The notes under the pieces were generated by a model. That model had not been told where the DNA came from. It saw nothing but the letters and a program-made list of their open reading frames with translations, and did no database searches. Shown in pieces: positions 1 through 60,941 of a DNA stretch of 60,941 bases. Both the position numbers and the translations under genes were made by a program. Where the stretch lies: positions 1 to 60,941 of the forward strand of contig WFWZ01000412.1 in assembly GCA_015490875.1 (NCBI GenBank), given 5' to 3'. Every line of letters starts with the position of its first letter. The stretch's first letter is position 1. This stretch comes from Planctomycetaceae bacterium. GTDB lineage: Bacteria; Planctomycetota; Planctomycetia; Pirellulales; Pirellulaceae.

Positions 1-1293
1 GTCCTGTACATGATTGGAGCCGGGACGTTCGCTCGCGTCTATCGAGCGGTCGACCGGGAGAGCGGCCGCGTCGTCGCCGTCAAGGTCTTGCGGCTTCGGT
101 ACATGGACGACCTTGAGACGCGGGAGCAGTTTCTCCGCGAAGCCCGCATGGTGATGCCGTTGCGTCACCCGAACATTGTTCCCATCTACGAGGTGGCGGA
201 GGAGCGCGGGCGGCCATTCATGGTGATGGAGTTCGTCGAGGGGCAGAACCTGCGGGATTTCGTCAAGGTTCGCGGAAAACTCGATCTGGAGCGATCGCTC
301 GACATCATGATCGACGTCGCCGAAGCCCTCGACTATGCGGCTGGACGAGGGGTGACCCATCGAGACCTGAAGCTGTCGAACGTGTTGCTCAGCAGCCTAG
401 GGCGAGCGAAGCTGGTCGATTTCGGTTTGGCAGCCGTGGCGGCCGACATGTCTGAGCAGGCCATTATCGATGCGCCCAACCCCCGAAGTATCGACTATGC
501 AGGCCTCGAACGAGCAACCGGTGTGCGCAAGGGAGATTCACGATCGGACATCTTTTTCTGCGGCTGTATGTTGTACCACATGCTAAGCGGAAAACCGCCT
601 TTGTTCGAAACGCGAGACCGGATTCAGCGATTGAGCGTCCAGCGGTATCGGGAGATTCCACCGCTGCGCGAAGTGGCTCCCGATGTCCCCAACTACATCG
701 TGGCAATCGTCGCCAAAGCGATGGACCTCCGTCCCGACAAGAGATATCAGACGCCGGGAGAATTACTGAAGGACCTCAAGAAAGCCCGAGAACGCGTCCG
801 GCGAGGCGAAACGGGAACGGAAGAAGCCGACTTGGCGGCCGAGAAGGAAGCCGATGCCCAGGCAGCCAATCGAGGACTCGAACAGGAAGGACAAGACCTG
901 CGGGTGATGATTGTCGAGTCGAAAACGGAACTGCAAGACCTCTTCCGCGATCGCCTCAAGCGTCGAGGTTACCGCGTGCTTATCACTGCCAACCCGCACA
1001 TGGCCCTCCAGCGTTTTCACGATCACCTCGAAGATGAGCCGCTAGCTCATTGCGTCGTCTTCAATTCCCAGCACTTGGGAATGGCGGCAGTCGAAGCCTT
1101 CAATCGTTTCGGAGAGGACGAAGAAACGCGAGAGGTTCCAGCCATCCTCTTAGTCGATCCGCAACATCGTTCGCTCATCCAGGCTGCGCAAACCTCGGAT
1201 CACCGGATCCTGTTAGGTCTGCCTGTCTCTGTCAAGAAGTTGCGGGCGGCTCTCTTCAAGTTGCTTCGAGCCTCGGGGGCCGCGGTAAGCTGA
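1..1293 (+). CDS. Ser/Thr protein kinase with C-terminal pseudo-receiver domain (5' truncated)
   Basis: The reading frame is open back to base 1 (codons for V-L-Y precede the ATG at 10), so the true start lies upstream of the window. Residues 1-262 from the ATG form a Hanks-type kinase: GAGTFARVY glycine loop, VAVKVL lysine, HRDLKLSN catalytic loop and DFG. The usual APE after the activation loop is not evident; AGLERATGV stands in its place. A charged linker (about 262-300) leads to a receiver-like fold starting RVMIVES. There the acidic pair reads ES, the phospho-acceptor strand reads CVVFNSQ with Asn where Asp is expected, and the conserved Lys is missing, so phosphotransfer is unlikely. 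It probably acts as a kinase with a non-phosphorylatable regulatory or docking domain. It ends 11 bp from the convergent TPR gene. Confidence 0.9.
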   Translation, partial: VLYMIGAGTFARVYRAVDRESGRVVAVKVLRLRYMDDLETREQFLREARMVMPLRHPNIVPIYEVAEERGRPFMVMEFVEGQNLRDFVKVRGKLDLERSLDIMIDVAEALDYAAGRGVTHRDLKLSNVLLSSLGRAKLVDFGLAAVAADMSEQAIIDAPNPRSIDYAGLERATGVRKGDSRSDIFFCGCMLYHMLSGKPPLFETRDRIQRLSVQRYREIPPLREVAPDVPNYIVAIVAKAMDLRPDKRYQTPGELLKDLKKARERVRRGETGTEEADLAAEKEADAQAANRGLEQEGQDLRVMIVESKTELQDLFRDRLKRRGYRVLITANPHMALQRFHDHLEDEPLAHCVVFNSQHLGMAAVEAFNRFGEDEETREVPAILLVDPQHRSLIQAAQTSDHRILLGLPVSVKKLRAALFKLLRASGAAVS

Positions 1294-1304
1294 ACTGCGG
1301 CGAG

Positions 1305-2216
1305 TCAGTCCCCGATATGCCGCTTCAACCGGGACGGGATTTCGTTCGGACTTTCCGGAGGAAGCAACTGCACACTCGAGGGGGAAGGCGCAGGCAAGTT
1401 GTTGCGAGAAGTCTCCGAAGTGTTCGGCTCGGAGTCCCCTCGTTGCTCAGGCTTCGTACCGCGTTTGCCAGGCGTGGTGGGACGGCCAGGAACCGACTCG
1501 AGTTCGCGAGTCCCAGCCTCCTCCTTGGCCTGTAGGCGTCGTAGCTCGCTGGGAAGGAAGAGCACGAGCTGATCTTCGGCCCACTCGCGCCACTGGGGAC
1601 GCGTTTCGATCAGCAGCAATTGGCGGAGCTGCTCTTCAAGTGACGCGTCGATGTCACCTCGAATCCGACGAGCCCGGACGAGGTTGGCAAGGTAGACTGG
1701 ATCATTGGGGCTGAGTTCGTGCGCGGCGGCAAACTGGGCGATCGCCTCTTCAATCCTTCCGGCCGTCTCGTAGACGAGCCCCAAGTTATTCACCGGTTCC
1801 GGCCGATCGGGCATCGCCCCGGCCGCTCGCTCGAAATCCCAGGCGGCCGCGTAGAGATCCCCTTGCTCAAAGTGCACCAGCCCGAGATTGTTGTGAGCTG
1901 GCCCGTAATCGGGAGCTGCGAGGACGGCTCGCTCGAACAAAGATGCCGCCTTCTCCAGATTCCCATGTTCGAAGGCGCGACGCCCTTTCCGTTCCAGATG
2001 CCTGGCCACCTCGTGGTTGCTCTCTCCCGTCGCCACGATCAGGTCGCCGGGGTGTTCCCAAAGTTGGCAACCCGACAAGGGGATCCCTGCCAAGCCGCCC
2101 CAAACAAGAAACAGACCGCGGAAGAGCCTGCTTCCCAATTCGGCCCGCCGTCGTATTTTCGCCTGGCGTTCCCGAGCCATGGGCGCTCCGTCATCCATGT
2201 TACTCGCTGCGCGCAC
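1305..2216 (-). CDS. TPR-repeat lipoprotein, last gene of the type II secretion operon
   Basis: A 303-residue protein with a basic N-terminus, a hydrophobic stretch ending in a lipobox (PLSGC) and about three TPR units around residues 70-170 (AHNNLGLVHFEQGDLYAAA, PVNNLGLVYETAGRIEEAI). The C-terminal 70 residues are Pro/Ser/Glu-rich and look disordered. The chosen start is GTG at 2216 with a GAGGG upstream; ATG codons at 2198 and 2180 are alternatives. It follows gspM by 52 bp on the same strand. TPR lipoproteins commonly serve as assembly or pilotin-like factors in secretion and pilus systems, so a role in secretin or pseudopilus assembly is inferred from position, not shown. Confidence 0.82.
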   Translation of the reverse strand: MRAASNMDDGAPMARERQAKIRRRAELGSRLFRGLFLVWGGLAGIPLSGCQLWEHPGDLIVATGESNHEVARHLERKGRRAFEHGNLEKAASLFERAVLAAPDYGPAHNNLGLVHFEQGDLYAAAWDFERAAGAMPDRPEPVNNLGLVYETAGRIEEAIAQFAAAHELSPNDPVYLANLVRARRIRGDIDASLEEQLRQLLLIETRPQWREWAEDQLVLFLPSELRRLQAKEEAGTRELESVPGRPTTPGKRGTKPEQRGDSEPNTSETSRNNLPAPSPSSVQLLPPESPNEIPSRLKRHIGD

Positions 2217-2268
2217 ATTTCCCTCAAGCCGAACCGAGCGCCGTCGCGAATCGGGCGCCGCCGGGAGG

Positions 2269-2826
2269 TCAGCGAGTTTTCGGAGAAAAGGCGAGTTGTG
2301 TCAAGGTGACTTCGACCGACCACCGCTCCGCCCCGACTCCGCTAGCCGACCGAGGCACCCACAGCCGCAGATCGGTCACCGTCAATCCTTTCGAAGCGTC
2401 GTGTAACGCGTAAGCGAAATCGACCAACTGGGGAAGCGTGACATTCTGGAGCTCGATCCGGGTGGGATAGACCTGGTAGGGAGAGTTGCCAAGTCGATAG
2501 GGCTGGTTGGGAGGTTGAATTCGCAGGACGCGGTCTTCCGACAAACCTGACTCTCGGAGCGCCTCTTCGATGCGCCGAGCGATGCTCCGCTGCGAATCGG
2601 CACCGACTGCTGCGAACGTGGGGACCTCTCGCAATCGTCGGATCTCAGCCGCCACTTGCGTCACCCGAGCCGCTCGCTCCTCGGCTCGCAGAACTTGCTG
2701 GCGGCTGGCCACATAAGCGAAAAACGTCTGGACGGCCGCCACCACCGTCAGGAGGACAATCCCCCCTGCCACCCAACGTCCGGTCTTTGCGGATTCCAGT
2801 TTCGTCCACCCACGGAAAACGCTCAT
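2269..2826 (-). CDS. GspM/PilO-like type II secretion inner-membrane protein
   Basis: 185 residues starting at ATG 2826, which overlaps the upstream stop as ATGA and has a GGAG Shine-Dalgarno. A longer in-frame start upstream would add an unlikely Arg-rich tail inside the neighbouring gene. It has a single N-terminal membrane span (GGIVLLTVVAAVQTFFAYVA) followed by a short coiled coil (QQVLRAEERAARVTQVAAEI) and a C-terminal ferredoxin-like segment of alternating strands. This is the layout of GspM and PilO, which pair with GspL/PilN on the inner membrane. Sequence identity to proteobacterial GspM is low, so the call rests on topology plus position after the GspL-like gene. Confidence 0.68.
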   Translation of the reverse strand: MSVFRGWTKLESAKTGRWVAGGIVLLTVVAAVQTFFAYVASRQQVLRAEERAARVTQVAAEIRRLREVPTFAAVGADSQRSIARRIEEALRESGLSEDRVLRIQPPNQPYRLGNSPYQVYPTRIELQNVTLPQLVDFAYALHDASKGLTVTDLRLWVPRSASGVGAERWSVEVTLTQLAFSPKTR

Positions 2827-4256
2827 CGTTGGCTCCTCGGAGAATCTCCAGATCGGGACGCGTCGACCCGCCGGTCGCTGCGATCGGCCGACGCCGAGTC
2901 TGGATTCGATGGATTCGCGTCCTGCACTGGCTTTCGAGAAGGCTGCCATCTTGCGAACAGACGCACGGAGACCGAGCCATCCCCGTTCTGCTCGGTGGTC
3001 GGAGGCGGCACCTCGAAGTGGTGAGCCCGCAAGGAGTCTACAAGGACACTGGCGTCGGCATGGCGATTCAAGTCGGCATGCAAGTCCAGCTCGCCGTTCT
3101 CAATACGCAGCTCCCGCACGTGGACGCGAACGCGCCTGGGCATTGCTGCAAGAAAGTCACGCAGGACGGCGATCGCTGGAACGGGGAGCCGCACGTCAGC
3201 GGGAACTCTCCGAGCTGCCAGGAGGCGGGCTCGTTCGCTTTGAAGTCGAGCGAGCACCGCCGGTGGAACTCGCGTCCCCGGCATCAGCTCTCGAAAGAGT
3301 TCGACTTCCCGCTGCTCCAGCGCCGCCACACGATGGCGGTTCTCCCAAGTGCGGTATCCCAGCACCCCGAACCAACTCGTCACCAGCAACAGCGCTGCCA
3401 GCACCAGTGCCACCATCGCGCGTCGCACTGCCCGATGCGCCGTGCCGGTCGCCAACGACTCGCGTCGCCACTCCAGCCACGGAACTTCCTTTCCGCAGGC
3501 GACTTCGCGCGCCCAAGTCCGCGCGTGCTCCTCGAGCCCTTCCGTTTGCACAAACTGCCACTGGAATCCCTCCAGCGACTCCAGCGATGACATCAACGTG
3601 TCATCGGCATTCACGACGGTCCACCGCCGCGCTTCAGGTTCTGTCTCGCTCCACACGCGGAGTTCCTCAATGACGGCTCGAGCATCGCGGCTGACCCAGC
3701 GCCAACCGACGGGCCGTCCGTCCTCGAGCAACACCAAATGAACACCCTCAGCTTCGCACCAAACAACGCCCTGCGCCTCCTGCCACCAGGATTCCGAAGC
3801 GCACCGTTGCATGCCCATCAGGGCGACCGATCCAATCGAGGGCACCGGCAGCGATTGTGCCTCGAGTCGCTTCACAAGCGGCTCCCACCGCCTGGCATCG
3901 ACCGCCACTCCCAACGTCCGTTCCGGATGCACAACGAAGTCGGCTACCATTTCCTCGGCCGACCAGGGCAAGTCATCCTCGAGTTCATACACCAAAGAGG
4001 CTCGATGACGTGCTTCCTGTTCCTCCACGGCAAGCGTCACGGCGAGGGTCGCTCGAGTGTCCAACGCCAGGATCACTTCGGCACGCTCGAGTTCCCGGCG
4101 TGCGGCGTAGTCTGCAACCTCGGCTGCCAGCGCTTCAGCCCACTCCTCTCCCTCCGCCGCCTCACGCAATTCCACCGTCTCCCAATCCGCACGATCGGTG
4201 ACACTGATGCGCCACCGACCGTTTTGCTGAACCAGAACGCACGCGGTAGTCTTCAC
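2823..4256 (-). CDS. GspL/PilM-PilN-like type II secretion assembly protein
   Basis: 477 residues; GTG start at 4256 overlaps the upstream stop as GTGA. The N-terminal half looks like an actin-like cytoplasmic GspL/PilM domain (VILALDTRATLAVTLA, ELEDDLPWSAEEMVADFVV, a segment typical of PilM-type proteins). A single membrane span lies near residues 278-298 (MVALVLAALLLVTSWFGVLG). It is followed by a coiled coil and a periplasmic PilN-like domain (RVRVHVRELRIENGELDLHA). In type II systems GspL links the ATPase GspE to the membrane platform. The short C-terminal Ser/Arg/Asp-rich tail is probably flexible. Confidence 0.75.
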   Translation of the reverse strand: MKTTACVLVQQNGRWRISVTDRADWETVELREAAEGEEWAEALAAEVADYAARRELERAEVILALDTRATLAVTLAVEEQEARHRASLVYELEDDLPWSAEEMVADFVVHPERTLGVAVDARRWEPLVKRLEAQSLPVPSIGSVALMGMQRCASESWWQEAQGVVWCEAEGVHLVLLEDGRPVGWRWVSRDARAVIEELRVWSETEPEARRWTVVNADDTLMSSLESLEGFQWQFVQTEGLEEHARTWAREVACGKEVPWLEWRRESLATGTAHRAVRRAMVALVLAALLLVTSWFGVLGYRTWENRHRVAALEQREVELFRELMPGTRVPPAVLARLQSERARLLAARRVPADVRLPVPAIAVLRDFLAAMPRRVRVHVRELRIENGELDLHADLNRHADASVLVDSLRAHHFEVPPPTTEQNGDGSVSVRLFARWQPSRKPVQDANPSNPDSASADRSDRRVDASRSGDSPRSQR

Positions 4257-4795
4257 TGATCTGCCCCCGACTCTCGAGCCAACCGAAGCTCGACTCGTCG
4301 CGTTCCCAGAGCGACGACGACCTGACTACGTTCCACCTTCACCAAAGTGGCACGCGGCGTTTCCGGCAACGGCTCACCTTCTCGAACGACCCGGATCTGC
4401 CCTCTGGGATCGATCAGGATGGCTGTCGAATGTTGGGCCTCGAGAACCGTTCCGACCAGCCGCCAGCGCAGGCGAGGCGCACGAGTCGCCATCTTGCTCT
4501 TGGAAGCACTTCCCGTCCGTTTCGGCTGCGATGTCTTGGCAACTGGAGGTGGATCCACGAGAGGTTGACGCAGACGACGCATGGCCAGGCGCCGCACTTC
4601 GGCATCCGACGGTACGGGCACGAGCGCGGTCGGGCGCACGGCCACGCGAGGCCCTGAGGCCGGCGGAAAGTCTTGTGGCGATTCTGGCCACGCCAGCCAG
4701 CCCCACAGCACCGCGGTGACGACGACGCAAAGAGACGCAGCGCTATAGCACAGCCGCCGCTGCGCCCTCAGAGAAAGAGTGTGATTCAATAGCAA
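4253..4795 (-). CDS. GspC-like inner-membrane/periplasmic linker protein
   Basis: The longest frame begins at 5002, deep inside the preceding gene. I chose TTG 4795, which has GAGG ten bases upstream, giving 180 residues; TTG 4789 is the alternative. It has one N-terminal membrane span (LCVVVTAVLWGWLAW), a Pro-rich linker and a small C-terminal beta domain (LRWRLVGTVLEAQHSTAILI, then IRVVREGEPLPE) resembling the homology region of GspC or PilP, which contacts the secretin N0 domain. There is no PDZ domain, so it is a short GspC. It overlaps the gspK-like stop by 10 bp and gspL by GTGA. The assignment is by topology and operon position. Confidence 0.62.
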   Translation of the reverse strand: MLLNHTLSLRAQRRLCYSAASLCVVVTAVLWGWLAWPESPQDFPPASGPRVAVRPTALVPVPSDAEVRRLAMRRLRQPLVDPPPVAKTSQPKRTGSASKSKMATRAPRLRWRLVGTVLEAQHSTAILIDPRGQIRVVREGEPLPETPRATLVKVERSQVVVALGTRRVELRLARESGADQ

Positions 4796-5715
4796 TGCGA
4801 AAGTACCTCGTTGCTTCCGTCCGAGCCGTATCGAATAACAGCGGACGTCAAGGAGCGTTTGCCGGCACCTTGCACCTCCACCCATACACGATAACACGAC
4901 GATTGGTCCGACAGTAGAGACTTGAGGTAGACCTGATCGCGCCGCTCGATGCCCACCTGTTCGACGACACGCCGGATAGAAAGCCGGGGGTACTCGCGAC
5001 AACGCTCGACGATCTTCTTCGCCTGCGAACCGGAAACGACCAATTCACACGTCGCTTGAAATACGGCGTCCGGAGCGCGACGGACATTCAGACCTCCTCG
5101 AGCATACAGTGTCAACGGCCCGGTCATCCGCACCAGGTGCGACCGCGATCCGGCACTCGCCAGCAATTCAAGCCGAAAAACCTGCCCCCAGCCTGAAAAC
5201 GCGTCGGGAAACTCAGGCACCTCTTCTTCCAAATCGGGCTTTCCCAACGACCGTCCCGAGGGCTGCAATCGCAGGAACCTCATGTCTTGGCCGCTCACAA
5301 GACGACGTAATGATGTCTCCAGCCGATTGCGACCTACATAGTGAAAAGCCGTGTTCAAGTCGAACGCGGCTGAGGCGTCCGATGCAGTCACCCGATATGC
5401 GTCTCCGTTCAGCGAGAACCGGTAGTTTCGGCGGGACGGCGCTGGCCCCGCACCGTCTTCCGACCGGTGCCGCTCTTCCAAGCGGTCGAACAATTCCGGC
5501 GCCAACTCCAGGACGGCCTTCTGGCAACTGCGAGCGCCCCAGCGCAATTGCAGGTCCACCTTCAACCTGGCGGTCTCCGACGCGGCGCGAAGGCTGGCGC
5601 GAGCCACACCGATCAAGGCGACGGAGACCAGCACGAGGCAGACGATGACCGCTACCAACGCGAACCCGCCGGCACGGCCGCCGATTGTCTCACCGGGCTT
5701 CCGCGATCGGTTCAT
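4786..5715 (-). CDS. gspK: GspK-like minor pseudopilin
   Basis: 309 residues with a type IV pilin-like N-terminus in which the hydrophobic helix starts GFALVAVIVCLVLVSVALIG. This is the GspK pattern, larger than the other pseudopilins. The long C-terminal domain includes a helical, helix-hairpin-helix-like segment (LSIRRVVEQVGIERRDQVY), as in known GspK proteins, which cap the pseudopilus tip with GspI and GspJ. The start ATG 5715 overlaps the gspJ stop as ATGA. Proteolytic processing by a prepilin peptidase is expected, but no peptidase gene is in this window. Confidence 0.78.
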   Translation of the reverse strand: MNRSRKPGETIGGRAGGFALVAVIVCLVLVSVALIGVARASLRAASETARLKVDLQLRWGARSCQKAVLELAPELFDRLEERHRSEDGAGPAPSRRNYRFSLNGDAYRVTASDASAAFDLNTAFHYVGRNRLETSLRRLVSGQDMRFLRLQPSGRSLGKPDLEEEVPEFPDAFSGWGQVFRLELLASAGSRSHLVRMTGPLTLYARGGLNVRRAPDAVFQATCELVVSGSQAKKIVERCREYPRLSIRRVVEQVGIERRDQVYLKSLLSDQSSCYRVWVEVQGAGKRSLTSAVIRYGSDGSNEVLSHCY

Positions 5716-6263
5716 CGGACGACCTCCACGCGACAGACGAGGCGCCCTCGGTCATCGTACAGTTCCATCCGAGCGCTTGAGGGCATCGATGGTGACAGAT
5801 CAGTGGCATCTTGTTCGTCGCCGGGAAGTCGAGGCGATTGGAACTGGTGAGCGGTGACGGTCGAAACACCGGCCCAGAGAACGGCTTGGCGCATCGGACC
5901 GCCTCGTCCTCCTGCCGTCTCGCGCACGCGCCGAACGAGGCAACGCCTACCAGCGATCGTCGCGATCGCATAGACGACTTCGCCCGGACGATGAACCGGG
6001 CGGCGGGTTGCCGGATCTTCGGCCAGAAGACCATCCAGCTTGACCCAACCCTTTCCTGTCACGATGTGCGTCGTGTTGTCGAGATCGCGCCGCAGTTGAT
6101 CTTGCAAGATCGTCACCGCCGGCGCTCGTTCCTGCAGCGTCATGATCCAATCGCGCTGGCGCACCACTGAGCGCAAGACGCCAGTCAAGAGCGCCATCAG
6201 AAGTGCGGTGACGACCGTCACGGCAAGTAACTCGATCAGTGTCCATCCCGAGCGGCCGGTCAT
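5712..6263 (-). CDS. gspJ: GspJ-like minor pseudopilin
   Basis: 183 residues with a class III prepilin signature: GWTLIELLAVTVVTALLMAL, where the residue before the helix is Gly and position +5 is Glu. The C-terminal half is a beta-rich domain ending in ARMELYDDRGRLVCRVEVV. Its size and place between the I- and K-like genes point to GspJ, a tip-complex minor pseudopilin. ATGA overlap with the gspI-like gene upstream and with gspK downstream indicates translational coupling. Confidence 0.75.
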   Translation of the reverse strand: MTGRSGWTLIELLAVTVVTALLMALLTGVLRSVVRQRDWIMTLQERAPAVTILQDQLRRDLDNTTHIVTGKGWVKLDGLLAEDPATRRPVHRPGEVVYAIATIAGRRCLVRRVRETAGGRGGPMRQAVLWAGVSTVTAHQFQSPRLPGDEQDATDLSPSMPSSARMELYDDRGRLVCRVEVVR

Positions 6264-6736
6264 GGGGACGTTCTCCGCAAACTCAGACGCCGAGCTCCTC
6301 GCTGTTGGTTCGATCGAGGTGCCGCTCGTGGTGTCACCGGAAGTGGACGCAGCAGTTCAACGGTCACGACCGAACGTCCCCGGTGATCGGTGTCGAACAT
6401 TTCGAAACGAACCGACTCGACAAAGAGGCCCTCTCCAAGGGCATACCGTTGAATCGGGCGGGTCTTCCAAAACCAGCGCTGATTCCCCGAGACGAGCCAT
6501 CCGCTGGCTTGGCGAGGAATCTCCGATCCGTGCCAACTGGCAAGCAGACTTTCGGCTTCCAAGAGGGCAGCGCGATCGCGCACGGCACGTATCATCTGAC
6601 GGCGGTGAACGCGGAATGCCGTGATCATCGCCACCAGCAACGTCGCCGCTAACACGAGACCGGCAACGACCTCGACCAACGTCCATCCGGGACGAGCTCG
6701 CTGCCAACGTTGAACGTGGGTAAGACCAGCACCCAT
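6260..6736 (-). CDS. gspI: GspI-like minor pseudopilin
   Basis: 158 residues from ATG 6736, which is preceded by a consensus AGGAGG; the longer frame to 7099 lies inside gspH and is rejected. The N-terminus carries the prepilin motif (PGWTLVEVVAGLVLAATLLV) with Gly before the cleavage site and Glu at +5. A short soluble domain follows, rich in Arg and Trp. Assigned to GspI by order in the operon and size. It starts 14 bp after the gspH stop, and its own stop overlaps gspJ. Confidence 0.7.
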   Translation of the reverse strand: MGAGLTHVQRWQRARPGWTLVEVVAGLVLAATLLVAMITAFRVHRRQMIRAVRDRAALLEAESLLASWHGSEIPRQASGWLVSGNQRWFWKTRPIQRYALGEGLFVESVRFEMFDTDHRGRSVVTVELLRPLPVTPRAAPRSNQQRGARRLSLRRTSP

Positions 6737-6750
6737 GCGGCGATCCTCCT

Positions 6751-7239
6751 CTACCGGACGGCCAAGAGAGCCTGGACATCGCGCACGTCTTCCAATTCCA
6801 GCACTTGCCCCGAACCGCCCAGCACGACGATCCAGCGGGAAACATGGCCACCTGAGGTCAATCGCACGGCATAGGTATCGGACTGGCCCGTCGTGGCGAT
6901 GACAACTTTCAAAGTCCCTCGCCGCGTCGCCTGCTTTCCTGTCCACAGCCGGTCCGCAACGATGCCATGGCCAAGGTGACGGGGTTTGCGGCCGGGAAGA
7001 CGGACCGTTCCCGATGAGGCGATGCTCAGGAGGAGCGGCCGGTCGGCAGCGCGAGCCGCCTGACGTGTCTGGGCATCCCAGGCGGCCAGGAGTCGGCACG
7101 CAGCCATCAATCGGGCGCGGGCGACGTGAGTGCGAACGGATAACATCACACCGCCGGCAAGGACAGCGACGATCGTCAACACGACAACCAGCTCGACCAG
7201 CGAAAAGGCGGAACTGCGAAAGGGGCGGCTAGCGCGCAC
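6751..7239 (-). CDS. gspH: GspH-like minor pseudopilin
   Basis: 162 residues. I set the start at GTG 7239, preceded by GAGGAG, because it puts the prepilin signature (SSAFSLVELVVVLTIVAVLA) at the N-terminus; the upstream extension in this frame is only the antisense-like shadow of gspG. The residue before the helix is Ala rather than Gly, which some prepilin peptidases accept. The soluble domain is a GspH/FimT-like beta sandwich (TYAVRLTSGGHVSRWIVVLG). It overlaps the gspG stop by 11 bp. Confidence 0.75.
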   Translation of the reverse strand: MRASRPFRSSAFSLVELVVVLTIVAVLAGGVMLSVRTHVARARLMAACRLLAAWDAQTRQAARAADRPLLLSIASSGTVRLPGRKPRHLGHGIVADRLWTGKQATRRGTLKVVIATTGQSDTYAVRLTSGGHVSRWIVVLGGSGQVLELEDVRDVQALLAVR

Positions 7240-7690
7240 CGGAGGACTCCTCGACGTCGTCGCTGGTGATGTCCTGGTCGGCGCCGGTTCCTCCTTCCCG
7301 ACCGTCGGCTCCAAGGCAGATGACCTCGAAGGCCGATTTCCGACCCGGGTTGTTGTACACGTACGGGCGCTTCCAAGGATCGATGGGGACCTTGTTGAGC
7401 AGTCCGTCCGGAAACTCGTCGCTCGGCTGTGCCAAGATCTCAAGTCCTTCTTCATTGGTCGGGTAGCGACCATGCACGCTGTAAAACGTCTCCAACGCTT
7501 GCACGATCCGCGAGATTTCGCCTCGAGCCGCATTCTGTTTGCTAACGATCAGGAAGCTCCGTGTCTTGAACACGACGATGCTGGCGAGCAAACCGATGAT
7601 CACCATCACGACGATCAATTCGACCAGCGAAAAGGCTCGTCGGCGCAATCGGCGTGCATCGACAGAGCTTCGTTGAACTTCAAAGGACAT
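7229..7690 (-). CDS. gspG: GspG major pseudopilin
   Basis: 153 residues from ATG 7690 (GGAGG upstream). The prepilin segment is RRAFSLVELIVVMVIIGLLA. The GspG-specific pattern is clear: TFYSVHGRYPTNEEGL, then VPIDPWKRPYVYNNPG, then FEVICLGADGREGG, with acidic residues near the end that correspond to the calcium site of the major pseudopilin. Its length is typical. The residue before the helix is Ala rather than the usual Gly. It overlaps the gspF stop by 11 bp, so it should be translated in tandem with gspF. It polymerises into the pseudopilus that drives substrate through the secretin. Confidence 0.93.
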   Translation of the reverse strand: MSFEVQRSSVDARRLRRRAFSLVELIVVMVIIGLLASIVVFKTRSFLIVSKQNAARGEISRIVQALETFYSVHGRYPTNEEGLEILAQPSDEFPDGLLNKVPIDPWKRPYVYNNPGRKSAFEVICLGADGREGGTGADQDITSDDVEESSGAR

Positions 7691-8885
7691 TGCCTGCCTC
7701 CAGAATCGGAAGGATGGTGGCAACCAGCACGAAACCGACCAACAAAGCCAAAAAAACGATGAGAACGGGTTCGAGCAGGGCGGCGAACCGCGCTGAGAGC
7801 GTGGCGACCTGACGTTGGTAGTCATCCGCGAGTTGCTCGAGCATCTCTTCCAAGTTACCGCTCTCCTGGCCCACCGAAAAGATGCGAACCGCCATCGGAG
7901 GGAAGACGTCGGAATGAGCCAACGCGGCAGAGACGTCCTTTCCCTCGAGGACGCTTTGACGGCAGGCGGCGATGGCGTCGCGCAGTACCAGGTTGCGGGT
8001 CGCCCCTCCGGCCAACTCGAAAGCTTGAGTCAGTACCATGCCGCTGCGCAGGAGTGCCGCCAGGACCATGGCGATGCGAGAGAGGCTCTGTTTGAGAATC
8101 AATGGTCCGAGGCCCGGAATACGCAATAGCAGGCGATGCCACCGGCGCCGAATCGTCGGCACACGCAGCGCCAAGCCCGCAAGCGCCAAGGCGACGGCGA
8201 CACCAGCGGCGGCAAAGAGTCCGTATTGGATCAGCCAGTCGCTGCACCCTTTCACGATTCTCGTCGGCCAAGGAAGCCTCGGGAGTGTCTCTTGCAAGTT
8301 CTCCAATAGCGGCGGCATGACGTAGGTCATGAGAAACAGCGTCGCTGCCGTCCCAAAGACGACCAGAAAGGCCGGGTACGCGAGTGCATTGAGCACCTGG
8401 TCCTTGAGTTGAAGTTGCCGCTGTTTGAACTCGGCAAGCTTCCTCAAAACATCATCGAGCTCCCCTGTGTGCTCTCCCACTTCAACCAGGTTGATTGAGA
8501 TCCGATCGAAAACGTCGGGGCGTTCGGCGAGCGATTCGGCCAGACTCGAGCCAGCAGCCACCTTTTCTCGAACCTGCAACAGTGCCGCCCGATAGCCGCC
8601 TCGGTGCTGAGCGACGATCGTATCGAGCGCTTCGAGCAGAGGGATGCCCGCTCTCAGCAACATGGCCAGCTCTTGGACCGTCACCGCCCAGGCGGCGGCG
8701 TGTCGACTGGCGCGACTTTGCCACAGCCGCACTCCTACTCCCGCCGCCCGAAGCGGCTCGAGCTTCCGGACTCGCAGCCCTTGAGCCCGCAGCTCGTCGC
8801 GGGCTTCGCGAGGCGTATCGGCAGCCACGGTACCGCGTACGATCGCCTTTTGTCCGTTGACTGCCTGGTAACGAAATACGGCCAT
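7680..8885 (-). CDS. gspF: GspF type II secretion inner-membrane platform protein
   Basis: 401 residues with the GspF/PilC architecture: a short N-terminal domain (MAVFRYQAVNGQKAIVRGTV) and two repeats of the T2SF domain, each with MLLRAGIPLLEAL- or LLRSGMVLTQAFEL-type helices. Membrane spans lie near residues 170-190, 222-242 and 376-396 (VLIVFLALLVGFVLVATILP). It is the polytopic platform around which pseudopilins assemble and which couples to GspE. The start is 3 bp after the gspE stop. Length and motifs match the family. Confidence 0.95.
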   Translation of the reverse strand: MAVFRYQAVNGQKAIVRGTVAADTPREARDELRAQGLRVRKLEPLRAAGVGVRLWQSRASRHAAAWAVTVQELAMLLRAGIPLLEALDTIVAQHRGGYRAALLQVREKVAAGSSLAESLAERPDVFDRISINLVEVGEHTGELDDVLRKLAEFKQRQLQLKDQVLNALAYPAFLVVFGTAATLFLMTYVMPPLLENLQETLPRLPWPTRIVKGCSDWLIQYGLFAAAGVAVALALAGLALRVPTIRRRWHRLLLRIPGLGPLILKQSLSRIAMVLAALLRSGMVLTQAFELAGGATRNLVLRDAIAACRQSVLEGKDVSAALAHSDVFPPMAVRIFSVGQESGNLEEMLEQLADDYQRQVATLSARFAALLEPVLIVFLALLVGFVLVATILPILEAGNVL

Positions 8886-8888
8886 CGG

Positions 8889-10511
8889 CTATTCGACCTC
8901 GATGAGTTCCGAAGCGCCGTCCGCGTCGCTTCCGCTATCCCGCACTGCTCGAGTCACCCGAAGCACCTCCTCAACGGTCGTCCAACCTTCGAGCACCTTT
9001 GCCAGCCCGTCTTCGATCAGCAGCGACATGCCGGCTTCGAGTGCCGCTTTGCGGATATCCGCCGCATTGCCGCGATGCTGCACGAGTTCGCGACAGGTGT
9101 CGTTCATCACGAGCAACTCGAACAATCCCAGACGTCCTCGGTATCCGGTGTGCCGGCAACGCCCACAACCGCGCCCCCGAAAGATCGGGCGTTCGGTCGG
9201 CGAGGCCTGAAGTTGGGCAAGGTCGCGCCGACGCTGTGCCTCGGGAACCGGCTCGCGACAATCGGGACAGATGCGACGCACCAGTCGCTGAGCCAGCGCC
9301 GCGACGAGCGAACTCGTGACGAGGTACGGTTCGATTCCCAAATCGAGCAATCGCGTTACGGCACTGGCCGCGTCGTTGGTGTGCAGTGTCGAAAAGACCA
9401 GGTGTCCGGTCAGCGACGCTTGAATGGCCATCACTGCCGTGTCGCGATCTCGGATCTCTCCCACCATGATGATGTCGGGATCTTGCCGCAAGACATTGCG
9501 CAAGCCCCGTGCGAACGTCATCCCCTTTTTTTCGTTGATCTGCGTTTGGCTGACGCCTTCGAGTTGATATTCGATGGGATCTTCGAGGGTAATCACGTTC
9601 TGATCGACGGTGTTGATTTCCTGGAGCGCTGCGTAGAGCGTCGTGCTCTTGCCGCTACCGGTCGGTCCCGTCACGAGCAGCAACCCGTGGTCGAGGCGAA
9701 TGAGGTCTCGAAAGACGGCCAAGGTGCGCTCGTTCATTCCCAGTTCTTCGAGTGAATGGAGCCGAGCGCTCTTATCGAGCAGTCGAATCACGACGCGTTC
9801 CTGATGACTGGTCGGCAGCGAGGCGATGCGCAGGTCGATCAACCGATCTCCGACTTGTACGGTGGCTCGCCCATCTTGAGGCAAACGTTTTTCGGCGATG
9901 TCCATTCGGCCGAGCACTTTGATGCGTGTCGTCACCTCGCCTTGCAGTTCCTTGGGGATCTCAAACGCATCGAATAAGACACCGTCGATCCGCTGCCGCA
10001 CGATGACGCGGTCTTCGTAGGGTTGAATGTGGACATCCGACGCACCGTTCTTGACCGCCTCGAACAGGATCATGTTGACCAGCCGAATCACGGGGGCTCG
10101 ACCGGCACTGTCAAGCAAGTCTTCGCGATCGGCCAGCGACTGAACTTCTGATAGGACGGCGTCTCGATCGAGAGCATCAATGAGTTCCTGGGTCTGCCCC
10201 GTCTGTGCTTCGTAGGCGGCATTGATTGCGCGTAGGAGCCCGGATTCGGAGCTAAGCAGGAGCGTCACTTCTTTGCCGAGCAACCGTCGGACGACATCGG
10301 CCTGGCGCCAGCCGGTTCGATCGCAGATGGCGAGTACCGGATGGCCGTCCTCGAGCAGCCCCAGCATGCGGTGACGTCGCGCCATGGCGATGTCGAAGGT
10401 CCGCACGAACCTTTCCCATGGCGCAAGGACCGAAAGATCTTCGCGGTAAGGAAGTCCCCAGCGGGAAGCCAGTTCCCGCGGATTTTCCGTGGGCGGTGCG
10501 GAGTTAGGCAT
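8889..10511 (-). CDS. gspE: GspE type II secretion ATPase
   Basis: 540 residues. The N-terminal T2SSE domain (about 1-120) is followed by the secretion ATPase: Walker A GPTGSGKSTTLYAAL, the Asp box around DIIMVGEIRDRDTA, and Walker B/His-box STLHTNDAASAVTRLLDLG. The four-cysteine zinc element CPDC...CGRC is intact near residues 415-465, as in GspE and PilB. This cytoplasmic hexamer powers pseudopilus extension. The start is ATG 10511, 46 bp after the gspD stop. Nothing essential is missing. Confidence 0.96.
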   Translation of the reverse strand: MPNSAPPTENPRELASRWGLPYREDLSVLAPWERFVRTFDIAMARRHRMLGLLEDGHPVLAICDRTGWRQADVVRRLLGKEVTLLLSSESGLLRAINAAYEAQTGQTQELIDALDRDAVLSEVQSLADREDLLDSAGRAPVIRLVNMILFEAVKNGASDVHIQPYEDRVIVRQRIDGVLFDAFEIPKELQGEVTTRIKVLGRMDIAEKRLPQDGRATVQVGDRLIDLRIASLPTSHQERVVIRLLDKSARLHSLEELGMNERTLAVFRDLIRLDHGLLLVTGPTGSGKSTTLYAALQEINTVDQNVITLEDPIEYQLEGVSQTQINEKKGMTFARGLRNVLRQDPDIIMVGEIRDRDTAVMAIQASLTGHLVFSTLHTNDAASAVTRLLDLGIEPYLVTSSLVAALAQRLVRRICPDCREPVPEAQRRRDLAQLQASPTERPIFRGRGCGRCRHTGYRGRLGLFELLVMNDTCRELVQHRGNAADIRKAALEAGMSLLIEDGLAKVLEGWTTVEEVLRVTRAVRDSGSDADGASELIEVE

Positions 10512-10557
10512 GGCAAAGGAACCGGTGGAGTCACGAGCGACAAGGGACGGTCGAACG

Positions 10558-12966
10558 TCACTCCTCTATCATAACCGGTTGGCCACGTGGATGCTCACCC
10601 CGGATCTCCGCCTGATGTGCCGATTTGTGCGACAGATACCGTAGATCGGCGAACTTGTCGTCCCTCAAGATGATGGGACGGATGAAGAGGAAAAAGCTCG
10701 TCGTCTGGTGGTTCTTCTTCTGCAGGCTGCTGACCGCCCGCAGAATGGGGACTTCGGAAATGAAGGGAAGGCCCGACTGCGAGTCGGTCCGGCCGGTGCG
10801 CTTGAGTCCTCCGACAATGATCGTCTGGCCGTCGGGGATGGTGACGGTGCTGCCGACGCGGTCGATCTGTCGGGGAGGCGGGAGGGTCGACGACTGGGAC
10901 TGTCCGACGAACGTGCTGAACTCGACTTCGAATTCCAACAGCAAATGGTCGTGCTCGCTGATATGCGGCGTGACGGTGATGATCGTCCCCGCTTGTTCGT
11001 CTCCGCCTTTGCTAGTCGTTGAGACCGTATTCGAGGCGTTGACGCTGGCGAACGGCACACTGGCGACACTCTCGAGTTGCCCCGTGCTGTTGTCGTTGAC
11101 GAGAATCCGGGGCGATGCGAGCACACGAGCACGGGAGTGAGACGCGAGTGCTTGCACGACGACGTCTGCCACTTCGGGATCGACCAGCGTACCATTGAAA
11201 CCGATCTTGGGCAGGATTTGTAGGTTCCCGGTGATCGGATCGATTTCGCTCAGGCCGTAGGACGTGAACGCGAAGATGCGTTTGACTCCAGTTCGCTTCC
11301 CACCCGAGACCTCGACGCCCAACTCGAAGTTATTGCTCGTGTCGACAGCGATGATCTTCGCATCGATCAGGACTTGCGGCTTGCGTTTGTCGAGTTCACG
11401 GATCAGATTCGCGTACATTTCGTGGACTTCGGGGGGAGCGATCATGATGAGGCTGTTCGTCGTGGGGTCGGCCGAAACACGGGCTCCACCCGGCAACACA
11501 GCCGTGCCTCCGAATCCGACCTGAGCCGACAGGGCGTCCTGCACGCGATCGAATCTCGATTGACGCGTCCGGTCGTACACTCCCTGTTTTTCCTCCGGGG
11601 GAAGAGGTAAGGGAGTGTTCTGCAGTCCAGGTGTCCCGGTCGCTGCACCGGGCCTTGCCATTCCCTGTCGGCCCGGCATGCCCCCGGGAGCACGCAACTG
11701 GGAAAAGGGCGATGCGGGAATCGACGGGACCAGCGGCGATCCTAGCGCGGCACCGGTCTGAGCTCCGAAGAACGTTGTTTCCGTCCCCACCACCGTCGAG
11801 GTCCCTTGGATTTCCTGCAGGGCCAGCAGAGTGTAGAGGACATCGAGGACGTTGGCGTTCTTGAGCTTGTAAAACCGAATCGGACTTTGACGCGTTTCGA
11901 CTGGGAGGTCGATCTGTTGGAGGAGTTCAGCTAGTCGCTGGTGGATTTCCGGAGTGGCTCGGACGATGAGCAGGTTCCCGTCGGCGTCGACGGATGCGGA
12001 GTAAAGTCGCCGGTTGTCGGGCTCGGCAAGATACCCCTGCGCCAGCTTGTGGAATCGCTCGGCCTGAATGTGCCGAAACCGATAGACTTGTGTCACGAGG
12101 CCCAAGGAGACATCGAACCGCTTCAGCAGCGCCAGTGCTTCGCGCACTTCGTCGGCAGTTCCCACGACCACGATTTCGTTCGTGCGGGGTTCCTCGAAGA
12201 GCGCCGGACCAACTCGCTTGCCTGCGGGACGTCCCTGTGTCTTCTTCGCTCCCGTCGGACTGGAAATCCCCAGCATGGCGCGAACCTGATCGGCCAGCTT
12301 GGAGGCCTCGAGGTGTTGGACACGGTAGAACTCATACGTGACGTCGCGCCGGGGCTGATCGACCATCTCGAGCAGCTTCTTGATTTGCACGACGGTGCTG
12401 GCGTAGTCGGTGACGACCAAGATGTTCGATTCGTCGAGTGTGATGAGACTTGAGCCGGGCGACGTGAGAAATGGTCGCAAGAGCTGTGCCAACTCTTTGG
12501 CACTGGTGTGGCGCAGACGAAACGACTGGATGACGGGCGTGGCGCCGCCGTCGCGAGCAAGCACGGCGGAAGCTTCTTCGGGTTGAGCGCTGCCGACCAT
12601 CTCCTTCGCATCGACAATTCGCTTGAAGCCGGGGACTTCGGCTTCTACGAGGGCCAGCTTTTCCGACTTGAGTACGGCTCCCAGAAGCGGCAGCAGCGAC
12701 CGGACGGGCAGTTCGCGTGGTGTGCGCACGTGGATGCGCCGGTTGCCGACTTCGGGGGAGTAGATGATGGGAAGTTCGAGGCGCTGGCTGACATAGTCGA
12801 TGAGCGCTTGGAGTTTGACTTCCCCTTGGAGGTTCATGCGCACGTGGCCCGGTTGCGGGGGCTGAGCGGAGACGGGGATGGCCACGACGCACAGCAGAAG
12901 CGCTACGGTAAACGACCGTGCGCGGGTCTGTTTCGAGTTGGCAGATCGGAAGAACGATGAGGGCAT
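10558..12966 (-). CDS. gspD: GspD outer-membrane secretin with an extra N domain
   Basis: 802 residues from ATG 12966, which puts a signal peptide first (FTVALLLCVVAIPVSAQ); the frame upstream to 13191 is pyrimidine-rich and contains the promoter. Order: N0 (about 40-110), then ring-building repeats beginning near QSFRLRHTSAKELAQLL, VTYEFYRVQHLEASKL, LVTQVYRFRHIQAERF and SPIRFYKLKNANVLDVLYTL, so four rather than the usual three, then the secretin domain ending in TVTIPDGQTIIVGGLKR. A Pro/Gly/Met-rich insertion interrupts the fourth repeat. Secretins form the outer-membrane channel. The protein is longer than E. coli GspD (about 650 residues). It is first in the operon. Confidence 0.95.
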   Translation of the reverse strand: MPSSFFRSANSKQTRARSFTVALLLCVVAIPVSAQPPQPGHVRMNLQGEVKLQALIDYVSQRLELPIIYSPEVGNRRIHVRTPRELPVRSLLPLLGAVLKSEKLALVEAEVPGFKRIVDAKEMVGSAQPEEASAVLARDGGATPVIQSFRLRHTSAKELAQLLRPFLTSPGSSLITLDESNILVVTDYASTVVQIKKLLEMVDQPRRDVTYEFYRVQHLEASKLADQVRAMLGISSPTGAKKTQGRPAGKRVGPALFEEPRTNEIVVVGTADEVREALALLKRFDVSLGLVTQVYRFRHIQAERFHKLAQGYLAEPDNRRLYSASVDADGNLLIVRATPEIHQRLAELLQQIDLPVETRQSPIRFYKLKNANVLDVLYTLLALQEIQGTSTVVGTETTFFGAQTGAALGSPLVPSIPASPFSQLRAPGGMPGRQGMARPGAATGTPGLQNTPLPLPPEEKQGVYDRTRQSRFDRVQDALSAQVGFGGTAVLPGGARVSADPTTNSLIMIAPPEVHEMYANLIRELDKRKPQVLIDAKIIAVDTSNNFELGVEVSGGKRTGVKRIFAFTSYGLSEIDPITGNLQILPKIGFNGTLVDPEVADVVVQALASHSRARVLASPRILVNDNSTGQLESVASVPFASVNASNTVSTTSKGGDEQAGTIITVTPHISEHDHLLLEFEVEFSTFVGQSQSSTLPPPRQIDRVGSTVTIPDGQTIIVGGLKRTGRTDSQSGLPFISEVPILRAVSSLQKKNHQTTSFFLFIRPIILRDDKFADLRYLSHKSAHQAEIRGEHPRGQPVMIEE

Positions 12967-13018
12967 CAGAGGCGGCTTTGCAAGAGGAGCACAAGGACCG
13001 GAATCTACCGGGCGAGGA

Positions 13019-13047
13019 AGGCTAGCGAACCGCGACTGGGACGTCAA
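13019..13047 (-). promoter_or_regulatory. Sigma70-type promoter of the gsp operon
   Basis: On the minus strand TTGACG (13047-13042) and TAGCCT (13024-13019) are separated by exactly 17 bp. The predicted start near 13012 leaves a leader of about 46 nt before gspD ATG 12966. A polypyrimidine tract lies just upstream of the -35. Seen by eye; no other candidate in this 232-bp gap is as good. Confidence 0.55.
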
Positions 13048-13198
13048 TAGGAATCTGGAATCCGGGAAGAATGGAAAAATGGAGAAAAGAGAAAAGGAAA
13101 ACGTCGCCGCAGACAAACAAAGGCAGGACGTAGGCAATTTGTGGGTCAGCTTTTCGAGGATGGCGGCGCTGCGAATCGGCGATCTCCGCAAACGATCG

Positions 13199-15175
13199 CT
13201 ATTTCACGATCTCGCATTGTGGCAACGCCTCCTGGAGGGCGAGTACCGCACGTTCTGGCAGCGACGTATCTACGATGCAGAGAGTCTTGAGTTGGCGCAT
13301 CGTTCTCAGATGCGAGACACTTGCCTCGGTTATGTTCGTTCCCCACAAGGATAGACGCTGGAGCACTGGGAGACGCTGCAGGTAAGCCATGCTGCCGTCA
13401 GACACTCCAGTGTTCTTCAAGTCCAAAGCCGTAAGAGAACGTGCAGCCACTAGTTCCGCCACTGCCTTGTCACCGACGCGTGTACACCCGCTCAGATCGA
13501 GTGACTTCAGACGAGGGGACGCGGCAACGAATCGCAACACGCGCTCGTCCACCTGCACGTTGCCACTTAACGTGAGCTCCTCCATCGTGCGGCAGTCCCG
13601 CACCGGCCGGAATCCCGCAGGAGGTACCTTGGGTACTGCGAGTGTGAGCTTGCGCAGTGCGCGCATGTGTGGCAACCACGACAGATCCGTAAGGCCGGGC
13701 GCATCGACTTCTAGCTCTTCGACGGGGCACCGGATTGCGATTTCGTTGAGTCCGCGAGCCGAGATAGAACGGGACTTGAGTTTCAGTTGAGTCAGACGGT
13801 CGAGCCTCGCAATGTGGAGGAGCCCATGGTCCGTGATCTCACCTCCGGAAGTCGTTTCGAGCGCCGTTAACTGCCGGACGTGTGGGAAGAATCGGACATA
13901 TTCGAGAAGGCGATCGTTGGCAACGTCGGACCCCGACCCTGGTATGGTCAATCGCGACACCCGCCCTCCGTTCGTCGTGATGTCGACGCCAGCAAGAGTC
14001 AGAAACTCGCGTGGCGTTCTGGGTGGCCGCAATTTAAGTTCATCTAGAGCTACCATGTCCAGCTTGCCTGAGCCACTACTGACGAGAACCCAGCGTGCAT
14101 TGGAGCTCGCTGCGAATTGATCCCAGTGTTCAGAGTCCTGGGGCATACGATCGACCCAGAGTCGTCGCCCGGTGGCCCAATCCCACGCCACCAGGTCGAA
14201 TGACCGATGGTCGCTATAGTTGTATTGTCGAAACGCGATGAGGTTCCGACCGTCCCTCGAAAACACGAGTGACGCGTTGACTCCAGCCACATCGATAGGG
14301 CCGACTCGCGCGGCGTCGAGCCATGACAGTCGCTTCAGGACTTTCAAAGTCGGCGCATCCAGGAGCAGGACATCGTCGGAAAAGGCTACAGCTACCAGAC
14401 CAAGCGAGCCGGCAACGGCAACGGCGCGTGGCATCGTTGATCCCATTGCCGGTCCGATGGCCATACCGTTCCCCGCGGCCCCGGACTGCCCGGGGGCTGC
14501 TCTGATGACTCGCCACGTTCCGTCGCCATGCCTGGCAACCACATAGAGTGTCTCCCACCCGGGCACTTGTGCGAATACGACCTCTCTGTCGATTCGAGCG
14601 TCGAAACGACAGCCCCGCGGCATTTCTAGGACGCTCACCACAGAGGAAGGGTTGCTCCACGGTCTATACTCGACGGAACGACGCCTGATGAGGACGATAT
14701 ATTTTTCGGTCGCCGCCACATCGAGTATGTCTTCTTGCTCGGTTGTCCATCGCCGCGAACGCTTTCCGATATCCCAAACATGAACTCGGGCGAGACGACG
14801 TTCCGCTGGCACAGTAAGGTCGTAATGGAGTACTACGAGGTGTTTTCCATCAGGAGAAAACGCGATGTCCTTGACTCGAAACTGCGATGGCAGTTTGATC
14901 ACATCACCAACCGCACGCAGGTCACCAACAACGGTGACGCCCGATTTGAACCCCGCAGCGGCGAATCGGCCGTCCGCCGAGAGGGCAATGGCTGTCGGCG
15001 CCCACGGTTCGGCTTGAGTTATCGTTTGAAGTTGTTGGTCAGCAACGTCGTCGGCGATCGCCATCGAGGAAGCTACAGCCGCGACAGAGAGCACCACGAG
15101 AGATTGCACGAACGCTACGTGCGGAACGCGACTCGGTCGAAGATGGAAACCAAAATGCCGGGGTTTATCACACAC
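13199..15175 (-). CDS. Secreted protein with N-terminal WD40-like and C-terminal LRR repeats
   Basis: 658 residues; GTG start at 15175 with AGGAG seven bases upstream. A signal peptide (VVLSVAAVASSMAIADD) is followed by WD40-like blades (APTAIALSADGRFAAAGF, VKDIAFSPDGKHLVVLHY, VHVWDIGKRS) to about residue 390. Residues 420-650 are ribonuclease-inhibitor-type LRRs (LKSLDLSGCTRVGDKAVAEL, LTALDLKNTGVSDGSMAYL, LQRLSLWGTNITEASVSHL). The combination is frequent in planctomycetes; no catalytic motif is visible, and a binding or scaffolding role outside the cytoplasm is inferred. It lies 232 bp upstream of gspD on the same strand, with a promoter between them, so it is probably a separate unit. Confidence 0.85.
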   Translation of the reverse strand: MCDKPRHFGFHLRPSRVPHVAFVQSLVVLSVAAVASSMAIADDVADQQLQTITQAEPWAPTAIALSADGRFAAAGFKSGVTVVGDLRAVGDVIKLPSQFRVKDIAFSPDGKHLVVLHYDLTVPAERRLARVHVWDIGKRSRRWTTEQEDILDVAATEKYIVLIRRRSVEYRPWSNPSSVVSVLEMPRGCRFDARIDREVVFAQVPGWETLYVVARHGDGTWRVIRAAPGQSGAAGNGMAIGPAMGSTMPRAVAVAGSLGLVAVAFSDDVLLLDAPTLKVLKRLSWLDAARVGPIDVAGVNASLVFSRDGRNLIAFRQYNYSDHRSFDLVAWDWATGRRLWVDRMPQDSEHWDQFAASSNARWVLVSSGSGKLDMVALDELKLRPPRTPREFLTLAGVDITTNGGRVSRLTIPGSGSDVANDRLLEYVRFFPHVRQLTALETTSGGEITDHGLLHIARLDRLTQLKLKSRSISARGLNEIAIRCPVEELEVDAPGLTDLSWLPHMRALRKLTLAVPKVPPAGFRPVRDCRTMEELTLSGNVQVDERVLRFVAASPRLKSLDLSGCTRVGDKAVAELVAARSLTALDLKNTGVSDGSMAYLQRLPVLQRLSLWGTNITEASVSHLRTMRQLKTLCIVDTSLPERAVLALQEALPQCEIVK

Positions 15176-15297
15176 TAGGATTCTCCTGGCTGGCCACCAA
15201 AGGTCAGGCGGTACCCCCTATCCAAGGATACAGCGGCACTCAGGAAGGAACCAGAGACGGTTCTGAAGGACGAGTCCCGCTTTTTGAAAAATCACTC

Positions 15298-15326
15298 TTG
15301 ACGGCTTCGGCGGCACGGCGTATTCT
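15298..15326 (+). promoter_or_regulatory. Sigma70-type promoter of an orphan RNA
   Basis: TTGACG (15298-15303) and TATTCT (15321-15326) are separated by 17 bp, close to the sigma70 optimum. Predicted initiation is near 15333-15334. No plus-strand protein gene follows before the terminator at 15596-15661, so this promoter would drive a stand-alone transcript of about 330 nt. Confidence 0.6.
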
Positions 15327-15333
15327 GCTCGCC

Positions 15334-15661
15334 ACACTCGGGTCACGAAGCAGAACGCTTTGGGACGCGAGTGGACACGGCCCGCCGGCCGAGCCCGCAT
15401 AAGGGAGAGTGCCGAGCGGCCTCCGATTCCCGGTGGAAACGCGTCCGGGAACCGGCGGCCGGGGCGAGTTCCCGCGGACCGCCGCCTGAGTGTTCGTGAC
15501 ACGGAGGTGACGACACCCTGCGGTCAACCGGAAGGCTTGTGGAACCAACCGATTCAGGGCGCTGCGTGGCAGGAAGCCTCCCAAGTCGTCCAATCGCTCC
15601 CGGAAAATGATCGGAGTCCTTTGCCCCCCTGGGACCCGTGGGCCTTCCGGGAGCTTTTTTT
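15334..15661 (+). ncRNA. Candidate orphan structured non-coding RNA, about 330 nt
   Basis: This plus-strand segment lies between two minus-strand genes and has a promoter at its 5' side and an intrinsic terminator at its 3' side. Hairpins seen in order: CACTCG 15335-15340 with CGAGTG 15368-15373, its interior adding GTC/GAC and AAGC/GCTT; TTCCCGG 15427-15433 with CCGGGAA 15445-15451; GGCGGC 15454-15459 with GCCGCC 15481-15486 enclosing CGGG/CCCG; GTGT/ACAC 15490-15502; GGTG/CACC 15506-15517; AGGCTT 15533-15538 with AAGCCT 15574-15579; and the terminator. The frame 15360-15695 has no recognisable protein character and runs through the terminator. I could not match it to RNase P RNA, tmRNA, 6S or SRP RNA by their conserved cores, so the family is unknown. 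Confidence 0.55.
15596..15661 (+). terminator. Rho-independent terminator of the orphan RNA
   Basis: GCTCCCGGAA (15596-15605) and TTCCGGGAGC (15645-15654) are perfect 10-bp complements and are followed at once by seven T (15655-15661). The 39-nt interior is GC-rich and may fold further. On the minus strand the same stem is not followed by a T-run, so it terminates plus-strand transcription only. Confidence 0.75.
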
Positions 15662-15691
15662 GCGCGCCTTTCGTCCACCGGTTACGGCGGC

Positions 15692-17176
15692 TTAGGCGTT
15701 GTCACCGGCGGCAAGTGAGATGTCCCCGATGCCGATCAGCCGCGTCTCTTTCCCCTCAAGGGCACACGTGCAGTTGGAACCATGGGCGCTGGTTGAGGCG
15801 ACGGCATCCTCGATGCGAGCCACCAGGTCGCTCGCATCTTCGCCTTCCTCCGCTTCAGCCACGGCGATTGTCAACGTGAACCGTTCGGGTGGAAAACGCT
15901 TCTGGGGCAGACGACACCGGTTGGCTCCTTCTCGAAGCCGTTCGGCGACGGTAACGGCACCGTCGAGTCGACAGCCAGGCAGCAACAGCGACAATGTCCC
16001 TTCGCTGAATTCAGCGACATGATCCATGTCGCGCATCGTCGCTTTGAACAGCAACGTGGCAGCACGGGTGACAGCCCGGCCAGCCGAGTCGCCGTGCTGT
16101 GCCACAATCGTGTCATAGCCATCGATCTTGGCCAGAAGAACGGCCAGCGACGTGCCGTTGCGATGACGCTCGGCCAGACGGCGGCTCACGTCCGCCATGA
16201 AGACCGCCTGCGTCGAAATGCCGGCACTGAAGTCCGTTTTTTCGAGATCGAGCTTTTCTTCCCAACCCTCCGGAGTGTGAATCGCACGTTTGGTCCACGC
16301 ATCCGCCACGGGACGCACGCGGCGGCCGTCATGCCAGTGCGAGCAATTCCGTCCGGCCTTTTTCGACTGGTAGAGGGCTTCGTCCGCACGGCTTACCATC
16401 TCGTCCGTGTCTTCTTCCCCCTTCAGTTCGGCCAGGCCGGTGCTGCACGTAATCCGAAACTGAGCTCCCTCGAAGGAAAACGTCTGCGCCGCGATCGACT
16501 CGCGGCACCGTTCCACGGCTCGAGCCACGTCCCGCGCCGTCCGTCCGGGAAAGACGACTGCGAACTCCTCTCCCCCGTATCGACAGACCAGGCCGTCGTT
16601 ACCAAGTTCCTGCCGGAGGACCTGGGCCACTCCCTTCAAAACGGCGTCCCCGGCAGGATGACCGAAACGGTCGTTGAAACGTTTGAAGTGGTCGACGTCC
16701 AGCATCAGGAGCGATAACGGCGTTTCCGACCGTTGGTGTTGCTCCCATCCCTCCTCCAGCGCCACGTCGAAAGCACGCCGATTGGCCAGCTTCGTGAGCG
16801 GATCGGTGTGCGCCTCTTCCGACCGAGAGGCGATTTCGCGGGCCTGATACTGCAGCCGAGTCTCGGCCGACTGGAGCTGACGTTGCATCTCCTCGTTGCA
16901 CTCGATCAGCTCGCCGACGACGCGGAGAAGGTGTTCGGGACCGGCTCGAGCCGCTTCCTGCAGCCGATTGTGGATCTCGGCGATCCTGGTGTGATGTTCC
17001 CCCAAGTCGTCCGCCACCCCTGAAGCGATCGATCTGAGGTGTTCCAAAGCCCGGTCGATGCGTGAGGAAGAGGGGGCGTCGCTCGGCGGGCCTTCCTGTG
17101 CCAGCCCACCGCGCAGCCACCACCCGCACAAGACGCCGCAGGCGACGAGCGAAGCCATTACGATAATGTCATGCAT
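15692..17176 (-). CDS. Membrane-anchored diguanylate cyclase with tandem GGDEF domains
   Basis: 494 residues from ATG 17176, placing a membrane helix (IIVMASLVACGVLCGWWLRG) at the N-terminus; the frame extends to 17275. A helical/coiled-coil region (about 40-145) precedes the first GGDEF domain with TDPLTKLANRRAFD, LDVDHFKRFNDRFGH and an active-site RYGGEEF. I see no RxxD inhibitory site at the usual distance. The second GGDEF (about 330-470) is degenerate, with HVAEFSEGTLSLLLPG in place of the signature, and is probably a regulatory or dimerisation module. It likely makes cyclic di-GMP at the inner membrane. It is monocistronic. Confidence 0.9.
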   Translation of the reverse strand: MHDIIVMASLVACGVLCGWWLRGGLAQEGPPSDAPSSSRIDRALEHLRSIASGVADDLGEHHTRIAEIHNRLQEAARAGPEHLLRVVGELIECNEEMQRQLQSAETRLQYQAREIASRSEEAHTDPLTKLANRRAFDVALEEGWEQHQRSETPLSLLMLDVDHFKRFNDRFGHPAGDAVLKGVAQVLRQELGNDGLVCRYGGEEFAVVFPGRTARDVARAVERCRESIAAQTFSFEGAQFRITCSTGLAELKGEEDTDEMVSRADEALYQSKKAGRNCSHWHDGRRVRPVADAWTKRAIHTPEGWEEKLDLEKTDFSAGISTQAVFMADVSRRLAERHRNGTSLAVLLAKIDGYDTIVAQHGDSAGRAVTRAATLLFKATMRDMDHVAEFSEGTLSLLLPGCRLDGAVTVAERLREGANRCRLPQKRFPPERFTLTIAVAEAEEGEDASDLVARIEDAVASTSAHGSNCTCALEGKETRLIGIGDISLAAGDNA

Positions 17177-17526
17177 CCCACGTCCGCCGTCGATGCTGGT
17201 AGTCCCGAGGAGCTTGGGGTCACCCAAGAGCGATCGGCCAACCCGGCGCTCGTCCACTGAGCCCAGACAATGCATACGTCAGGGAGGACTTACGAGCAAA
17301 GGTGGGGGCGGCCAGGTCGAGCCGCCACCCGGTGGTGGCCTACCCTCGCCCCTACAACCGTTCCAAGCCTCCCGGCTCCCAAGGACCCGCCCAATGCTTG
17401 CGGTTTGCACGCCCTCCCGTCACAATAGGCAGGTGGGACCGAGAGGATCGGGGATCCCTGCCCATGAGTGGATTGGGTTAGTTCAAAGGTGCCGGATATC
17501 TGGCGTCAAATTGGGGACGGCCGGCC
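17177..17526. other. Intergenic region with a near-palindrome
   Basis: This gap separates two divergent genes (GGDEF, minus; GYF protein, plus), so it must hold both promoters, but I see only weak candidates. A GC-rich near-palindrome lies at 17321-17339 (GCCGCCACC-C-GGTGGTGGC). It is followed by text of the kind TAGGGGCGAGGG on the minus strand, which resembles dispersed intergenic debris. I see no ORF or RNA gene. Confidence 0.4.
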
Positions 17527-18099
17527 GTGGCGACGTGGTATTACCGCACTTCGGGGAAAGAGATCGGGCCGCTGAAGTCGAGCGAAATCGTGGCGCACGT
17601 CCGCCAAGGCAAAGTGACGCCCGACACGCTCGTTCGGAAGAACGACTCGCAATGGGTGAGTGCTCGAGAGGTAAGCGGGCTTCTTGAGGCAGCGGACACG
17701 GCGAAGCGTTCCGAGCATGTCTGTCCGTTTTGTGGCGAGCCCATTCCACGGCCTCCCGTCCGTTGCCCGTCATGTTCGCGTGATGTCGTCGTCTCGCTGA
17801 AGGGAGGCCCGGCCCCGGCCGTTGCTACTCCCAAGAAGGCCGAATTGACGCCCGAAGAAGCGCAGGAACGTCGGCAACAACAGATCGCCGAACTTCAACG
17901 ACGCGCTGATCGCCGGGATATTTGGGTTTACTCAACATGCCTCCTTCTGTGGCTCGTCCTGCTCGTGGCTTCTCCATTCCTGCTGCGCTTGTGCGATGAC
18001 GGCACGATCGCCCTGAGCCGACATGTCATGACGGCTATTCTCGGGGGCATCGGGATCTTGTTCGCCGTGATCGCCTATTGGCTCACGCGGCCCGGCTGA
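17527..18099 (+). CDS. GYF-domain, zinc-ribbon membrane protein
   Basis: 190 residues; GTG start at 17527. Residues 1-57 are a GYF_2 domain (WYYRTSGKEIGPLKSSEI, then GKVTPDTLVRKNDSQWVSA), a proline-rich-peptide or protein-interaction fold common in planctomycete membrane proteins. A four-cysteine zinc ribbon follows (CPFCGEPIPRPPVRCPSC, about 66-83). After a charged helix come two C-terminal membrane spans (near 130-150 and 165-186). The function is unknown; it presumably presents the GYF and ribbon domains to the cytoplasm. Its 3' end overlaps the convergent regulator gene by 25 bp, so the two genes share antisense 3' ends. Confidence 0.85.
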   Translation: MATWYYRTSGKEIGPLKSSEIVAHVRQGKVTPDTLVRKNDSQWVSAREVSGLLEAADTAKRSEHVCPFCGEPIPRPPVRCPSCSRDVVVSLKGGPAPAVATPKKAELTPEEAQERRQQQIAELQRRADRRDIWVYSTCLLLWLVLLVASPFLLRLCDDGTIALSRHVMTAILGGIGILFAVIAYWLTRPG

Positions 18100-19460
18100 T
18101 CCGCAGTCGACTCCCACTCGCTCGAGGAAATCTGGTACTTCTCCACCAGTCGGTAGAGTTTGCGGCGGTCGATGCCGAGCCGCTTGGCGGCTCGAGTCTT
18201 GTTGCCCTTTTCGCGTCGCAAGACTTCCACGATTTTGGCTCGAGCCAGCGTACTGAGGTCATCAGCCATATCGAGGGTCACGCTGCGGGAGCAGTCGTGA
18301 GCGACGACCTCGGGTGGGAAATCACCCAGTCGCAAGATCCCATCATCCGCCATGATCTTGGCACGCTCGACGGCATTGCTCAGTTGACGGATGTTCCCCG
18401 GCCACGGATAACGCTCGAGAGCGGCCATCGCTTCGGGCTCGATGTCCCATCCCGGTCCCATGAAATGCCGCACCAGCAGTGGAATGTCGCCGATGCGCTC
18501 ACGCAGTGGCGGCATCTTGAGACTCATGATGTTGATGCGATAGTACAAGTCGTCTCGAAAACGCCCCGCTTCGACTTCTTTCAACAAATCCCGGTTGGTG
18601 GCCGAGAGAATCCGCACGTTGACGCGCCGCTCCTTGATCGAACCGATGCGGCGAAACGAGCCGTCTTCCAGCACTCGCAGGAGTTTGGCTTGGAGGGCTC
18701 CCGACAGCTCGCCAATTTCGTCGATGAAGAGCGTCCCGCCGTCGGCCACCTCGAAAAGCCCCTGTTTGGCCGTGACCGCTCCCGTAAACGATCCTTTCTC
18801 GTGACCGAAAAGCTCGCTCTCCAGTAGCGTTTCCGGAAGCGCAGCGCAGTTGATGACGACCAGGGGCTTGTCGGCGCGTTTGCTGGTGGCGTGGAGAGCT
18901 CGAGCGACCAGTTCCTTTCCAGTGCCGCTTTCTCCTTCGATCAAGATCGCCTTGTCGCTGGGCCCCGCCCGCTCGACGAGCCGAAACAGCTCGAGCATGG
19001 CTGGCGAACGTCCAATCATCTCATGGGACGTCTGATTCCGCTGTAAGATCGTACGAAGCTGCTGGTTCTCCTTGCGCAAAGCGCGACGTTCGTAGGCTCG
19101 CCCCACGAGCGCTTCGAGATCCTTCAGTGGAAACGGCTTGGTCAGGAAGTCATACGCTCCCGCCTTCATTGCTTCCACTGCCGTTTCAATCGATCCCTGC
19201 CCCGTCAGCATGATGACTTCGCAGTCGGCCGGGCCTCCCTTGAGCTCTTTCAATACCTCGACGCCACTCATCCCCGGCATCATCACATCCACGACCGCCA
19301 CGTCGAACTCCCGCCGCCGAGCCGCCTCGAGTGCTTCTTCCCCACTGCGTGCTTCGGTTACGGGAAAACCGCGAGTCCGAAAGCGCGAGGCGACCGTTTC
19401 GCGGAATTCGTCGTCGTCGTCCACCAAAAGGAGTTCTACTCGAGTCGGGTCCGTCTGCAT
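18075..19460 (-). CDS. NtrC-family sigma54-dependent response regulator
   Basis: 461 residues from ATG 19460 (GAGGAA upstream). Receiver domain 1-120 with [10 protein letters not shown], phospho-acceptor Asp in [11 protein letters not shown], and FLTKPF. The AAA+ domain has Walker A GESGTGKE, a GAFTGA loop present as GSFTGA ([13 protein letters not shown]), Walker [12 protein letters not shown], and the R-finger region SATNRDL. A Fis-type helix-turn-helix ends the protein ([20 protein letters not shown]). It activates sigma54 holoenzyme on phosphorylation, but no partner histidine kinase is adjacent. It is divergent from the uspA-like gene, and a -24/-12 promoter facing that gene lies in the 351-bp gap, so that gene is a likely target. 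Confidence 0.95.
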
Positions 19461-19560
19461 CAGCTGATTCCTCGATTGGCACCTCGGTTCCGGCCCCTTC
19501 CCTCGGCCTTCCACCTGTTGGCGGCGCGCACCATCGCGCGCTTCGCGCCCAGCCGCGCAC

Positions 19561-19574
19561 TTTGCACTCGCAAA
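19561..19574. promoter_or_regulatory. Enhancer-like palindrome upstream of the sigma54 promoter
   Basis: TTTGC-ACTC-GCAAA is a perfect inverted repeat centred about 80 bp upstream of the predicted sigma54 transcription start. That is a usual distance for an NtrC-type activator site, and an activator gene begins 100 bp away on the other strand. Assigning it to that activator is inference. Confidence 0.35.
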
Positions 19575-19623
19575 TCCCCATTCCAACGTGGGACGCGGTC
19601 ACACCTTGCAAATTACGGGCCGC

Positions 19624-19639
19624 TGGCACTGAATTTGCA
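19624..19639 (+). promoter_or_regulatory. Sigma54 (-24/-12) promoter
   Basis: TGGCAC (19624-19629), five bases, then TTGCA (19635-19639) matches the sigma54 consensus with correct GG-GC spacing. Initiation is expected near 19650, giving a leader of about 160 nt before the universal stress protein gene at 19812. The divergent neighbour encodes a sigma54 activator, which strengthens the call. Confidence 0.7.
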
Positions 19640-19726
19640 CCCCCGTCGACGGGTGGTCGGCACGCCACAAGCGCCATTGTGATAGAATGGGGCGGCCGTG
19701 GTGAAGACGGGACGGAGAGGCTGGTG

Positions 19727-19775
19727 CAGGATTGCCGGTCGACAGGGAGGTGCCCACCCCCAACCGGCAATCCTG
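19727..19775 (+). promoter_or_regulatory. Strong hairpin in the leader of the universal stress protein gene
   Basis: CAGGATTGCCGGT (19727-19739) and ACCGGCAATCCTG (19763-19775) are perfect 13-bp complements around a 23-nt interior. No T-run follows, so it is not a plain terminator. It ends 36 bases before the ATG and 23 bases before the GGGAGGA ribosome site, so it may stabilise the message or control translation. Confidence 0.5.
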
Positions 19776-19811
19776 ATACAGGCTCGACCATCGTGAACGG
19801 GAGGACCGATC

Positions 19812-20279
19812 ATGGAAATCAAAAAGATACTCTTTCCGACGGACTTCTCGCATTCCAGTGATGCTGCCCTCAGTTTGGCGACGTCGCTGGCGAGAGACAC
19901 TGGAGCCAAACTGCTGATCGCTCACGTCGAGGAGCCACCGGTGGCGTACGGCGGCGGGGAAATGTACTACGGGATTCCCGAGCCGGTGGAGGAGGACCTC
20001 CGAAAGATGCTTAAGGAAGTCGTTCCTACCGACCCGAATGTCCCGTATGAGCACCATTTGGTGACCGGGGATCCGGCGTCTGCCATCGTCCGGCTGGCCA
20101 AAGACGAAGACGTCGACCTGATTGTGATGGGAACGCATGGACGAACCGGTCTACTGAGGATGCTCATGGGAAGCGTCGCCGAGGCGGTTGTACGGCGGGC
20201 CCCTTGCCCGGTCCTCACGTATCGGCCCAAGGCGAAGAACCCCGAGGAGAGCGAGGCGTCGGTGGAGGGCGCGAGCTGA
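19812..20279 (+). CDS. Universal stress protein (UspA family)
   Basis: 155 residues, ATG 19812 with GGGAGGA eight bases upstream. This is a single Usp domain: IKKILFPTDFSHSSDAAL at the N-terminus and the ATP-binding glycine motif GTHGRTGLLRMLMGSVAE near residues 114-131, so it belongs to the nucleotide-binding (UspFG/MJ0577-like) class. These cytoplasmic proteins support survival under energy or redox stress. The unusual point is control: a sigma54 promoter and a divergent NtrC-type regulator lie upstream, and the leader contains a 13-bp hairpin. It is convergent with the next gene. Confidence 0.95.
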   Translation: MEIKKILFPTDFSHSSDAALSLATSLARDTGAKLLIAHVEEPPVAYGGGEMYYGIPEPVEEDLRKMLKEVVPTDPNVPYEHHLVTGDPASAIVRLAKDEDVDLIVMGTHGRTGLLRMLMGSVAEAVVRRAPCPVLTYRPKAKNPEESEASVEGAS

Positions 20280-20322
20280 ACGGGATGACCGGTTCGCACT
20301 AACCGAGTTGGCCGAAACAGCG

Positions 20323-20859
20323 TCAGCGTTGGGGCGCCGAGGCGGCCTTTCGCTTCCGGGCTCGTAGACGACGAATCTCAGCAAGACTCATCTGGCCGGA
20401 ACGATCCGCAGGGTCGCGAGTCGTCGCTCGAGTGTGCGATTGTCGTGCCTGAGCAAGCTCTGAGGCCCACGGGCTCGAAACAACTTGGCTTCGCACTGCC
20501 GCATCCCACGCCCCCCAGTCGATGACGGTGACATGGATGCTGGCCGATCGGGCCCCGCCGCGAACTCCCCGATTCGAACCCACTGGCGGTCCTCCTGGAA
20601 GGCCTCGCATCGTGCGCGCCGCCGCCCGGCTACGCGATCCGCCCAAGATCGCCGCTCCCCGGTCGGGAACGACTACCGTCGAACGCACCGAAAACTGCTG
20701 CCATGTGGGCAGGAAGATTTTCTGGGCAGGGGCGTTGGCGGGCGAGCCGACCCAGAAGGCCAGTAGAACCAAGATTCCGGCGGGTAGGCGAAGTTCGTCG
20801 AGCCGCCGCTGCAACTTATAACGCGAAGGCGATTCCCATTCCCCCGTCTCTCGGCCCAT
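20323..20859 (-). CDS. Small secreted protein with a secretin-tail-like VPD-GG motif
   Basis: 178 residues from ATG 20859 (the frame opens at 20961). A signal peptide-like segment (LPAGILVLLAFWVGSPANA) is followed by FSVRSTVVVPDRGAAILGG, which resembles the VPDGGTxxxGG element in the C-terminal gate region of secretins but here stands alone. The rest is Arg/Ser-rich with no fold I recognise. I know short exported proteins of this style from planctomycetes but cannot name a function. It is downstream of the pentapeptide gene on the same strand (80 bp), so co-transcription is possible. Confidence 0.65.
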   Translation of the reverse strand: MGRETGEWESPSRYKLQRRLDELRLPAGILVLLAFWVGSPANAPAQKIFLPTWQQFSVRSTVVVPDRGAAILGGSRSRAAARTMRGLPGGPPVGSNRGVRGGARSASIHVTVIDWGAWDAAVRSQVVSSPWASELAQARQSHTRATTRDPADRSGQMSLAEIRRLRARKRKAASAPQR

Positions 20860-20939
20860 TGGTTTCCAACTCCTTCTGGCCCCGAGCAGACCTTCTACGC
20901 GTGCTCCGCTACTGGCACGACTTCGGCACGTTCGACGCG

Positions 20940-21572
20940 TTACGAAGCCCAAAACTGCCACCAGCGTCGCGTCGGTTTCCGAGCCGCAGTCGGCGCTCCG
21001 ACACGCTGACCGTGAGGTCCGATCGCCCCTTCCATTTTGACTCGAGCCATCTGAGCATCGGCCAGTTTGGCGTCAAACATGTTGGCTCGCGTCAAGTCCG
21101 CCCCCGTCAAGTTGGCTCCCGTCAGATCGGCACCCCGCAAGTCCGCGCCACTCAAGTTGGCATCGTTCAGGTTGCATCGCAGATCGGCCAGGCTCAAGTC
21201 GGCACCCCGCAAATCGGCGCCGCTCATGTCGGCATTGGACAGCCTCGCATAGCGAAAATTGGCGCCGGTGAGTTTGGCATCTCGGAACTGCGAGTTCTCC
21301 AGCAAGACGTCCGTGAAATCCGCCTCGGAGAAATCACTTTCAATGAATAGGGAACCTCGCATCAGCGAGCTCTTGAAAACCGCTCGCACTCCCTTCACAC
21401 CTCTCAAATCCGCCTCTTGCAAATCGCAGTTCCGAAAGTCGACCTCGGTCAGATCCAGTCCGGTCAGATCCGCGCCCGCTAATCGGAGGCCGTCGAAGGT
21501 GTGTCCGCGCAACGTCCTGTCTTCCACGCGCAACAACACATCGCCCGTTTCGCGATGACGAATCTCGATCAT
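20940..21572 (-). CDS. Pentapeptide-repeat protein
   Basis: 210 residues from ATG 21572 (GGGG eight bases upstream; a GTG six bases earlier is also possible). From residue 25 to about 175 the sequence follows the A(D/N)LXX period: GADLTGLDLTEVDFRNCDLQ, ADFTDVLLENSQFRDAKLTG, ANLSGADLRGADLTGANLTG. This folds as a right-handed quadrilateral beta-helix. The C-terminal 30 residues are Arg/Trp-rich. Pentapeptide proteins include DNA-mimicking gyrase protectors and scaffolds; nothing here shows which. An operator-like nested inverted repeat lies at 21602-21642, upstream of the start. Confidence 0.9.
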   Translation of the reverse strand: MIEIRHRETGDVLLRVEDRTLRGHTFDGLRLAGADLTGLDLTEVDFRNCDLQEADLRGVKGVRAVFKSSLMRGSLFIESDFSEADFTDVLLENSQFRDAKLTGANFRYARLSNADMSGADLRGADLSLADLRCNLNDANLSGADLRGADLTGANLTGADLTRANMFDAKLADAQMARVKMEGAIGPHGQRVGAPTAARKPTRRWWQFWAS

Positions 21573-21601
21573 GCCCACGACCCCTTTCCAGGGCGCCTGT
21601 C

Positions 21602-21642
21602 ACTAACGTGTCATCCACAACACGTATTGCAACAGCGTTAGT
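21602..21642. promoter_or_regulatory. Nested inverted repeats upstream of the pentapeptide gene
   Basis: ACTAACG (21602-21608) pairs with CGTTAGT (21636-21642), and ACGTGT (21606-21611) pairs with ACACGT (21620-21625). They begin 30 bp upstream of the pentapeptide ATG, a likely operator position. The next 310 bases (21643-21955) show no ORF, RNA or clear promoter to me. Confidence 0.35.
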
Positions 21643-21955
21643 CGATGAAGGGCAACGACTGCCGCCTTCCTCCCTTCATCTCACGAAAGCTCCTGCAGCA
21701 GCAACTCCTCCCTTGTCCTTGGTTCCTCTTGCCTCAGTTCCGAACGCACCTCCCTACTATACCAGGATCATTGGCCCAATTCACGGGCGGTTTTCCGGAA
21801 TTCCCTGGGTTCCCCCTAAAACGGACAATTGAGTACACCTATTGGGATGTACTTCCGGCGTTCGGGCTGGTCGTCACGTGCCTCGCCGTGACCGCAGTGC
21901 CACAGGTGCGCCCTTCAACACTCGCTGCAACCTCTCTGTTTTGCCTAGCTTCTAC

Positions 21956-21984
21956 TTGACGGAGCTCGACGCGTCGGAGACAAT
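21956..21984 (+). promoter_or_regulatory. Sigma70-type promoter of the 22035 beta-helix gene
   Basis: TTGACG (21956-21961), 17 bp, GACAAT (21979-21984). The predicted start near 21991 gives a leader of about 44 nt containing the ribosome site AGAGGAAC directly before ATG 22035. Confidence 0.5.
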
Positions 21985-22034
21985 CCGCCCGTTTGAGTGT
22001 GATCGCGCCGGGGGCTGGGTAGTCAAGAGGAACA

Positions 22035-23045
22035 ATGATGCCATCGAATTGCGCGGCGGTACCGACAACGGGGCGGTCGACGGGGAATGGGGACGCGGCG
22101 CTGAGCCGCCGAGGCGGAATCTGCTCCCGCGGCAGCGTCCGTTTCTTTCTCACGGCGACCTGGTGGGTCGCGACAATGGCGTTCGGATGCATGTTGCCCG
22201 TCGGCCGTACTTTGGGGGTGGAGTGGTACGTCGACAACGTCAAAGGAGATGACACACGGGATGGCCGTTCTGCCGAGGTGCATGCGGGGAGTGGTCCCTT
22301 TCGAACCATTGCGCGAGCCCTTCGGGCGGCCGAAGCCGGTGATCGGATCATTTTAGCCAACACTGGCCAACCCTACCGCGAAAGCATCACCTTGCAGGGA
22401 GGTCGGCATAGTGGAACGGCTCGATCGCCCTTTGCCCTGGTGGGAAACGGAGCCGTTCTGGAGGGGCGCCGCCCGGTCCCCCCTGATGCTTGGGAGCATG
22501 TCGGTGGCCACGTCTTTCGTTTCCGGCCTCGTTACATGGCCCATCAGGTACTGTTTCTCGACGATGACGTGGCCGCGCGGGTCGAAGCGTCGCGTGAACG
22601 GGAGGAACTTCCCACCCTTGAGCCACTCCAGTGGTGCTTGTGGCGAGGCCACATCTACTTTTGTACCGAAGAAGGCAAACTTCCCAGCCATTACCGGCTC
22701 AGTTGCGGAGGTCACACCGTGGGAATCACCCTATACGAAGTGCGCCACGTCGTGATCATGGAGCTGACGGTTCGCGGATACCAACTCGACGGAATCAATG
22801 CTCATGATGGGGCGCGCGACGTGATCTTCGCCAACGTTAACGCAGAAGGAAATGGGCGAAGTGGTTTTTCCTTCGGTGGGGCTTCGCGGGTCTTTCTGTG
22901 GCAGTGCAGCGGCAAGAACAACGGTGAAGCTCAGATGCGTGCCGAGGGATATGCCCGCGTCACGACGAAGGAATGCCACTTCGAGTCTGGTCCGGGTGAA
23001 GAGACGCGACGCGAAGACCACGCCGTTATCGAACCTCGTCCGTGA
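22035..23045 (+). CDS. Secreted right-handed beta-helix (pectate-lyase-like) protein
   Basis: 336 residues. A long basic N-region precedes a hydrophobic segment near residues 37-55 that could be a signal peptide. The mature start VEWYVDNVKGDDTRDGRS followed by GPFRTIARALRAAEAGDRI is the DUF1565/parallel beta-helix opening, and later coils (DGINAHDGARDVIFANVNAE, SRVFLWQCSGKNNGEA) continue it. At 336 residues it is about half the size of its relative at 31037-32923, and the last coils may be missing. A polysaccharide-binding or lyase role is possible; no catalytic residues can be assigned. The 3' end overlaps the convergent flippase-like gene by 20 bp. Confidence 0.78.
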   Translation: MMPSNCAAVPTTGRSTGNGDAALSRRGGICSRGSVRFFLTATWWVATMAFGCMLPVGRTLGVEWYVDNVKGDDTRDGRSAEVHAGSGPFRTIARALRAAEAGDRIILANTGQPYRESITLQGGRHSGTARSPFALVGNGAVLEGRRPVPPDAWEHVGGHVFRFRPRYMAHQVLFLDDDVAARVEASREREELPTLEPLQWCLWRGHIYFCTEEGKLPSHYRLSCGGHTVGITLYEVRHVVIMELTVRGYQLDGINAHDGARDVIFANVNAEGNGRSGFSFGGASRVFLWQCSGKNNGEAQMRAEGYARVTTKECHFESGPGEETRREDHAVIEPRP

Positions 23046-24078
23046 CCGCCGCAGCCATCGCTTCCTCCTCGTCTTCACTCGCCTCCGCCAGCTCGCGCGC
23101 CTCGCGCTCAATCCGTTCCCAATCGGCATCAGACGTCCAATAGTAACAAAGCCCCAGCGCTGCCAGTGCGATTTGGACGAGCCGAAAGACGAGTGCCACA
23201 ATTACGCCGGAGACGGCATGGGGTTCGGCAGGGATGATTTTGTAAAGCGAGGCCATCGCCAGCTCGAAAGCTCCCAGTCCAGCCGGTGTGAAGGGGAGCG
23301 ATCCAGCGACCATCGACAAAGGCACGATCACCAGATGCTCAGTCAGGCTGGGAGCGGCTTGGAAGAGGGCTCGAGCCACACAGTAGATCGCCGCGGCGAA
23401 AAGAATATGTGTGACGAAACTCTGTCCGAGTGCCAAGGCGAGCACACCGGGGCGCCGCCGGTACATGCGCATCGCACCGACCAACCGCTCGACGGCACCG
23501 CCGATGCGAGGAAGTCGGGCGAGGGCTTCGGAAAGGGCTCCCGTCGTGAACCCTGGCAGCGAAAAAAGGCCAATGGCAACGGCGCCGACGAGAGTGGCGG
23601 CCACGGTGAACTGGGAGACGGTCCGCACGTCGCTTGGCATGTCGGATCGCCAGGTCCCAACGACGGCGACCGAAGCAACGATGAGCAAAGCGTACAGGCC
23701 GATGATCCGGTCGACCAGCACCGAGGCCACTGCTTCGGGGCGGCGTTGAGGCTGTTCTCTTGCGATGAAGATCGCTTTGAACAGGTCGCCGCCGACGACC
23801 CCCACAGAAACGAAATTGAGTAAGTATCCCAGGAACCCGAGTCTCAAAGCGTCGCTCAAGCGGAAAGGTATATAGAGACTACGAACGAGGAGATGCCAGC
23901 GCACGAACGTGTTGACCAGCGCAGCAAGGGACAAGAGGAGACTCGCGACGAGGAGCCACCAGTTTTTCTTCATCGTCCGGAGCTGCTGAAGCTGTTCCGG
24001 GGGCGTGCTCCACAGCAGCCACGCGATGACCGCCAGCGGCAGGACGACTTTCAAAATGATCACCAAGAACTTGCGCAC
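23026..24078 (-). CDS. YbhN/lysylphosphatidylglycerol-synthase-TM family membrane protein
   Basis: 350 residues, GTG start at 24078 with GAGGAG upstream. About eight membrane spans are visible, starting with FLVIILKVVLPLAVIAWLLW. Family-typical segments are LGFLGYLLNFVSVGVVGGDL near residue 84 and PLSMVAGSLPFTPAGLGAFE near 255 (the PxxPGGLG-like element of UPF0104). Relatives include the MprF flippase domain and YbhN, so a lipid or glycolipid flippase role is likely but the substrate is unknown. The cytoplasmic C-terminus is Glu-rich. Confidence 0.85.
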   Translation of the reverse strand: MRKFLVIILKVVLPLAVIAWLLWSTPPEQLQQLRTMKKNWWLLVASLLLSLAALVNTFVRWHLLVRSLYIPFRLSDALRLGFLGYLLNFVSVGVVGGDLFKAIFIAREQPQRRPEAVASVLVDRIIGLYALLIVASVAVVGTWRSDMPSDVRTVSQFTVAATLVGAVAIGLFSLPGFTTGALSEALARLPRIGGAVERLVGAMRMYRRRPGVLALALGQSFVTHILFAAAIYCVARALFQAAPSLTEHLVIVPLSMVAGSLPFTPAGLGAFELAMASLYKIIPAEPHAVSGVIVALVFRLVQIALAALGLCYYWTSDADWERIEREARELAEASEDEEEAMAAAVTDEVR

Positions 24079-24196
24079 ACCAACGGCTCCTCAAGTTCCT
24101 CCCCACGTTCACCGAACGAGCCACTCGGCAGGCAACCCGAATAACGACTGATCGGCCTCGGAGATCTACTACGCGGTTCACCACCCGGCCAGCAGC

Positions 24197-25336
24197 TTAT
24201 TCGGCAATCCATCCGGGTGGCGCCTCGGCATGGAGCTGCGGGGCGGGTTGTGCCAGTTCTTCCACGGGAGTTACCCCGGCACGGACGGCGTCGGCGCCGA
24301 CCCAGAGTCCGAGTTCGAGTTGGAAGGAGACGCAGCCCCGAGGCTCGAGGCGCGCGACTCGCCCCTGCTCTTCCTCAAAGCCGCGAGGATTCGGGTAGTT
24401 CGTCGCGGGCTCCAACCCCGTGACGTAACCATCGGCGAGCGCGGTCGGATTCTTCCAAAGTGAAAAACAGGGGAGGGTCGATGTTTGGAAGGCGACCGTC
24501 GCCGCGAGCGACGCATCCGCCGCCACGAGCGCCGCTCGGCCCCAACCTTCCGCATCGGACCGAGGTCGGAAGAAGTAGACGCGCTCGGGAACGCCCGCCT
24601 GCGGAGCCGGCATGCGATCCCACTGGTCCAGTTCGGCTGCCGCCTCGGGTGTCCGCGGTACGACCTCTTCGGCAGTCACGATGGTCCGAGCTCCTTCGCC
24701 CAGCAGCGGTGGCCCGAAGTTGATGTGGTACAGCAACTGCGCTGTGGCCGGGCTCTCCGAGAGGTTCTCGATGGTATCGCGAACGATCAACACGGGGCGA
24801 TCCGGGAGCAGTTCCAGCGAGCTGATCAGCCGGAGTTTCGAAAAGTGAAAACGAGTTTCGTCGACGATGCCCCGAATCTCCAAGCCCCCTCGCTCGGTCA
24901 GTCGTAACTCGACCTCCCGAGCCGGCCGGTTGGCGATGCGGCCATGCAACGGATACTGGAGTCTCCCGCTCGCATCGAATTGAGGGGCTCCGTTGCTCTC
25001 GAGCCCGCACCGCACCAGCCACTCGTCGAACCCATCCAGCCATCCCAGGCCCGATGGCTCTAGCAACGGCACATAGGCCGGATGAACGGGACCGGGTACT
25101 GGCGAGTCCCAACCAAACCGTACCCCCTTGACGCGTGCGGCGTGCAGGCCCATGCCTCGAGTCGGCAGGACGTCGACTTCGAGATCGCCGACGGCCAGGC
25201 TCACGATGGGGACGCCTTCGCGGATGCCGCCTCGCGCCACGCGACTTCGAGCCCACCAACTCTGGCCTGCCACTTGCCAACCATCGGGTACTCCGCCCGA
25301 ATCTTCTCCCAACAACTGCCAACTGGATGATTGCAT
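24197..25336 (-). CDS. DUF4432 family aldose-1-epimerase-like protein
   Basis: 379 residues from ATG 25336, which sits nine bases from GGAGG; ATG 25342 is an alternative. The beta-sandwich of the galactose-mutarotase superfamily is recognisable (DLEVDVLPTRGMGLHAARV, FGWDSPVPGPVHPAYVP, LLYHINFGPPLL, NPTALADGYVTGLEPATNYP). DUF4432 proteins are usually annotated as aldose-1-epimerase-like, acting on uronates or other sugars. The gene is divergent from the carbohydrate cluster that starts at 25566, which supports a role in the same pathway, possibly epimerising the substrate after uptake. Confidence 0.88.
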   Translation of the reverse strand: MQSSSWQLLGEDSGGVPDGWQVAGQSWWARSRVARGGIREGVPIVSLAVGDLEVDVLPTRGMGLHAARVKGVRFGWDSPVPGPVHPAYVPLLEPSGLGWLDGFDEWLVRCGLESNGAPQFDASGRLQYPLHGRIANRPAREVELRLTERGGLEIRGIVDETRFHFSKLRLISSLELLPDRPVLIVRDTIENLSESPATAQLLYHINFGPPLLGEGARTIVTAEEVVPRTPEAAAELDQWDRMPAPQAGVPERVYFFRPRSDAEGWGRAALVAADASLAATVAFQTSTLPCFSLWKNPTALADGYVTGLEPATNYPNPRGFEEEQGRVARLEPRGCVSFQLELGLWVGADAVRAGVTPVEELAQPAPQLHAEAPPGWIAE

Positions 25337-25565
25337 CCGCATGGACCTCCCACGACGACCTGTTCTCCGATGGAGCACTTCCCCGGCGCCGCCCCCAAGC
25401 CTACGAGGTGGTTACGCCTTCGGTTATCGTAATTGTCGGACCGTCCTTCGCCTATTGCCGATTCCCCTGGCTTGCGAAGAGGCTCAAAAGCCAATAAAAA
25501 AGACATCGTTGATCGAGTAACGAGCCGGCCAGGACGAATCATCGACGTATGAATCGAGGTGACGG

Positions 25566-26822
25566 ATGTCTGAACGTGGTGCGATTCCCCAGGAAAAGCT
25601 GGTCCCTGGCGACAATCTTGCCTCGGTCCTGAGTGCCGCGCTGGAAGCCGGTGATGGGTTGCTGCGATTGACTCCGACTTGGGTTCCTCGCAGTTTTCTC
25701 CACCCCGGCCGCCGTTTGAAACTCCATCCTGACGATCTGTACGCCTATGGAGCCGACCGTGGGGGGATTGATGAGCGTTGGTTTGCGAGTACGACGGAAG
25801 CGGCGAACGAGGGGCGCGTGTGGCATGAAGGTTTGAGCTTTTGCAGTTTCGAAGGCCGCCAATTTACGCTGCGCGACGCCGTCGAAGAGATGGGCCCGAC
25901 GCTGATCGGTCAGGCGATGTGGGACCAGTACCAGCGTTGGCCGGTCTACTCGAAGTTCTTCGACAACATGGGCCCGATCCCGCATCACATGCATCAGTCG
26001 TTCGAAGACGCCGCACGAACTGGGCAGGAAGGGAAACCCGAGAGTTACTATTTTCCGCCGCAGTACAACAACGTCGACAACAACTTCGCCTACACGTTCA
26101 TGGGGCTTGAACCGGGAACGACGCGCGATCAAGTTCGTCGTTGCCTGGAAAACTGGAATCAGGGCGACAATGGCATCCTCGATCTCTCGCGCGCCTATCG
26201 TCTCAAGCGCGGCACCGGCTGGCTCATCCCGCCAGGCGTCCTCCACGCTCCAGGGTCGCTATGCACCTATGAACCTCAATGGGGAAGCGACGTCTTCGGG
26301 ATGTTCCAGTCGATCGTCGAAGGCCGGTACGTCCCCTGGTCGCTCTGCGTGAAAGACGTTCCTCCTGATAAACACCACGATCTCGACTACATCATTGATC
26401 AGCTCGACTGGGAACGGAACGTCGATACCCACTTCAAGGAACATCACTACTTGGAACCGATCGTCGCCGAGGAAGGAGACGGTTATATCGACCGGTGGAT
26501 CGTCTACGGTCATGTCGACGGGAAACAGCTTTTCTCAGCGAAGGAATTGACCGTCCAACCGGGGGCTCGTTGCACGATCAAGGATCCTGGAGCCAGCGGT
26601 TGGATTACGGTTCAGGGAAAGGGCACGATCGGTCGGTTGAACTTGCAGACACCAGCGCTGATCCGCTTCGGAGAGGAAACCGAAGACGAAGTCTTTATCA
26701 GTTATGAAGCGGCTCGGCGCGGCGTGGAAATCGTCAACACGGGGAGTGAACCGCTGGTGGGCCTGCGCTATTTCGGGCCGGATACGCATCCCTCGGTACC
26801 TCAAATCGGAGGAGACGCGTAA
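25566..26822 (+). CDS. Cupin/class I mannose-6-phosphate-isomerase-like protein
   Basis: 418 residues, ATG 25566 with GAGGTGACGG before it. The central part has a type I ManA-like metal motif: GPIPHHMHQSFE near residue 140, a Glu in KPESYYFPP, and a later His in GWLIPPGVLHAPG near 225. The C-terminal third is a second small cupin-like beta domain (GKQLFSAKELTVQPGARC, GWITVQGKGTIG). Family logic suggests a zinc- or manganese-dependent aldose/ketose isomerase. It is the first gene of a plus-strand run with two TIM-barrel isomerases and a dehydrogenase, so it probably acts in breakdown of an uncommon sugar. Exact substrate unknown. Confidence 0.75.
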   Translation: MSERGAIPQEKLVPGDNLASVLSAALEAGDGLLRLTPTWVPRSFLHPGRRLKLHPDDLYAYGADRGGIDERWFASTTEAANEGRVWHEGLSFCSFEGRQFTLRDAVEEMGPTLIGQAMWDQYQRWPVYSKFFDNMGPIPHHMHQSFEDAARTGQEGKPESYYFPPQYNNVDNNFAYTFMGLEPGTTRDQVRRCLENWNQGDNGILDLSRAYRLKRGTGWLIPPGVLHAPGSLCTYEPQWGSDVFGMFQSIVEGRYVPWSLCVKDVPPDKHHDLDYIIDQLDWERNVDTHFKEHHYLEPIVAEEGDGYIDRWIVYGHVDGKQLFSAKELTVQPGARCTIKDPGASGWITVQGKGTIGRLNLQTPALIRFGEETEDEVFISYEAARRGVEIVNTGSEPLVGLRYFGPDTHPSVPQIGGDA

Positions 26823-26988
26823 CGGCTCGTAGCTCGGGTTGGAGACTCCTACCGCGACCGCAGTGGCGGATCGGGGATGCGGGAGTCCGTGGTGTGGTTC
26901 GTGCGGAACGGCTCCGTGCAGCCGGGACCGGGATGGTCGGGACACCACGAGTCCAATGACTGGAGTTTTTACAAAAGGATCGCTTCTG

Positions 26989-27924
26989 ATGTCTGTTCGC
27001 ATTTCCATTGGTACCTGGGCGTTCCTGTTCAACCAGGAACGGAAGATCCCCTTTGACGAAGTGGTGAAGGGACTTCACGAATTGAAGTTCGACGGATTGG
27101 AGCTGGGAGGGTTCGACATCCACCCCAATCCCGATAATACGCCGACGGCCGAGGAGCGAGCCAAAGTCCGGCAAATGTGGGAATCTCGCGGCATGGGATG
27201 TAGCGGTTTGGCCGCCGATCTGTGGAGCGAAAAACTGATCACCGCTCCCGATACGGCCAGCTACATGAACACTTTCCAGAAGAATCTCACCTTTTGCACC
27301 GATCTCGGTATCGATGTGATCCGGGTCGACACGACCGAGGATCCTTGGGTGCTGGGAGACGTCCCCGGTGAGACACGTCCTGAAACCGTGACGACCCAGG
27401 TCGATTATGAAACGGCATTGCGCCGTGTCGCCGATACGTGGCGCCGATGCGCCAAGATGGCGGCCGATGTCGGTGTCCGCGTCGTCTGGGAGTTCGAGCC
27501 CGGGTTCGCGTTCAACAAACCAAGCGACATCTTCCGAGTCCTCGATGCCGTCAACCATGACAACTTCATGGTGATGTTTGACACGTGCCATGCCGACAAC
27601 GTTGCCGTCGAAGGAGCTCGGCAGCCGGGCGAAAAGGAAACGCTTCCAGGAGGCATCCGAGAACTGGCCGAGCGACTCAAGGGCAAAATCGGACGCATCC
27701 ATCTGATCGACTCGGATGGTACGCTCAACGAACACAAGACGAGTACCCATCCGCCATTCGGCGAAGGTCGGCTCAACTTTGACGAATTCATGCCCGCGCT
27801 AGTCGATGCCGGCTGTCCCGATGATTGGTGGACCATCGACCTCTGCTTCTGGCCCAATGCCTGGGAGGCGACGGCCAAGTGCAAGAAGGCCGTCGATGAA
27901 CTGGCGGCCAAGTATGCCCCCTAG
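26989..27924 (+). CDS. Sugar phosphate isomerase/epimerase (xylose-isomerase-like TIM barrel)
   Basis: 311 residues; ATG 26989 with AAAGGA upstream. The longer frame from 26839 adds a Cys/Arg-rich stretch without family character and is rejected. The AP_endonuc_2 fold is clear: RISIGTWAFLFNQ at strand 1, FDGLELGGFDIHPN at strand 2, VVWEFEPGF (metal Glu), FMVMFDTCHADNV (metal Asp/His) and IGRIHLIDSDG (metal His). The last metal ligand, usually Glu, appears as Asp in WWTIDLCFWP. It probably isomerises or epimerises a ketose or sugar acid within the cluster. Confidence 0.88.
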   Translation: MSVRISIGTWAFLFNQERKIPFDEVVKGLHELKFDGLELGGFDIHPNPDNTPTAEERAKVRQMWESRGMGCSGLAADLWSEKLITAPDTASYMNTFQKNLTFCTDLGIDVIRVDTTEDPWVLGDVPGETRPETVTTQVDYETALRRVADTWRRCAKMAADVGVRVVWEFEPGFAFNKPSDIFRVLDAVNHDNFMVMFDTCHADNVAVEGARQPGEKETLPGGIRELAERLKGKIGRIHLIDSDGTLNEHKTSTHPPFGEGRLNFDEFMPALVDAGCPDDWWTIDLCFWPNAWEATAKCKKAVDELAAKYAP

Positions 27925-27974
27925 CTGTGGCGGCGTCGCTGCTGGGCGAAAAACGGAAGGAATGAACGTGGAAC

Positions 27975-28005
27975 CTGGAACGCGGCCATGACAGCCGCGT
28001 TCCAG
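27975..28005 (+). promoter_or_regulatory. Perfect 12-bp hairpin between sugar genes
   Basis: CTGGAACGCGGC (27975-27986), loop CATGACA, GCCGCGTTCCAG (27994-28005). Only three T follow soon after, so it is a weak terminator at best. It lies in the 169-bp gap between the TIM-barrel gene and the dehydrogenase gene. Partial termination or protection of the upstream message 3' end are the likely roles. Confidence 0.5.
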
Positions 28006-28093
28006 CTTTGCGCGCCGTATGTGCGTTCGATAAGTCATCTTGTTGCTTTCACGAATCGAGCCACCAAGGAGAAGGAAGAAGGGACGGTGAACC

Positions 28094-29251
28094 ATGAGCA
28101 AGCCATTGCGGGTCGGGATGATCGGGTACGGTTTCATGGGGCGAGCCCACTCGAATGCCTACCATCAGGTGAATTACTTCTTCGATCGCGAGTATCGGCC
28201 AGTCCTGCAGGCATGTTGCGCTCGAAACGAAGAAAAAATCCGAGCCTTCGCCGAGAAGTGGGGTTACGCCTCGTATGAAACCGATTGGCGAAAGCTGATC
28301 GAACGAGACGACATCGACTTGATCGATATCGGCAGTCCCAACAACACGCACCACGATATCGTGTTGGCGGCCGCCGAAGCCGGCAAGATGATCCTCTGCG
28401 AAAAGCCGCTGGCGATGAACACCGCCGAAGCCGAGGCCATGGTGGCGGCCGTCGAAAAGGCGGGTGTTCCCAATATGGTCTGGTTCAACTACCGCCGCGT
28501 CCCCGCCATCTCGCTCGCACGGCAACTTATCGACGAAGGAAGGATCGGCCGTCCGTTCCACTATCGGGCGACCTATCTGCAAGACTGGACCATCGCCACC
28601 GATGTGCCTCAAGGAGGTGCCGCCCTCTGGAGGCTCGATGCGAAAGTCGCCGGCTCAGGGGTTACCGGCGATCTGCTCGCCCACTCGATCGACACCGCCG
28701 AATGGCTCAATGGCCCCATCCGCTCGGTCGTCGCCAAGACCGAAACCTTTGTCAAAGAGCGACTGCATCAGGAAACCGGCAAGGTCGAACCGGTCGAGAT
28801 CGACGACGCCTGCATGTTCTTGGCTGTCTTCGAAAACGGTTCAATGGGAACGTTCGAATCGACCCGTTATGCACGGGGCCGAAAGAACTACAACACTTTC
28901 GAACTCAACGGCGATCGCGGCAGCGTCTTCTTCGATCTGGAAGATCCCCAGTATCTCGATTACTTCCGCTACGCCGATCCGGAAACGGGAAAGAAAGTCG
29001 AAGATCACTTGACCGGCTGGAGTCGCATCCATGTGACGAATTTCGAACATCCGTACATGGACAAGTATTGGGTGCCCGGTTGCACGATCGGTTACGAACA
29101 TACGTTTATCAACGCCCTGGCCGACTTCCTGGAGAGCCTCGAAACGGGACAACCTGTCCAACCCGATTTCCGAAGCGGCTTGCGCACGCAGAAAGTCTGC
29201 GATGCCGTCCTGGAAAGCGCTCGAACCGGCCAATGGGTGGAAATCACTTGA
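28094..29251 (+). CDS. Gfo/Idh/MocA family NAD(P)-dependent oxidoreductase
   Basis: 385 residues, ATG 28094, purine-rich ribosome site. The N-terminal Rossmann domain has [17 protein letters not shown], followed by [20 protein letters not shown] and the catalytic-lysine motif [13 protein letters not shown]. The C-terminal alpha/beta domain carries [16 protein letters not shown], giving the D-x3-H catalytic pair common to inositol- and glucose-fructose-type members. It oxidises or reduces a sugar or polyol. Flanking isomerase/epimerase genes point to a ketose or inositol-like catabolic route. Confidence 0.93.
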
Positions 29252-29323
29252 TCGGTGCCGACGAGCCGCCCTTGACGAACCGACAGGTGGACCGACGACT
29301 CTAATTCGTGAGGAATCCCCGCC

Positions 29324-30172
29324 ATGCAATACGGCATGAACCTCTTGTTGTGGACCAGCGACTTGAGCGATTCGATCGACTCGGTCCTCGAGCAACTCAA
29401 GGAGATGGGCTACGACGGTGTTGAGATTCCCCTATTCGACCTGGATGTCGAGAAATACGCTCGCTGGGCCCAGCGGCTCGATGAATTGGAACTCCGCCGC
29501 ACCGCGGTCACCGTGCGCACCGAAGCCGACAATCCGATCAGTTCCGATGCATCGGTTCGAGCAAAGGGGCTCGAGCAGAACCGCCGCACCCTCGACTGCT
29601 GCCAGGCTCTCGGCGTCGAAACGCTCGTCGGTCCCTTCCACTCGGCTCTGGGAGCCTTCACCGGCAAAGGACCCACTGAAGACGAATGGAAATGGGGCGT
29701 GGAAGGAATCCGGCAGATGGCCGAGTACGCCCAGCAATGCGGCGTGATGCTGGGCGTCGAGTGCCTCAACCGCTTCGAGTGCTACTTCCTCAACGCCCAG
29801 GCCGATCTGGTGAGGTTCGTCCGGGAAGTCGACCATCCGCATTGCCGCGCGATGTACGATACGTTCCACGCCAACATCGAAGAGAAGTCGGTCTCTCAAG
29901 CCGTGCAGACATGCGCCGAAGTCCTTTGCCATGTCCATATCTCGGAAAACGACCGCAGTACTCCGGGTTCTGGCGGCGTCCGATGGAGCGAGACGTTCGA
30001 TGCGCTGCACGCGGCCGGTTACGACGGATGGCTGGTCGTCGAAGCGTTCGGCTTGGCTCTGCCCGAGTTGGCGGCTGCGACCAAGATCTGGCGACGGATG
30101 TACGAAAGCGAAGAACAGTTGGCTCGCGACGCCCTCGCCTTCATGAAATCCCAAGTCGCTCAGCGATGGTAA
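29324..30172 (+). CDS. Sugar isomerase/epimerase, D-tagatose/psicose 3-epimerase-like
   Basis: 282 residues. The sequence shows the four metal ligands of the ketose 3-epimerase family: Glu in VMLGVECLNRFECYF, Asp in RAMYDTFHANIEEKS, His in LCHVHISENDRSTPGSG and Glu in GWLVVEAFG. The N-terminus MQYGMNLLLWTSDL and GYDGVEIPLFD are also typical. It would interconvert ketohexoses at C3 or a similar substrate using Mn or Mg. It is the last sugar gene of the run; its TAA stop overlaps the next ATG. Confidence 0.92.
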   Translation: MQYGMNLLLWTSDLSDSIDSVLEQLKEMGYDGVEIPLFDLDVEKYARWAQRLDELELRRTAVTVRTEADNPISSDASVRAKGLEQNRRTLDCCQALGVETLVGPFHSALGAFTGKGPTEDEWKWGVEGIRQMAEYAQQCGVMLGVECLNRFECYFLNAQADLVRFVREVDHPHCRAMYDTFHANIEEKSVSQAVQTCAEVLCHVHISENDRSTPGSGGVRWSETFDALHAAGYDGWLVVEAFGLALPELAAATKIWRRMYESEEQLARDALAFMKSQVAQRW

Positions 30173-30897
30173 CGGATTATTCCGGCGAATCGAAGCCTCC
30201 CATGGATCGCGGTGATGAGCGCGACGCTGGCGAGGAACCTCGCGAGTGGTCGCTCGACGAGCTCGGGCAGGCATACGCCGAGTTGTTGCAGCAAGGAGAG
30301 GACCCCTACGAGCCTCCCTCGGACCAACCGCCTCCCGAACCGGAAGAGGAACAGGAGCAGTCCTCCTGTCCCCTCTCGCCCCGCTCGATCCTCGAAGCCA
30401 TCCTCTTCGTCGGCCATCCCGAACATCGGCCGATCACCAGTCGCGAAGTGGCCGCATTGATGCGCGGTGTGCGACCGGCCGAAATCGATGACCTGGTCGA
30501 AGAGCTGCGCGAGGACTACGACCGCGAGCAGCGTCCCTACACGATCGTCTCGGTCGGCGACGGCTATCGTATGGAGCTCCGCGAGGAATGGACGCCGCTC
30601 TATCGAAAATTCCTCGGGCGTCAAAAGGAAGCTCGACTCTCCCAGGCCGCCGTCGACGTCCTGGCGATCGTTGCCTACAACCCGGGAATTGCCCGTCACG
30701 ACATCGACCGACTCCGCGAAAAACCGAGTGGCGCGATCCTCGGGCAACTCGTGCGCCGCCGGCTACTGCGCCTGGAACGAGACCCCCAGAAGCGGCGCGT
30801 CGTGCGCTACTACCCGACCGAACGGTTCCTCGAGTTGTTCCACCTGCGATCTCTCGATGATCTTCCTCAGGTTTCCGACGCCCCCGCCCCTCCCTGA
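30166..30897 (+). CDS. scpB: Segregation and condensation protein B
   Basis: 243 residues from ATG 30166, which overlaps the previous stop (ATGGTAA); ATG 30202 is an alternative and neither has a strong ribosome site. The first 75 residues are acidic and low in complexity (PPPEPEEEQEQ). After that comes the paired winged-helix ScpB core: SILEAILFVGHPEHRPITS, then RLSQAAVDVLAIVAYNPGI, GAILGQLVRRRLLRL and YYPTERFLELFHL. ScpB binds ScpA and SMC in bacterial condensin. scpA and smc are not in the window, and coupling to a sugar operon is unusual. Confidence 0.93.
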   Translation: MVTDYSGESKPPMDRGDERDAGEEPREWSLDELGQAYAELLQQGEDPYEPPSDQPPPEPEEEQEQSSCPLSPRSILEAILFVGHPEHRPITSREVAALMRGVRPAEIDDLVEELREDYDREQRPYTIVSVGDGYRMELREEWTPLYRKFLGRQKEARLSQAAVDVLAIVAYNPGIARHDIDRLREKPSGAILGQLVRRRLLRLERDPQKRRVVRYYPTERFLELFHLRSLDDLPQVSDAPAPP

Positions 30898-30922
30898 CGC
30901 GTTCGCCTTTTTCGATTAAACT
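30894..30922 (+). promoter_or_regulatory. Possible promoter of the 31037 beta-helix gene
   Basis: CTGACG (30894-30899), 17 bp, TAAACT (30917-30922). Each box matches consensus at four of six positions. The predicted start near 30929 leaves a leader of about 108 nt. The -35 lies across the scpB stop codon. Confidence 0.35.
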
Positions 30923-31036
30923 AAACCGAACTTACCCACTTTGTGCCCTCGAGGCGCACCTCCTGCGGCTCCGGGAATGGTCCCCCGACGAGCTGCCACC
31001 TTCCCCGCCTTGCTCCTGCTCGGAGGTCTCGACCAT

Positions 31037-32923
31037 ATGCCCTTTACTATGATTTCAGTTGAACGCTGGCAGCTCACGCTCCCGCGCTGCACCAAGTTGC
31101 CGACGTGGTCTCTACGACTGATGGTGCTGCTTCTTTACGGTATTGGCTTGGCGCCACTGGCTGCCGAGACCGTGACACTTCACGTGGCGCCGGGCGGGAC
31201 GGCTCAAGGGGATGGCTCCCAACAACGACCGTGGAGCGACCCGCAGCAAGCTCTTCACCACTGCACACTCCTTGCCCGACAATCACCCGACGCCGACATC
31301 GAGGTTCTCTTTGCACCGGGCGTTTACCGCATCACGCGCCCCCTGGAAATCACCCCGCGTCATGTGCCCGCGCGAGGCAGTCTGACGCTCCGCGCGAAGA
31401 AAAAAGGCACGGCGGTCCTCTCGGGCGGCACGGTGTTGACCCACTGGCAGATTACCGCCGATGGACGCTGGACAACGCAGCTTCCCCCGGACATCATGCG
31501 CGCCGGTCTGCCTCGCGAGTTCTTCGTCGATGGCGTGCGACGTCCTCGCGCCCGGCATCCCAACGAAGGCTATCTGCGGGTCGTCAAGGCGTTTCCGGAC
31601 AAGCGGTCGGGATTCACGTTCAAAGAAGGCGACTTGCCGAACAGTTATCGAGGAGGGGGAGAACTCGTCTTCCTCCACGACTGGTCGATCACCCGCGTTC
31701 CGGTCGCCGAAGTCGACCCAGCGAGCCGGCGTCTGCGCGTAGCTCAGCCGATCGGTCCGAACGCAAGACACTATCGAATCGACCACTTCGAACCCCATCC
31801 TCGCTACTACTTGGAAAACCATCTGCTTTTTCTCGACACGCCCGGCGAGTGGCTGGTTACCAGCGACGGACAGTTGACCTACTATCCGCTTCCCGGGGAG
31901 AAGCCGGGGAAGAGTGAAGTCGTCATTCCGCGTGCCCCGGCGCTGGTCGTCCTCCGCGGCGAAGAAGATCAGCCGGTGAGTCGCGTTTCAATCGTCGACA
32001 TGGAACTCCAGCACGCCGCGTGGCCGATCCCCGGTGGTCGGTATGCGGCGGGCCAGGCGACAAGTCATGAAACGACCGATCCGGGACGTCGGTTCGTTCC
32101 CGCAGCGGTCGTATTGGAGCGAGCCGAACGGTGTCGCATTGCCGGGTGCCACATCGCTCACTTGGGAACGTCGGGAGTCGAGTTGGGAAGTCGGACGCGG
32201 CAGTGCGTTTTGGAAGATTGTGTTCTCGAAGACATCTCCGGTAACGGCGTGAACCTCGGGGAAGATCGCACGCGGAAGGTCGGAGGTCGTCCGTGGTGGC
32301 AGTCGGCGCCGGAACAAGTTGCGTCTGGCCACGAAGTGCGCTTCAATCGCGTTGTCCGCTGCGGTCGTCAGTTCTTCGGCGCCGTGGCGATCTGGTGTGG
32401 CATCACCGAAAAGATGCACATCCATCACAACGAGATCGCCGATCATCCCTACACCGGCGTTTCGGTCGGGTGGATGTGGAACGCGACACCGACACCGGCT
32501 CGAGCCAACATCGTCGCAGACAACCACATCCACCACGTGATGCAAGTACTCAGCGACGGCGGCGGCATCTACACGTTGGGACACCAGCCCGGCACGCGAC
32601 TCGTGCGGAACGTGATCCACGACATTCCCATCAATGCCGGCCGCGCCGAATCGAACGGTATGTTCCTCGACGAGGGAAGCGACCAGATCGAGATCGCGGA
32701 GAACACGATTTACGGAACGGCTCGATCCCCACTGCGATTCCACCGAGCGAAAGCACTGCATGTGCACGAGAACATTCTGGTGGTGCCCAATGCTCAGGTG
32801 CCACCCTACCGGTACAATGCGACCGATCCGAAGACGATTCGGCGGGAGCGGGATCAGGTCCTCGTCGGCGACGCCTTCGAAGCTTCCCAGATCACCATGC
32901 CCCACACAGGCCCACGACGTTGA
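31037..32923 (+). CDS. Secreted right-handed parallel beta-helix protein
   Basis: 628 residues from ATG 31037 (GGAGG ten bases upstream). A signal peptide (LMVLLLYGIGLAPLAAE) leads into VTLHVAPGGTAQGDGSQQRP and LFAPGVYRITRPLEI, the DUF1565-type opening, and then AVLSGGTVLTHW. From about 340 on, coils of the type CRIAGCHIAHLGTSGVEL, CVLEDCVLEDISGNGVNL, HIHHNEIADHPYTGVSV and ADNHIHHVMQVLSDGGGIYT form a beta-helix. Such proteins are polysaccharide lyases, glycosidases or binders; this one resembles planctomycete right-handed beta-helix proteins found near sulfatases. No catalytic site can be assigned safely. Confidence 0.88.
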   Translation: MPFTMISVERWQLTLPRCTKLPTWSLRLMVLLLYGIGLAPLAAETVTLHVAPGGTAQGDGSQQRPWSDPQQALHHCTLLARQSPDADIEVLFAPGVYRITRPLEITPRHVPARGSLTLRAKKKGTAVLSGGTVLTHWQITADGRWTTQLPPDIMRAGLPREFFVDGVRRPRARHPNEGYLRVVKAFPDKRSGFTFKEGDLPNSYRGGGELVFLHDWSITRVPVAEVDPASRRLRVAQPIGPNARHYRIDHFEPHPRYYLENHLLFLDTPGEWLVTSDGQLTYYPLPGEKPGKSEVVIPRAPALVVLRGEEDQPVSRVSIVDMELQHAAWPIPGGRYAAGQATSHETTDPGRRFVPAAVVLERAERCRIAGCHIAHLGTSGVELGSRTRQCVLEDCVLEDISGNGVNLGEDRTRKVGGRPWWQSAPEQVASGHEVRFNRVVRCGRQFFGAVAIWCGITEKMHIHHNEIADHPYTGVSVGWMWNATPTPARANIVADNHIHHVMQVLSDGGGIYTLGHQPGTRLVRNVIHDIPINAGRAESNGMFLDEGSDQIEIAENTIYGTARSPLRFHRAKALHVHENILVVPNAQVPPYRYNATDPKTIRRERDQVLVGDAFEASQITMPHTGPRR

Positions 32924-32965
32924 GGGAGAATCTTACAGGTCGGGAGATCGTCGGTGGGAAGTCAC

Positions 32966-33022
32966 GTAAGACGTAGGTGAATAAGACAAATAGGACATAT
33001 AAGACGTAGAGGACGTATGAAG
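32966..33022. repeat. Short degenerate tandem repeat (TAAGAC...TAGG)
   Basis: Imperfect copies start at 32967 (TAAGACGTAGG), 32982 (TAAGACAAATAGG), 33000 (TAAGACGTAGAGG) and 33013 (ACGTATGAAGG). On the minus strand the block reads as pyrimidine-rich CCT..TACGTCTTA units. It is more AT-rich than its surroundings. It lies between convergent genes. No function is evident. Confidence 0.6.
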
Positions 33023-33128
33023 GATATGGCTGCATGGCACTTGCGTGACCGATAAGAGTCACCGGAGCGGCCGGGTTCCCGCCCGATGGCCGCCTTGAGG
33101 CTGACGCCACCGGGGCTCGGTCTGCGAG

Positions 33129-33764
33129 CTAAAACAACTCGGGGAAGACGTCTTCGGGAAGTCGTTGGCGCCGGATCAGCGTTCGTGTGCGGCTCACGAA
33201 GTCCGACTTGTAGTTGGCCACCTGCTGCTCGGTAAGCCCCAAAGTTTCGGCCACGCGTTTGTTGGGCCAGCCGCGTACAAAGAGGAGTTCGATGCACTTG
33301 AGTTTGTTCCAGTCTCCTCGCTTGAGCCACTTGTCGATCTGTTCGCTCAGCGCCAAACGCAACGTTTCTTCTTCCAATCCTCGCCGTTCGCCACTCCGCG
33401 CAATACTGCTGGCCCGCCTTCCCCAACCAGCCGGCTCCCACGAGCGCTCCGAAGATCCCCATCCCGTCATGGGGAGCGTCGGTCGGCGCCCTTCGCGGCG
33501 CAGATGATCGGTGACCTTGTAGCCGCAGATCGAAAAGAGATAGTTTTCCAGAGGACGCGTTCCGTCGTAGTTGGGAAGACTGTTGAGCAGCCCCAGGAAG
33601 GTTTCCTGGACGATATCCTCGGCAGCCGCCCCTCGGCCGACGCGCGCTTCGGCATAGGCCAGCAGCCGTCCCTCATAGATGTCGATGAGTTCCTGCCAGG
33701 CCGACTCGTCTCCCTTTCGCACTCGCTCGACAAGCAGCCGATCGATTTCCCCACTGCCGTTCAT
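33129..33764 (-). CDS. ECF sigma factor
   Basis: 211 residues from ATG 33764, which overlaps the upstream stop as ATGA and has GGGGAGG five bases upstream. Sigma2 is at about 8-80 (SAWQELIDIYEGRLLAYAEA, AAEDIVQETFLGLLNSLPNY, LENYLFSICGYKVTDHLRRE). A 40-residue Arg/Gly/Ser-rich linker is followed by sigma4 (LKCIELLFVRGWPNKRVAETL, GLTEQQVANYKSDFVSR). It ends the operon coiled-coil/FHA/kinase/membrane protein/sigma and has no classical zinc anti-sigma partner. Planctomycete ECF groups linked to Ser/Thr kinases are known, so control by phosphorylation is the natural hypothesis. Confidence 0.93.
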   Translation of the reverse strand: MNGSGEIDRLLVERVRKGDESAWQELIDIYEGRLLAYAEARVGRGAAAEDIVQETFLGLLNSLPNYDGTRPLENYLFSICGYKVTDHLRREGRRPTLPMTGWGSSERSWEPAGWGRRASSIARSGERRGLEEETLRLALSEQIDKWLKRGDWNKLKCIELLFVRGWPNKRVAETLGLTEQQVANYKSDFVSRTRTLIRRQRLPEDVFPELF

Positions 33765-34507
33765 CGCACCTCCCCGGTCATCCCGACGGGACGTTCCGCG
33801 GGTGTCCACGGCCGGCTGTCGGCGCCTCGGTGACGCCGGCCCAACCACCATGCCGCCAGCCCCATAACGGCGAAGAGACCGGCGCTGAGCACCGATGTCG
33901 CCGCGACGCGATCGGCTTGTTCCGTGCGGCGGCGTACTTGTTCGAGCTTGGCTGTGAACTGAGGCGAAACGTGAATCAAGCCGTGCGCTTGGTACACCTT
34001 TCCGAATGTGGGTGACACGATTTCGTCCACGAAGATGTTCTTTTCGAGCTGCGCTTTGGCGTCGGCCGGTGTCACGAACGCCGCCGCCTCACGCTGCCCG
34101 ATACTACGAACCGCGTATTGCCGCAGAGCCAGACAGGCATGCTCGTGGAGCGAAGTCACCGCCTTTTCCTTCGTCGAAGCCATGTCGCCGCTGACCGGTA
34201 GGAACTCATCTCCTCCTTCGCGGAAAGGCGTGTGGCCGACCCAACTCGGTCGCTCCTTCTCGTTGAGAATCGTGGCGTCCTGCTCGAGTTTCCGAGTCCC
34301 CGACGGGATGGATGGCTTGCTAGAGGAACTTGCGCCTTGCTTGTCGGTGGCGGATCGCTGCGGGGCGTCCGCCTTCTCAGCACCAGCGGCGGTGGGCGAA
34401 CCGAGCTGCCAGGCGCTCACCGCCAGTGCCGCCATGACCATCGCCAATGCGCAGAAGTAGCATGGTGGACGGCGACCAACATCTTGGCTCTTGACGATCC
34501 TGCTCAT
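33761..34507 (-). CDS. Bitopic membrane protein of the kinase-ECF operon
   Basis: 248 residues from ATG 34507 with GGAGAG upstream. There is an N-terminal signal or anchor (CYFCALAMVMAALAVSAWQLG) and a C-terminal membrane span (ATSVLSAGLFAVMGLAAWWLG), with about 160 residues outside, including SLHEHACLALRQYAV and IFVDEIVSPTFGKVYQAHGL. No known domain. It sits exactly where an anti-sigma factor would be, between kinase and ECF gene, but lacks a zinc-binding HxxxCxxC motif and has almost no cytoplasmic domain, only about 25 residues at the C-terminus. A sensor or adaptor for the kinase/sigma pair is inferred. Confidence 0.75.
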   Translation of the reverse strand: MSRIVKSQDVGRRPPCYFCALAMVMAALAVSAWQLGSPTAAGAEKADAPQRSATDKQGASSSSKPSIPSGTRKLEQDATILNEKERPSWVGHTPFREGGDEFLPVSGDMASTKEKAVTSLHEHACLALRQYAVRSIGQREAAAFVTPADAKAQLEKNIFVDEIVSPTFGKVYQAHGLIHVSPQFTAKLEQVRRRTEQADRVAATSVLSAGLFAVMGLAAWWLGRRHRGADSRPWTPAERPVGMTGEVR

Positions 34508-34523
34508 CTTGCGACTCTCCCTC

Positions 34524-36680
34524 CTAGACGGCATTGGCGGGAACGTGCTGGGGAGCTTCATCGGCCGGCACGACTTCGTTGGCCGCAATCACTTCCCGTC
34601 GGCGCGGCGAGTACCAACCCGAGGCGACTTGGAGGGCGATAGCCATGTTCACCGCAACGAGGATGCCCCACGGCTCGGGAAAACGCCACAACTCGGCCAG
34701 CAGCCACGCAGCCAGACCGCTCCAGACAACATAGCCGCACTTGAAGACTCGACGTCGCAACGGATCGACTAACCGCCACCACCGAATCACCAACAGCAGC
34801 GATCCGAAGTAGACGAGGAAGGCGGCCAGCAGCGGCGTGCCGTCCACGTCGTACATCGTGGCGGGAATCCACAGTGTCGGAAAGTCTTCGATGCCCAAGT
34901 CGACTGCGCTCAGGTCGAACAGGAGCCAGTGAGAAAGCCCGAAGGCGGCAATTCCCAAGAGAAGTCCAGCAAAAAACTGCACGAAGCGACGCGGGCTGTC
35001 ATGCTCCACCTCGTGCTCCCAGCGTTTTTCCAAGAATAAGATCGCCCAACATCCCAGCGTGCTGACCCAGGTGGTCCAGACCATGGGAGCCCACCAGGCT
35101 GCCGACGCATAGTCGGCAGGCTCGGCGTGCACGAAGCTAACTGCCAACAGCGACAAGCCGGCGCAGATACCGGCTGCGAGCAACGCGCTAGTCAGGAAAC
35201 TGCTGGCTTTGGCTCCCCATGGCTGACTGGCCAGGAACCGGCGCACGGCTTCATCGCGTTGCCGAGCCAACAAGCGGCGCTTTTGAGGAGAAAGCCGTTG
35301 AGGCGGCGTCGGGTGTGGCCGAGCCACGACGGGCTGCCCCGAGTTTCCGGGAGTTGCCACGACCGGTGCAGCCGGAGCTGGAGCAGATCGGACCGGACGC
35401 CCGACGGCCGTGGCTGGTGCGGTCGGGGGAGCCGGTGTCGGTGCAAAACCGGGAAGCGACAATGAGCGGGCAATCACGTACATGACGCGGATCGTGCAAA
35501 GTATCAACACCGTCGGAACCAGCCACTCGGCGTTGAGGATCGCCAGAGCGATGGCTCCTGCCACGATCGCCACTCGCATCGGCTTGCCCATTTTCGAGGT
35601 GTACCACCACGTCCGAAAACGCTGCCACATTCCGGCAACCGCTTCGGCCATCGGATCGCTCGGCACGGGCTGAGCCACGGGTGTCGCCTCCACATAAGGT
35701 TTTTCCGGTGGAGGAGATGGTGGAGCCTTCTTCCAGGCGGCATCCGGAGTCCCCGAAGCTTCCTGCAGCGCCGCTGCCATCGAACGCACATCGGTGAATC
35801 GCTGGCGCGGATCTTTGTGGAGAGCTCGAGCCACCAAGGGGCGAAGGTCAGGAGGAAGCCGACTCAGGTCAGGTTCGGCCGTCAGATGCTTGAACAAGAT
35901 TTCTTGCACCGACTCGCCATTGAACGGGACGTCACCCGTCGCCATCTCATAAAGGATGACCCCAAGCGCGTAGATGTCGATCTCCTTACCGTATTCGCCC
36001 TTCCCGATTTCCGGGGCCATGTAGTGGATCGTTCCCACACTCTCGGTGTGCCCGTCGCGCCGGCTGCATGAGATGAACTTCGAGAGACCGTAGTCACCGA
36101 CTTTGACCGTTCCCAGATCGTCAAAGATATTGGCCGGCTTGAGATCGCGATGGACGATGCCGCAATCGTGCAGATGGGCGACTCCTTCGACGATGGCGGT
36201 GAACCATCGCACGAGTTCCTCTCGAGGCATCCCCTGCGGATAACGCTCGATGGCGTCTTTGAGGCTCTCCCCTTGGACGAACTCCATGACGATCCAGACG
36301 TCGCCCTGGTTGTCCTTGCGAATGTCGTAGATGGCAACGAGGTGAGGCGACTTGAGATTCAAACAGTGGCGGACTCCTCGCAATTCGATGTCGATGTTGC
36401 GTTGAACCCGCTTGAGCGCCACTTCCTTTCCGGCATCGCTGACCGCGTAATAGACCTCGCCGAAGCCGCCGATCCCCACGCCCCGCTTGATCGTATAGCC
36501 GGCCAAAGGCTGATCGCCGTTGGCGAACGAATACCGCATCCCAGGTCCCTTGGAAACGCCGGCCCCTTTTCGTGTCTCCGCAATCGTCCGCATCGATGCG
36601 GCTCCCTCTTCTTCCAGCGTAACGCTCGGCTCCGAGCCCTGTCCAGCAGCTTTCTCACGTTCGTCCCGCTGACCGTTCAT
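34524..36680 (-). CDS. Ser/Thr protein kinase with C-terminal multi-TM domain
   Basis: 718 residues; ATG 36680 overlaps the FHA gene stop as ATGA. The kinase domain is at about 55-315: VGIGGFGEVYYA, VALKRV, HRDLKPANIFDDL, DYG in place of DFG (VKVGDYGLSKF), GTIHYMAPE and DIYALGVILYEMA. A Pro-rich stretch follows, then a hydrophobic pair (about 375-410), another Pro/Ala linker, and five or six further spans to residue 690. The kinase is therefore cytoplasmic with a large membrane domain that may sense a signal. Catalytic residues are intact, so it should be active. Neighbours (FHA, ECF sigma) suggest a phosphorylation cascade to transcription. Confidence 0.93.
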   Translation of the reverse strand: MNGQRDEREKAAGQGSEPSVTLEEEGAASMRTIAETRKGAGVSKGPGMRYSFANGDQPLAGYTIKRGVGIGGFGEVYYAVSDAGKEVALKRVQRNIDIELRGVRHCLNLKSPHLVAIYDIRKDNQGDVWIVMEFVQGESLKDAIERYPQGMPREELVRWFTAIVEGVAHLHDCGIVHRDLKPANIFDDLGTVKVGDYGLSKFISCSRRDGHTESVGTIHYMAPEIGKGEYGKEIDIYALGVILYEMATGDVPFNGESVQEILFKHLTAEPDLSRLPPDLRPLVARALHKDPRQRFTDVRSMAAALQEASGTPDAAWKKAPPSPPPEKPYVEATPVAQPVPSDPMAEAVAGMWQRFRTWWYTSKMGKPMRVAIVAGAIALAILNAEWLVPTVLILCTIRVMYVIARSLSLPGFAPTPAPPTAPATAVGRPVRSAPAPAAPVVATPGNSGQPVVARPHPTPPQRLSPQKRRLLARQRDEAVRRFLASQPWGAKASSFLTSALLAAGICAGLSLLAVSFVHAEPADYASAAWWAPMVWTTWVSTLGCWAILFLEKRWEHEVEHDSPRRFVQFFAGLLLGIAAFGLSHWLLFDLSAVDLGIEDFPTLWIPATMYDVDGTPLLAAFLVYFGSLLLVIRWWRLVDPLRRRVFKCGYVVWSGLAAWLLAELWRFPEPWGILVAVNMAIALQVASGWYSPRRREVIAANEVVPADEAPQHVPANAV

Positions 36681-37381
36681 GAGAGAGCCTCCAGACTAAA
36701 TGAAAAGTCCCGGCCCACCACCCGAGAGGGGATCGGGAGCTGACAGGCCTCAACACATTCTATTCCGTTTACCTCGAAGGGAGCCGCAGCGCGACATCCA
36801 AGCCCCCTGTTTTTCCGAAACAGAACCACGTCGCTCCTCCAGTCCCGGCAGACGATGTGGTTGTGGGAGCTGCCGCCCAAGAGGCACGACTCACCCATCA
36901 GCACCACTCCGTCGACTCCCAGTAGCGTTTTATGCCGACTGAGGAACTCCAACCGCGCCGAGTTACTCAGGGCGTGAGGCTGACGAAACCGCAACGAGAC
37001 GCTCCGGCCCATGTCGATCCGAGAACCATCTTGGAGCAGCGTTGGCCCTTCTGCTGCCCGGCCGTCGACCCAGGTGGGCTCAAGAGGACGTATCACGTAG
37101 CGGCCTCCCAGCCGTTCCAAGATGGCGTGCTGGCGCGACAAGTCGCCGAGCAGCGGGATGGCGACCCGACTGCCCGGCACAGCTTGTCCCACCATCAAGA
37201 CGTCGTCCCGACAGACCAGATAGCCGCCGACGCCGTCCACCCAAAGCAAGAACCGATTCGCCGTGAGACCCGGCTGAGACATGATGGCACTCCCCGTCGC
37301 CGCGTCCCGGCTCGAGCCGACTCCCGACCGGCCGGCGGGCCAGAACCAGCGGGGAAAACGACTGACCCGGTCTCCCAGCAT
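36677..37381 (-). CDS. FHA-domain protein
   Basis: 234 residues; ATG 37381 is preceded by AGGAGG five bases away, which favours it over the internal ATG 37282. An N-terminal beta region (NRFLLWVDGVGGYLVCRDDV) leads into the FHA signature VAIPLLGDLSRQHAILER with the conserved Ser, Arg and His and then RYVIRPLEPTWVDGRA. A second beta-rich half (GVDGVVLMGESCLLGGSSHN) could be a partial repeat of the fold. FHA domains bind phosphothreonine, and the translationally coupled kinase downstream is the obvious partner. Confidence 0.82.
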   Translation of the reverse strand: MLGDRVSRFPRWFWPAGRSGVGSSRDAATGSAIMSQPGLTANRFLLWVDGVGGYLVCRDDVLMVGQAVPGSRVAIPLLGDLSRQHAILERLGGRYVIRPLEPTWVDGRAAEGPTLLQDGSRIDMGRSVSLRFRQPHALSNSARLEFLSRHKTLLGVDGVVLMGESCLLGGSSHNHIVCRDWRSDVVLFRKNRGLGCRAAAPFEVNGIECVEACQLPIPSRVVGRDFSFSLEALS

Positions 37382-37399
37382 GACCGCCTCCTCAGCCCT

Positions 37400-38218
37400 T
37401 CAAGGCTGCTCGGACGACGCCAGACGTTCTGCCGGCTTCCCTTCGAAATACCGCGTTACATCGTCGGTGATCGAGTCGAGTTGTTCCGACTTATCCCCCA
37501 CTGGGATTCGATCATACAACTCGACCTGCGTGTTGAGCATCCGCTCGGTCACATCCAGCCGCGTCGTGATGTCGTCGACGACTTCACGCGTCTGAGCCAA
37601 CTTGCTGTTGTCGAACTTGAACTCGCTCGCCGCCTCGGCCACGCGAATCATCTCCAAACGAGCTTCCAGATTCTCCACGTCGACTTCCAACTGCCGCTGC
37701 GCGGCCAGCATCTCCTCGACCTTGCGGCGAGCCGCATCGAGTTTGTTCGTCCGGATATCGACGATCTTTTGCAGCTTGGCCGTCGTCTGCTCCAGCGTCT
37801 TGTAGTGCTTGAACCGATTCGCCAGATCGGCCTTCACTTGCTCCGCGGTATAGGAGCGCCCTGCATACACGTAGTGCGTCGATCCGGACTCGAGATCGTC
37901 CCGCAACTGCAGGATCTCCCGCTGGTATTTCGCCAGAAGCTGCTGGTTACGTTCGACCTGCCGCTTCAGCTTGGCCACCTCAATCTCCTCCCGCACGATC
38001 TTCGTGCGGTTCTCCTCGATGACCGGCTCCAGTTTCGCAATCATGTGCCGAGCCCGTTTCAGTTCCCACTCGATCGGCACCATCGCCTTCGCGTCCGATT
38101 TGACTTCCGAAAAAGCCGTCGACGCGTAACTCCAAAGTCCGCCTCCAAACAACATGCTGCCCACCAGCATCGGGACAGCTACCAACAACGCTCCTGCCAA
38201 AAACAGCTTCTTGAACAT
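37400..38218 (-). CDS. Membrane-anchored coiled-coil protein, first gene of the kinase-ECF operon
   Basis: 272 residues, ATG 38218 with GAGGAGG. An N-terminal membrane segment (FLAGALLVAVPMLVGSMLFG) is followed by a nearly continuous coiled coil from about 48 to 235 (KLEPVIEENRTKIVREEIEV, LEQTTAKLQKIVDIRTNKLD, VENLEARLEMIRVAEAASEF), with one break around residues 110-130. No enzymatic motif. I recognise the general type as a conserved planctomycete family without known function. It probably forms a membrane-tethered scaffold for the FHA protein and kinase encoded next. Confidence 0.8.
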   Translation of the reverse strand: MFKKLFLAGALLVAVPMLVGSMLFGGGLWSYASTAFSEVKSDAKAMVPIEWELKRARHMIAKLEPVIEENRTKIVREEIEVAKLKRQVERNQQLLAKYQREILQLRDDLESGSTHYVYAGRSYTAEQVKADLANRFKHYKTLEQTTAKLQKIVDIRTNKLDAARRKVEEMLAAQRQLEVDVENLEARLEMIRVAEAASEFKFDNSKLAQTREVVDDITTRLDVTERMLNTQVELYDRIPVGDKSEQLDSITDDVTRYFEGKPAERLASSEQP

Positions 38219-38260
38219 GTGTCCACCTCCTCAAATCGAATCGACACGGCAACGGTTCTT

Positions 38261-38279
38261 CCGGCCTCATCCTGGCCGG
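38261..38279 (-). promoter_or_regulatory. Leader hairpin with an AGGATGA loop, CsrA-site-like
   Basis: On the transcribed strand CCGGCC and GGCCGG flank a seven-base loop AGGATGA. GGA exposed in a hairpin loop, ideally in an ARGGAUG context, is the hallmark of CsrA/RsmA sites. It lies in the 127-nt leader of the kinase-ECF operon, about 43 bases before the first ATG, and the ribosome site GAGGAGG supplies a second GGA. csrA is in this window. Confidence 0.4.
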
Positions 38280-38351
38280 CCCAGCTCTGCGAAACCTTTC
38301 GCTTCGAGGAAGTGTTCGGGCAGGACCTGAGAATCTTGGAAAAAGACTTCC

Positions 38352-38380
38352 GTTAGATCGACTGAGCCGTTTTGAGTCAA
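38352..38380 (-). promoter_or_regulatory. Promoter of the kinase-ECF operon
   Basis: On the minus strand TTGACT (38380-38375), 17 bp, TCTAAC (38357-38352). The predicted start near 38345 gives a leader of about 127 nt that contains the AGGATGA hairpin. Confidence 0.5.
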
Positions 38381-38463
38381 GGAACCGACCCCCGTAAGGC
38401 AGGAATCTGGATCACGGTGGCCGGATCGTTGGGCCGGATGGAATCCTTGTCGAAGCCGTCGTC

Positions 38464-39387
38464 TCAGGCTCTGCGGTCCAGCAGCCAGAGGCCGCCGACC
38501 GTCAGGGCCAGACCGGTCCACAGGGCTGGCGTGGGTGCTTCCCGAAAAAACCAGACGCCTGCCAATGCTGCCATGGCCGCCTGTGAACCGTTGATCGCGT
38601 TGATGTAGACCATGTGGGCCAATTGGTAGGCTCGGGTCAGCGCCAAGAACGCGAGCGCGTTGAAGAGTCCGGCGACCGCCATAGCGGTATACTCAGCGGA
38701 GGTGAAGGCGAAGGGGAGTTGCGGGCCGCTACGGGCTAGAGCGATCGCCGTCAGGGAGACGAGACCGACCAGCGAAACGACGAACATGGTCACGCTGACG
38801 GATGCCTGCCGTTGGACACCATACCGAATCACCACCGACAGCACCGAGTAGGCCGTCCCTGCGACGATCGCGGCGGTGACTCCCAAGATGGTTTTCGCCC
38901 ACGCGTACGGCTCCCACTTTACAGCCTCCTGCACCACGCTCCGATGCGCCGACTCGGCGCCCATTGACAAGACTCCCACGGCTGCCACCAAAAGCACGAC
39001 GGCGGTCAGCGTGCGCCGGCTCACAGGTTCCCCCAAGAGCCAACGGCCCATGGCGGTTCCGGAGACAATGATCGTGCCAAGCACCAGGGGAACGGAGAGC
39101 GCGATGCCAATGACGCCCAGGGCCCACTGGAACGCCACGTTGCCGAAGAAGTTGCCGACGAAGGCAGCCACGATGAGCCGCCCCAGGACGGTCCGCGACG
39201 GCCACACAGGGTGATTCCGGTGTGTTTGCCACCCCAGCACCACCAACGCTCCCAACAGCGTTGGAACCGACTTGACGGCACTCACCCAGATCGGATCGCA
39301 GTCGCTGATCGACCGCAAGGCCACGTTGGCCGCCGTGTAGCCCACGGCCGAAGCCAGTCCCAATACGGTTGCCCAAGAGCATCGCAC
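38464..39387 (-). CDS. EamA/DMT-superfamily transporter
   Basis: 307 residues, GTG start at 39387. Ten hydrophobic spans are visible in two EamA repeats, from VLGLASAVGYTAANVALRSI to LWTGLALTVGGLWLLDRRA. Repeat landmarks include PLVLGTIIVSGTAMGRWLLG and AINGSQAAMAALAGVWFF, where the motif before the last helices is typical of DMT proteins. It exports or exchanges a small metabolite; the substrate cannot be read from sequence. It stands alone between the HEAT-like gene and the kinase-ECF operon. Confidence 0.88.
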   Translation of the reverse strand: MRCSWATVLGLASAVGYTAANVALRSISDCDPIWVSAVKSVPTLLGALVVLGWQTHRNHPVWPSRTVLGRLIVAAFVGNFFGNVAFQWALGVIGIALSVPLVLGTIIVSGTAMGRWLLGEPVSRRTLTAVVLLVAAVGVLSMGAESAHRSVVQEAVKWEPYAWAKTILGVTAAIVAGTAYSVLSVVIRYGVQRQASVSVTMFVVSLVGLVSLTAIALARSGPQLPFAFTSAEYTAMAVAGLFNALAFLALTRAYQLAHMVYINAINGSQAAMAALAGVWFFREAPTPALWTGLALTVGGLWLLDRRA

Positions 39388-39425
39388 GGCTTGGCAGCGC
39401 GTTCCTTCCTAAGGTTCCAAGCCAG

Positions 39426-40688
39426 TCAACTCTTGCCGATCTTGGGATGGGCCTTTCGCCACTCGTGCCATTTCTTCAGAGCTTTCTCGCGTTCGACATC
39501 GTCCACGAAGAGGAGCGAATAACGACTGTAGACGGTCACCGTATCGGAACGGACGTGTTTGTAGCCGTAGTCTTCGAGCTTCTGTCCTGTCAGATGCACT
39601 GCGGCTCCAAGCACAACATCGCGCACCTGAATCCGAATGGGCTCCTTACGAATTCGGCCGTTGTGATGACTGGTAAACGCCCGACTGTCCGTCAAGTGTC
39701 GCTCGAGCAACGGCAAGTCCATGACATCGCCCTTTTTTGCTACCAGAAGGGCGGCTAAAGGCAAAGCGCTCAGTTGAGCGTCTTCGCTTTGCAGAATCTT
39801 CTTGGATACCTCGTAGGCGGCTTCGGTGCGCTGTTTGCGCGAGAGGATCTCCAGCACGTAATACGAGGCTCGCCCGCTGCTCCGTCCCAGCGCCCACGCA
39901 TCCAGGAGTTTCAGCATCAGGGGGTCCCGCAGCGAGGCGTCGGTCCCGGGGTACATCAGCAGCGAATAAAGATTGATGATGGGCGTATAGGCCTCGTTAT
40001 CATCCTTGAGGCACTGGTCGGATGACAGAAAAAGGAGTAGAGCTAGAAGCTCCTTATCTTGGCGGAAAACACCGGCGCGCATTTGGGTCATCTGGTTGGT
40101 TCGAGCTTCAGAAATCTTGCGGTTCAGTTGCTGAATCCAAGTGCCGGAATCCTCTTCGCTGACCGCAGCCGACAATAATTCACCGTCGCGGCGGAACATC
40201 TCGGCATAGAGCGTGCGGGCTGCCTGATGGTCGCCCACGATCGTACGGAAACGATCCCATCCCGGAGGAGGCTCGACGCGAGGGTCCCCTGCGATGAACG
40301 CCTTGAGTCTCGCTTCGAATCCCGAGTGCGCGATTTCCTGCAGCAGTGCCCAAGCACGCACCCGCACTTCCAAGTCGGCCGACTGCATGCCCTCTAACAA
40401 GGCCGGTCGAGCACTGGGCCCTATCGCGAGCAACTGGCGAGCCGCCGCTTCTCGTTCGCGGTACTCCGGAGCACCCAAGCGCTTCACCCACTTGCGTGCC
40501 TCGGTAGCCCTGTTTTCCGACGACGCATCCTTCGCAGCGGCGGGCTTGGTCGCCGCGATCTGGTCGCCGGACGTTGGACCGGCCGGTGGTGCGGCCATCG
40601 TGAGGCTCCCGATGGCCACGGCCAAGCCGGGTCCAAGCACCCACCCCCACCGCACTCGCCGTGATGTCCTACGATCGTTGCCAGCCAT
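39426..40688 (-). CDS. Secreted HEAT-repeat-like protein
   Basis: 420 residues, ATG 40688 with GAGGTGATCA. A Tat-like or Sec signal (RRVRWGWVLGPGLAVAIGSL then AAP) is followed by HEAT-type helices near 65-125 (KRLGAPEYREREAAARQLLA, LEVRVRAWALLQEIA) and more helical repeats to about 330. The C-terminal part contains a block (YSLLFVDDVEREKALKKWHE) known from planctomycete HEAT-like proteins. No catalytic motif; a scaffold role in the periplasm-like compartment is inferred. The phrase LTGQKLEDYGYKHV recalls related proteins but gives no function. Confidence 0.78.
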   Translation of the reverse strand: MAGNDRRTSRRVRWGWVLGPGLAVAIGSLTMAAPPAGPTSGDQIAATKPAAAKDASSENRATEARKWVKRLGAPEYREREAAARQLLAIGPSARPALLEGMQSADLEVRVRAWALLQEIAHSGFEARLKAFIAGDPRVEPPPGWDRFRTIVGDHQAARTLYAEMFRRDGELLSAAVSEEDSGTWIQQLNRKISEARTNQMTQMRAGVFRQDKELLALLLFLSSDQCLKDDNEAYTPIINLYSLLMYPGTDASLRDPLMLKLLDAWALGRSSGRASYYVLEILSRKQRTEAAYEVSKKILQSEDAQLSALPLAALLVAKKGDVMDLPLLERHLTDSRAFTSHHNGRIRKEPIRIQVRDVVLGAAVHLTGQKLEDYGYKHVRSDTVTVYSRYSLLFVDDVEREKALKKWHEWRKAHPKIGKS

Positions 40689-40795
40689 TGATCACCTCAG
40701 ACCTGCGCCCACTAAAAAACGCCGCCTCAAGACGCTCCCGACATTGTACCATGCCCCACCTGGCCTGCCCACGGCCGAGCCCTCCATCCAGACGG

Positions 40796-41257
40796 TCAGC
40801 TCGCAGACGACTGACGCTCTTCCATGGCCTGGATATACCGGCGAAGACGCTCGAGTTCGTCGGAAATATCCAAGAACCGGATCATGTTCTCGACTCGCTT
40901 GACCAGTTCTACTTTCTGAACCGGCTTGGAAAGAAAATCGTCCGTTCCCGCTTCCACGGCTCGTTCGATATCGCCTAACTCGTTCAGGGCCGTTACCATC
41001 AGAATCAAGATGTGGCGCGTCTTGGGGTCTTGTTTCAATTTCCGGCAGACTTCGAATCCGCTCAGTTTCGGCATCATCACATCCAGCAAGATGATGTCGG
41101 GCTGACAGGCCTCGACTTGCTGCAACGTCTCCTGGCCATCCGCGGCGAAACAGACCTCGTGCGGAAACCGAAGCTCGCTCAAGTAGGCTTCCAGCAACTC
41201 GCAGTTCGCCTCGTTGTCATCGGCAATCAGGATTCGCGTGGTTCGCCGTTCGGCCAT
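40796..41257 (-). CDS. Single-domain response regulator (CheY-like)
   Basis: 153 residues from ATG 41257; the frame to 41380 lies in the gap before glyA and is not needed. Receiver residues are all present: ILIADDNEAN (acidic pair), IILLDVMMPKLSG (phospho-Asp), MVTALNE (Thr) and FLSKPV (Lys). The C-terminal 25 residues form a short helix or coiled coil (SDELERLRRYIQAMEE). There is no output domain, so it acts by protein contact, as in PleD- or CheY-type single-domain regulators. It begins 32 bp after glyA on the same strand; co-transcription is likely. Confidence 0.93.
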   Translation of the reverse strand: MAERRTTRILIADDNEANCELLEAYLSELRFPHEVCFAADGQETLQQVEACQPDIILLDVMMPKLSGFEVCRKLKQDPKTRHILILMVTALNELGDIERAVEAGTDDFLSKPVQKVELVKRVENMIRFLDISDELERLRRYIQAMEERQSSAS

Positions 41258-41289
41258 GACTCGCTCGCCCTCTTCACGTTTCGTTTCCG

Positions 41290-42600
41290 TCAGCTTTGCT
41301 CCGCCGTACACGTCGATGGGGCATCCTCGCCAGTCTCCCACGAGTACCCCGGGGGAACGGGAGCGGGGAATTGGCGGCACATCTGCCGGACCTCTTCCCG
41401 GATCTGCTCATGCCGCCCTGCGTTTTCCGCGTCCCCGAGCGCTTCGAGTATCCACCGGCCGATCTGCCGCATCTCCGCCTCCTTCATGCCCCGCGTGGTC
41501 AACGCCGGCGTACCGATGCGGATCCCCGACGGGTCCATCGGCTTGCGCTCGTCGAACGGGATCATGTTCTTGTTTACCGTGATGCCGCATCGGTCGAGCA
41601 CCGTTTCGGCCAGCTTGCCTCCGATGCCCAAGGGAGTGACGTCGACGAGTACCAGATGGTTGTCGGTGCCCCCACTGACTAGCGCTAACCCCCCTTCGGC
41701 CAACACTTCGGCCAATGTCTGAGCATTGGCGATCGTTTGCTGAGCGTACTCGCGAAATGCTTCGCTGGATGCCTCATGGAAACAGACGGCCTTGGCGGCC
41801 ACGACGTGCATCAGCGGGCCGCCCTGCAGCCCCGGGAAGAGGCTCCGGTCAATTGCTCGCGCGTCGTCGCTGGAGCAAAAGACGAGGCCGCCTCGAGGCC
41901 CCCGCAGTGTCTTATGGGTCGTGCTCGTGACAAAATCGGCAACCGGCACCGGGTTGTGGTGGAGCCCCGCGGCGACCAGGCCCGCGTAGTGCGCCATGTC
42001 GACCATGAGCTTCGCCCCTACTTCGGCAGCGATCTCGGCGAACCGGTCATGAGGAATCTCCCGCGGATAGGCACTGGCTCCCGCCACGATCAGCTTCGGC
42101 CGATGCTCCCGCGCCAGCGCTGACACCTGGTCGAAGTCGATCCGGTGCGTCTGGCGATCGACTCCGTAGGGGATGAAGTGATAGAGCTTGCCCGAGATGT
42201 TGAGCTTCATGCCGTGCGTGAGGTGACCGCCGTGAGCCAAATCGAGCCCCAGCACAGTGTCACCCGGCTGGAGCACCGTGAAGTAGACCGTCATGTTGGC
42301 CTGCGAACCCGAGTGTGGTTGCACATTCGCATGCTCAGCCGAAAAGAGCTCGCACGCTCGCTGCCGCGCGAGCTCCTCCACGCGGTCGGCGTGCTCGCAT
42401 CCCCCGTAGTATCGCCGCCCGGGATACCCTTCCGCATACTTGTTCGTCAGAACGCTGCCCGTCGCCTCCATGACGGCCGAGCTCGTGTAGTTTTCGCTGG
42501 CGATCATCTCCAGGCCGTCTTGCTGGCGACGCATCTCCCCCTGGATGGCCTCCCAGACAGCCGGGTCGGTAACAGCTAGTGGATGGCGGTGCGACGGCAT
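41290..42600 (-). CDS. glyA: Serine hydroxymethyltransferase
   Basis: 436 residues from ATG 42600 (GGGAGG six bases upstream). Converts serine and tetrahydrofolate to glycine and 5,10-methylene-tetrahydrofolate, using PLP. Seen: [71 protein letters not shown] and the PLP-lysine motif [17 protein letters not shown]. Length is typical for bacterial GlyA (about 415) plus a 20-residue Pro/Glu-rich tail. csrA is upstream on the same strand with a 203-bp gap. Confidence 0.98.
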
Positions 42601-42803
42601 CACGGCCTCCCTGTCCCTCAGCGCAAAAAGAAACGGCACAGCAAGCCCCTACAGCGGAACTCACTATACCGAACCTATCTCGCGTCGCCTAGCGGCAGCC
42701 CCAAGGCGATATGATGCGCGACACTTCCGACAGACGGCACCAAGTCAAGACCAGCCAAGTGCCCCGACCGTCTCCCACCGATGCCCCTCAGCTACCGGAA
42801 GCC

Positions 42804-43022
42804 TCAGTCGTCGGCCGGTTCGTCCACATCCGACTCGGGCACCGCGATCTCGCCCTGCTCGACTCGCTTAATCGCCTCGTACACCTCGCGGCGGTGGATG
42901 GGAACGTCTTTCGGAGCCTCGAATCCGAGTCGCACCTTGTCCCGTCGAATTTCGACCACCGTCACAATGATCGAGTCATTGATGACGATGCTCTCGTCTT
43001 TCTTCCTCGATAAAACGAGCAT
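42804..43022 (-). CDS. csrA: Carbon storage regulator CsrA
   Basis: 72 residues from ATG 43022 with AAAGGAAAC upstream; the open frame extends further but homology starts at MLVLSRKKDESIVIND. The whole CsrA fold is present: ITVTV-like strand 3 (SIIVTVVEIRRDKVRLGFEA) and the RNA-contact segment APKDVPIHRREVYEAIKR. The Asp/Glu-rich C-terminus (PESDVDEPADD) is a little longer than in E. coli CsrA (61 residues). It binds GGA in RNA hairpin loops to control translation. A candidate target hairpin occurs in this window at 38261-38279. Confidence 0.97.
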   Translation of the reverse strand: MLVLSRKKDESIVINDSIIVTVVEIRRDKVRLGFEAPKDVPIHRREVYEAIKRVEQGEIAVPESDVDEPADD

Positions 43023-43146
43023 GGTGTTTCCTTTCCCACACATGCAACCTCGCCGATCCGCTTCTTGCCGGCGGACGCCTCGGGTGGACCTTCCACCCTC
43101 CTGTCGTGGCTCCCCGCGATCACTGTGACGCGTTGGGCTGCCTTCA

Positions 43147-43152
43147 ATTATA
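43147..43152 (-). promoter_or_regulatory. Consensus -10 box of csrA
   Basis: A perfect TATAAT on the minus strand (43152-43147). The -35 at 17 bp (CACTTG) is poor, so an activator or another sigma factor may help. Initiation near 43140 would give a leader of about 118 nt containing a GGTGGA-AGG-TCCACC hairpin upstream of the ribosome site. Confidence 0.45.
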
Positions 43153-43299
43153 CTTGGCCAGGCGAAAAACAAGTGCTCGCCCGCCGCTTTGCCCCCATGT
43201 TGACGAAAATCAACTACCGCTTTTGACGGTTACGCAGATTGGACGTCGGCGGTGCGGTTTTCCTGCCGGCCAGGCCGACCCTAGGAAGATCCCCCGAGC

Positions 43300-44940
43300 A
43301 TGAACTGGCGCCTCGAAGAAGCCATTGATTTGGCCATTGTTGTCGTCTATCTCCTGTCGATGGTGGGGGTCGGTCTGTGGCTGGCCCGGCGGACAGCCCA
43401 CACCGAGGCGTTCATGGCGGCCGACCGGAGGCTCCCCGGTTGGGCCGTCGGCCTGTCGATCTTCGGGACCTTCGTCAGCAGCATCAGCTTCCTGGCCAAC
43501 CCGGGGCACTCCTACGCGGACAACTGGAACTCCTTCGTTTTTGGGCTCTCCCTGCCGCTGGCCGCCTTCATCGCCACGCAGTTCTTCGTCCCCTTCTACC
43601 GCCGCATCGGGGCGGTCTCCGCCTACAGCCACCTCGAAGAACGCTTTGGAACGTGGGCTCGGCTGTACGCCGTCTTCTGCTATCTCCTCACCCAAGTCGC
43701 CCGTGTGGGAACGATCTTGTACCTCGTCTCGCTAGTCGTCGCGCCTCTCCTTCCCGGAGTGGAAACCTGGATGCTGATCCTCGCCGTGGGCCTGCTCGTG
43801 ACGGTTTATACGCTCACCGGAGGCATTGAAGCGGTCATCTGGACTGACGTCGTCCAAAGCGTCGTGCTGAGCGCCGGCATGGTGATCTGTCTTGTGGTTC
43901 TTCTGGCGAACATGCCGGGAGGCCCGGCTGAGGTCTGGGAAATCGCCAACAAGCATCAGAAATTCGATCTGGGCACCTTCTGGTTTGAGGGAGCCGCCTG
44001 GCCGACCTTCTGGGTAGTGCTGGTCTACGGCCTAGTCATCAACCTGCAGAACTTCGGAATCGATCAGAGCTACGTCCAGCGATACGCCACGGCCAAGAGT
44101 GACGCAGAGGCGGCACGGAGCGTCTGGATGGGGGCCCTGCTGTACCTCCCGACGTCGGCGATCCTCTTTTTCATCGGTACGGCACTCTTCGCGTATTACA
44201 CGGCACACCCTGAGCCTCTTCCCATGCGAGAAGGCAAGGTCATCGCCGATCAAGTGTTTCCTCACTTCATCAGCACACATCTGACCGTGGGTGTCCGAGG
44301 CATCTTGATCGCGGCGATCCTGGCCGCGGCGATGAGCAGCGTCGACTCCTCCCTCAACTCGTCCGCGACGCTCGTCCTTTGCGATGTGGTGCGACGCTTC
44401 ACGCGTCACGCTGACAACGAACGCTCGGCGATGGCGATCCTCTACGGCGCGACGATCTTCTGGGGCTTAACCGGGACGACCGCCGCGCTGGCCATGATCC
44501 GCATCGAATCGGCACTCAAGAACTGGTGGCAACTCGCCGGCATTTTCGGTGGCGGCATGCTGGGCCTTTTTCTGCTCGGCCGGTGTGTTCGCCGAGCCGG
44601 TTCCGTGGCCGCCGCGATCGGCGTCGCCTGTGGAGTCCTTGTCGTCCTCTGGGCAACCCTCCTGCATCCGGAAAACTTCTTTTGGAAATGGCTTGAACAT
44701 CACTACCCCGACGCCGCGCGCGACGGCTGGCTCGCCGCCATCTCCAATCCACTCCCGCCTCTGCTGACGATCGTGCTGGGCACACTCACGATTCTCCTCG
44801 TCGGTTCCCTCGCCTCCATCTGGTTCCCACGCTCTCGCTGTTCCCATCGGTCTGGTCCGTCCGAGGCGCAAGGCGAGCAGCCGGATGCACTGGAATCCGA
44901 TCGTGGCGGGATAGGTTTGGACGGAGGGAGTTCTCCATGA
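43300..44940 (+). CDS. Sodium/solute symporter (SSS family)
   Basis: 546 residues, ATG 43300. About 13-14 membrane spans. Family segments are DLAIVVVYLLSMVGVGLWLA at TM1, SIFGTFVSSISFLANPGHSY with the sodium-site Ser/Ser region, LTGGIEAVIWTDVVQS and ILAAAMSSVDSSLNSSATLV near residue 345, which is the SSS signature. It imports a sugar, amino acid or carboxylate with sodium; the substrate is unknown. Its stop overlaps the next gene as ATGA. An inverted repeat GTTGA-N6-TCAAC lies about 90 bp upstream and may be an operator. Confidence 0.95.
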   Translation: MNWRLEEAIDLAIVVVYLLSMVGVGLWLARRTAHTEAFMAADRRLPGWAVGLSIFGTFVSSISFLANPGHSYADNWNSFVFGLSLPLAAFIATQFFVPFYRRIGAVSAYSHLEERFGTWARLYAVFCYLLTQVARVGTILYLVSLVVAPLLPGVETWMLILAVGLLVTVYTLTGGIEAVIWTDVVQSVVLSAGMVICLVVLLANMPGGPAEVWEIANKHQKFDLGTFWFEGAAWPTFWVVLVYGLVINLQNFGIDQSYVQRYATAKSDAEAARSVWMGALLYLPTSAILFFIGTALFAYYTAHPEPLPMREGKVIADQVFPHFISTHLTVGVRGILIAAILAAAMSSVDSSLNSSATLVLCDVVRRFTRHADNERSAMAILYGATIFWGLTGTTAALAMIRIESALKNWWQLAGIFGGGMLGLFLLGRCVRRAGSVAAAIGVACGVLVVLWATLLHPENFFWKWLEHHYPDAARDGWLAAISNPLPPLLTIVLGTLTILLVGSLASIWFPRSRCSHRSGPSEAQGEQPDALESDRGGIGLDGGSSP

Positions 44941-45698
44941 ACGACTCGCAGATTCCCTCCGTCTCCATTCGCCCTACTGACCGCTGGACGTCACTCGGCC
45001 TGAAATGGAACCCGTTTCGGGTACTCGAGCCCGAGGAACTCATGGAAGTCTTTGTCGACTCGAGATGGATCTGGGGCTATCCGCTGGAACAGATTGCTCA
45101 GCTCGACCGGCCGCTCACTGAGTTCTACGCTCCCGAAGGAGTCGGCAAGACGACGCTCTTGCGCGTGCTCGAACACGAGTGGACCAAACAGGGCCGAAAC
45201 GTCGCCTACGTCTATCTGCCTCGAGAAGGCCACGCGCCCCTGCGATGGGACACGTTTGCCGAGCAAGGCGTCGATCTTGTTGTGATCGACGAAGCTCAGC
45301 GCCTCCGTCCCACAGAACGTTTCGGAGCCGCTCGGTGGGTTCGCCAAGCCGACCGCCACCTTGTCACCGGAACCCATCGCTACTGGCGCGCCAGCGGTCT
45401 GCCCGTGGCACGCTACCGCGCTCGACGACCGTCGTCATCCTTCGTCGTCGACTTCTTCCAAAGGAGATTGGCGTACGCGGGGGACACCGGACGATTTCAA
45501 TTGGCACTTTCGGCTGCCGGGTGGTTGGTCCGTCGCGGACTGACGGGTCGCCTCATCGAACAATCGCTTTACGAGCTATTGCAAGACTGGCCGGCAGTCG
45601 GCGACGCGCCTCCCTACACCGTCGACATCGATCGGCTCGCCTCCTACTTTCCAACTCGGCGGAAGATTCGATTCCGATTCCGTCTTGGCCGATCGTGA
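44937..45698 (+). CDS. AAA-type ATPase coupled to the symporter gene
   Basis: 253 residues, starting in the ATGA overlap with the symporter stop. Walker A is APEGVGKTTLLRVLE near residue 64 and Walker B is DLVVIDEAQRLRP near 113, followed by a TGTHRYW sensor-like strand. The overall layout resembles small ExeA/TniB-like AAA ATPases. The C-terminal half (LIEQSLYELLQDW, PPYTVDIDRLASYF) has no known domain. Why it is coupled to a transporter is unclear. Confidence 0.8.
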   Translation: MNDSQIPSVSIRPTDRWTSLGLKWNPFRVLEPEELMEVFVDSRWIWGYPLEQIAQLDRPLTEFYAPEGVGKTTLLRVLEHEWTKQGRNVAYVYLPREGHAPLRWDTFAEQGVDLVVIDEAQRLRPTERFGAARWVRQADRHLVTGTHRYWRASGLPVARYRARRPSSSFVVDFFQRRLAYAGDTGRFQLALSAAGWLVRRGLTGRLIEQSLYELLQDWPAVGDAPPYTVDIDRLASYFPTRRKIRFRFRLGRS

Positions 45699-45771
45699 CA
45701 TCGACTCCGATCCCGCCTCTTCACCTCGCCGCCGGCGATCACTTCCCATCAGCCGTTTGGCAGCCTGTGAT

Positions 45772-46728
45772 TCAACCGCGACTTTTCACCGCGTTGCTTA
45801 CTTTCCCAAGGTCATCACCGACAACGACCGCCGGCCTTCCCGGCGCGGCCGCCACCGACGTGATGCGTCCCTCGCTAACACGAACCGATTCGACGATGTT
45901 CGCCGACTCCGGGTCGACCCATCGCAACACGCCGTCATCCGATCCGACGGCGTACCACCGGCCATCGAAAGTCCACGCTCCCGTCACGGGAACCGCGCGC
46001 TTCAGACGTACGAACCGGACCATCCGCCCGATTGTCGGTTGCCACAGACGCACCGTCTGATCGCCACTGCACGTCATCACCTGAGGAAACCCTTGAGCCG
46101 GCAGTTTGGGTCTCGACTCTAATCGCCAAACGGGGCCTCGGTGCTGGTTCAAAACCAACACCGTTTTCCACTCGTCATGTTGGCGACGCCAAAGGCGAAG
46201 ACTCCCGTCTAATCCGCACGTGACACATTCCTGTCCCGGCTCGATCCAAACTGCTCCCGTGACGCCCCGAGCATGCCCGGCAAGTTGCACTCGCTTTTCG
46301 CTTCCCAGTCGCCGCAGCGTTACCTGCCGGTCGAGCGAAGCGGCCGCCAGCCACTCTCCGCGAACGTCGGCGTCCCACACGACATCTTTGTGATCTTCCC
46401 AACGCTGCCATTTGTCGAGCTTCGGCCAGACGCCGATCCAGACCGCCCCCGACTCGGCCGGCACACCGCCGGCGACCAGGAGACGTTGTGCATCGAGGAA
46501 CCGCAGACGCGTGACCTGATCGAAGGGGGCTTCGAGACGCCGTTCCTCGTGGAAACTTGGATACGCCAAGATGCGGATGCTCGCCTGAGTCGCCGCAACG
46601 ACCGACGTTCCGTCGGGCGACACGCACAATGCCTGGATCGGAAGCGATCGTCCCTCGCAAACGCCAACGCGCGCTCGTTGCGACGCCAGAGCGCCGATGG
46701 CCAGCCCGAAGAAAGATCGCCGATCCAT
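45772..46728 (-). CDS. Exported WD40-repeat protein
   Basis: 318 residues; ATG 46728 with GAGGAG. The N-terminus MDRRSFFGLAIGALAS resembles a twin-arginine-like or Sec signal. At least six WD40 blades follow (IQALCVSPDGTSVVAA, KDVVWDADVRGEWLAAASLD, RGVTGAVWIEPGQECVTCGL, DGSLRLWRRQHDEWK, VMTCSGDQTVRLWQPTIGRM). Such proteins close many planctomycete DUF1549/DUF1553/DUF1501 operons, and this one is 13 bp from the DUF1501 gene. It is probably a scaffold; no enzyme motif is visible. Confidence 0.9.
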   Translation of the reverse strand: MDRRSFFGLAIGALASQRARVGVCEGRSLPIQALCVSPDGTSVVAATQASIRILAYPSFHEERRLEAPFDQVTRLRFLDAQRLLVAGGVPAESGAVWIGVWPKLDKWQRWEDHKDVVWDADVRGEWLAAASLDRQVTLRRLGSEKRVQLAGHARGVTGAVWIEPGQECVTCGLDGSLRLWRRQHDEWKTVLVLNQHRGPVWRLESRPKLPAQGFPQVMTCSGDQTVRLWQPTIGRMVRFVRLKRAVPVTGAWTFDGRWYAVGSDDGVLRWVDPESANIVESVRVSEGRITSVAAAPGRPAVVVGDDLGKVSNAVKSRG

Positions 46729-46741
46729 GCTGGCTCCTCGC

Positions 46742-48145
46742 TTATCCCACTAACTCGGAAATAGGCTGGCTGCCGGGCGGGTGAAGACGCACGGGGCGTC
46801 CATCTTCAGTCTGAAGTTCGGCATGTCGATCCACGCCCAGTAGTGACAAAAGCGTGGCAGTTACGTCTGCGGGCGTCACCGGCCTCTCCTTGGGCACCTC
46901 GCCCGTTGCATCGCTGCTGCCTATGACCGTACCGCCCGGAATACCGGCACCCCCCATCGCGACGCTGAAGACGCGAGGCCAGTGGTCGCGCCCGCCGCGG
47001 ACGTTCATCTTGGGAGTGCGACCAAACTCTCCCATTACGACGATGAGAGTTTCGTCCAACAGCCCAGACGCCCCAAGGTCGTCGAGGAGTGCCGACAGAG
47101 CGCGATCGAGTGACGGCACGAGTCCGACCGGGGTGCGAGCTCCCGTGAAGCCGTCGCGCAACCGCGTCACCAACTCGGTATGCGTATCCCAGCCGCGATG
47201 GTTGACCGTCACGAAGGCGACTCCCCGTTCGATCAAACGGCGTGCCAGCAAACATGCCTGACCGATCGTGCGCCGCCCGTACCGGTCACGCACGCGCCGC
47301 GGCTCCCGTGTCAAGTCGAACGCCTGGCGGGCTTCGGGTGACGCCATCAAGCGAAACGCCTGTTCGAAAGCCGGATCCCCCAAGTCCGCGTTGGCCGGTG
47401 CGTCTCCCAAAGATGCCCGGTCCATTGCCTGCAAGAACTGACGACGGCGTTGCAAGCGTTGCAAGTCCACGCCTGGGTAAGGATCCAAATCGCGCACTGA
47501 GAAATCCGGCCTAGCCGGATCGGCGTGCAAAGCGAAGGGACGAGCCGATGCCGGAAGATAGCCGGCTCCGCTGAAATCGGAGCCTCCGACTCGAAAGTCG
47601 GGCACGGCAATGAACGAGGGCAGGACGCCTCGTTGCGCGCGCACATGAGCGATAATGCTCCCGTGACAGGCGTACTCCAACACGGGTGTCGGCCGATACC
47701 CCGTCATCATGTAGTGCGTCCCGAAATTGTGCTCGCCCAGCGGCGACGTCACGCTGCGAACGATGGCAATGCGATCCAACCTCTTGGCCGTCTCCGGAAG
47801 ATGCTCGCTCAACGCCACGCCCGGAACACGCGTTGAAATCGCGCTGAACGGCCCTCGCACCTCGACAGGCGCTTCCGGTTTCGGGTCCCACGTCTCCAAG
47901 TGACTGGGGCCTCCGTCCAGCCAGATCAAAATGCAGTGCCGAGCGGCTCCCGCTGGATCATGATCGCCGCCTGCGGCGACCCAGTCGGCCAGTCCCAGAC
48001 CAATCGTCGAGAGAACACCGGCTTGGAGGACGCTTCGCCGGCCGATCGAGCTGTCTACGGACCTACGCCTTCTTTCTTCCCATTTCGTCTCGTTGTAACT
48101 CATGATTACTTGCTCGGCTACAACATCCAAAAACGTGTCACTCAT
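46742..48145 (-). CDS. DUF1501 family protein with Tat signal
   Basis: 467 residues from ATG 48145; an internal ATG at 48103 is possible but lacks a ribosome site. A twin-arginine signal (GRRSVLQAGVLSTIGLGLAD) precedes the DUF1501 core, which is related to the alkaline-phosphatase/sulfatase fold: CILIWLDGGPSHLETWDPKP, FGTHYMMTGYRPTP, FVTVNHRGWDTH, LIVVMGEFGRTPKMN, GRDHWPRVFSVAMGGAGI. The function of the family is unknown; in planctomycetes it is nearly always encoded beside DUF1549/DUF1553 proteins, as here. Confidence 0.95.
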   Translation of the reverse strand: MSDTFLDVVAEQVIMSYNETKWEERRRRSVDSSIGRRSVLQAGVLSTIGLGLADWVAAGGDHDPAGAARHCILIWLDGGPSHLETWDPKPEAPVEVRGPFSAISTRVPGVALSEHLPETAKRLDRIAIVRSVTSPLGEHNFGTHYMMTGYRPTPVLEYACHGSIIAHVRAQRGVLPSFIAVPDFRVGGSDFSGAGYLPASARPFALHADPARPDFSVRDLDPYPGVDLQRLQRRRQFLQAMDRASLGDAPANADLGDPAFEQAFRLMASPEARQAFDLTREPRRVRDRYGRRTIGQACLLARRLIERGVAFVTVNHRGWDTHTELVTRLRDGFTGARTPVGLVPSLDRALSALLDDLGASGLLDETLIVVMGEFGRTPKMNVRGGRDHWPRVFSVAMGGAGIPGGTVIGSSDATGEVPKERPVTPADVTATLLSLLGVDRHAELQTEDGRPVRLHPPGSQPISELVG

Positions 48146-48166
48146 ACCGTGACAGCGTTCTCCCTA

Positions 48167-50383
48167 TCAGTGATTCGTCGTGAACTCGCGGCTGCACAAC
48201 AATGCCCACCAAAAATCCTCCCACGCTGCACGTCGCAATTCTTCGGAACCGCCTTCGGTTTCCGTCAGCAGCTTAAGCCAATGGCCTTCTTCGGAACTCG
48301 TGGGAGGTCGACTCAACGCCCGCAGATAGCATTCGCGAAGAAGAACGCGATCCGATACGCCGCTCTCGAGGCGCCGGTGAAGAAACCCTTGCCGATCACC
48401 TACCAATCGATTGAGCGTATCTCCGTTGAGTAAGTGCAGGGTCCTTGCCAGCCCCGACACTTTGGGAGCCGCTCCCTGGCACGTCCCCTTTCGATCGCAA
48501 CGACCGAGAATGTCGAGGGCCCGTGAGGGCAACTCGACGTCCGCCAGCATGATGGCACGCGTCGGTTCGGAATGGCCTCCGAACTTCCACGCAACGCCGG
48601 TGACATCGGCCAGCGCATCGGCCAGGACTTCAGCCGCCAGTGGTCGAGCCGACGCGCTTGCGCCCATGCGCTGCTCCACCACGGTTGCCTTCGGGTCCCA
48701 TCGTCTCTGGTAAGTGTCACTCGTGACAATCGTGCGCACCAGCCATCGCAAATCGTAGCCGTGGTCCTTCCATGCCTCGGAAAGCCACTGGAGAAGCCGT
48801 TCATTGACCGCCGGATTCGTGCGACGCATGTCGTCAACCGGTTCCACAAGCCCCTTTCCCAATAGCGCCGCCCAAACTCGGTTCACCATCGCCCGTGCGA
48901 AATAGGGGTTCTCGGGAGCCGTGAGCCAACTCGCCAACTGCTGCCGGCCGCCGGTTACCGGCGCCGCCTCACCCGGGATGCGGGGAACGGCCGGAAGGGA
49001 CGTGCGCGGATGGATGACTTCACCATGTCCGCGATCACGGACAACTCGACCAGCTTGGACACCGGCAAAGAGCGCTGCCAGGCCGTGGTAGTCGTCTTGC
49101 GTCCACTGATCGAGCGGGTGGTTGTGACAATTGGCGCACCGCAGGCGCACTCCCATCATCGTTTCCGAAAAGACTTCCGCCAGCTCACGCGGCCCATTGG
49201 CCAGCCTAAAAAAGGTCGCTGCGCCATGGACATGGGAATCCCCTGTGGCCGTGACAAGTTGCCGGGCCATCTCGTCGAGCCCCGTTCGCTGCTCGAGGCT
49301 CTCGCGAATCCACTGCTGAAACGCCTGGGCGGCGATCACGTCCCGGCTGTGACCTCGCCCGGGAGCTCGAACCCGCCACCACGTTGCCAGCCGGTACGTC
49401 CAAAATATCGTGAACTCCTCGCTGTCCAACATTCGATCGATCCACACCGTTCGCTTGTCCCGGTCCAAGTCGCCTGCGAACGCCACGACTTCATCGACGC
49501 TAGGGAGCCGTCCGGTTAGATCCAAAGAGACCCGGCGCAAGAAGGCATAGTCGCCGACGACTTCCGACGGCTTGAGTCCCAGTTCGGCGAGGCGTTCCTC
49601 CACCAGTCGATCGATCGGGTGACGCTGTACGGCTTGCCCTTTCGCAGATGCGGTTCCATCAATCGATGGGTTGCGACTGGTCGACCGGCCGTACGGAAGG
49701 ATGATTTCCAGCGGTGCGACGACGTCAAGGAAGCGAGCTAAGACGAGGTGGCGGCCGGGCCGCTCGACCTGCACCGTATGTTGCTCCAAGTCGAGCCGCA
49801 CGGCTGTGTCATCTACCGTAGTCCACGCGGTCCAGCGTGTGACGTCTTCCGAAGAGCCATCGTCGTAGTAGGCGGTCGCTCGCAGAGCCACCCTTTCACC
49901 AGCCCGTTCGACTCGAAGATGCGCCGGTGAAAACTCTACCCGCTCTACCCGTCGCCTTTGCAATCGCCTGGCTCCTTGAGCAATCCATCGGCGAATGAGC
50001 ATGGCGGCTTCGGAGTCGGCGTCCAAGACATAGCCGCCCCCGTGCTCGAGGTCCTCCGTCGGCTTACGCAACAGCAAACTCCGATCCGCATCGGCGCGGT
50101 GGATCCTCCTCCCACCCAGTTCCCACGTGATGGCGCGAAAGTCGGCTGCCGGGTCACCTCCATACAAGGACAACCGAAAGCCACCACGACCGGCTGCCGA
50201 TCCATGACAGGATCCTCGGTTGCAGCCTTGCCGAGTCAGAATCGGGATGATCTGTGTATCGAAGTCGACGAGTTGTTCGGAAGAAGACGTCGCTCCGTCG
50301 TGGGCGGCTGATGGAAGGATCGCGGCGGCCCACACAACCAGGCCGACCAGAATCGAACGACACCACGCTCGGCCACTCTTCAT
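48167..50383 (-). CDS. DUF1549/DUF1553 (PSCyt2-PSD1) protein
   Basis: 738 residues; signal peptide (SILVGLVVWAAAILPSAAHD). Near residue 53 a C-x4-CH motif (GCNRGSCHG) resembles the planctomycete cytochrome-like heme or metal site. A bacterial Ig-like segment (RVALRATAYYDDGSSEDVTRW) follows. DUF1549 spans about 255-470 (PIDRLVEERLAELGLKPS, MMGVRLRCANCHNHPLDQWT with a second CxxCH) and DUF1553 the C-terminal part (LASWLTAPENPYFARAMVNR, LADALADVTGVAWKFGG). The role of these giant-operon proteins is unsettled; polysaccharide handling has been proposed. It overlaps the thioredoxin-fold gene as ATGA. Confidence 0.96.
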   Translation of the reverse strand: MKSGRAWCRSILVGLVVWAAAILPSAAHDGATSSSEQLVDFDTQIIPILTRQGCNRGSCHGSAAGRGGFRLSLYGGDPAADFRAITWELGGRRIHRADADRSLLLRKPTEDLEHGGGYVLDADSEAAMLIRRWIAQGARRLQRRRVERVEFSPAHLRVERAGERVALRATAYYDDGSSEDVTRWTAWTTVDDTAVRLDLEQHTVQVERPGRHLVLARFLDVVAPLEIILPYGRSTSRNPSIDGTASAKGQAVQRHPIDRLVEERLAELGLKPSEVVGDYAFLRRVSLDLTGRLPSVDEVVAFAGDLDRDKRTVWIDRMLDSEEFTIFWTYRLATWWRVRAPGRGHSRDVIAAQAFQQWIRESLEQRTGLDEMARQLVTATGDSHVHGAATFFRLANGPRELAEVFSETMMGVRLRCANCHNHPLDQWTQDDYHGLAALFAGVQAGRVVRDRGHGEVIHPRTSLPAVPRIPGEAAPVTGGRQQLASWLTAPENPYFARAMVNRVWAALLGKGLVEPVDDMRRTNPAVNERLLQWLSEAWKDHGYDLRWLVRTIVTSDTYQRRWDPKATVVEQRMGASASARPLAAEVLADALADVTGVAWKFGGHSEPTRAIMLADVELPSRALDILGRCDRKGTCQGAAPKVSGLARTLHLLNGDTLNRLVGDRQGFLHRRLESGVSDRVLLRECYLRALSRPPTSSEEGHWLKLLTETEGGSEELRRAAWEDFWWALLCSREFTTNH

Positions 50384-51282
50384 CGACGAGGGCTCCCGTT
50401 TCCACCACGAGGCTCGCGCCTCTCAGAGTCTGCTTCTTGCTTTGCGCCCGAGCTATACTGGCGGTACCATTTCTTCAGATAGGTACGAGCATGCTCACTG
50501 CCGTATTGGTCCAACTTGTCGGCCGCAACAATGCGGTTGAGTATCTCGCCGAGTCGCCGGGCTGCCGCTCGGTTCTTGGCGACGTAGGCCTCAACTTCCT
50601 TGGCAGCAGCATCGACGTCTTCCGGTTTTACATCTTTTCGAATCACGCGACGGAGGAGGTCAGGAAGGCGGCCGGCGCGATCACCAGCCCGCATGGCCGC
50701 TCGCGGAAGCAAAGTCTTCAGCGCCGGTGGATCCCCGCCGATCTCCTTGCAGACAGCCGCGACGATCTTCGGTACATCGACTGCCACGCTTGTGTCCTTC
50801 AGTGCAAAGTTGGCCACTACACGGTTGGATTTGGCGAAGATGATCGTCAGAGTCGCATTTCGATTGAGTCCGTAGGCACCCGGACCTTCCGCTCCGTCGA
50901 CCGACATCCCGATGGCCGGGTAGGTGGGGAGCGCATGGCGAGCCCGGCGGAGCCTCGCCCGCAGCGCCGTCGTGTCATCATCGAGAAACACGATGGCGGC
51001 CTGCAGGTCGTTCTTGCGAAGTTCGGCGAACTTGGCGAGTGCTCGGACCGTAGCGACACTCGGCCGAGTCAGTTGGTGGACGAAGATGAGCAGCAATGGC
51101 CTGCCGTTTGCCACCGCCACGGGGTCGACTTTGTCTTCCGAAAACGCTAACTGCATCTGCAACGGAGCCACTGACTCCCCGATTTGCGGACCGGAAAAGA
51201 AAGGGGCCTCCTGCGCCCAACCCGCTCCAGCCAGCATCCCCACACAACCCAGGGCCAAGATCGTCCACTGCCGCTGCCACAT
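50380..51282 (-). CDS. Secreted thioredoxin-fold protein lacking the CxxC motif
   Basis: 300 residues; signal peptide ILALGCVGMLAGAGWAQ. The segment IGESVAPLQMQLAF, RPLLLIFVHQLTRPSVATVR, LQAAIVFLDDDTTALRARLR and YGLNRNATLTIIFAKSNRVV follows the AhpC/TlpA thioredoxin layout, but the catalytic CxxC is replaced by HQLTRPS, so no redox activity is expected. The C-terminal 100 residues are helical and basic. The gene is translationally coupled to the DUF1549/DUF1553 gene and likely assists or binds its product. Confidence 0.8.
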   Translation of the reverse strand: MWQRQWTILALGCVGMLAGAGWAQEAPFFSGPQIGESVAPLQMQLAFSEDKVDPVAVANGRPLLLIFVHQLTRPSVATVRALAKFAELRKNDLQAAIVFLDDDTTALRARLRRARHALPTYPAIGMSVDGAEGPGAYGLNRNATLTIIFAKSNRVVANFALKDTSVAVDVPKIVAAVCKEIGGDPPALKTLLPRAAMRAGDRAGRLPDLLRRVIRKDVKPEDVDAAAKEVEAYVAKNRAAARRLGEILNRIVAADKLDQYGSEHARTYLKKWYRQYSSGAKQEADSERREPRGGNGSPRR

Positions 51283-51487
51283 TCCCCCGACTCTCCTCTT
51301 GCTCGCAGTATCATCGCCACATTCGGCACAATGGGACTCCTACCGGCTCATTCAACCCCGCGCAAGCGCGGAAGTGTCCCCGACTCGAGTCGACTTTGGC
51401 TCATTGTAACGGAGACTACCTAGAGAGGGCAGTTTCAGCGGGTGCGGCAGCCACGAGGAAAGCAGCAGGCAAGGAACGACGCGGACG

Positions 51488-53113
51488 ATGAGCGAAACAC
51501 GCGAGGAGACTGTCGGGAGGGAGACGCGCGACCGGGTTTCGGCCTCTCACGCCGTAGACGAATTGGCGAGTCGTGGACGGGAGCTCTTTACGCTCCCCAA
51601 GGTGGCGGTCGACGTGTTGGAGCTCACGAACCAGCCGCATACCGACGCTGCGGCACTTAAAGCGTGCATCGAATGCGATCCGGCTCTCACCGCGCGGATC
51701 CTTCGCGTCGTCAATAGCTCCCTCTTTGGACTCGGCAACCGCGTCACGGATTTGGCCCACGCCATCGGCCTGCTCGGGATCAAACCCCTCAAGATGCTCG
51801 TCCTCGGATTCAATCTTCCTCCTGCCCTCTTTGAGGGACTCGATGAAAAAGCCCTCCAGCTTTACTGGAAGACGTCTTTGATTCGAGCCGCTGCCAGTCG
51901 CGAAATCGCTCGAGTGACGGGAAGTGCGGACGGCGATGAAGCTTTCCTCACAGGCTTGCTCGAGGGACTCGGCATCCTGCTCCTCATTCAGCACCTTAAG
52001 GACGCCTACACCAACTTCTACCTGCAAGTGGAATCGTCGGGGAGGGACTTGGCAGAAGTCGAGCAAGAGCAGTTCGGGTTCCACCATCGCCAACTCACGG
52101 CGAAGCTCCTGCAAAACTGGAAATTCCCTCGAGAATGGACGGAGGCCATTGTCCGGCCGGCAACAGTCTCCAAGCAAGGGGGGCTCGCATCCATTCTGGA
52201 ACTGGCCGACCACCTCACGCGGTTTTTGGCTCATCCCGAAGCCATGGATGTTCGCCCACTGATCGACGCGGCGGCGGATCGTTTCGGCCTTACCATCGAT
52301 CAAGTGCAACAACTCGTGGACCATCTGGAAGGAAGCGTTCCCTCGTTGGCCGAGATCTTTGCGCTCCCGTGGGACCAGAATCAATACGTGCAGTGTCTGA
52401 CCACTGCACACCAGCTCATGAGTCAGTTGGCTGAGGATCCTGACGCGCACGTGTCACCGATGACCTCGAGTCATCGGTTAGGCGGCGAAGAACAAGGAGC
52501 GAGCGTCCGCTTAGCCTTGAACGCATGGCTGGCCGATGGGTCCAATGATGCGGGGCACTCCGCCACCGCATCGCGCACGCCGGCGCTCGCAAACCGCCAC
52601 GCTGGCACGACCACGCCGGCCCGTCCTTCACCTTCCCCAAGTCCTGATCCCGGCCTCGTCGGACGCCTCCGGCAAGCGATTCTGTTGGCTCGCCGGACGC
52701 AACGTTCCGTCGGGCTGTGTCTTTTCGAATTCGAGGACTGTGCGGAATTGAAGTGGACATTGGGACCTGAGTCTCTTCCGGCATTGGAAGAAATCCTAAG
52801 GCAGCTCGTGGAAGCGGAACTCGAACCGAGTTTTCCATCGCAAGTCGTGCGGGACGGTCAGGTCGCCGCGGTTTGCATCGGCCACGATCGCTCCAGAATC
52901 GCTCACAGCGCTCGGGCGATCCTCGATCAACTCGGGCCTCGCGTTGAAAGAGAACTCGCGATCTGTGTCCCGGCATCAGCGGCCGCGGGAGCCGCCGTGG
53001 TGCGGATCCCGACGAAGAATCTCGATCCCGCCGAAATCGTGGAAGCGGCCGAACGCTGTCTTTACGCGGCGCACTCCGCCGGCGGGCAAACAGTCAAGAC
53101 GATCGAACGATAG
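51488..53113 (+). CDS. HDOD domain fused to a degenerate GGDEF domain
   Basis: 541 residues, ATG 51488. Residues 17-280 form an HDOD domain (LFTLPKVAVDVLELTNQPHT, LTARILRVVNSSLFGLGNRV, LAHAIGLLGIKPLKMLVLG, DEAFLTGLLEGLGILLLIQH). Such modules are regulatory relatives of HD hydrolases. A Pro/Ser-rich linker at about 355-395 leads to a GGDEF-like domain (RLRQAILLARRTQRSVGLCL to AERCLYAAHSAGGQTVKTIE) in which the GGDEF signature is lost (VRDGQVAAVCIGHD). It is likely a signalling scaffold or cyclic di-GMP-related sensor without synthase activity. It stands alone and is convergent with tupA. Confidence 0.88.
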   Translation: MSETREETVGRETRDRVSASHAVDELASRGRELFTLPKVAVDVLELTNQPHTDAAALKACIECDPALTARILRVVNSSLFGLGNRVTDLAHAIGLLGIKPLKMLVLGFNLPPALFEGLDEKALQLYWKTSLIRAAASREIARVTGSADGDEAFLTGLLEGLGILLLIQHLKDAYTNFYLQVESSGRDLAEVEQEQFGFHHRQLTAKLLQNWKFPREWTEAIVRPATVSKQGGLASILELADHLTRFLAHPEAMDVRPLIDAAADRFGLTIDQVQQLVDHLEGSVPSLAEIFALPWDQNQYVQCLTTAHQLMSQLAEDPDAHVSPMTSSHRLGGEEQGASVRLALNAWLADGSNDAGHSATASRTPALANRHAGTTTPARPSPSPSPDPGLVGRLRQAILLARRTQRSVGLCLFEFEDCAELKWTLGPESLPALEEILRQLVEAELEPSFPSQVVRDGQVAAVCIGHDRSRIAHSARAILDQLGPRVERELAICVPASAAAGAAVVRIPTKNLDPAEIVEAAERCLYAAHSAGGQTVKTIER

Positions 53114-53152
53114 CAGTCGCAACTGAACACCGGACGCCGCGCGGCTGCGGCT

Positions 53153-53971
53153 TCAGGGGTCGATGAGAAAAAAGAGTGCCTGCCCGTAACGATCCTTGCC
53201 GAACTCCTTAATGACCTTGCGTGCTTCCGGCGAACGCAAGAATTGGGCGAACTCGTTAGCCGCTTCGAAGTGCACGTTGGGATGCCGATTGGGAGAAACG
53301 ACCAGCACGGCATACTCATTCCGAAGTCGCTCGTCACCTTCGCACACAATGTCCAACCCCAGCAACCGTCGATGGGCCAGAAACGTGCTGCGGTCGCTCA
53401 GCGTATATGCCTGCTTTTCGGAAGCGACTCGTAACGTCCCCGCCATTCCTTGTCCGGCTTGGAGATACCACTTGCCGTGAGGCTCGATGCCGGCGGCGCG
53501 CCACAAGGCCTGCTCCTTCCTATGAGTTCCCGATTGGTCGCCTCGAGAAACAAACCGAGCCTGGCGCTCGGCAATCGCTCCAAGAGCTGCTACAATATCC
53601 GAGCTCGAGCGGATCTCGGCAGGGTCATCGGCCGGTCCCACGAGGATGAAATCGTTGAACATGATGGGAATGCGTTGTCGCGCATGGCCTTCGGCGACGA
53701 AGGATTTTTCTGCATCGGGAGCATGCGTCAAGAGTACGTCGGCGTCGCCGCGTCTACCCATCGCGAGCGCCTGCCCTGTTCCCACGGCGACAACATGTAC
53801 CTTGATCCCCGTTGCCCGCTCGAAGCGAGGAATCAACGCGGCCAACAAACCGCTGTCCCGCGTGCTGGTGGTGGTAGCCAGGGTCAGCGTTTGATCCGAA
53901 GGGACGTCGCGGTGGCACGCGCCACTGAGTGCGATTCCCACAGCGATGGCCATCCGCCATGTCAAGTGCAT
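53153..53971 (-). CDS. tupA: Tungstate ABC transporter substrate-binding protein
   Basis: 272 residues. A hydrophobic signal ends near SGACHRD, a possible lipoprotein site. The anion-binding signature LATTTSTRDSGLL near residue 31 is the TupA hallmark (TTTS-DSGLL), followed by VGTGQALAMGRRGDADVLLT and VSRGDQSGTHRKE, which complete the oxyanion pocket. It captures tungstate (or molybdate) outside the membrane and delivers it to the permease. It is the last gene of tupBCA, 37 bp after tupC. Confidence 0.95.
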   Translation of the reverse strand: MHLTWRMAIAVGIALSGACHRDVPSDQTLTLATTTSTRDSGLLAALIPRFERATGIKVHVVAVGTGQALAMGRRGDADVLLTHAPDAEKSFVAEGHARQRIPIMFNDFILVGPADDPAEIRSSSDIVAALGAIAERQARFVSRGDQSGTHRKEQALWRAAGIEPHGKWYLQAGQGMAGTLRVASEKQAYTLSDRSTFLAHRRLLGLDIVCEGDERLRNEYAVLVVSPNRHPNVHFEAANEFAQFLRSPEARKVIKEFGKDRYGQALFFLIDP

Positions 53972-54008
53972 CGTTGTTGTCTCTCCGAACGGAGTAGTGC
54001 CATCGAAG

Positions 54009-54749
54009 TTAGAAAACTAATTTCCCGTCCAAAAACGCGCGCGTGCGCGGATCCGATGGCGACTCGAAAAACGTCTTTGTCTCAGCTTCCTCGATGCATT
54101 TCCCCTCCCACAAAAGCACGACGTGGTCGGCGACGCGCCGAGCCTGAAAGAGATGGTGCGTTGACCAGACGACGGTGCAGCGCCTGCGGCGTTGTTCTTC
54201 GGCGACGACCCGCTCCACGAGTTGGACACGTGCGGGGTCCAAGTTGGCGGTTGGCTCGTCGAGCAACAGCACGTCCGGCTCGGTCACGAGGGCTCGCGCC
54301 AACGCCACGAGGGTCCATTGTCCTCCCGAGAGACGATCGGCGCGCTGCCCTGCCAGATCGGTAAGCTGCAGGACTTCCAGCCACCGATCTACACTGACTT
54401 GGATGTCCTGTCGAGACTCGCTTCGAACCCGCAAACCGTACGCGATGTTTTCGAAAACGGTTCGGCGCAACGGAATCGGGTGCTGGTAAACCATGGCGAC
54501 CGACGGCCGTCTGTCAGAACCAACGGCATCACCGGCCATTTCCACACGTCCGGAACTCGGCTCGATCGATCGGGCCAGCAACCTTACCAGCGTACTCTTC
54601 CCGGCTCCGGTCGGCCCAAGCAGACAGGTCGACTGCCCTCGAGGAATCACCAGCTCATCAATCTCCAACACTGAACCACTACCATAGTCGTAGCGCACAC
54701 CGGAAAGGCGATAGGACCACGACGAACAGTCCGCATGTGACACACTCAT
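54009..54749 (-). CDS. tupC: Tungstate ABC transporter ATP-binding protein
   Basis: 246 residues. Walker A LLGPTGAGKSTLVRLL, Q-loop VAMVYQHPIPLRRTVFENI, ABC signature LSGGQWTLVALARAL (the residue after the Q differs from the usual R), Walker B VLLLDEPTANLDP and the switch His in VVWSTHHLFQA. It powers the tungstate permease. Its start overlaps the tupB stop as ATGA. No C-terminal TOBE domain is present, as is usual for TupC. Confidence 0.95.
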   Translation of the reverse strand: MSVSHADCSSWSYRLSGVRYDYGSGSVLEIDELVIPRGQSTCLLGPTGAGKSTLVRLLARSIEPSSGRVEMAGDAVGSDRRPSVAMVYQHPIPLRRTVFENIAYGLRVRSESRQDIQVSVDRWLEVLQLTDLAGQRADRLSGGQWTLVALARALVTEPDVLLLDEPTANLDPARVQLVERVVAEEQRRRRCTVVWSTHHLFQARRVADHVVLLWEGKCIEEAETKTFFESPSDPRTRAFLDGKLVF

Positions 54750-55417
54750 GGCATTCCCGTCCGCGATTGAAAAACGAAAATCACCGCATTGGCCGCCGCC
54801 GCGATGGCCAGTAATGCGGTTCCCAGAGCGAGTGCCATGGCGAAGCGGCCCTGGGACGTTTCGAGGACGATGGCGGTCGTGAGAACACGCGTATGTCCGG
54901 CGATGTTGCCTCCCACGATCAAGACGGCTCCGACTTCCGAGATACTCCGTCCAAAGGCGGCCGCTACGGCAAGCGCCATTCCCTGCCGAGCTTCAAAGAG
55001 GATCGAACGGCGGACTTGCCGCGGCGATGCGCCCAGTGCCCTCAGTTGCTCGGCCAAACCATGGGGAACCGCCCGAACGGCACTCGCGGCAATCGCGACG
55101 ACAAACGGTAGCGCCAGAATCGTTTGAGCGGCGATCATGGCCTGAGGCGAAAAGAGCCAGCCGAGGCCTCCCAAAGGGCCGCTGCGCGAGAGAAGTAGAT
55201 AGAGGGCCAGGCCGACCACAACCGGTGGCAAGGCCATCCCGACGTGCGCCATCCAGCGCAGGACTCGAGCAAGCACGTGCGACGAGAGTCCCAAATAGGC
55301 ACCCAAGGGAATCCCGGCCGCGGCGCTGAGAATGACGGCGGTCCCCGAGACCCTGAGCGTCAGCCATACGATTGGGAATATCTCGTGACTCACCATAGAT
55401 GGTTCTGATTGCAGCAC
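54746..55417 (-). CDS. tupB: Tungstate ABC transporter permease
   Basis: 223 residues; GTG start at 55417, with ATG 55396 as an alternative start closer to where homology begins. Five membrane spans; the permease loop LAEQLRALGASPRQVRRSIL matches the EAA motif, and ISEVGAVLIVGGNIAGHTRV is characteristic of TupB/ModB-type permeases. First gene of tupBCA, divergent from the sulfatase gene over a 135-bp gap. Tungstate uptake implies tungsto- or molybdo-enzymes elsewhere in the genome. Confidence 0.94.
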   Translation of the reverse strand: MLQSEPSMVSHEIFPIVWLTLRVSGTAVILSAAAGIPLGAYLGLSSHVLARVLRWMAHVGMALPPVVVGLALYLLLSRSGPLGGLGWLFSPQAMIAAQTILALPFVVAIAASAVRAVPHGLAEQLRALGASPRQVRRSILFEARQGMALAVAAAFGRSISEVGAVLIVGGNIAGHTRVLTTAIVLETSQGRFAMALALGTALLAIAAAANAVIFVFQSRTGMP

Positions 55418-55552
55418 GCCAACCCGAAGATGGACTGATCGGCAGTGGGGCCCGGCGGTCGTCGCGGAGGCCTCGTGGGGACTCTATACTGACGCACAAG
55501 GACGTTCTCGGCCAGATAACCCCTCCGGATCATGGCTCCATCAAGGCACCCC

Positions 55553-57034
55553 ATGAATTCTCGAGCTTTCGACTGCCATGTTCTGGCGCTTTCCTGCGTT
55601 TTGTTTCTGATGGCGGTTACCGGCGACACCGTTGCATGGGCCGCCGAAGAACATCCTCCCAATATCATCATTGTGTTCTGCGACAATCTGGGGTATGGGG
55701 ACATCGGGCCGTTCGGATCGACGCTCCACCGCACTCCCGCCCTCGATCGCATGGCTCGCGAGGGGAGACGTTTTACACATTTCTATGCTTCGGCGGGCGT
55801 TTGCACGCCCTCCCGTGCCAGTCTGATGACGGGCTGCTATGCCCAGCGCGTGGGCATGCACCTGAATCCTCGAGATGGCATCGTCCTGCGGCCGATCTCG
55901 CCTTACGGCCTGGCTCCTGAGGAAACGACGATCGCCGAACTGCTCAAGACACGAGGCTACGCCACGGCCATCATCGGTAAGTGGCATCTGGGAGACCAAC
56001 TCGAGTTCCTGCCGACGCGTCAGGGCTTCGATCTCTTCTTCGGAATCCCCTACAGTGACGATATGACGCAAGACGTCGGCCGGAAACTGGGAGAGCGCTA
56101 TGACGGCCGTCGCTGGCCACCTCTGCCCCTGATGCGGAACGAGCGCGTCATCGAAGCTCCCGTCGATCGGAACGGCTTGACGTCTCGCTATACCCACGAA
56201 GCGGTGCGGTTCATTCGCGACCACCGAGACGGCCCGTTTTTCTTGTATCTGGCACATGCCATGCCGGGGAGCACGCGGTCGCCGTTCGCCAGCGAGCGGT
56301 TTCGAGGCAAGAGTGCCAACGGTCCGTGGGGCGACGCCGTCGAAGAACTCGACTGGTCGACCGGCGTGCTGCTCGAGGAACTCCGGCGACTGGGAATCGC
56401 CCAGCGGACACTCGTGCTGTTCACATCGGACAACGGGGCGCCGCTGACGGGAAAACCTGGGGACTTTTCGCGAGGCTCGAATCGGCCGATGGGGGGACGG
56501 GGATACACGACGAGCGAAGGGGGCTTCCGCGTTCCCGCCATTTTCTGGTGGCCGGGCCACGTTCCCGCGGGAACGGTGTGCGACGAGCTGGCCACGACGA
56601 TGGACCTCCTGCCGACGGCAGCTGCGTTGGCGGGGGTGTCAATCCCCGCTGATCGGCACCTGGACGGGCACGACATCCGTCCTCTGTTGCTGGGGGAAGG
56701 GAACGCCCGGTCGCCGTATCAAGCGTTCTACTACTACGACGCTGACCAACTCCACGCGGTCCGAAGCGGCCGCTGGAAGCTCTACCTGCCTGTGTCTCCT
56801 TTCCGAAGGCACCCCCATTTTCGCCCAGGCGAACCACCGGCGGCACTTCTGTTCGACGTCGTCGACGACCCGGGGGAGACACAGAATGTGGCGGACCGTC
56901 ACCCCGGAATCGTAGCTCGACTGAGCCAGTTGGCGGACGAGGCTCGACGGATTCTGGGAGATCGAGGCGTGGTCGGTCGCGAACAACGTCCTCCGGGAAA
57001 AGTCCAGAATCCGACGCCTCGCCTCCTGCCATGA
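55553..57034 (+). CDS. Arylsulfatase-family sulfatase
   Basis: 493 residues from ATG 55553 (AAGG six bases upstream; ATG 55532 is possible). A signal peptide (LSCVLFLMAVTGDTVAWAAE) precedes the S1 sulfatase domain. The formylglycine site is GVCTPSRASLMTG (C-x-P-S-R). The calcium site reads VFCDNLGYGD, where the usual second Asp is Asn. AIIGKWHLGDQLEFLPTRQG and LFTSDNGAPLTGKPG give the remaining ligands. It cleaves sulfate esters of polysaccharides after maturation by an anaerobic or aerobic FGly-forming enzyme. Abundant sulfatases are a planctomycete trait. Confidence 0.96.
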   Translation: MNSRAFDCHVLALSCVLFLMAVTGDTVAWAAEEHPPNIIIVFCDNLGYGDIGPFGSTLHRTPALDRMAREGRRFTHFYASAGVCTPSRASLMTGCYAQRVGMHLNPRDGIVLRPISPYGLAPEETTIAELLKTRGYATAIIGKWHLGDQLEFLPTRQGFDLFFGIPYSDDMTQDVGRKLGERYDGRRWPPLPLMRNERVIEAPVDRNGLTSRYTHEAVRFIRDHRDGPFFLYLAHAMPGSTRSPFASERFRGKSANGPWGDAVEELDWSTGVLLEELRRLGIAQRTLVLFTSDNGAPLTGKPGDFSRGSNRPMGGRGYTTSEGGFRVPAIFWWPGHVPAGTVCDELATTMDLLPTAAALAGVSIPADRHLDGHDIRPLLLGEGNARSPYQAFYYYDADQLHAVRSGRWKLYLPVSPFRRHPHFRPGEPPAALLFDVVDDPGETQNVADRHPGIVARLSQLADEARRILGDRGVVGREQRPPGKVQNPTPRLLP

Positions 57035-57274
57035 ATACCTTGGTCGTAGAATCCACGAGCCCACCAAGGCGCAAGCCCTTTTCCAGCCAGGCCAGTTCTG
57101 GGATAATGGAGGAGACGAGGGGGCGGCAGCCGATGCAGAACGAGATCTGCGACACGTTGCTCAAGCGACACTTTTGTTGCAACCTGCAGAGATTCGCCAA
57201 ACTCGCGCGGCTGAAAAGGACGAAGTAGGGGGTAAGGAAGGCCTTTTCTGACGGAACGTAGGAGTCCAAACGGG

Positions 57275-57703
57275 ATGATGGGAATCCTGGGCTACTTCTT
57301 GAGTGGCATGATCGCCCTGCACGCCGTGCTCGGGTGCTGTCTCCATCATGCACACGTGGCCCACCGCACCCCGTGTTGCCTGAATCGCTCAGTTCGCGCC
57401 GATGCCTGCTCGTGCGAAGGGCCATCGACCGACGGGGCGTTCCTCGTTGGAGCAACCTGTTGCGACGACACCGTTACCGGCCGCGGACACCGAACCGACT
57501 GCCGAGGACGGCACTGCGAGTGGGGGGTTCAGCGATCGGGAGTCATCATGCCGGAGATGGCAAGTGCGGCGATGGCAACGACGACGGGCTCGGCCCCACC
57601 ACGGCTCCTGCCACGATCGTACCGGCTGCTCGAGCGAGCCCAATTCTGCGGTGAGCACAGTCGAACGCGCCTCCATGCTGTCTTAGCCGTCTTTCTGATT
57701 TGA
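57275..57703 (+). CDS. Small exported Cys/His-rich protein, metal-related
   Basis: 142 residues; ATG 57275 (or 57278). The N-terminal hydrophobic helix (GILGYFLSGMIALHAVLG) is followed by a cysteine- and histidine-rich stretch: CCLHHAHVAH, CCLNRSVRADACSC, GATCCDDTV, TDCRGRHCEWG. At least ten cysteines lie in about 65 residues, and there is no known domain. Proteins of this style precede heavy-metal RND pump genes in planctomycetes, as here. A role in metal binding or sensing at the cell surface is inferred. A terminator follows at 57759-57800. Confidence 0.72.
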   Translation: MMGILGYFLSGMIALHAVLGCCLHHAHVAHRTPCCLNRSVRADACSCEGPSTDGAFLVGATCCDDTVTGRGHRTDCRGRHCEWGVQRSGVIMPEMASAAMATTTGSAPPRLLPRSYRLLERAQFCGEHSRTRLHAVLAVFLI

Positions 57704-57758
57704 CGGCTTCGCGACCGGACGGTGGCGAACTCGCTGGTAAGGCGGCTTTGCCACGGAT

Positions 57759-57800
57759 GGGGTGACCGGGAACTCTCTTCGCCGGTGACCCCCGTTTTCT
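57759..57800 (+). terminator. Rho-independent terminator after the Cys-rich gene
   Basis: GGGGTGACCGG (57759-57769) pairs with CCGGTGACCCC (57782-57792) with a single central mismatch, then CGTTTTCT. It separates the Cys/His-rich gene from the efflux adaptor, so the latter probably has its own promoter in 57793-57856. Confidence 0.6.
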
Positions 57801-57802
57801 CT

Positions 57803-57820
57803 ACGTGCTAGCTCCCACGT
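57803..57820. promoter_or_regulatory. Inverted repeat in front of the efflux operon
   Basis: ACGTG (57803-57807) and CACGT (57816-57820) with an 8-bp spacer, 37 bp upstream of the adaptor ATG. The position suits a repressor site for a metal regulator; no regulator gene is in the window. Confidence 0.3.
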
Positions 57821-57856
57821 GGATCTGCGCGCTGGTCTGCGCTACCGGAGGCGATC

Positions 57857-59356
57857 ATGGAAAGCAAGACGACATCAGCCAAGTATCCGTTTCTGGCGAA
57901 GCTCCCATGGAAAGGCCTGGCCACATTGGCGATGGTTCTGGCCGTCGCGGGCGTGGCATTCGCACTTCAATCCCAGTGGTTACCCCCCGTGAAGAGAGTG
58001 GTCGCTGAGTTCAGCGGGAACGCGCCGACCGAGCGCTCCGCCGGACAACGACACTCCGACGGCCACGATCACGATCACGGAGGAAAGGAGGACGGTCACG
58101 ACCACGGCAAAGACGGCCACGATCATGATCACGACCACAGTCATGACGAAGGCCACCAAGGTCATGATGAGTCGAACTCACTCGAACTCAGCAAGCAAGC
58201 CATGGCTAGCGTCGGCTTGAAAAGAGGCAAGGTGAGCCTGGGAGCGTTCACACGCTACACAACGATGCCGGCGATGGTGACCACACGTCCCGGCCTGTCA
58301 ACAGTCTCCGTGACAGCCCCCCTGGGCGGCCGTGTCACGAAGCTGTACGTGATCGAAGGAGAGGCGGTACAAACTGGGCGTCCTCTTTTCGAGTTGCGGT
58401 TGACTCACGAGGAGCTGGTCCAGGCGCAAAGCGATTTCCTCCGCACGGCTGAGGAACTCGACGTGGTCGCTCGAGAAATCAAGCGGCTCAAGTCGGTCCA
58501 GCTTCCCGGAGCGATTCCAGGCAAGACGATTCGGGAGCGGGAGTATGAACAGATGCGGTTGATGGCGGTTTTCAATGCCCAGCGTCAAAGTCTGCTGCTG
58601 CATGGCCTGACCGCCGAGCAGGTCGACGCCATTCTCGAGGAAAGAAAACTGCTTCAATCGATCACGGTCATGGCGCCGCCTCATGCGAATGTCCAGGGAT
58701 CGTCGCCAGAGCATCCGTTCACGCTCCGGAAACTGCGAGTTCGGCTCGGTCAATACCTCGATGCAGGTGAGGAGCTTTGTGAGTTGGTCGATTATTCACA
58801 ACTGTACGTCCAGGGCCGTGCTTTTGAACACGATGCGGATGAGCTTGTGACGGCAGCTCGTGAAAAGCGAACAGTCATCGCGACTCGAGAAGACAACGAA
58901 GGTGTCGAGAAGGTCGACAACTTAGTGATCGACTATGTGGAAAACGAAGTCGAACCTCAGTCTCGAGCCCTCTACTTCTACGTCGGATTGCCCAACGAAA
59001 TCGTCTTCCGCAAAGAATTCGCACCGGGACGGTTCTTCGTGACGTGGAAGTTCAAGCCGGGGCAGCAAATGGAAATTCGCGTTCCCGTCGAAGTCTGGAA
59101 GGACCAGATCGTCCTTCCCGTCGATGCCGTGGCGCGAGACGGCGTCGAAAACTATGTCTTTGAAGTCAACGGCAGCCACTTCGACCGCAAGCCGGTCACC
59201 GTCCTCTACCGAGACCGCTTTCAAGCCGTTGTGAAGAATGATGGCTCGATTCCACTAGGCGCTACGATCGCCATGAAAGGGGCCCAACAATTGCAAATGG
59301 CCCTTAAGAACAAGGCCGGCGGCGGAGCGGATCCTCATGCCGGACACAATCACTAA
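57857..59356 (+). CDS. RND efflux periplasmic adaptor with His-rich N-terminus (CzcB/CusB-like)
   Basis: 499 residues; ATG 57857 with GGAGG. After a membrane anchor (LATLAMVLAVAGVAFALQSQ) residues 66-103 contain 13 His among Asp and Gly, a likely metal-capturing segment. The membrane-fusion core follows: VTAPLGGRVTKLYVIEGEAV (lipoyl-like), a long alpha hairpin (about 190-275), and beta-barrel strands (QMEIRVPVEVWKDQIVLPVD). It links the inner-membrane RND pump to an outer-membrane channel. No TolC-like gene is seen in this window. It is 125 bp upstream of the pump gene. Confidence 0.93.
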   Translation: MESKTTSAKYPFLAKLPWKGLATLAMVLAVAGVAFALQSQWLPPVKRVVAEFSGNAPTERSAGQRHSDGHDHDHGGKEDGHDHGKDGHDHDHDHSHDEGHQGHDESNSLELSKQAMASVGLKRGKVSLGAFTRYTTMPAMVTTRPGLSTVSVTAPLGGRVTKLYVIEGEAVQTGRPLFELRLTHEELVQAQSDFLRTAEELDVVAREIKRLKSVQLPGAIPGKTIREREYEQMRLMAVFNAQRQSLLLHGLTAEQVDAILEERKLLQSITVMAPPHANVQGSSPEHPFTLRKLRVRLGQYLDAGEELCELVDYSQLYVQGRAFEHDADELVTAAREKRTVIATREDNEGVEKVDNLVIDYVENEVEPQSRALYFYVGLPNEIVFRKEFAPGRFFVTWKFKPGQQMEIRVPVEVWKDQIVLPVDAVARDGVENYVFEVNGSHFDRKPVTVLYRDRFQAVVKNDGSIPLGATIAMKGAQQLQMALKNKAGGGADPHAGHNH

Positions 59357-59481
59357 GGCTCGTCGGGGAGCACGGAATACGACTACTTCGGCAGCGGTGA
59401 CTTTCCAGCAACGCAGGCGTGGCTCCGACCAAAAGCCGACCTTGCATGGGTCGATGATGTGAATATACGAGGGTGCGACTG

Positions 59482-60941
59482 ATGCTCAACGCGATTATCC
59501 GTTTTTCCTTGAAGCAGCGACTGGTGATCCTGGCCTTTTCGCTTTTCCTGATCGGTTATGGTACGTGGACAGCGGTCAATATGGAGATCGACGTCTTTCC
59601 GAACCTGAACCGGCCGCGCGTCGTCGTCATGACGGAAGCACCGGGAATGGCGCCGGAAGAAGTCGAATCGCTGATCACGTTTCCCATCGAAACAGCGATC
59701 AACGGCGCCAATGGCGTCATCGCCGTGCGCAGCTCATCGGGCGTGGGCATCTCGGTCATCTATGTCGAATTCGACTGGACGACCGACATCTACAATGACC
59801 GTCAGATCGTGATGGAGCGTTTGCAGCTTGTGCTGGATCGAATGCCCGAAGGGGTCACACCGCAGCTCGCTCCCATTTCATCGATCATGGGACAGATTCT
59901 GATGATCGGCATGTGGAGCGAAGGCGGCAAAACGCCACCCATCGAGGTGCGCACGTTGGCCGACTGGGTTGTCCGCCAGCGACTCCTGACAATCCCCGGT
60001 GTAGCCCAGGTCTTCACGATGGGAGGCGGTCGCAAACAGTTCCAAGTGCTTATCAACCCCGACCAACTCCTGAAGTACGGTGTCACCCTGCACGAAGTCA
60101 AGAAGGCAGTCGCTGAGAGTAACGAGAATGCGACGGGTGGCTATCTCGACGAGCAAGGGCCGAACGAATTCCTTGTGCGTTCCCTCGGACGTGTGCAAAC
60201 GATCGAAGACCTGCGTAAGATCGTTGTGGCGATGCGCGATCGCCGGCCAGTTCTACTGAGCCAGGTTGCGGAAGTCATCGAAGGACCTCAAGTCAAGCGA
60301 GGTGACAGTTCGGCCTACGTGCGTCGACCTGACGGCACCTTCGACGGTGGTCCTGCCGTCGTACTTACCATCAACAAGCAGCCCTCGGCCGACACACGCG
60401 TTGTGACAGAGAAGATCCTTAAAGCACTCGAGGAATTGAAGCCCTCCCTCCCGCCGGACATTCGCATCGAACCGGAACTCTATTCGCAGAAGGCGTTCAT
60501 CGATCGAGCTATCGAGAATGTCATCGAGGCTCTACGCGACGGCGGAATTCTGGTCGTGATCATCCTCTTTCTGTTCTTGATGAATCTGCGCACGACGTTC
60601 ATCACGCTCACGGCCATTCCCCTTTCCATCGCCATTACCGCTATCATCTTCGCCGCCTTTGATCTGTCGATCAACACGATGACGCTGGGGGGACTCGCGG
60701 TCGCCATCGGTGAGCTGGTCGATGATGCTATCGTCGACGTGGAAAACATTTTCCGCAGGCTCAAGGAAAACCGGCATGCTCCGAACCCAAAGAATCCGCT
60801 GCTGGTGGTGTTTCAAGCGAGTTGCGAAATTCGCAACTCGATCGTCTTTGGGACGATGATTGTTGTTCTCGTCTTCCTGCCGCTTTTCTTCCTCTCCGGA
60901 ATGGAAGGCCGCCTCTTCGCACCACTGGGCATCGCCTACAT
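59482..60941 (+). CDS. Heavy-metal efflux RND transporter (CzcA/CusA-like), 3' truncated
   Basis: ATG 59482 with GAGGG eight bases upstream; the frame is open to the window end, giving 486 codons of about 1,030 expected. MLNAIIRFSLKQRLVILAFS and YVEFDWTTDIYNDRQIV are typical of HME-type RND pumps. The TM4 motif VAIGELVDDAIVDVENIFRR near residue 415 includes the paired acidic residues of the heavy-metal group. It exports copper, zinc, cobalt or a similar ion with the upstream adaptor. The exact metal cannot be read from this half. Confidence 0.95.
   Translation, partial: MLNAIIRFSLKQRLVILAFSLFLIGYGTWTAVNMEIDVFPNLNRPRVVVMTEAPGMAPEEVESLITFPIETAINGANGVIAVRSSSGVGISVIYVEFDWTTDIYNDRQIVMERLQLVLDRMPEGVTPQLAPISSIMGQILMIGMWSEGGKTPPIEVRTLADWVVRQRLLTIPGVAQVFTMGGGRKQFQVLINPDQLLKYGVTLHEVKKAVAESNENATGGYLDEQGPNEFLVRSLGRVQTIEDLRKIVVAMRDRRPVLLSQVAEVIEGPQVKRGDSSAYVRRPDGTFDGGPAVVLTINKQPSADTRVVTEKILKALEELKPSLPPDIRIEPELYSQKAFIDRAIENVIEALRDGGILVVIILFLFLMNLRTTFITLTAIPLSIAITAIIFAAFDLSINTMTLGGLAVAIGELVDDAIVDVENIFRRLKENRHAPNPKNPLLVVFQASCEIRNSIVFGTMIVVLVFLPLFFLSGMEGRLFAPLGIAY

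Follow-up and report, generated by a model that had tools for sequence, protein, structure and literature searches.

The RNA gene and its genomic setting

Stretch 15298-15661 of the window, by which we denote the whole 60,941 nt of planctomycete DNA analysed here, is a predicted stand-alone non-coding RNA gene with its own promoter and terminator (Table 1), and we infer that this gene is transcribed. As stated in the first-pass annotation, it is situated between two minus-strand genes, 13199-15175, whose product weakly matches WD40-like and LRR families, and 15692-17275, which is located downstream of and convergent to the RNA and is assigned to GGDEF by Pfam. The promoter and terminator elements claimed there are all present, namely TTGACG (15298-15303) and TATTCT (15321-15326) with a 17-nt spacer, the perfect 10-bp stem GCTCCCGGAA/TTCCGGGAGC (15596-15605/15645-15654), and the seven T behind it. 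Two promoter-like sites were found in 1 kb, one of them that of the window RNA, versus 0.1 expected in shuffles. A terminator scanner restricted to loops of 3-8 nt called no terminator in the stretch; it missed the one described here because the stem encloses 39 nt.

Table 1. Predicted features of the RNA gene and its putative partner gene (positions in the window).
Feature	Position	Strand	Basis
sigma70-type promoter TTGACG-N17-TATTCT, then C-rich stretch	15298..15326	+	sequence and homolog comparison
predicted transcript, ~329 nt	15333..15661	+	start inferred from promoter
5' hairpin, predicted	15335..15373	+	fold -24.0 kcal/mol
possible H1 remnant, GCCCGCA 15393-15399 / CGCGGAC 15473-15479	15393..15479	+	homology read by eye
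hairpin with hexaloop ACGGAG (15501-15506), predicted CsrA-type ANGGAN site; core 15494-15513	15490..15516	+	
possible second GGA hairpin GGC-AGGAA-GCC (GGCAGGAAGCC)	15568..15578	+	
3' domain: conserved UCCAAUCG, terminator hairpin 15596-15654, U7 tail 15655-15661	15588..15661	+	homologs, R1
terminator loop with C6	loop 15621-15630, C6 15624-15629	+	
csrA, predicted partner, 72 aa	42804..43022	-	PF02599, E 2.8e-25

The same promoter architecture recurs in the homologs, with the consensus TTGACC-N17-TATTCT-CCCGCC. A loosely defined promoter precedes 163 of the 174 loci carrying the C loop, and 83 of 128 homologs have a strict one (TTGAC-N16-18-TANNNT followed by GCC within 9 nt) ahead of their C loop, versus 2 of 1790 control windows. 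The C-rich stretch past the -10 box is presumably akin to the discriminator found in promoters under stringent control.

The stretch, described in the first-pass annotation as having no credible ORF, is traversed by open frames as long as 117 aa. Since the transcripts of 30 homologs range from 148 to 428 nt in length, the open frames are taken as not conserved, and a protein-coding gene was rejected as an explanation. The minimum free energy (MFE) of the window RNA is -153.5 kcal/mol (z -1.45), and 7 of 100 shuffles fold equally well. Thus the folding energy is unexceptional, and the case for an RNA gene is made by conservation and covariation, not by stability.

At 108 homologous loci the neighbouring genes vary, the largest group comprising 16 of 188 proteins and being read by eye as the GGDEF family. 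Counted by locus, no gene adjoins the RNA more often than one of GGDEF type (diguanylate cyclase), which occurs at 16 of the 108 and may lie to either side. Groups with a SIS domain and of GlgC type (one member tested in each case) occur at 10 of the 108 loci apiece, the former always co-directional with and the latter always convergent to the RNA. The glgC-like genes are those of L070, L082, L083, L101, L109, L119, L123, L130, L141, and L182, and their arrangement may be chance synteny; glgC of E. coli is a classical CsrA target. Because the neighbours vary, the RNA most likely acts in trans, as predicted from this genomic context. For a cis-acting leader or attenuator of the adjoining gene one could cite the 10 co-directional SIS-domain genes, but the RNA has its own terminator, its neighbours are too varied, and the 10 GlgC neighbours as well as the window's downstream gene are convergent to it, so that we consider this explanation the least credible of those weighed here and rejected it.

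Distribution in planctomycetes and comparison with known RNA families

All genome counts given here include the window's own genome. Of the 60 genomes of the order, BLAST recovered the RNA from 48, for the most part via its 3' domain. A covariance model of this domain (R1), built from 30 loci with the window among its rows, matched 55 of the 60 genomes, once each, with the exception of G017, G018, G034 (72% complete), G041, and G046. The 3' domain of the window, being one of the building rows, scores 87.9 bits with R1. The label "orphan" in the first-pass annotation therefore does not apply, as relatives occur in most of the searched genomes of the order.

In a sample of 391 genomes of the phylum, each at least 85% complete, R1 matched 48, including all 20 members of the same order. 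Among the genomes listed, 27 of 35 in family f21 of the same class matched and none of six in two other families of the class. Elsewhere in the sample 1 of 330 genomes matched, marginally at 29.4 bits, with 323 non-matching genomes taken as outside the class from table order. A DNA pattern written for the form that the RNA takes in this order was located in at least 118 stretches of genome contigs, and among the 80 matches listed, 78 carry planctomycete titles and two are only named "bacterium". The RNA is also present in the genome of Blastopirellula marina DSM 3645 (L098). Contig C1 of G436 contains four R1 matches (the best at 3.9e-11, the others at 8.7e-6 to 7.6e-4), which may represent multiple copies of the RNA.

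At gathering score, Rfam yielded no match in the whole window. At E<=10 four matches to stretch 15298-15661 were obtained, all at chance level, and at E<=1 nothing was detected in 20 homologous loci. In particular, the CsrB/C and RsmY/Z models matched neither the stretch at E<=10 nor the 20 loci at E<=1, and those of 6C/B11 matched neither the window nor these loci. The search against all Rfam families thus left the window RNA without a significant family match, and the stated mismatch to RNase P, tmRNA, 6S, and SRP RNA is borne out by the lack of a covariance-model match at the locus. RNase P RNA, tmRNA, and SRP RNA were each identified above cut-off elsewhere in the same genome, on contigs C320, C416, and C122, respectively, and were rejected as identities of the window RNA. 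Likewise, a phage origin was discarded, the 3' domain having no match in the phage collection.

For 6S RNA, which is otherwise widespread, RF00013 detected nothing at E<=10 in the genome (a draft, 94.7% complete), and this apparent gap could be filled by a divergent 6S RNA acting as RNA polymerase decoy. However, the locus gives no RF00013 match either, the window RNA is predicted to fold into separate hairpins and a terminator instead of a long rod with a central bubble, and lengths of 148-428 nt among homologs do not suit this identity, which we thus rejected as very improbable.

Conservation and covariation in relatives were both found, as the first-pass annotation had proposed to check, and its suggestion of a new regulatory or structural RNA class is supported by these findings and the absence from Rfam. 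We take the window RNA to represent a new sRNA family that unites two functional parts of known kind; for this predicted combination, and for its occurrence in this phylum, no report was found. Searches of open-licence literature on planctomycete RNAs and CsrA, covering titles and abstract openings, returned no such RNA, nor any small RNA of planctomycetes whose role has been elucidated.

GGA hairpin loops and the 5' domain

Neither the CsrA-type hairpins nor the C6 loop had been remarked on in the first-pass annotation. The homolog set was derived from 174 C6-pattern loci. At 11 of them the loose rule detected no promoter; filtering on promoter score and length left 153, and 121 remained once near-duplicates had been removed. 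With no motif given, GGA was the most enriched of the 64 triplets in the MFE hairpin loops of the 5' part, with 158 GGA loops versus 28.4 in shuffles and 99 of 121 RNAs with such a loop versus 25.8; as the homologs are related, these and the following counts against shuffles overstate independence. An MFE-independent count over all 64 triplets agrees (GGA 200 versus 77.3). The enrichment is specific to the RNA strand, where 158 of 598 loops contain GGA, versus 17 of 614 on the reverse complement and 54 of 1600 in random windows of the same loci. Among 144 loops closed by three pairs, A occupies position -2 in 115, and G occupies position +4, two after the A of GGA, in 132. This context fits, at the level of sequence, ANGGAN and the CsrA consensus, given as the SELEX motif RUACARGGAUGU with an ANGGAN hexaloop in the accessible part of PMC7652899. 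The motif CANGGANG occurs 39 times in the first 30 loci versus 3.2 in shuffles, namely in 28 of the 30, and in 104 of the 121 RNAs of the wider set. The number of sites per RNA is low, 158 GGA loops in 121 RNAs (1.3 each), with two or more in 50 of the 121.

In many homologs the 5' domain contains three covarying helices, H1 (GGGUCYGCA/UGCGGACC), H2 (CGAAGCG/CGCUUCG), and H3, the last being the hairpin GGC-ANGGAN-GCC. Alignment A2 comprises 71 of 88 candidate central domains, all picked for CANGGANG, and omits by eye 17 candidates in which the H1 stem is not visible, an omission that leans towards structure. Across these 71 sequences both sides are changed in 19 of 21 pairs of the central helices and 86.0% of the cells pair, versus 30.8-39.6% with the partners slid, and none of 500 shuffles reaches any of the measures. 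The stricter alignment A3, i.e., 58 of the 71 rows of A2, gives 19 of 21 pairs and 88.3% paired. As CANGGANG was the selection criterion for the rows of both alignments, neither the loop letters of H3 nor its closing C-G pair were free to vary. R2, a model of the central domain built without the window's genus, matched 21 of 43 loci outside the model at E<=6.1e-5; eight of these 21 had been in the wider alignment before, and some others are close kin of model rows. The outer pairs of a small helix H0 at CCACGUGG form in only roughly half of the cases (26 of 61 and 34 of 64). Just 5' of H1, many homologs (L021, L023, L072, L074, and others) carry the palindrome AUCCACGUGGAU, which makes a poor hairpin and might enable the RNA to dimerize.

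In the window's genus the predicted 5' domain is diverged, with one ANGGA hairpin kept through compensating changes. In place of ACGGAG, the same-genus homolog carries the hexaloop AUGGAA, with three stem pairs compensated. The two RNAs are identical at 240 of 325 aligned positions, and their consensus fold comprises 84 pairs, 15 of which are changed on both sides and none broken, the latter partly because the fold was derived from these two sequences. One pair changed on both sides is located in the 5' hairpin (alifold). R2 gave no significant match to the window RNA (best 3.9 bits) and none to the same-genus homolog L002. The possible second GGA hairpin is identical in the homolog and hence without covariation, and stretch 15556-15588, folded alone, prefers other pairing. 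In the full MFE structure of the window RNA no GGA occurs in any hairpin loop, and strict enumeration counts zero GGA hairpins, the stem being interrupted by a G-G mismatch; for the GGA at 15503 the local probability of being unpaired is 0.35. The predicted CsrA site of the window RNA itself thus rests on one supported hairpin.

CsrA (PF02599) is encoded in all 60 genomes of the order, with 3-14 matches each and six in the window's genome (G000); this multiplicity per planctomycete genome is striking. The predicted CsrA of the window has L4 and R44, which we take to be RNA-contact residues. FliW is present in 53 of the 60 genomes, and in 49 of 60 together with the RNA.

The C6 domain, a possible mechanism, and its meaning

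The constant part of the RNA is the predicted C6 domain and not the CsrA module. Across the 30 aligned rows, UCCAAUCGCUCCCGGAA ... GUCCUUUGCCCCCCUGGGAC ... UUCCGGGAGCUUUUUUU is nearly invariant, where the rows were cut with a pattern fixing the C6 core and the invariance of those letters is by construction. The run of C in the loop was found at all 55 R1-located loci, which include the rows used to build R1, with six C in 53 and seven C in two. Three of the 15 consensus pairs of the long 3' hairpin show changes on both sides. Homologs of family f21 have a shorter outer stem but retain the loop and its flanks. Among ten f21 homologs, CANGGANG is missing in five and no GGA precedes the 3' domain in four. 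The CsrA module may therefore be a frequent accessory and not the core of this RNA, which is the main doubt on the best explanation.

That explanation, to which we assign a probability of roughly 0.6, is a free-standing sRNA predicted to bind CsrA via ANGGA loops in its 5' part and likely to pair with G-rich RNAs via the C6 terminator loop. One RNA would hold about one or two CsrA dimers off mRNAs, i.e., act as a low-valency decoy; alternatively, CsrA may be used to help the pairing of the RNA. The C6 loop would serve as the antisense seed that pairs with a G-rich RNA.

In a base-pairing sRNA proper, the C6 loop would do all the work and the GGA hairpins would serve stability or be occasional. 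The constancy of the C6 loop and its flanks and the five of ten f21 homologs lacking CANGGANG agree with this, as does the pairing of the C-rich terminator loops of B11 and RepG with G tracks (accessible parts of PMC12395582 and PMC8295292, respectively). Nevertheless, the enrichment of GGA loops is RNA-strand-specific and comes with the A and G that flank GGA in CsrA sites, compensated stems preserve the ANGGA hairpin, and the enrichment of G runs at gene starts is weak, so that we regard pairing without CsrA as unlikely. Before the starts of 522 predicted genes GGGGG was counted 14 times versus 6.0 (rank 40 of 507), and its enrichment is not clear; the top k-mers in these regions are the Shine-Dalgarno-like AAGGA and AGGAG. 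For loci L065-L182, AAGGA and CAAGGA rank among the most enriched words before starts, and Shine-Dalgarno and CsrA-like sites may overlap.

The strong conservation of the 3' domain and the single match in each of 55 of 60 genomes would also suit a structural or housekeeping RNA that works via a protein reading the C6 hairpin. The variable 5' part and the five of 60 genomes without a match suit a regulator better, and antisense precedents exist for C-rich loops, which renders a housekeeping role improbable.

Compared with known systems, the sRNA with predicted CsrA binding and C6 pairing resembles CsrB/CsrC and RsmX/Y/Z in being free-standing, in presenting GGA hairpin loops of the ANGGAN type, and in occurring in CsrA-encoding genomes. 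It differs from CsrB and RsmZ by the lack of an Rfam match, few sites per RNA (versus 22 GGA in CsrB, according to the accessible part of PMC7652899), the C6 terminator loop, the planctomycete host, and the additional presence of FliW in 53 of the 60 genomes. RNAs of the CsrB/RsmZ type bind and titrate CsrA, and a system of the BarA-UvrY/GacS-GacA type drives their transcription. A cytosine run in the loop of the terminator hairpin is shared with 6C/B11 of the Actinobacteria, from which the family is set apart by the missing Rfam match, a single C-rich loop, another phylum, and a long 5' domain that bears CsrA-type hairpins in the majority of homologs. As in RepG of Helicobacter pylori, the C-rich terminator loop is the likely pairing seed, but the family has an extra 5' domain and no known G-repeat target. 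C-rich loops have also been proposed to meet G-rich motifs near starts in case of sX13 of Xanthomonas, which has three such loops and for which the accessible text of PMC3771888 describes no CsrA module. By analogy, the family is predicted to work like both CsrB/RsmZ and RepG/B11 while being a detectable member of neither.

Among published planctomycete RNAs, the nearest lead is the Rhodopirellula-1 motif (Weinberg 2010), listed with the taxa "Proteobacteria, Planctomycetes", no Rfam accession, and a "y" in the column taken as cis-regulation (PMC2864571); it shares planctomycete occurrence with the window family and might be identical with it. A TraDIS study of Planctopirus limnophila states, in its accessible part, that ncRNAs were scored (PMC10632474), and the PVC group is credited with 8 annotated sRNAs in total in the portion available of PMC9029176.

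It is tempting to speculate that we deal with a class-wide bifunctional planctomycete sRNA, in which a CsrA-capturing 5' module and an antisense C6 loop act beside FliW, with CsrA maybe being both cargo and matchmaker; we consider this wider reading possible, if somewhat doubtful. The accessible text of PMC7652899 places CsrB-family sRNAs in the Gammaproteobacteria and states that it "remains to be determined" whether there is any species in which FliW and sRNAs act jointly on CsrA. With FliW and the RNA together in 49 of 60 genomes, this question becomes testable in cultured strains, e.g., Blastopirellula marina DSM 3645. If true, the bifunctional reading would mean a CsrA-controlling RNA outside the Gammaproteobacteria, and the RNA family would give a testable handle on gene control in the poorly understood planctomycetes.
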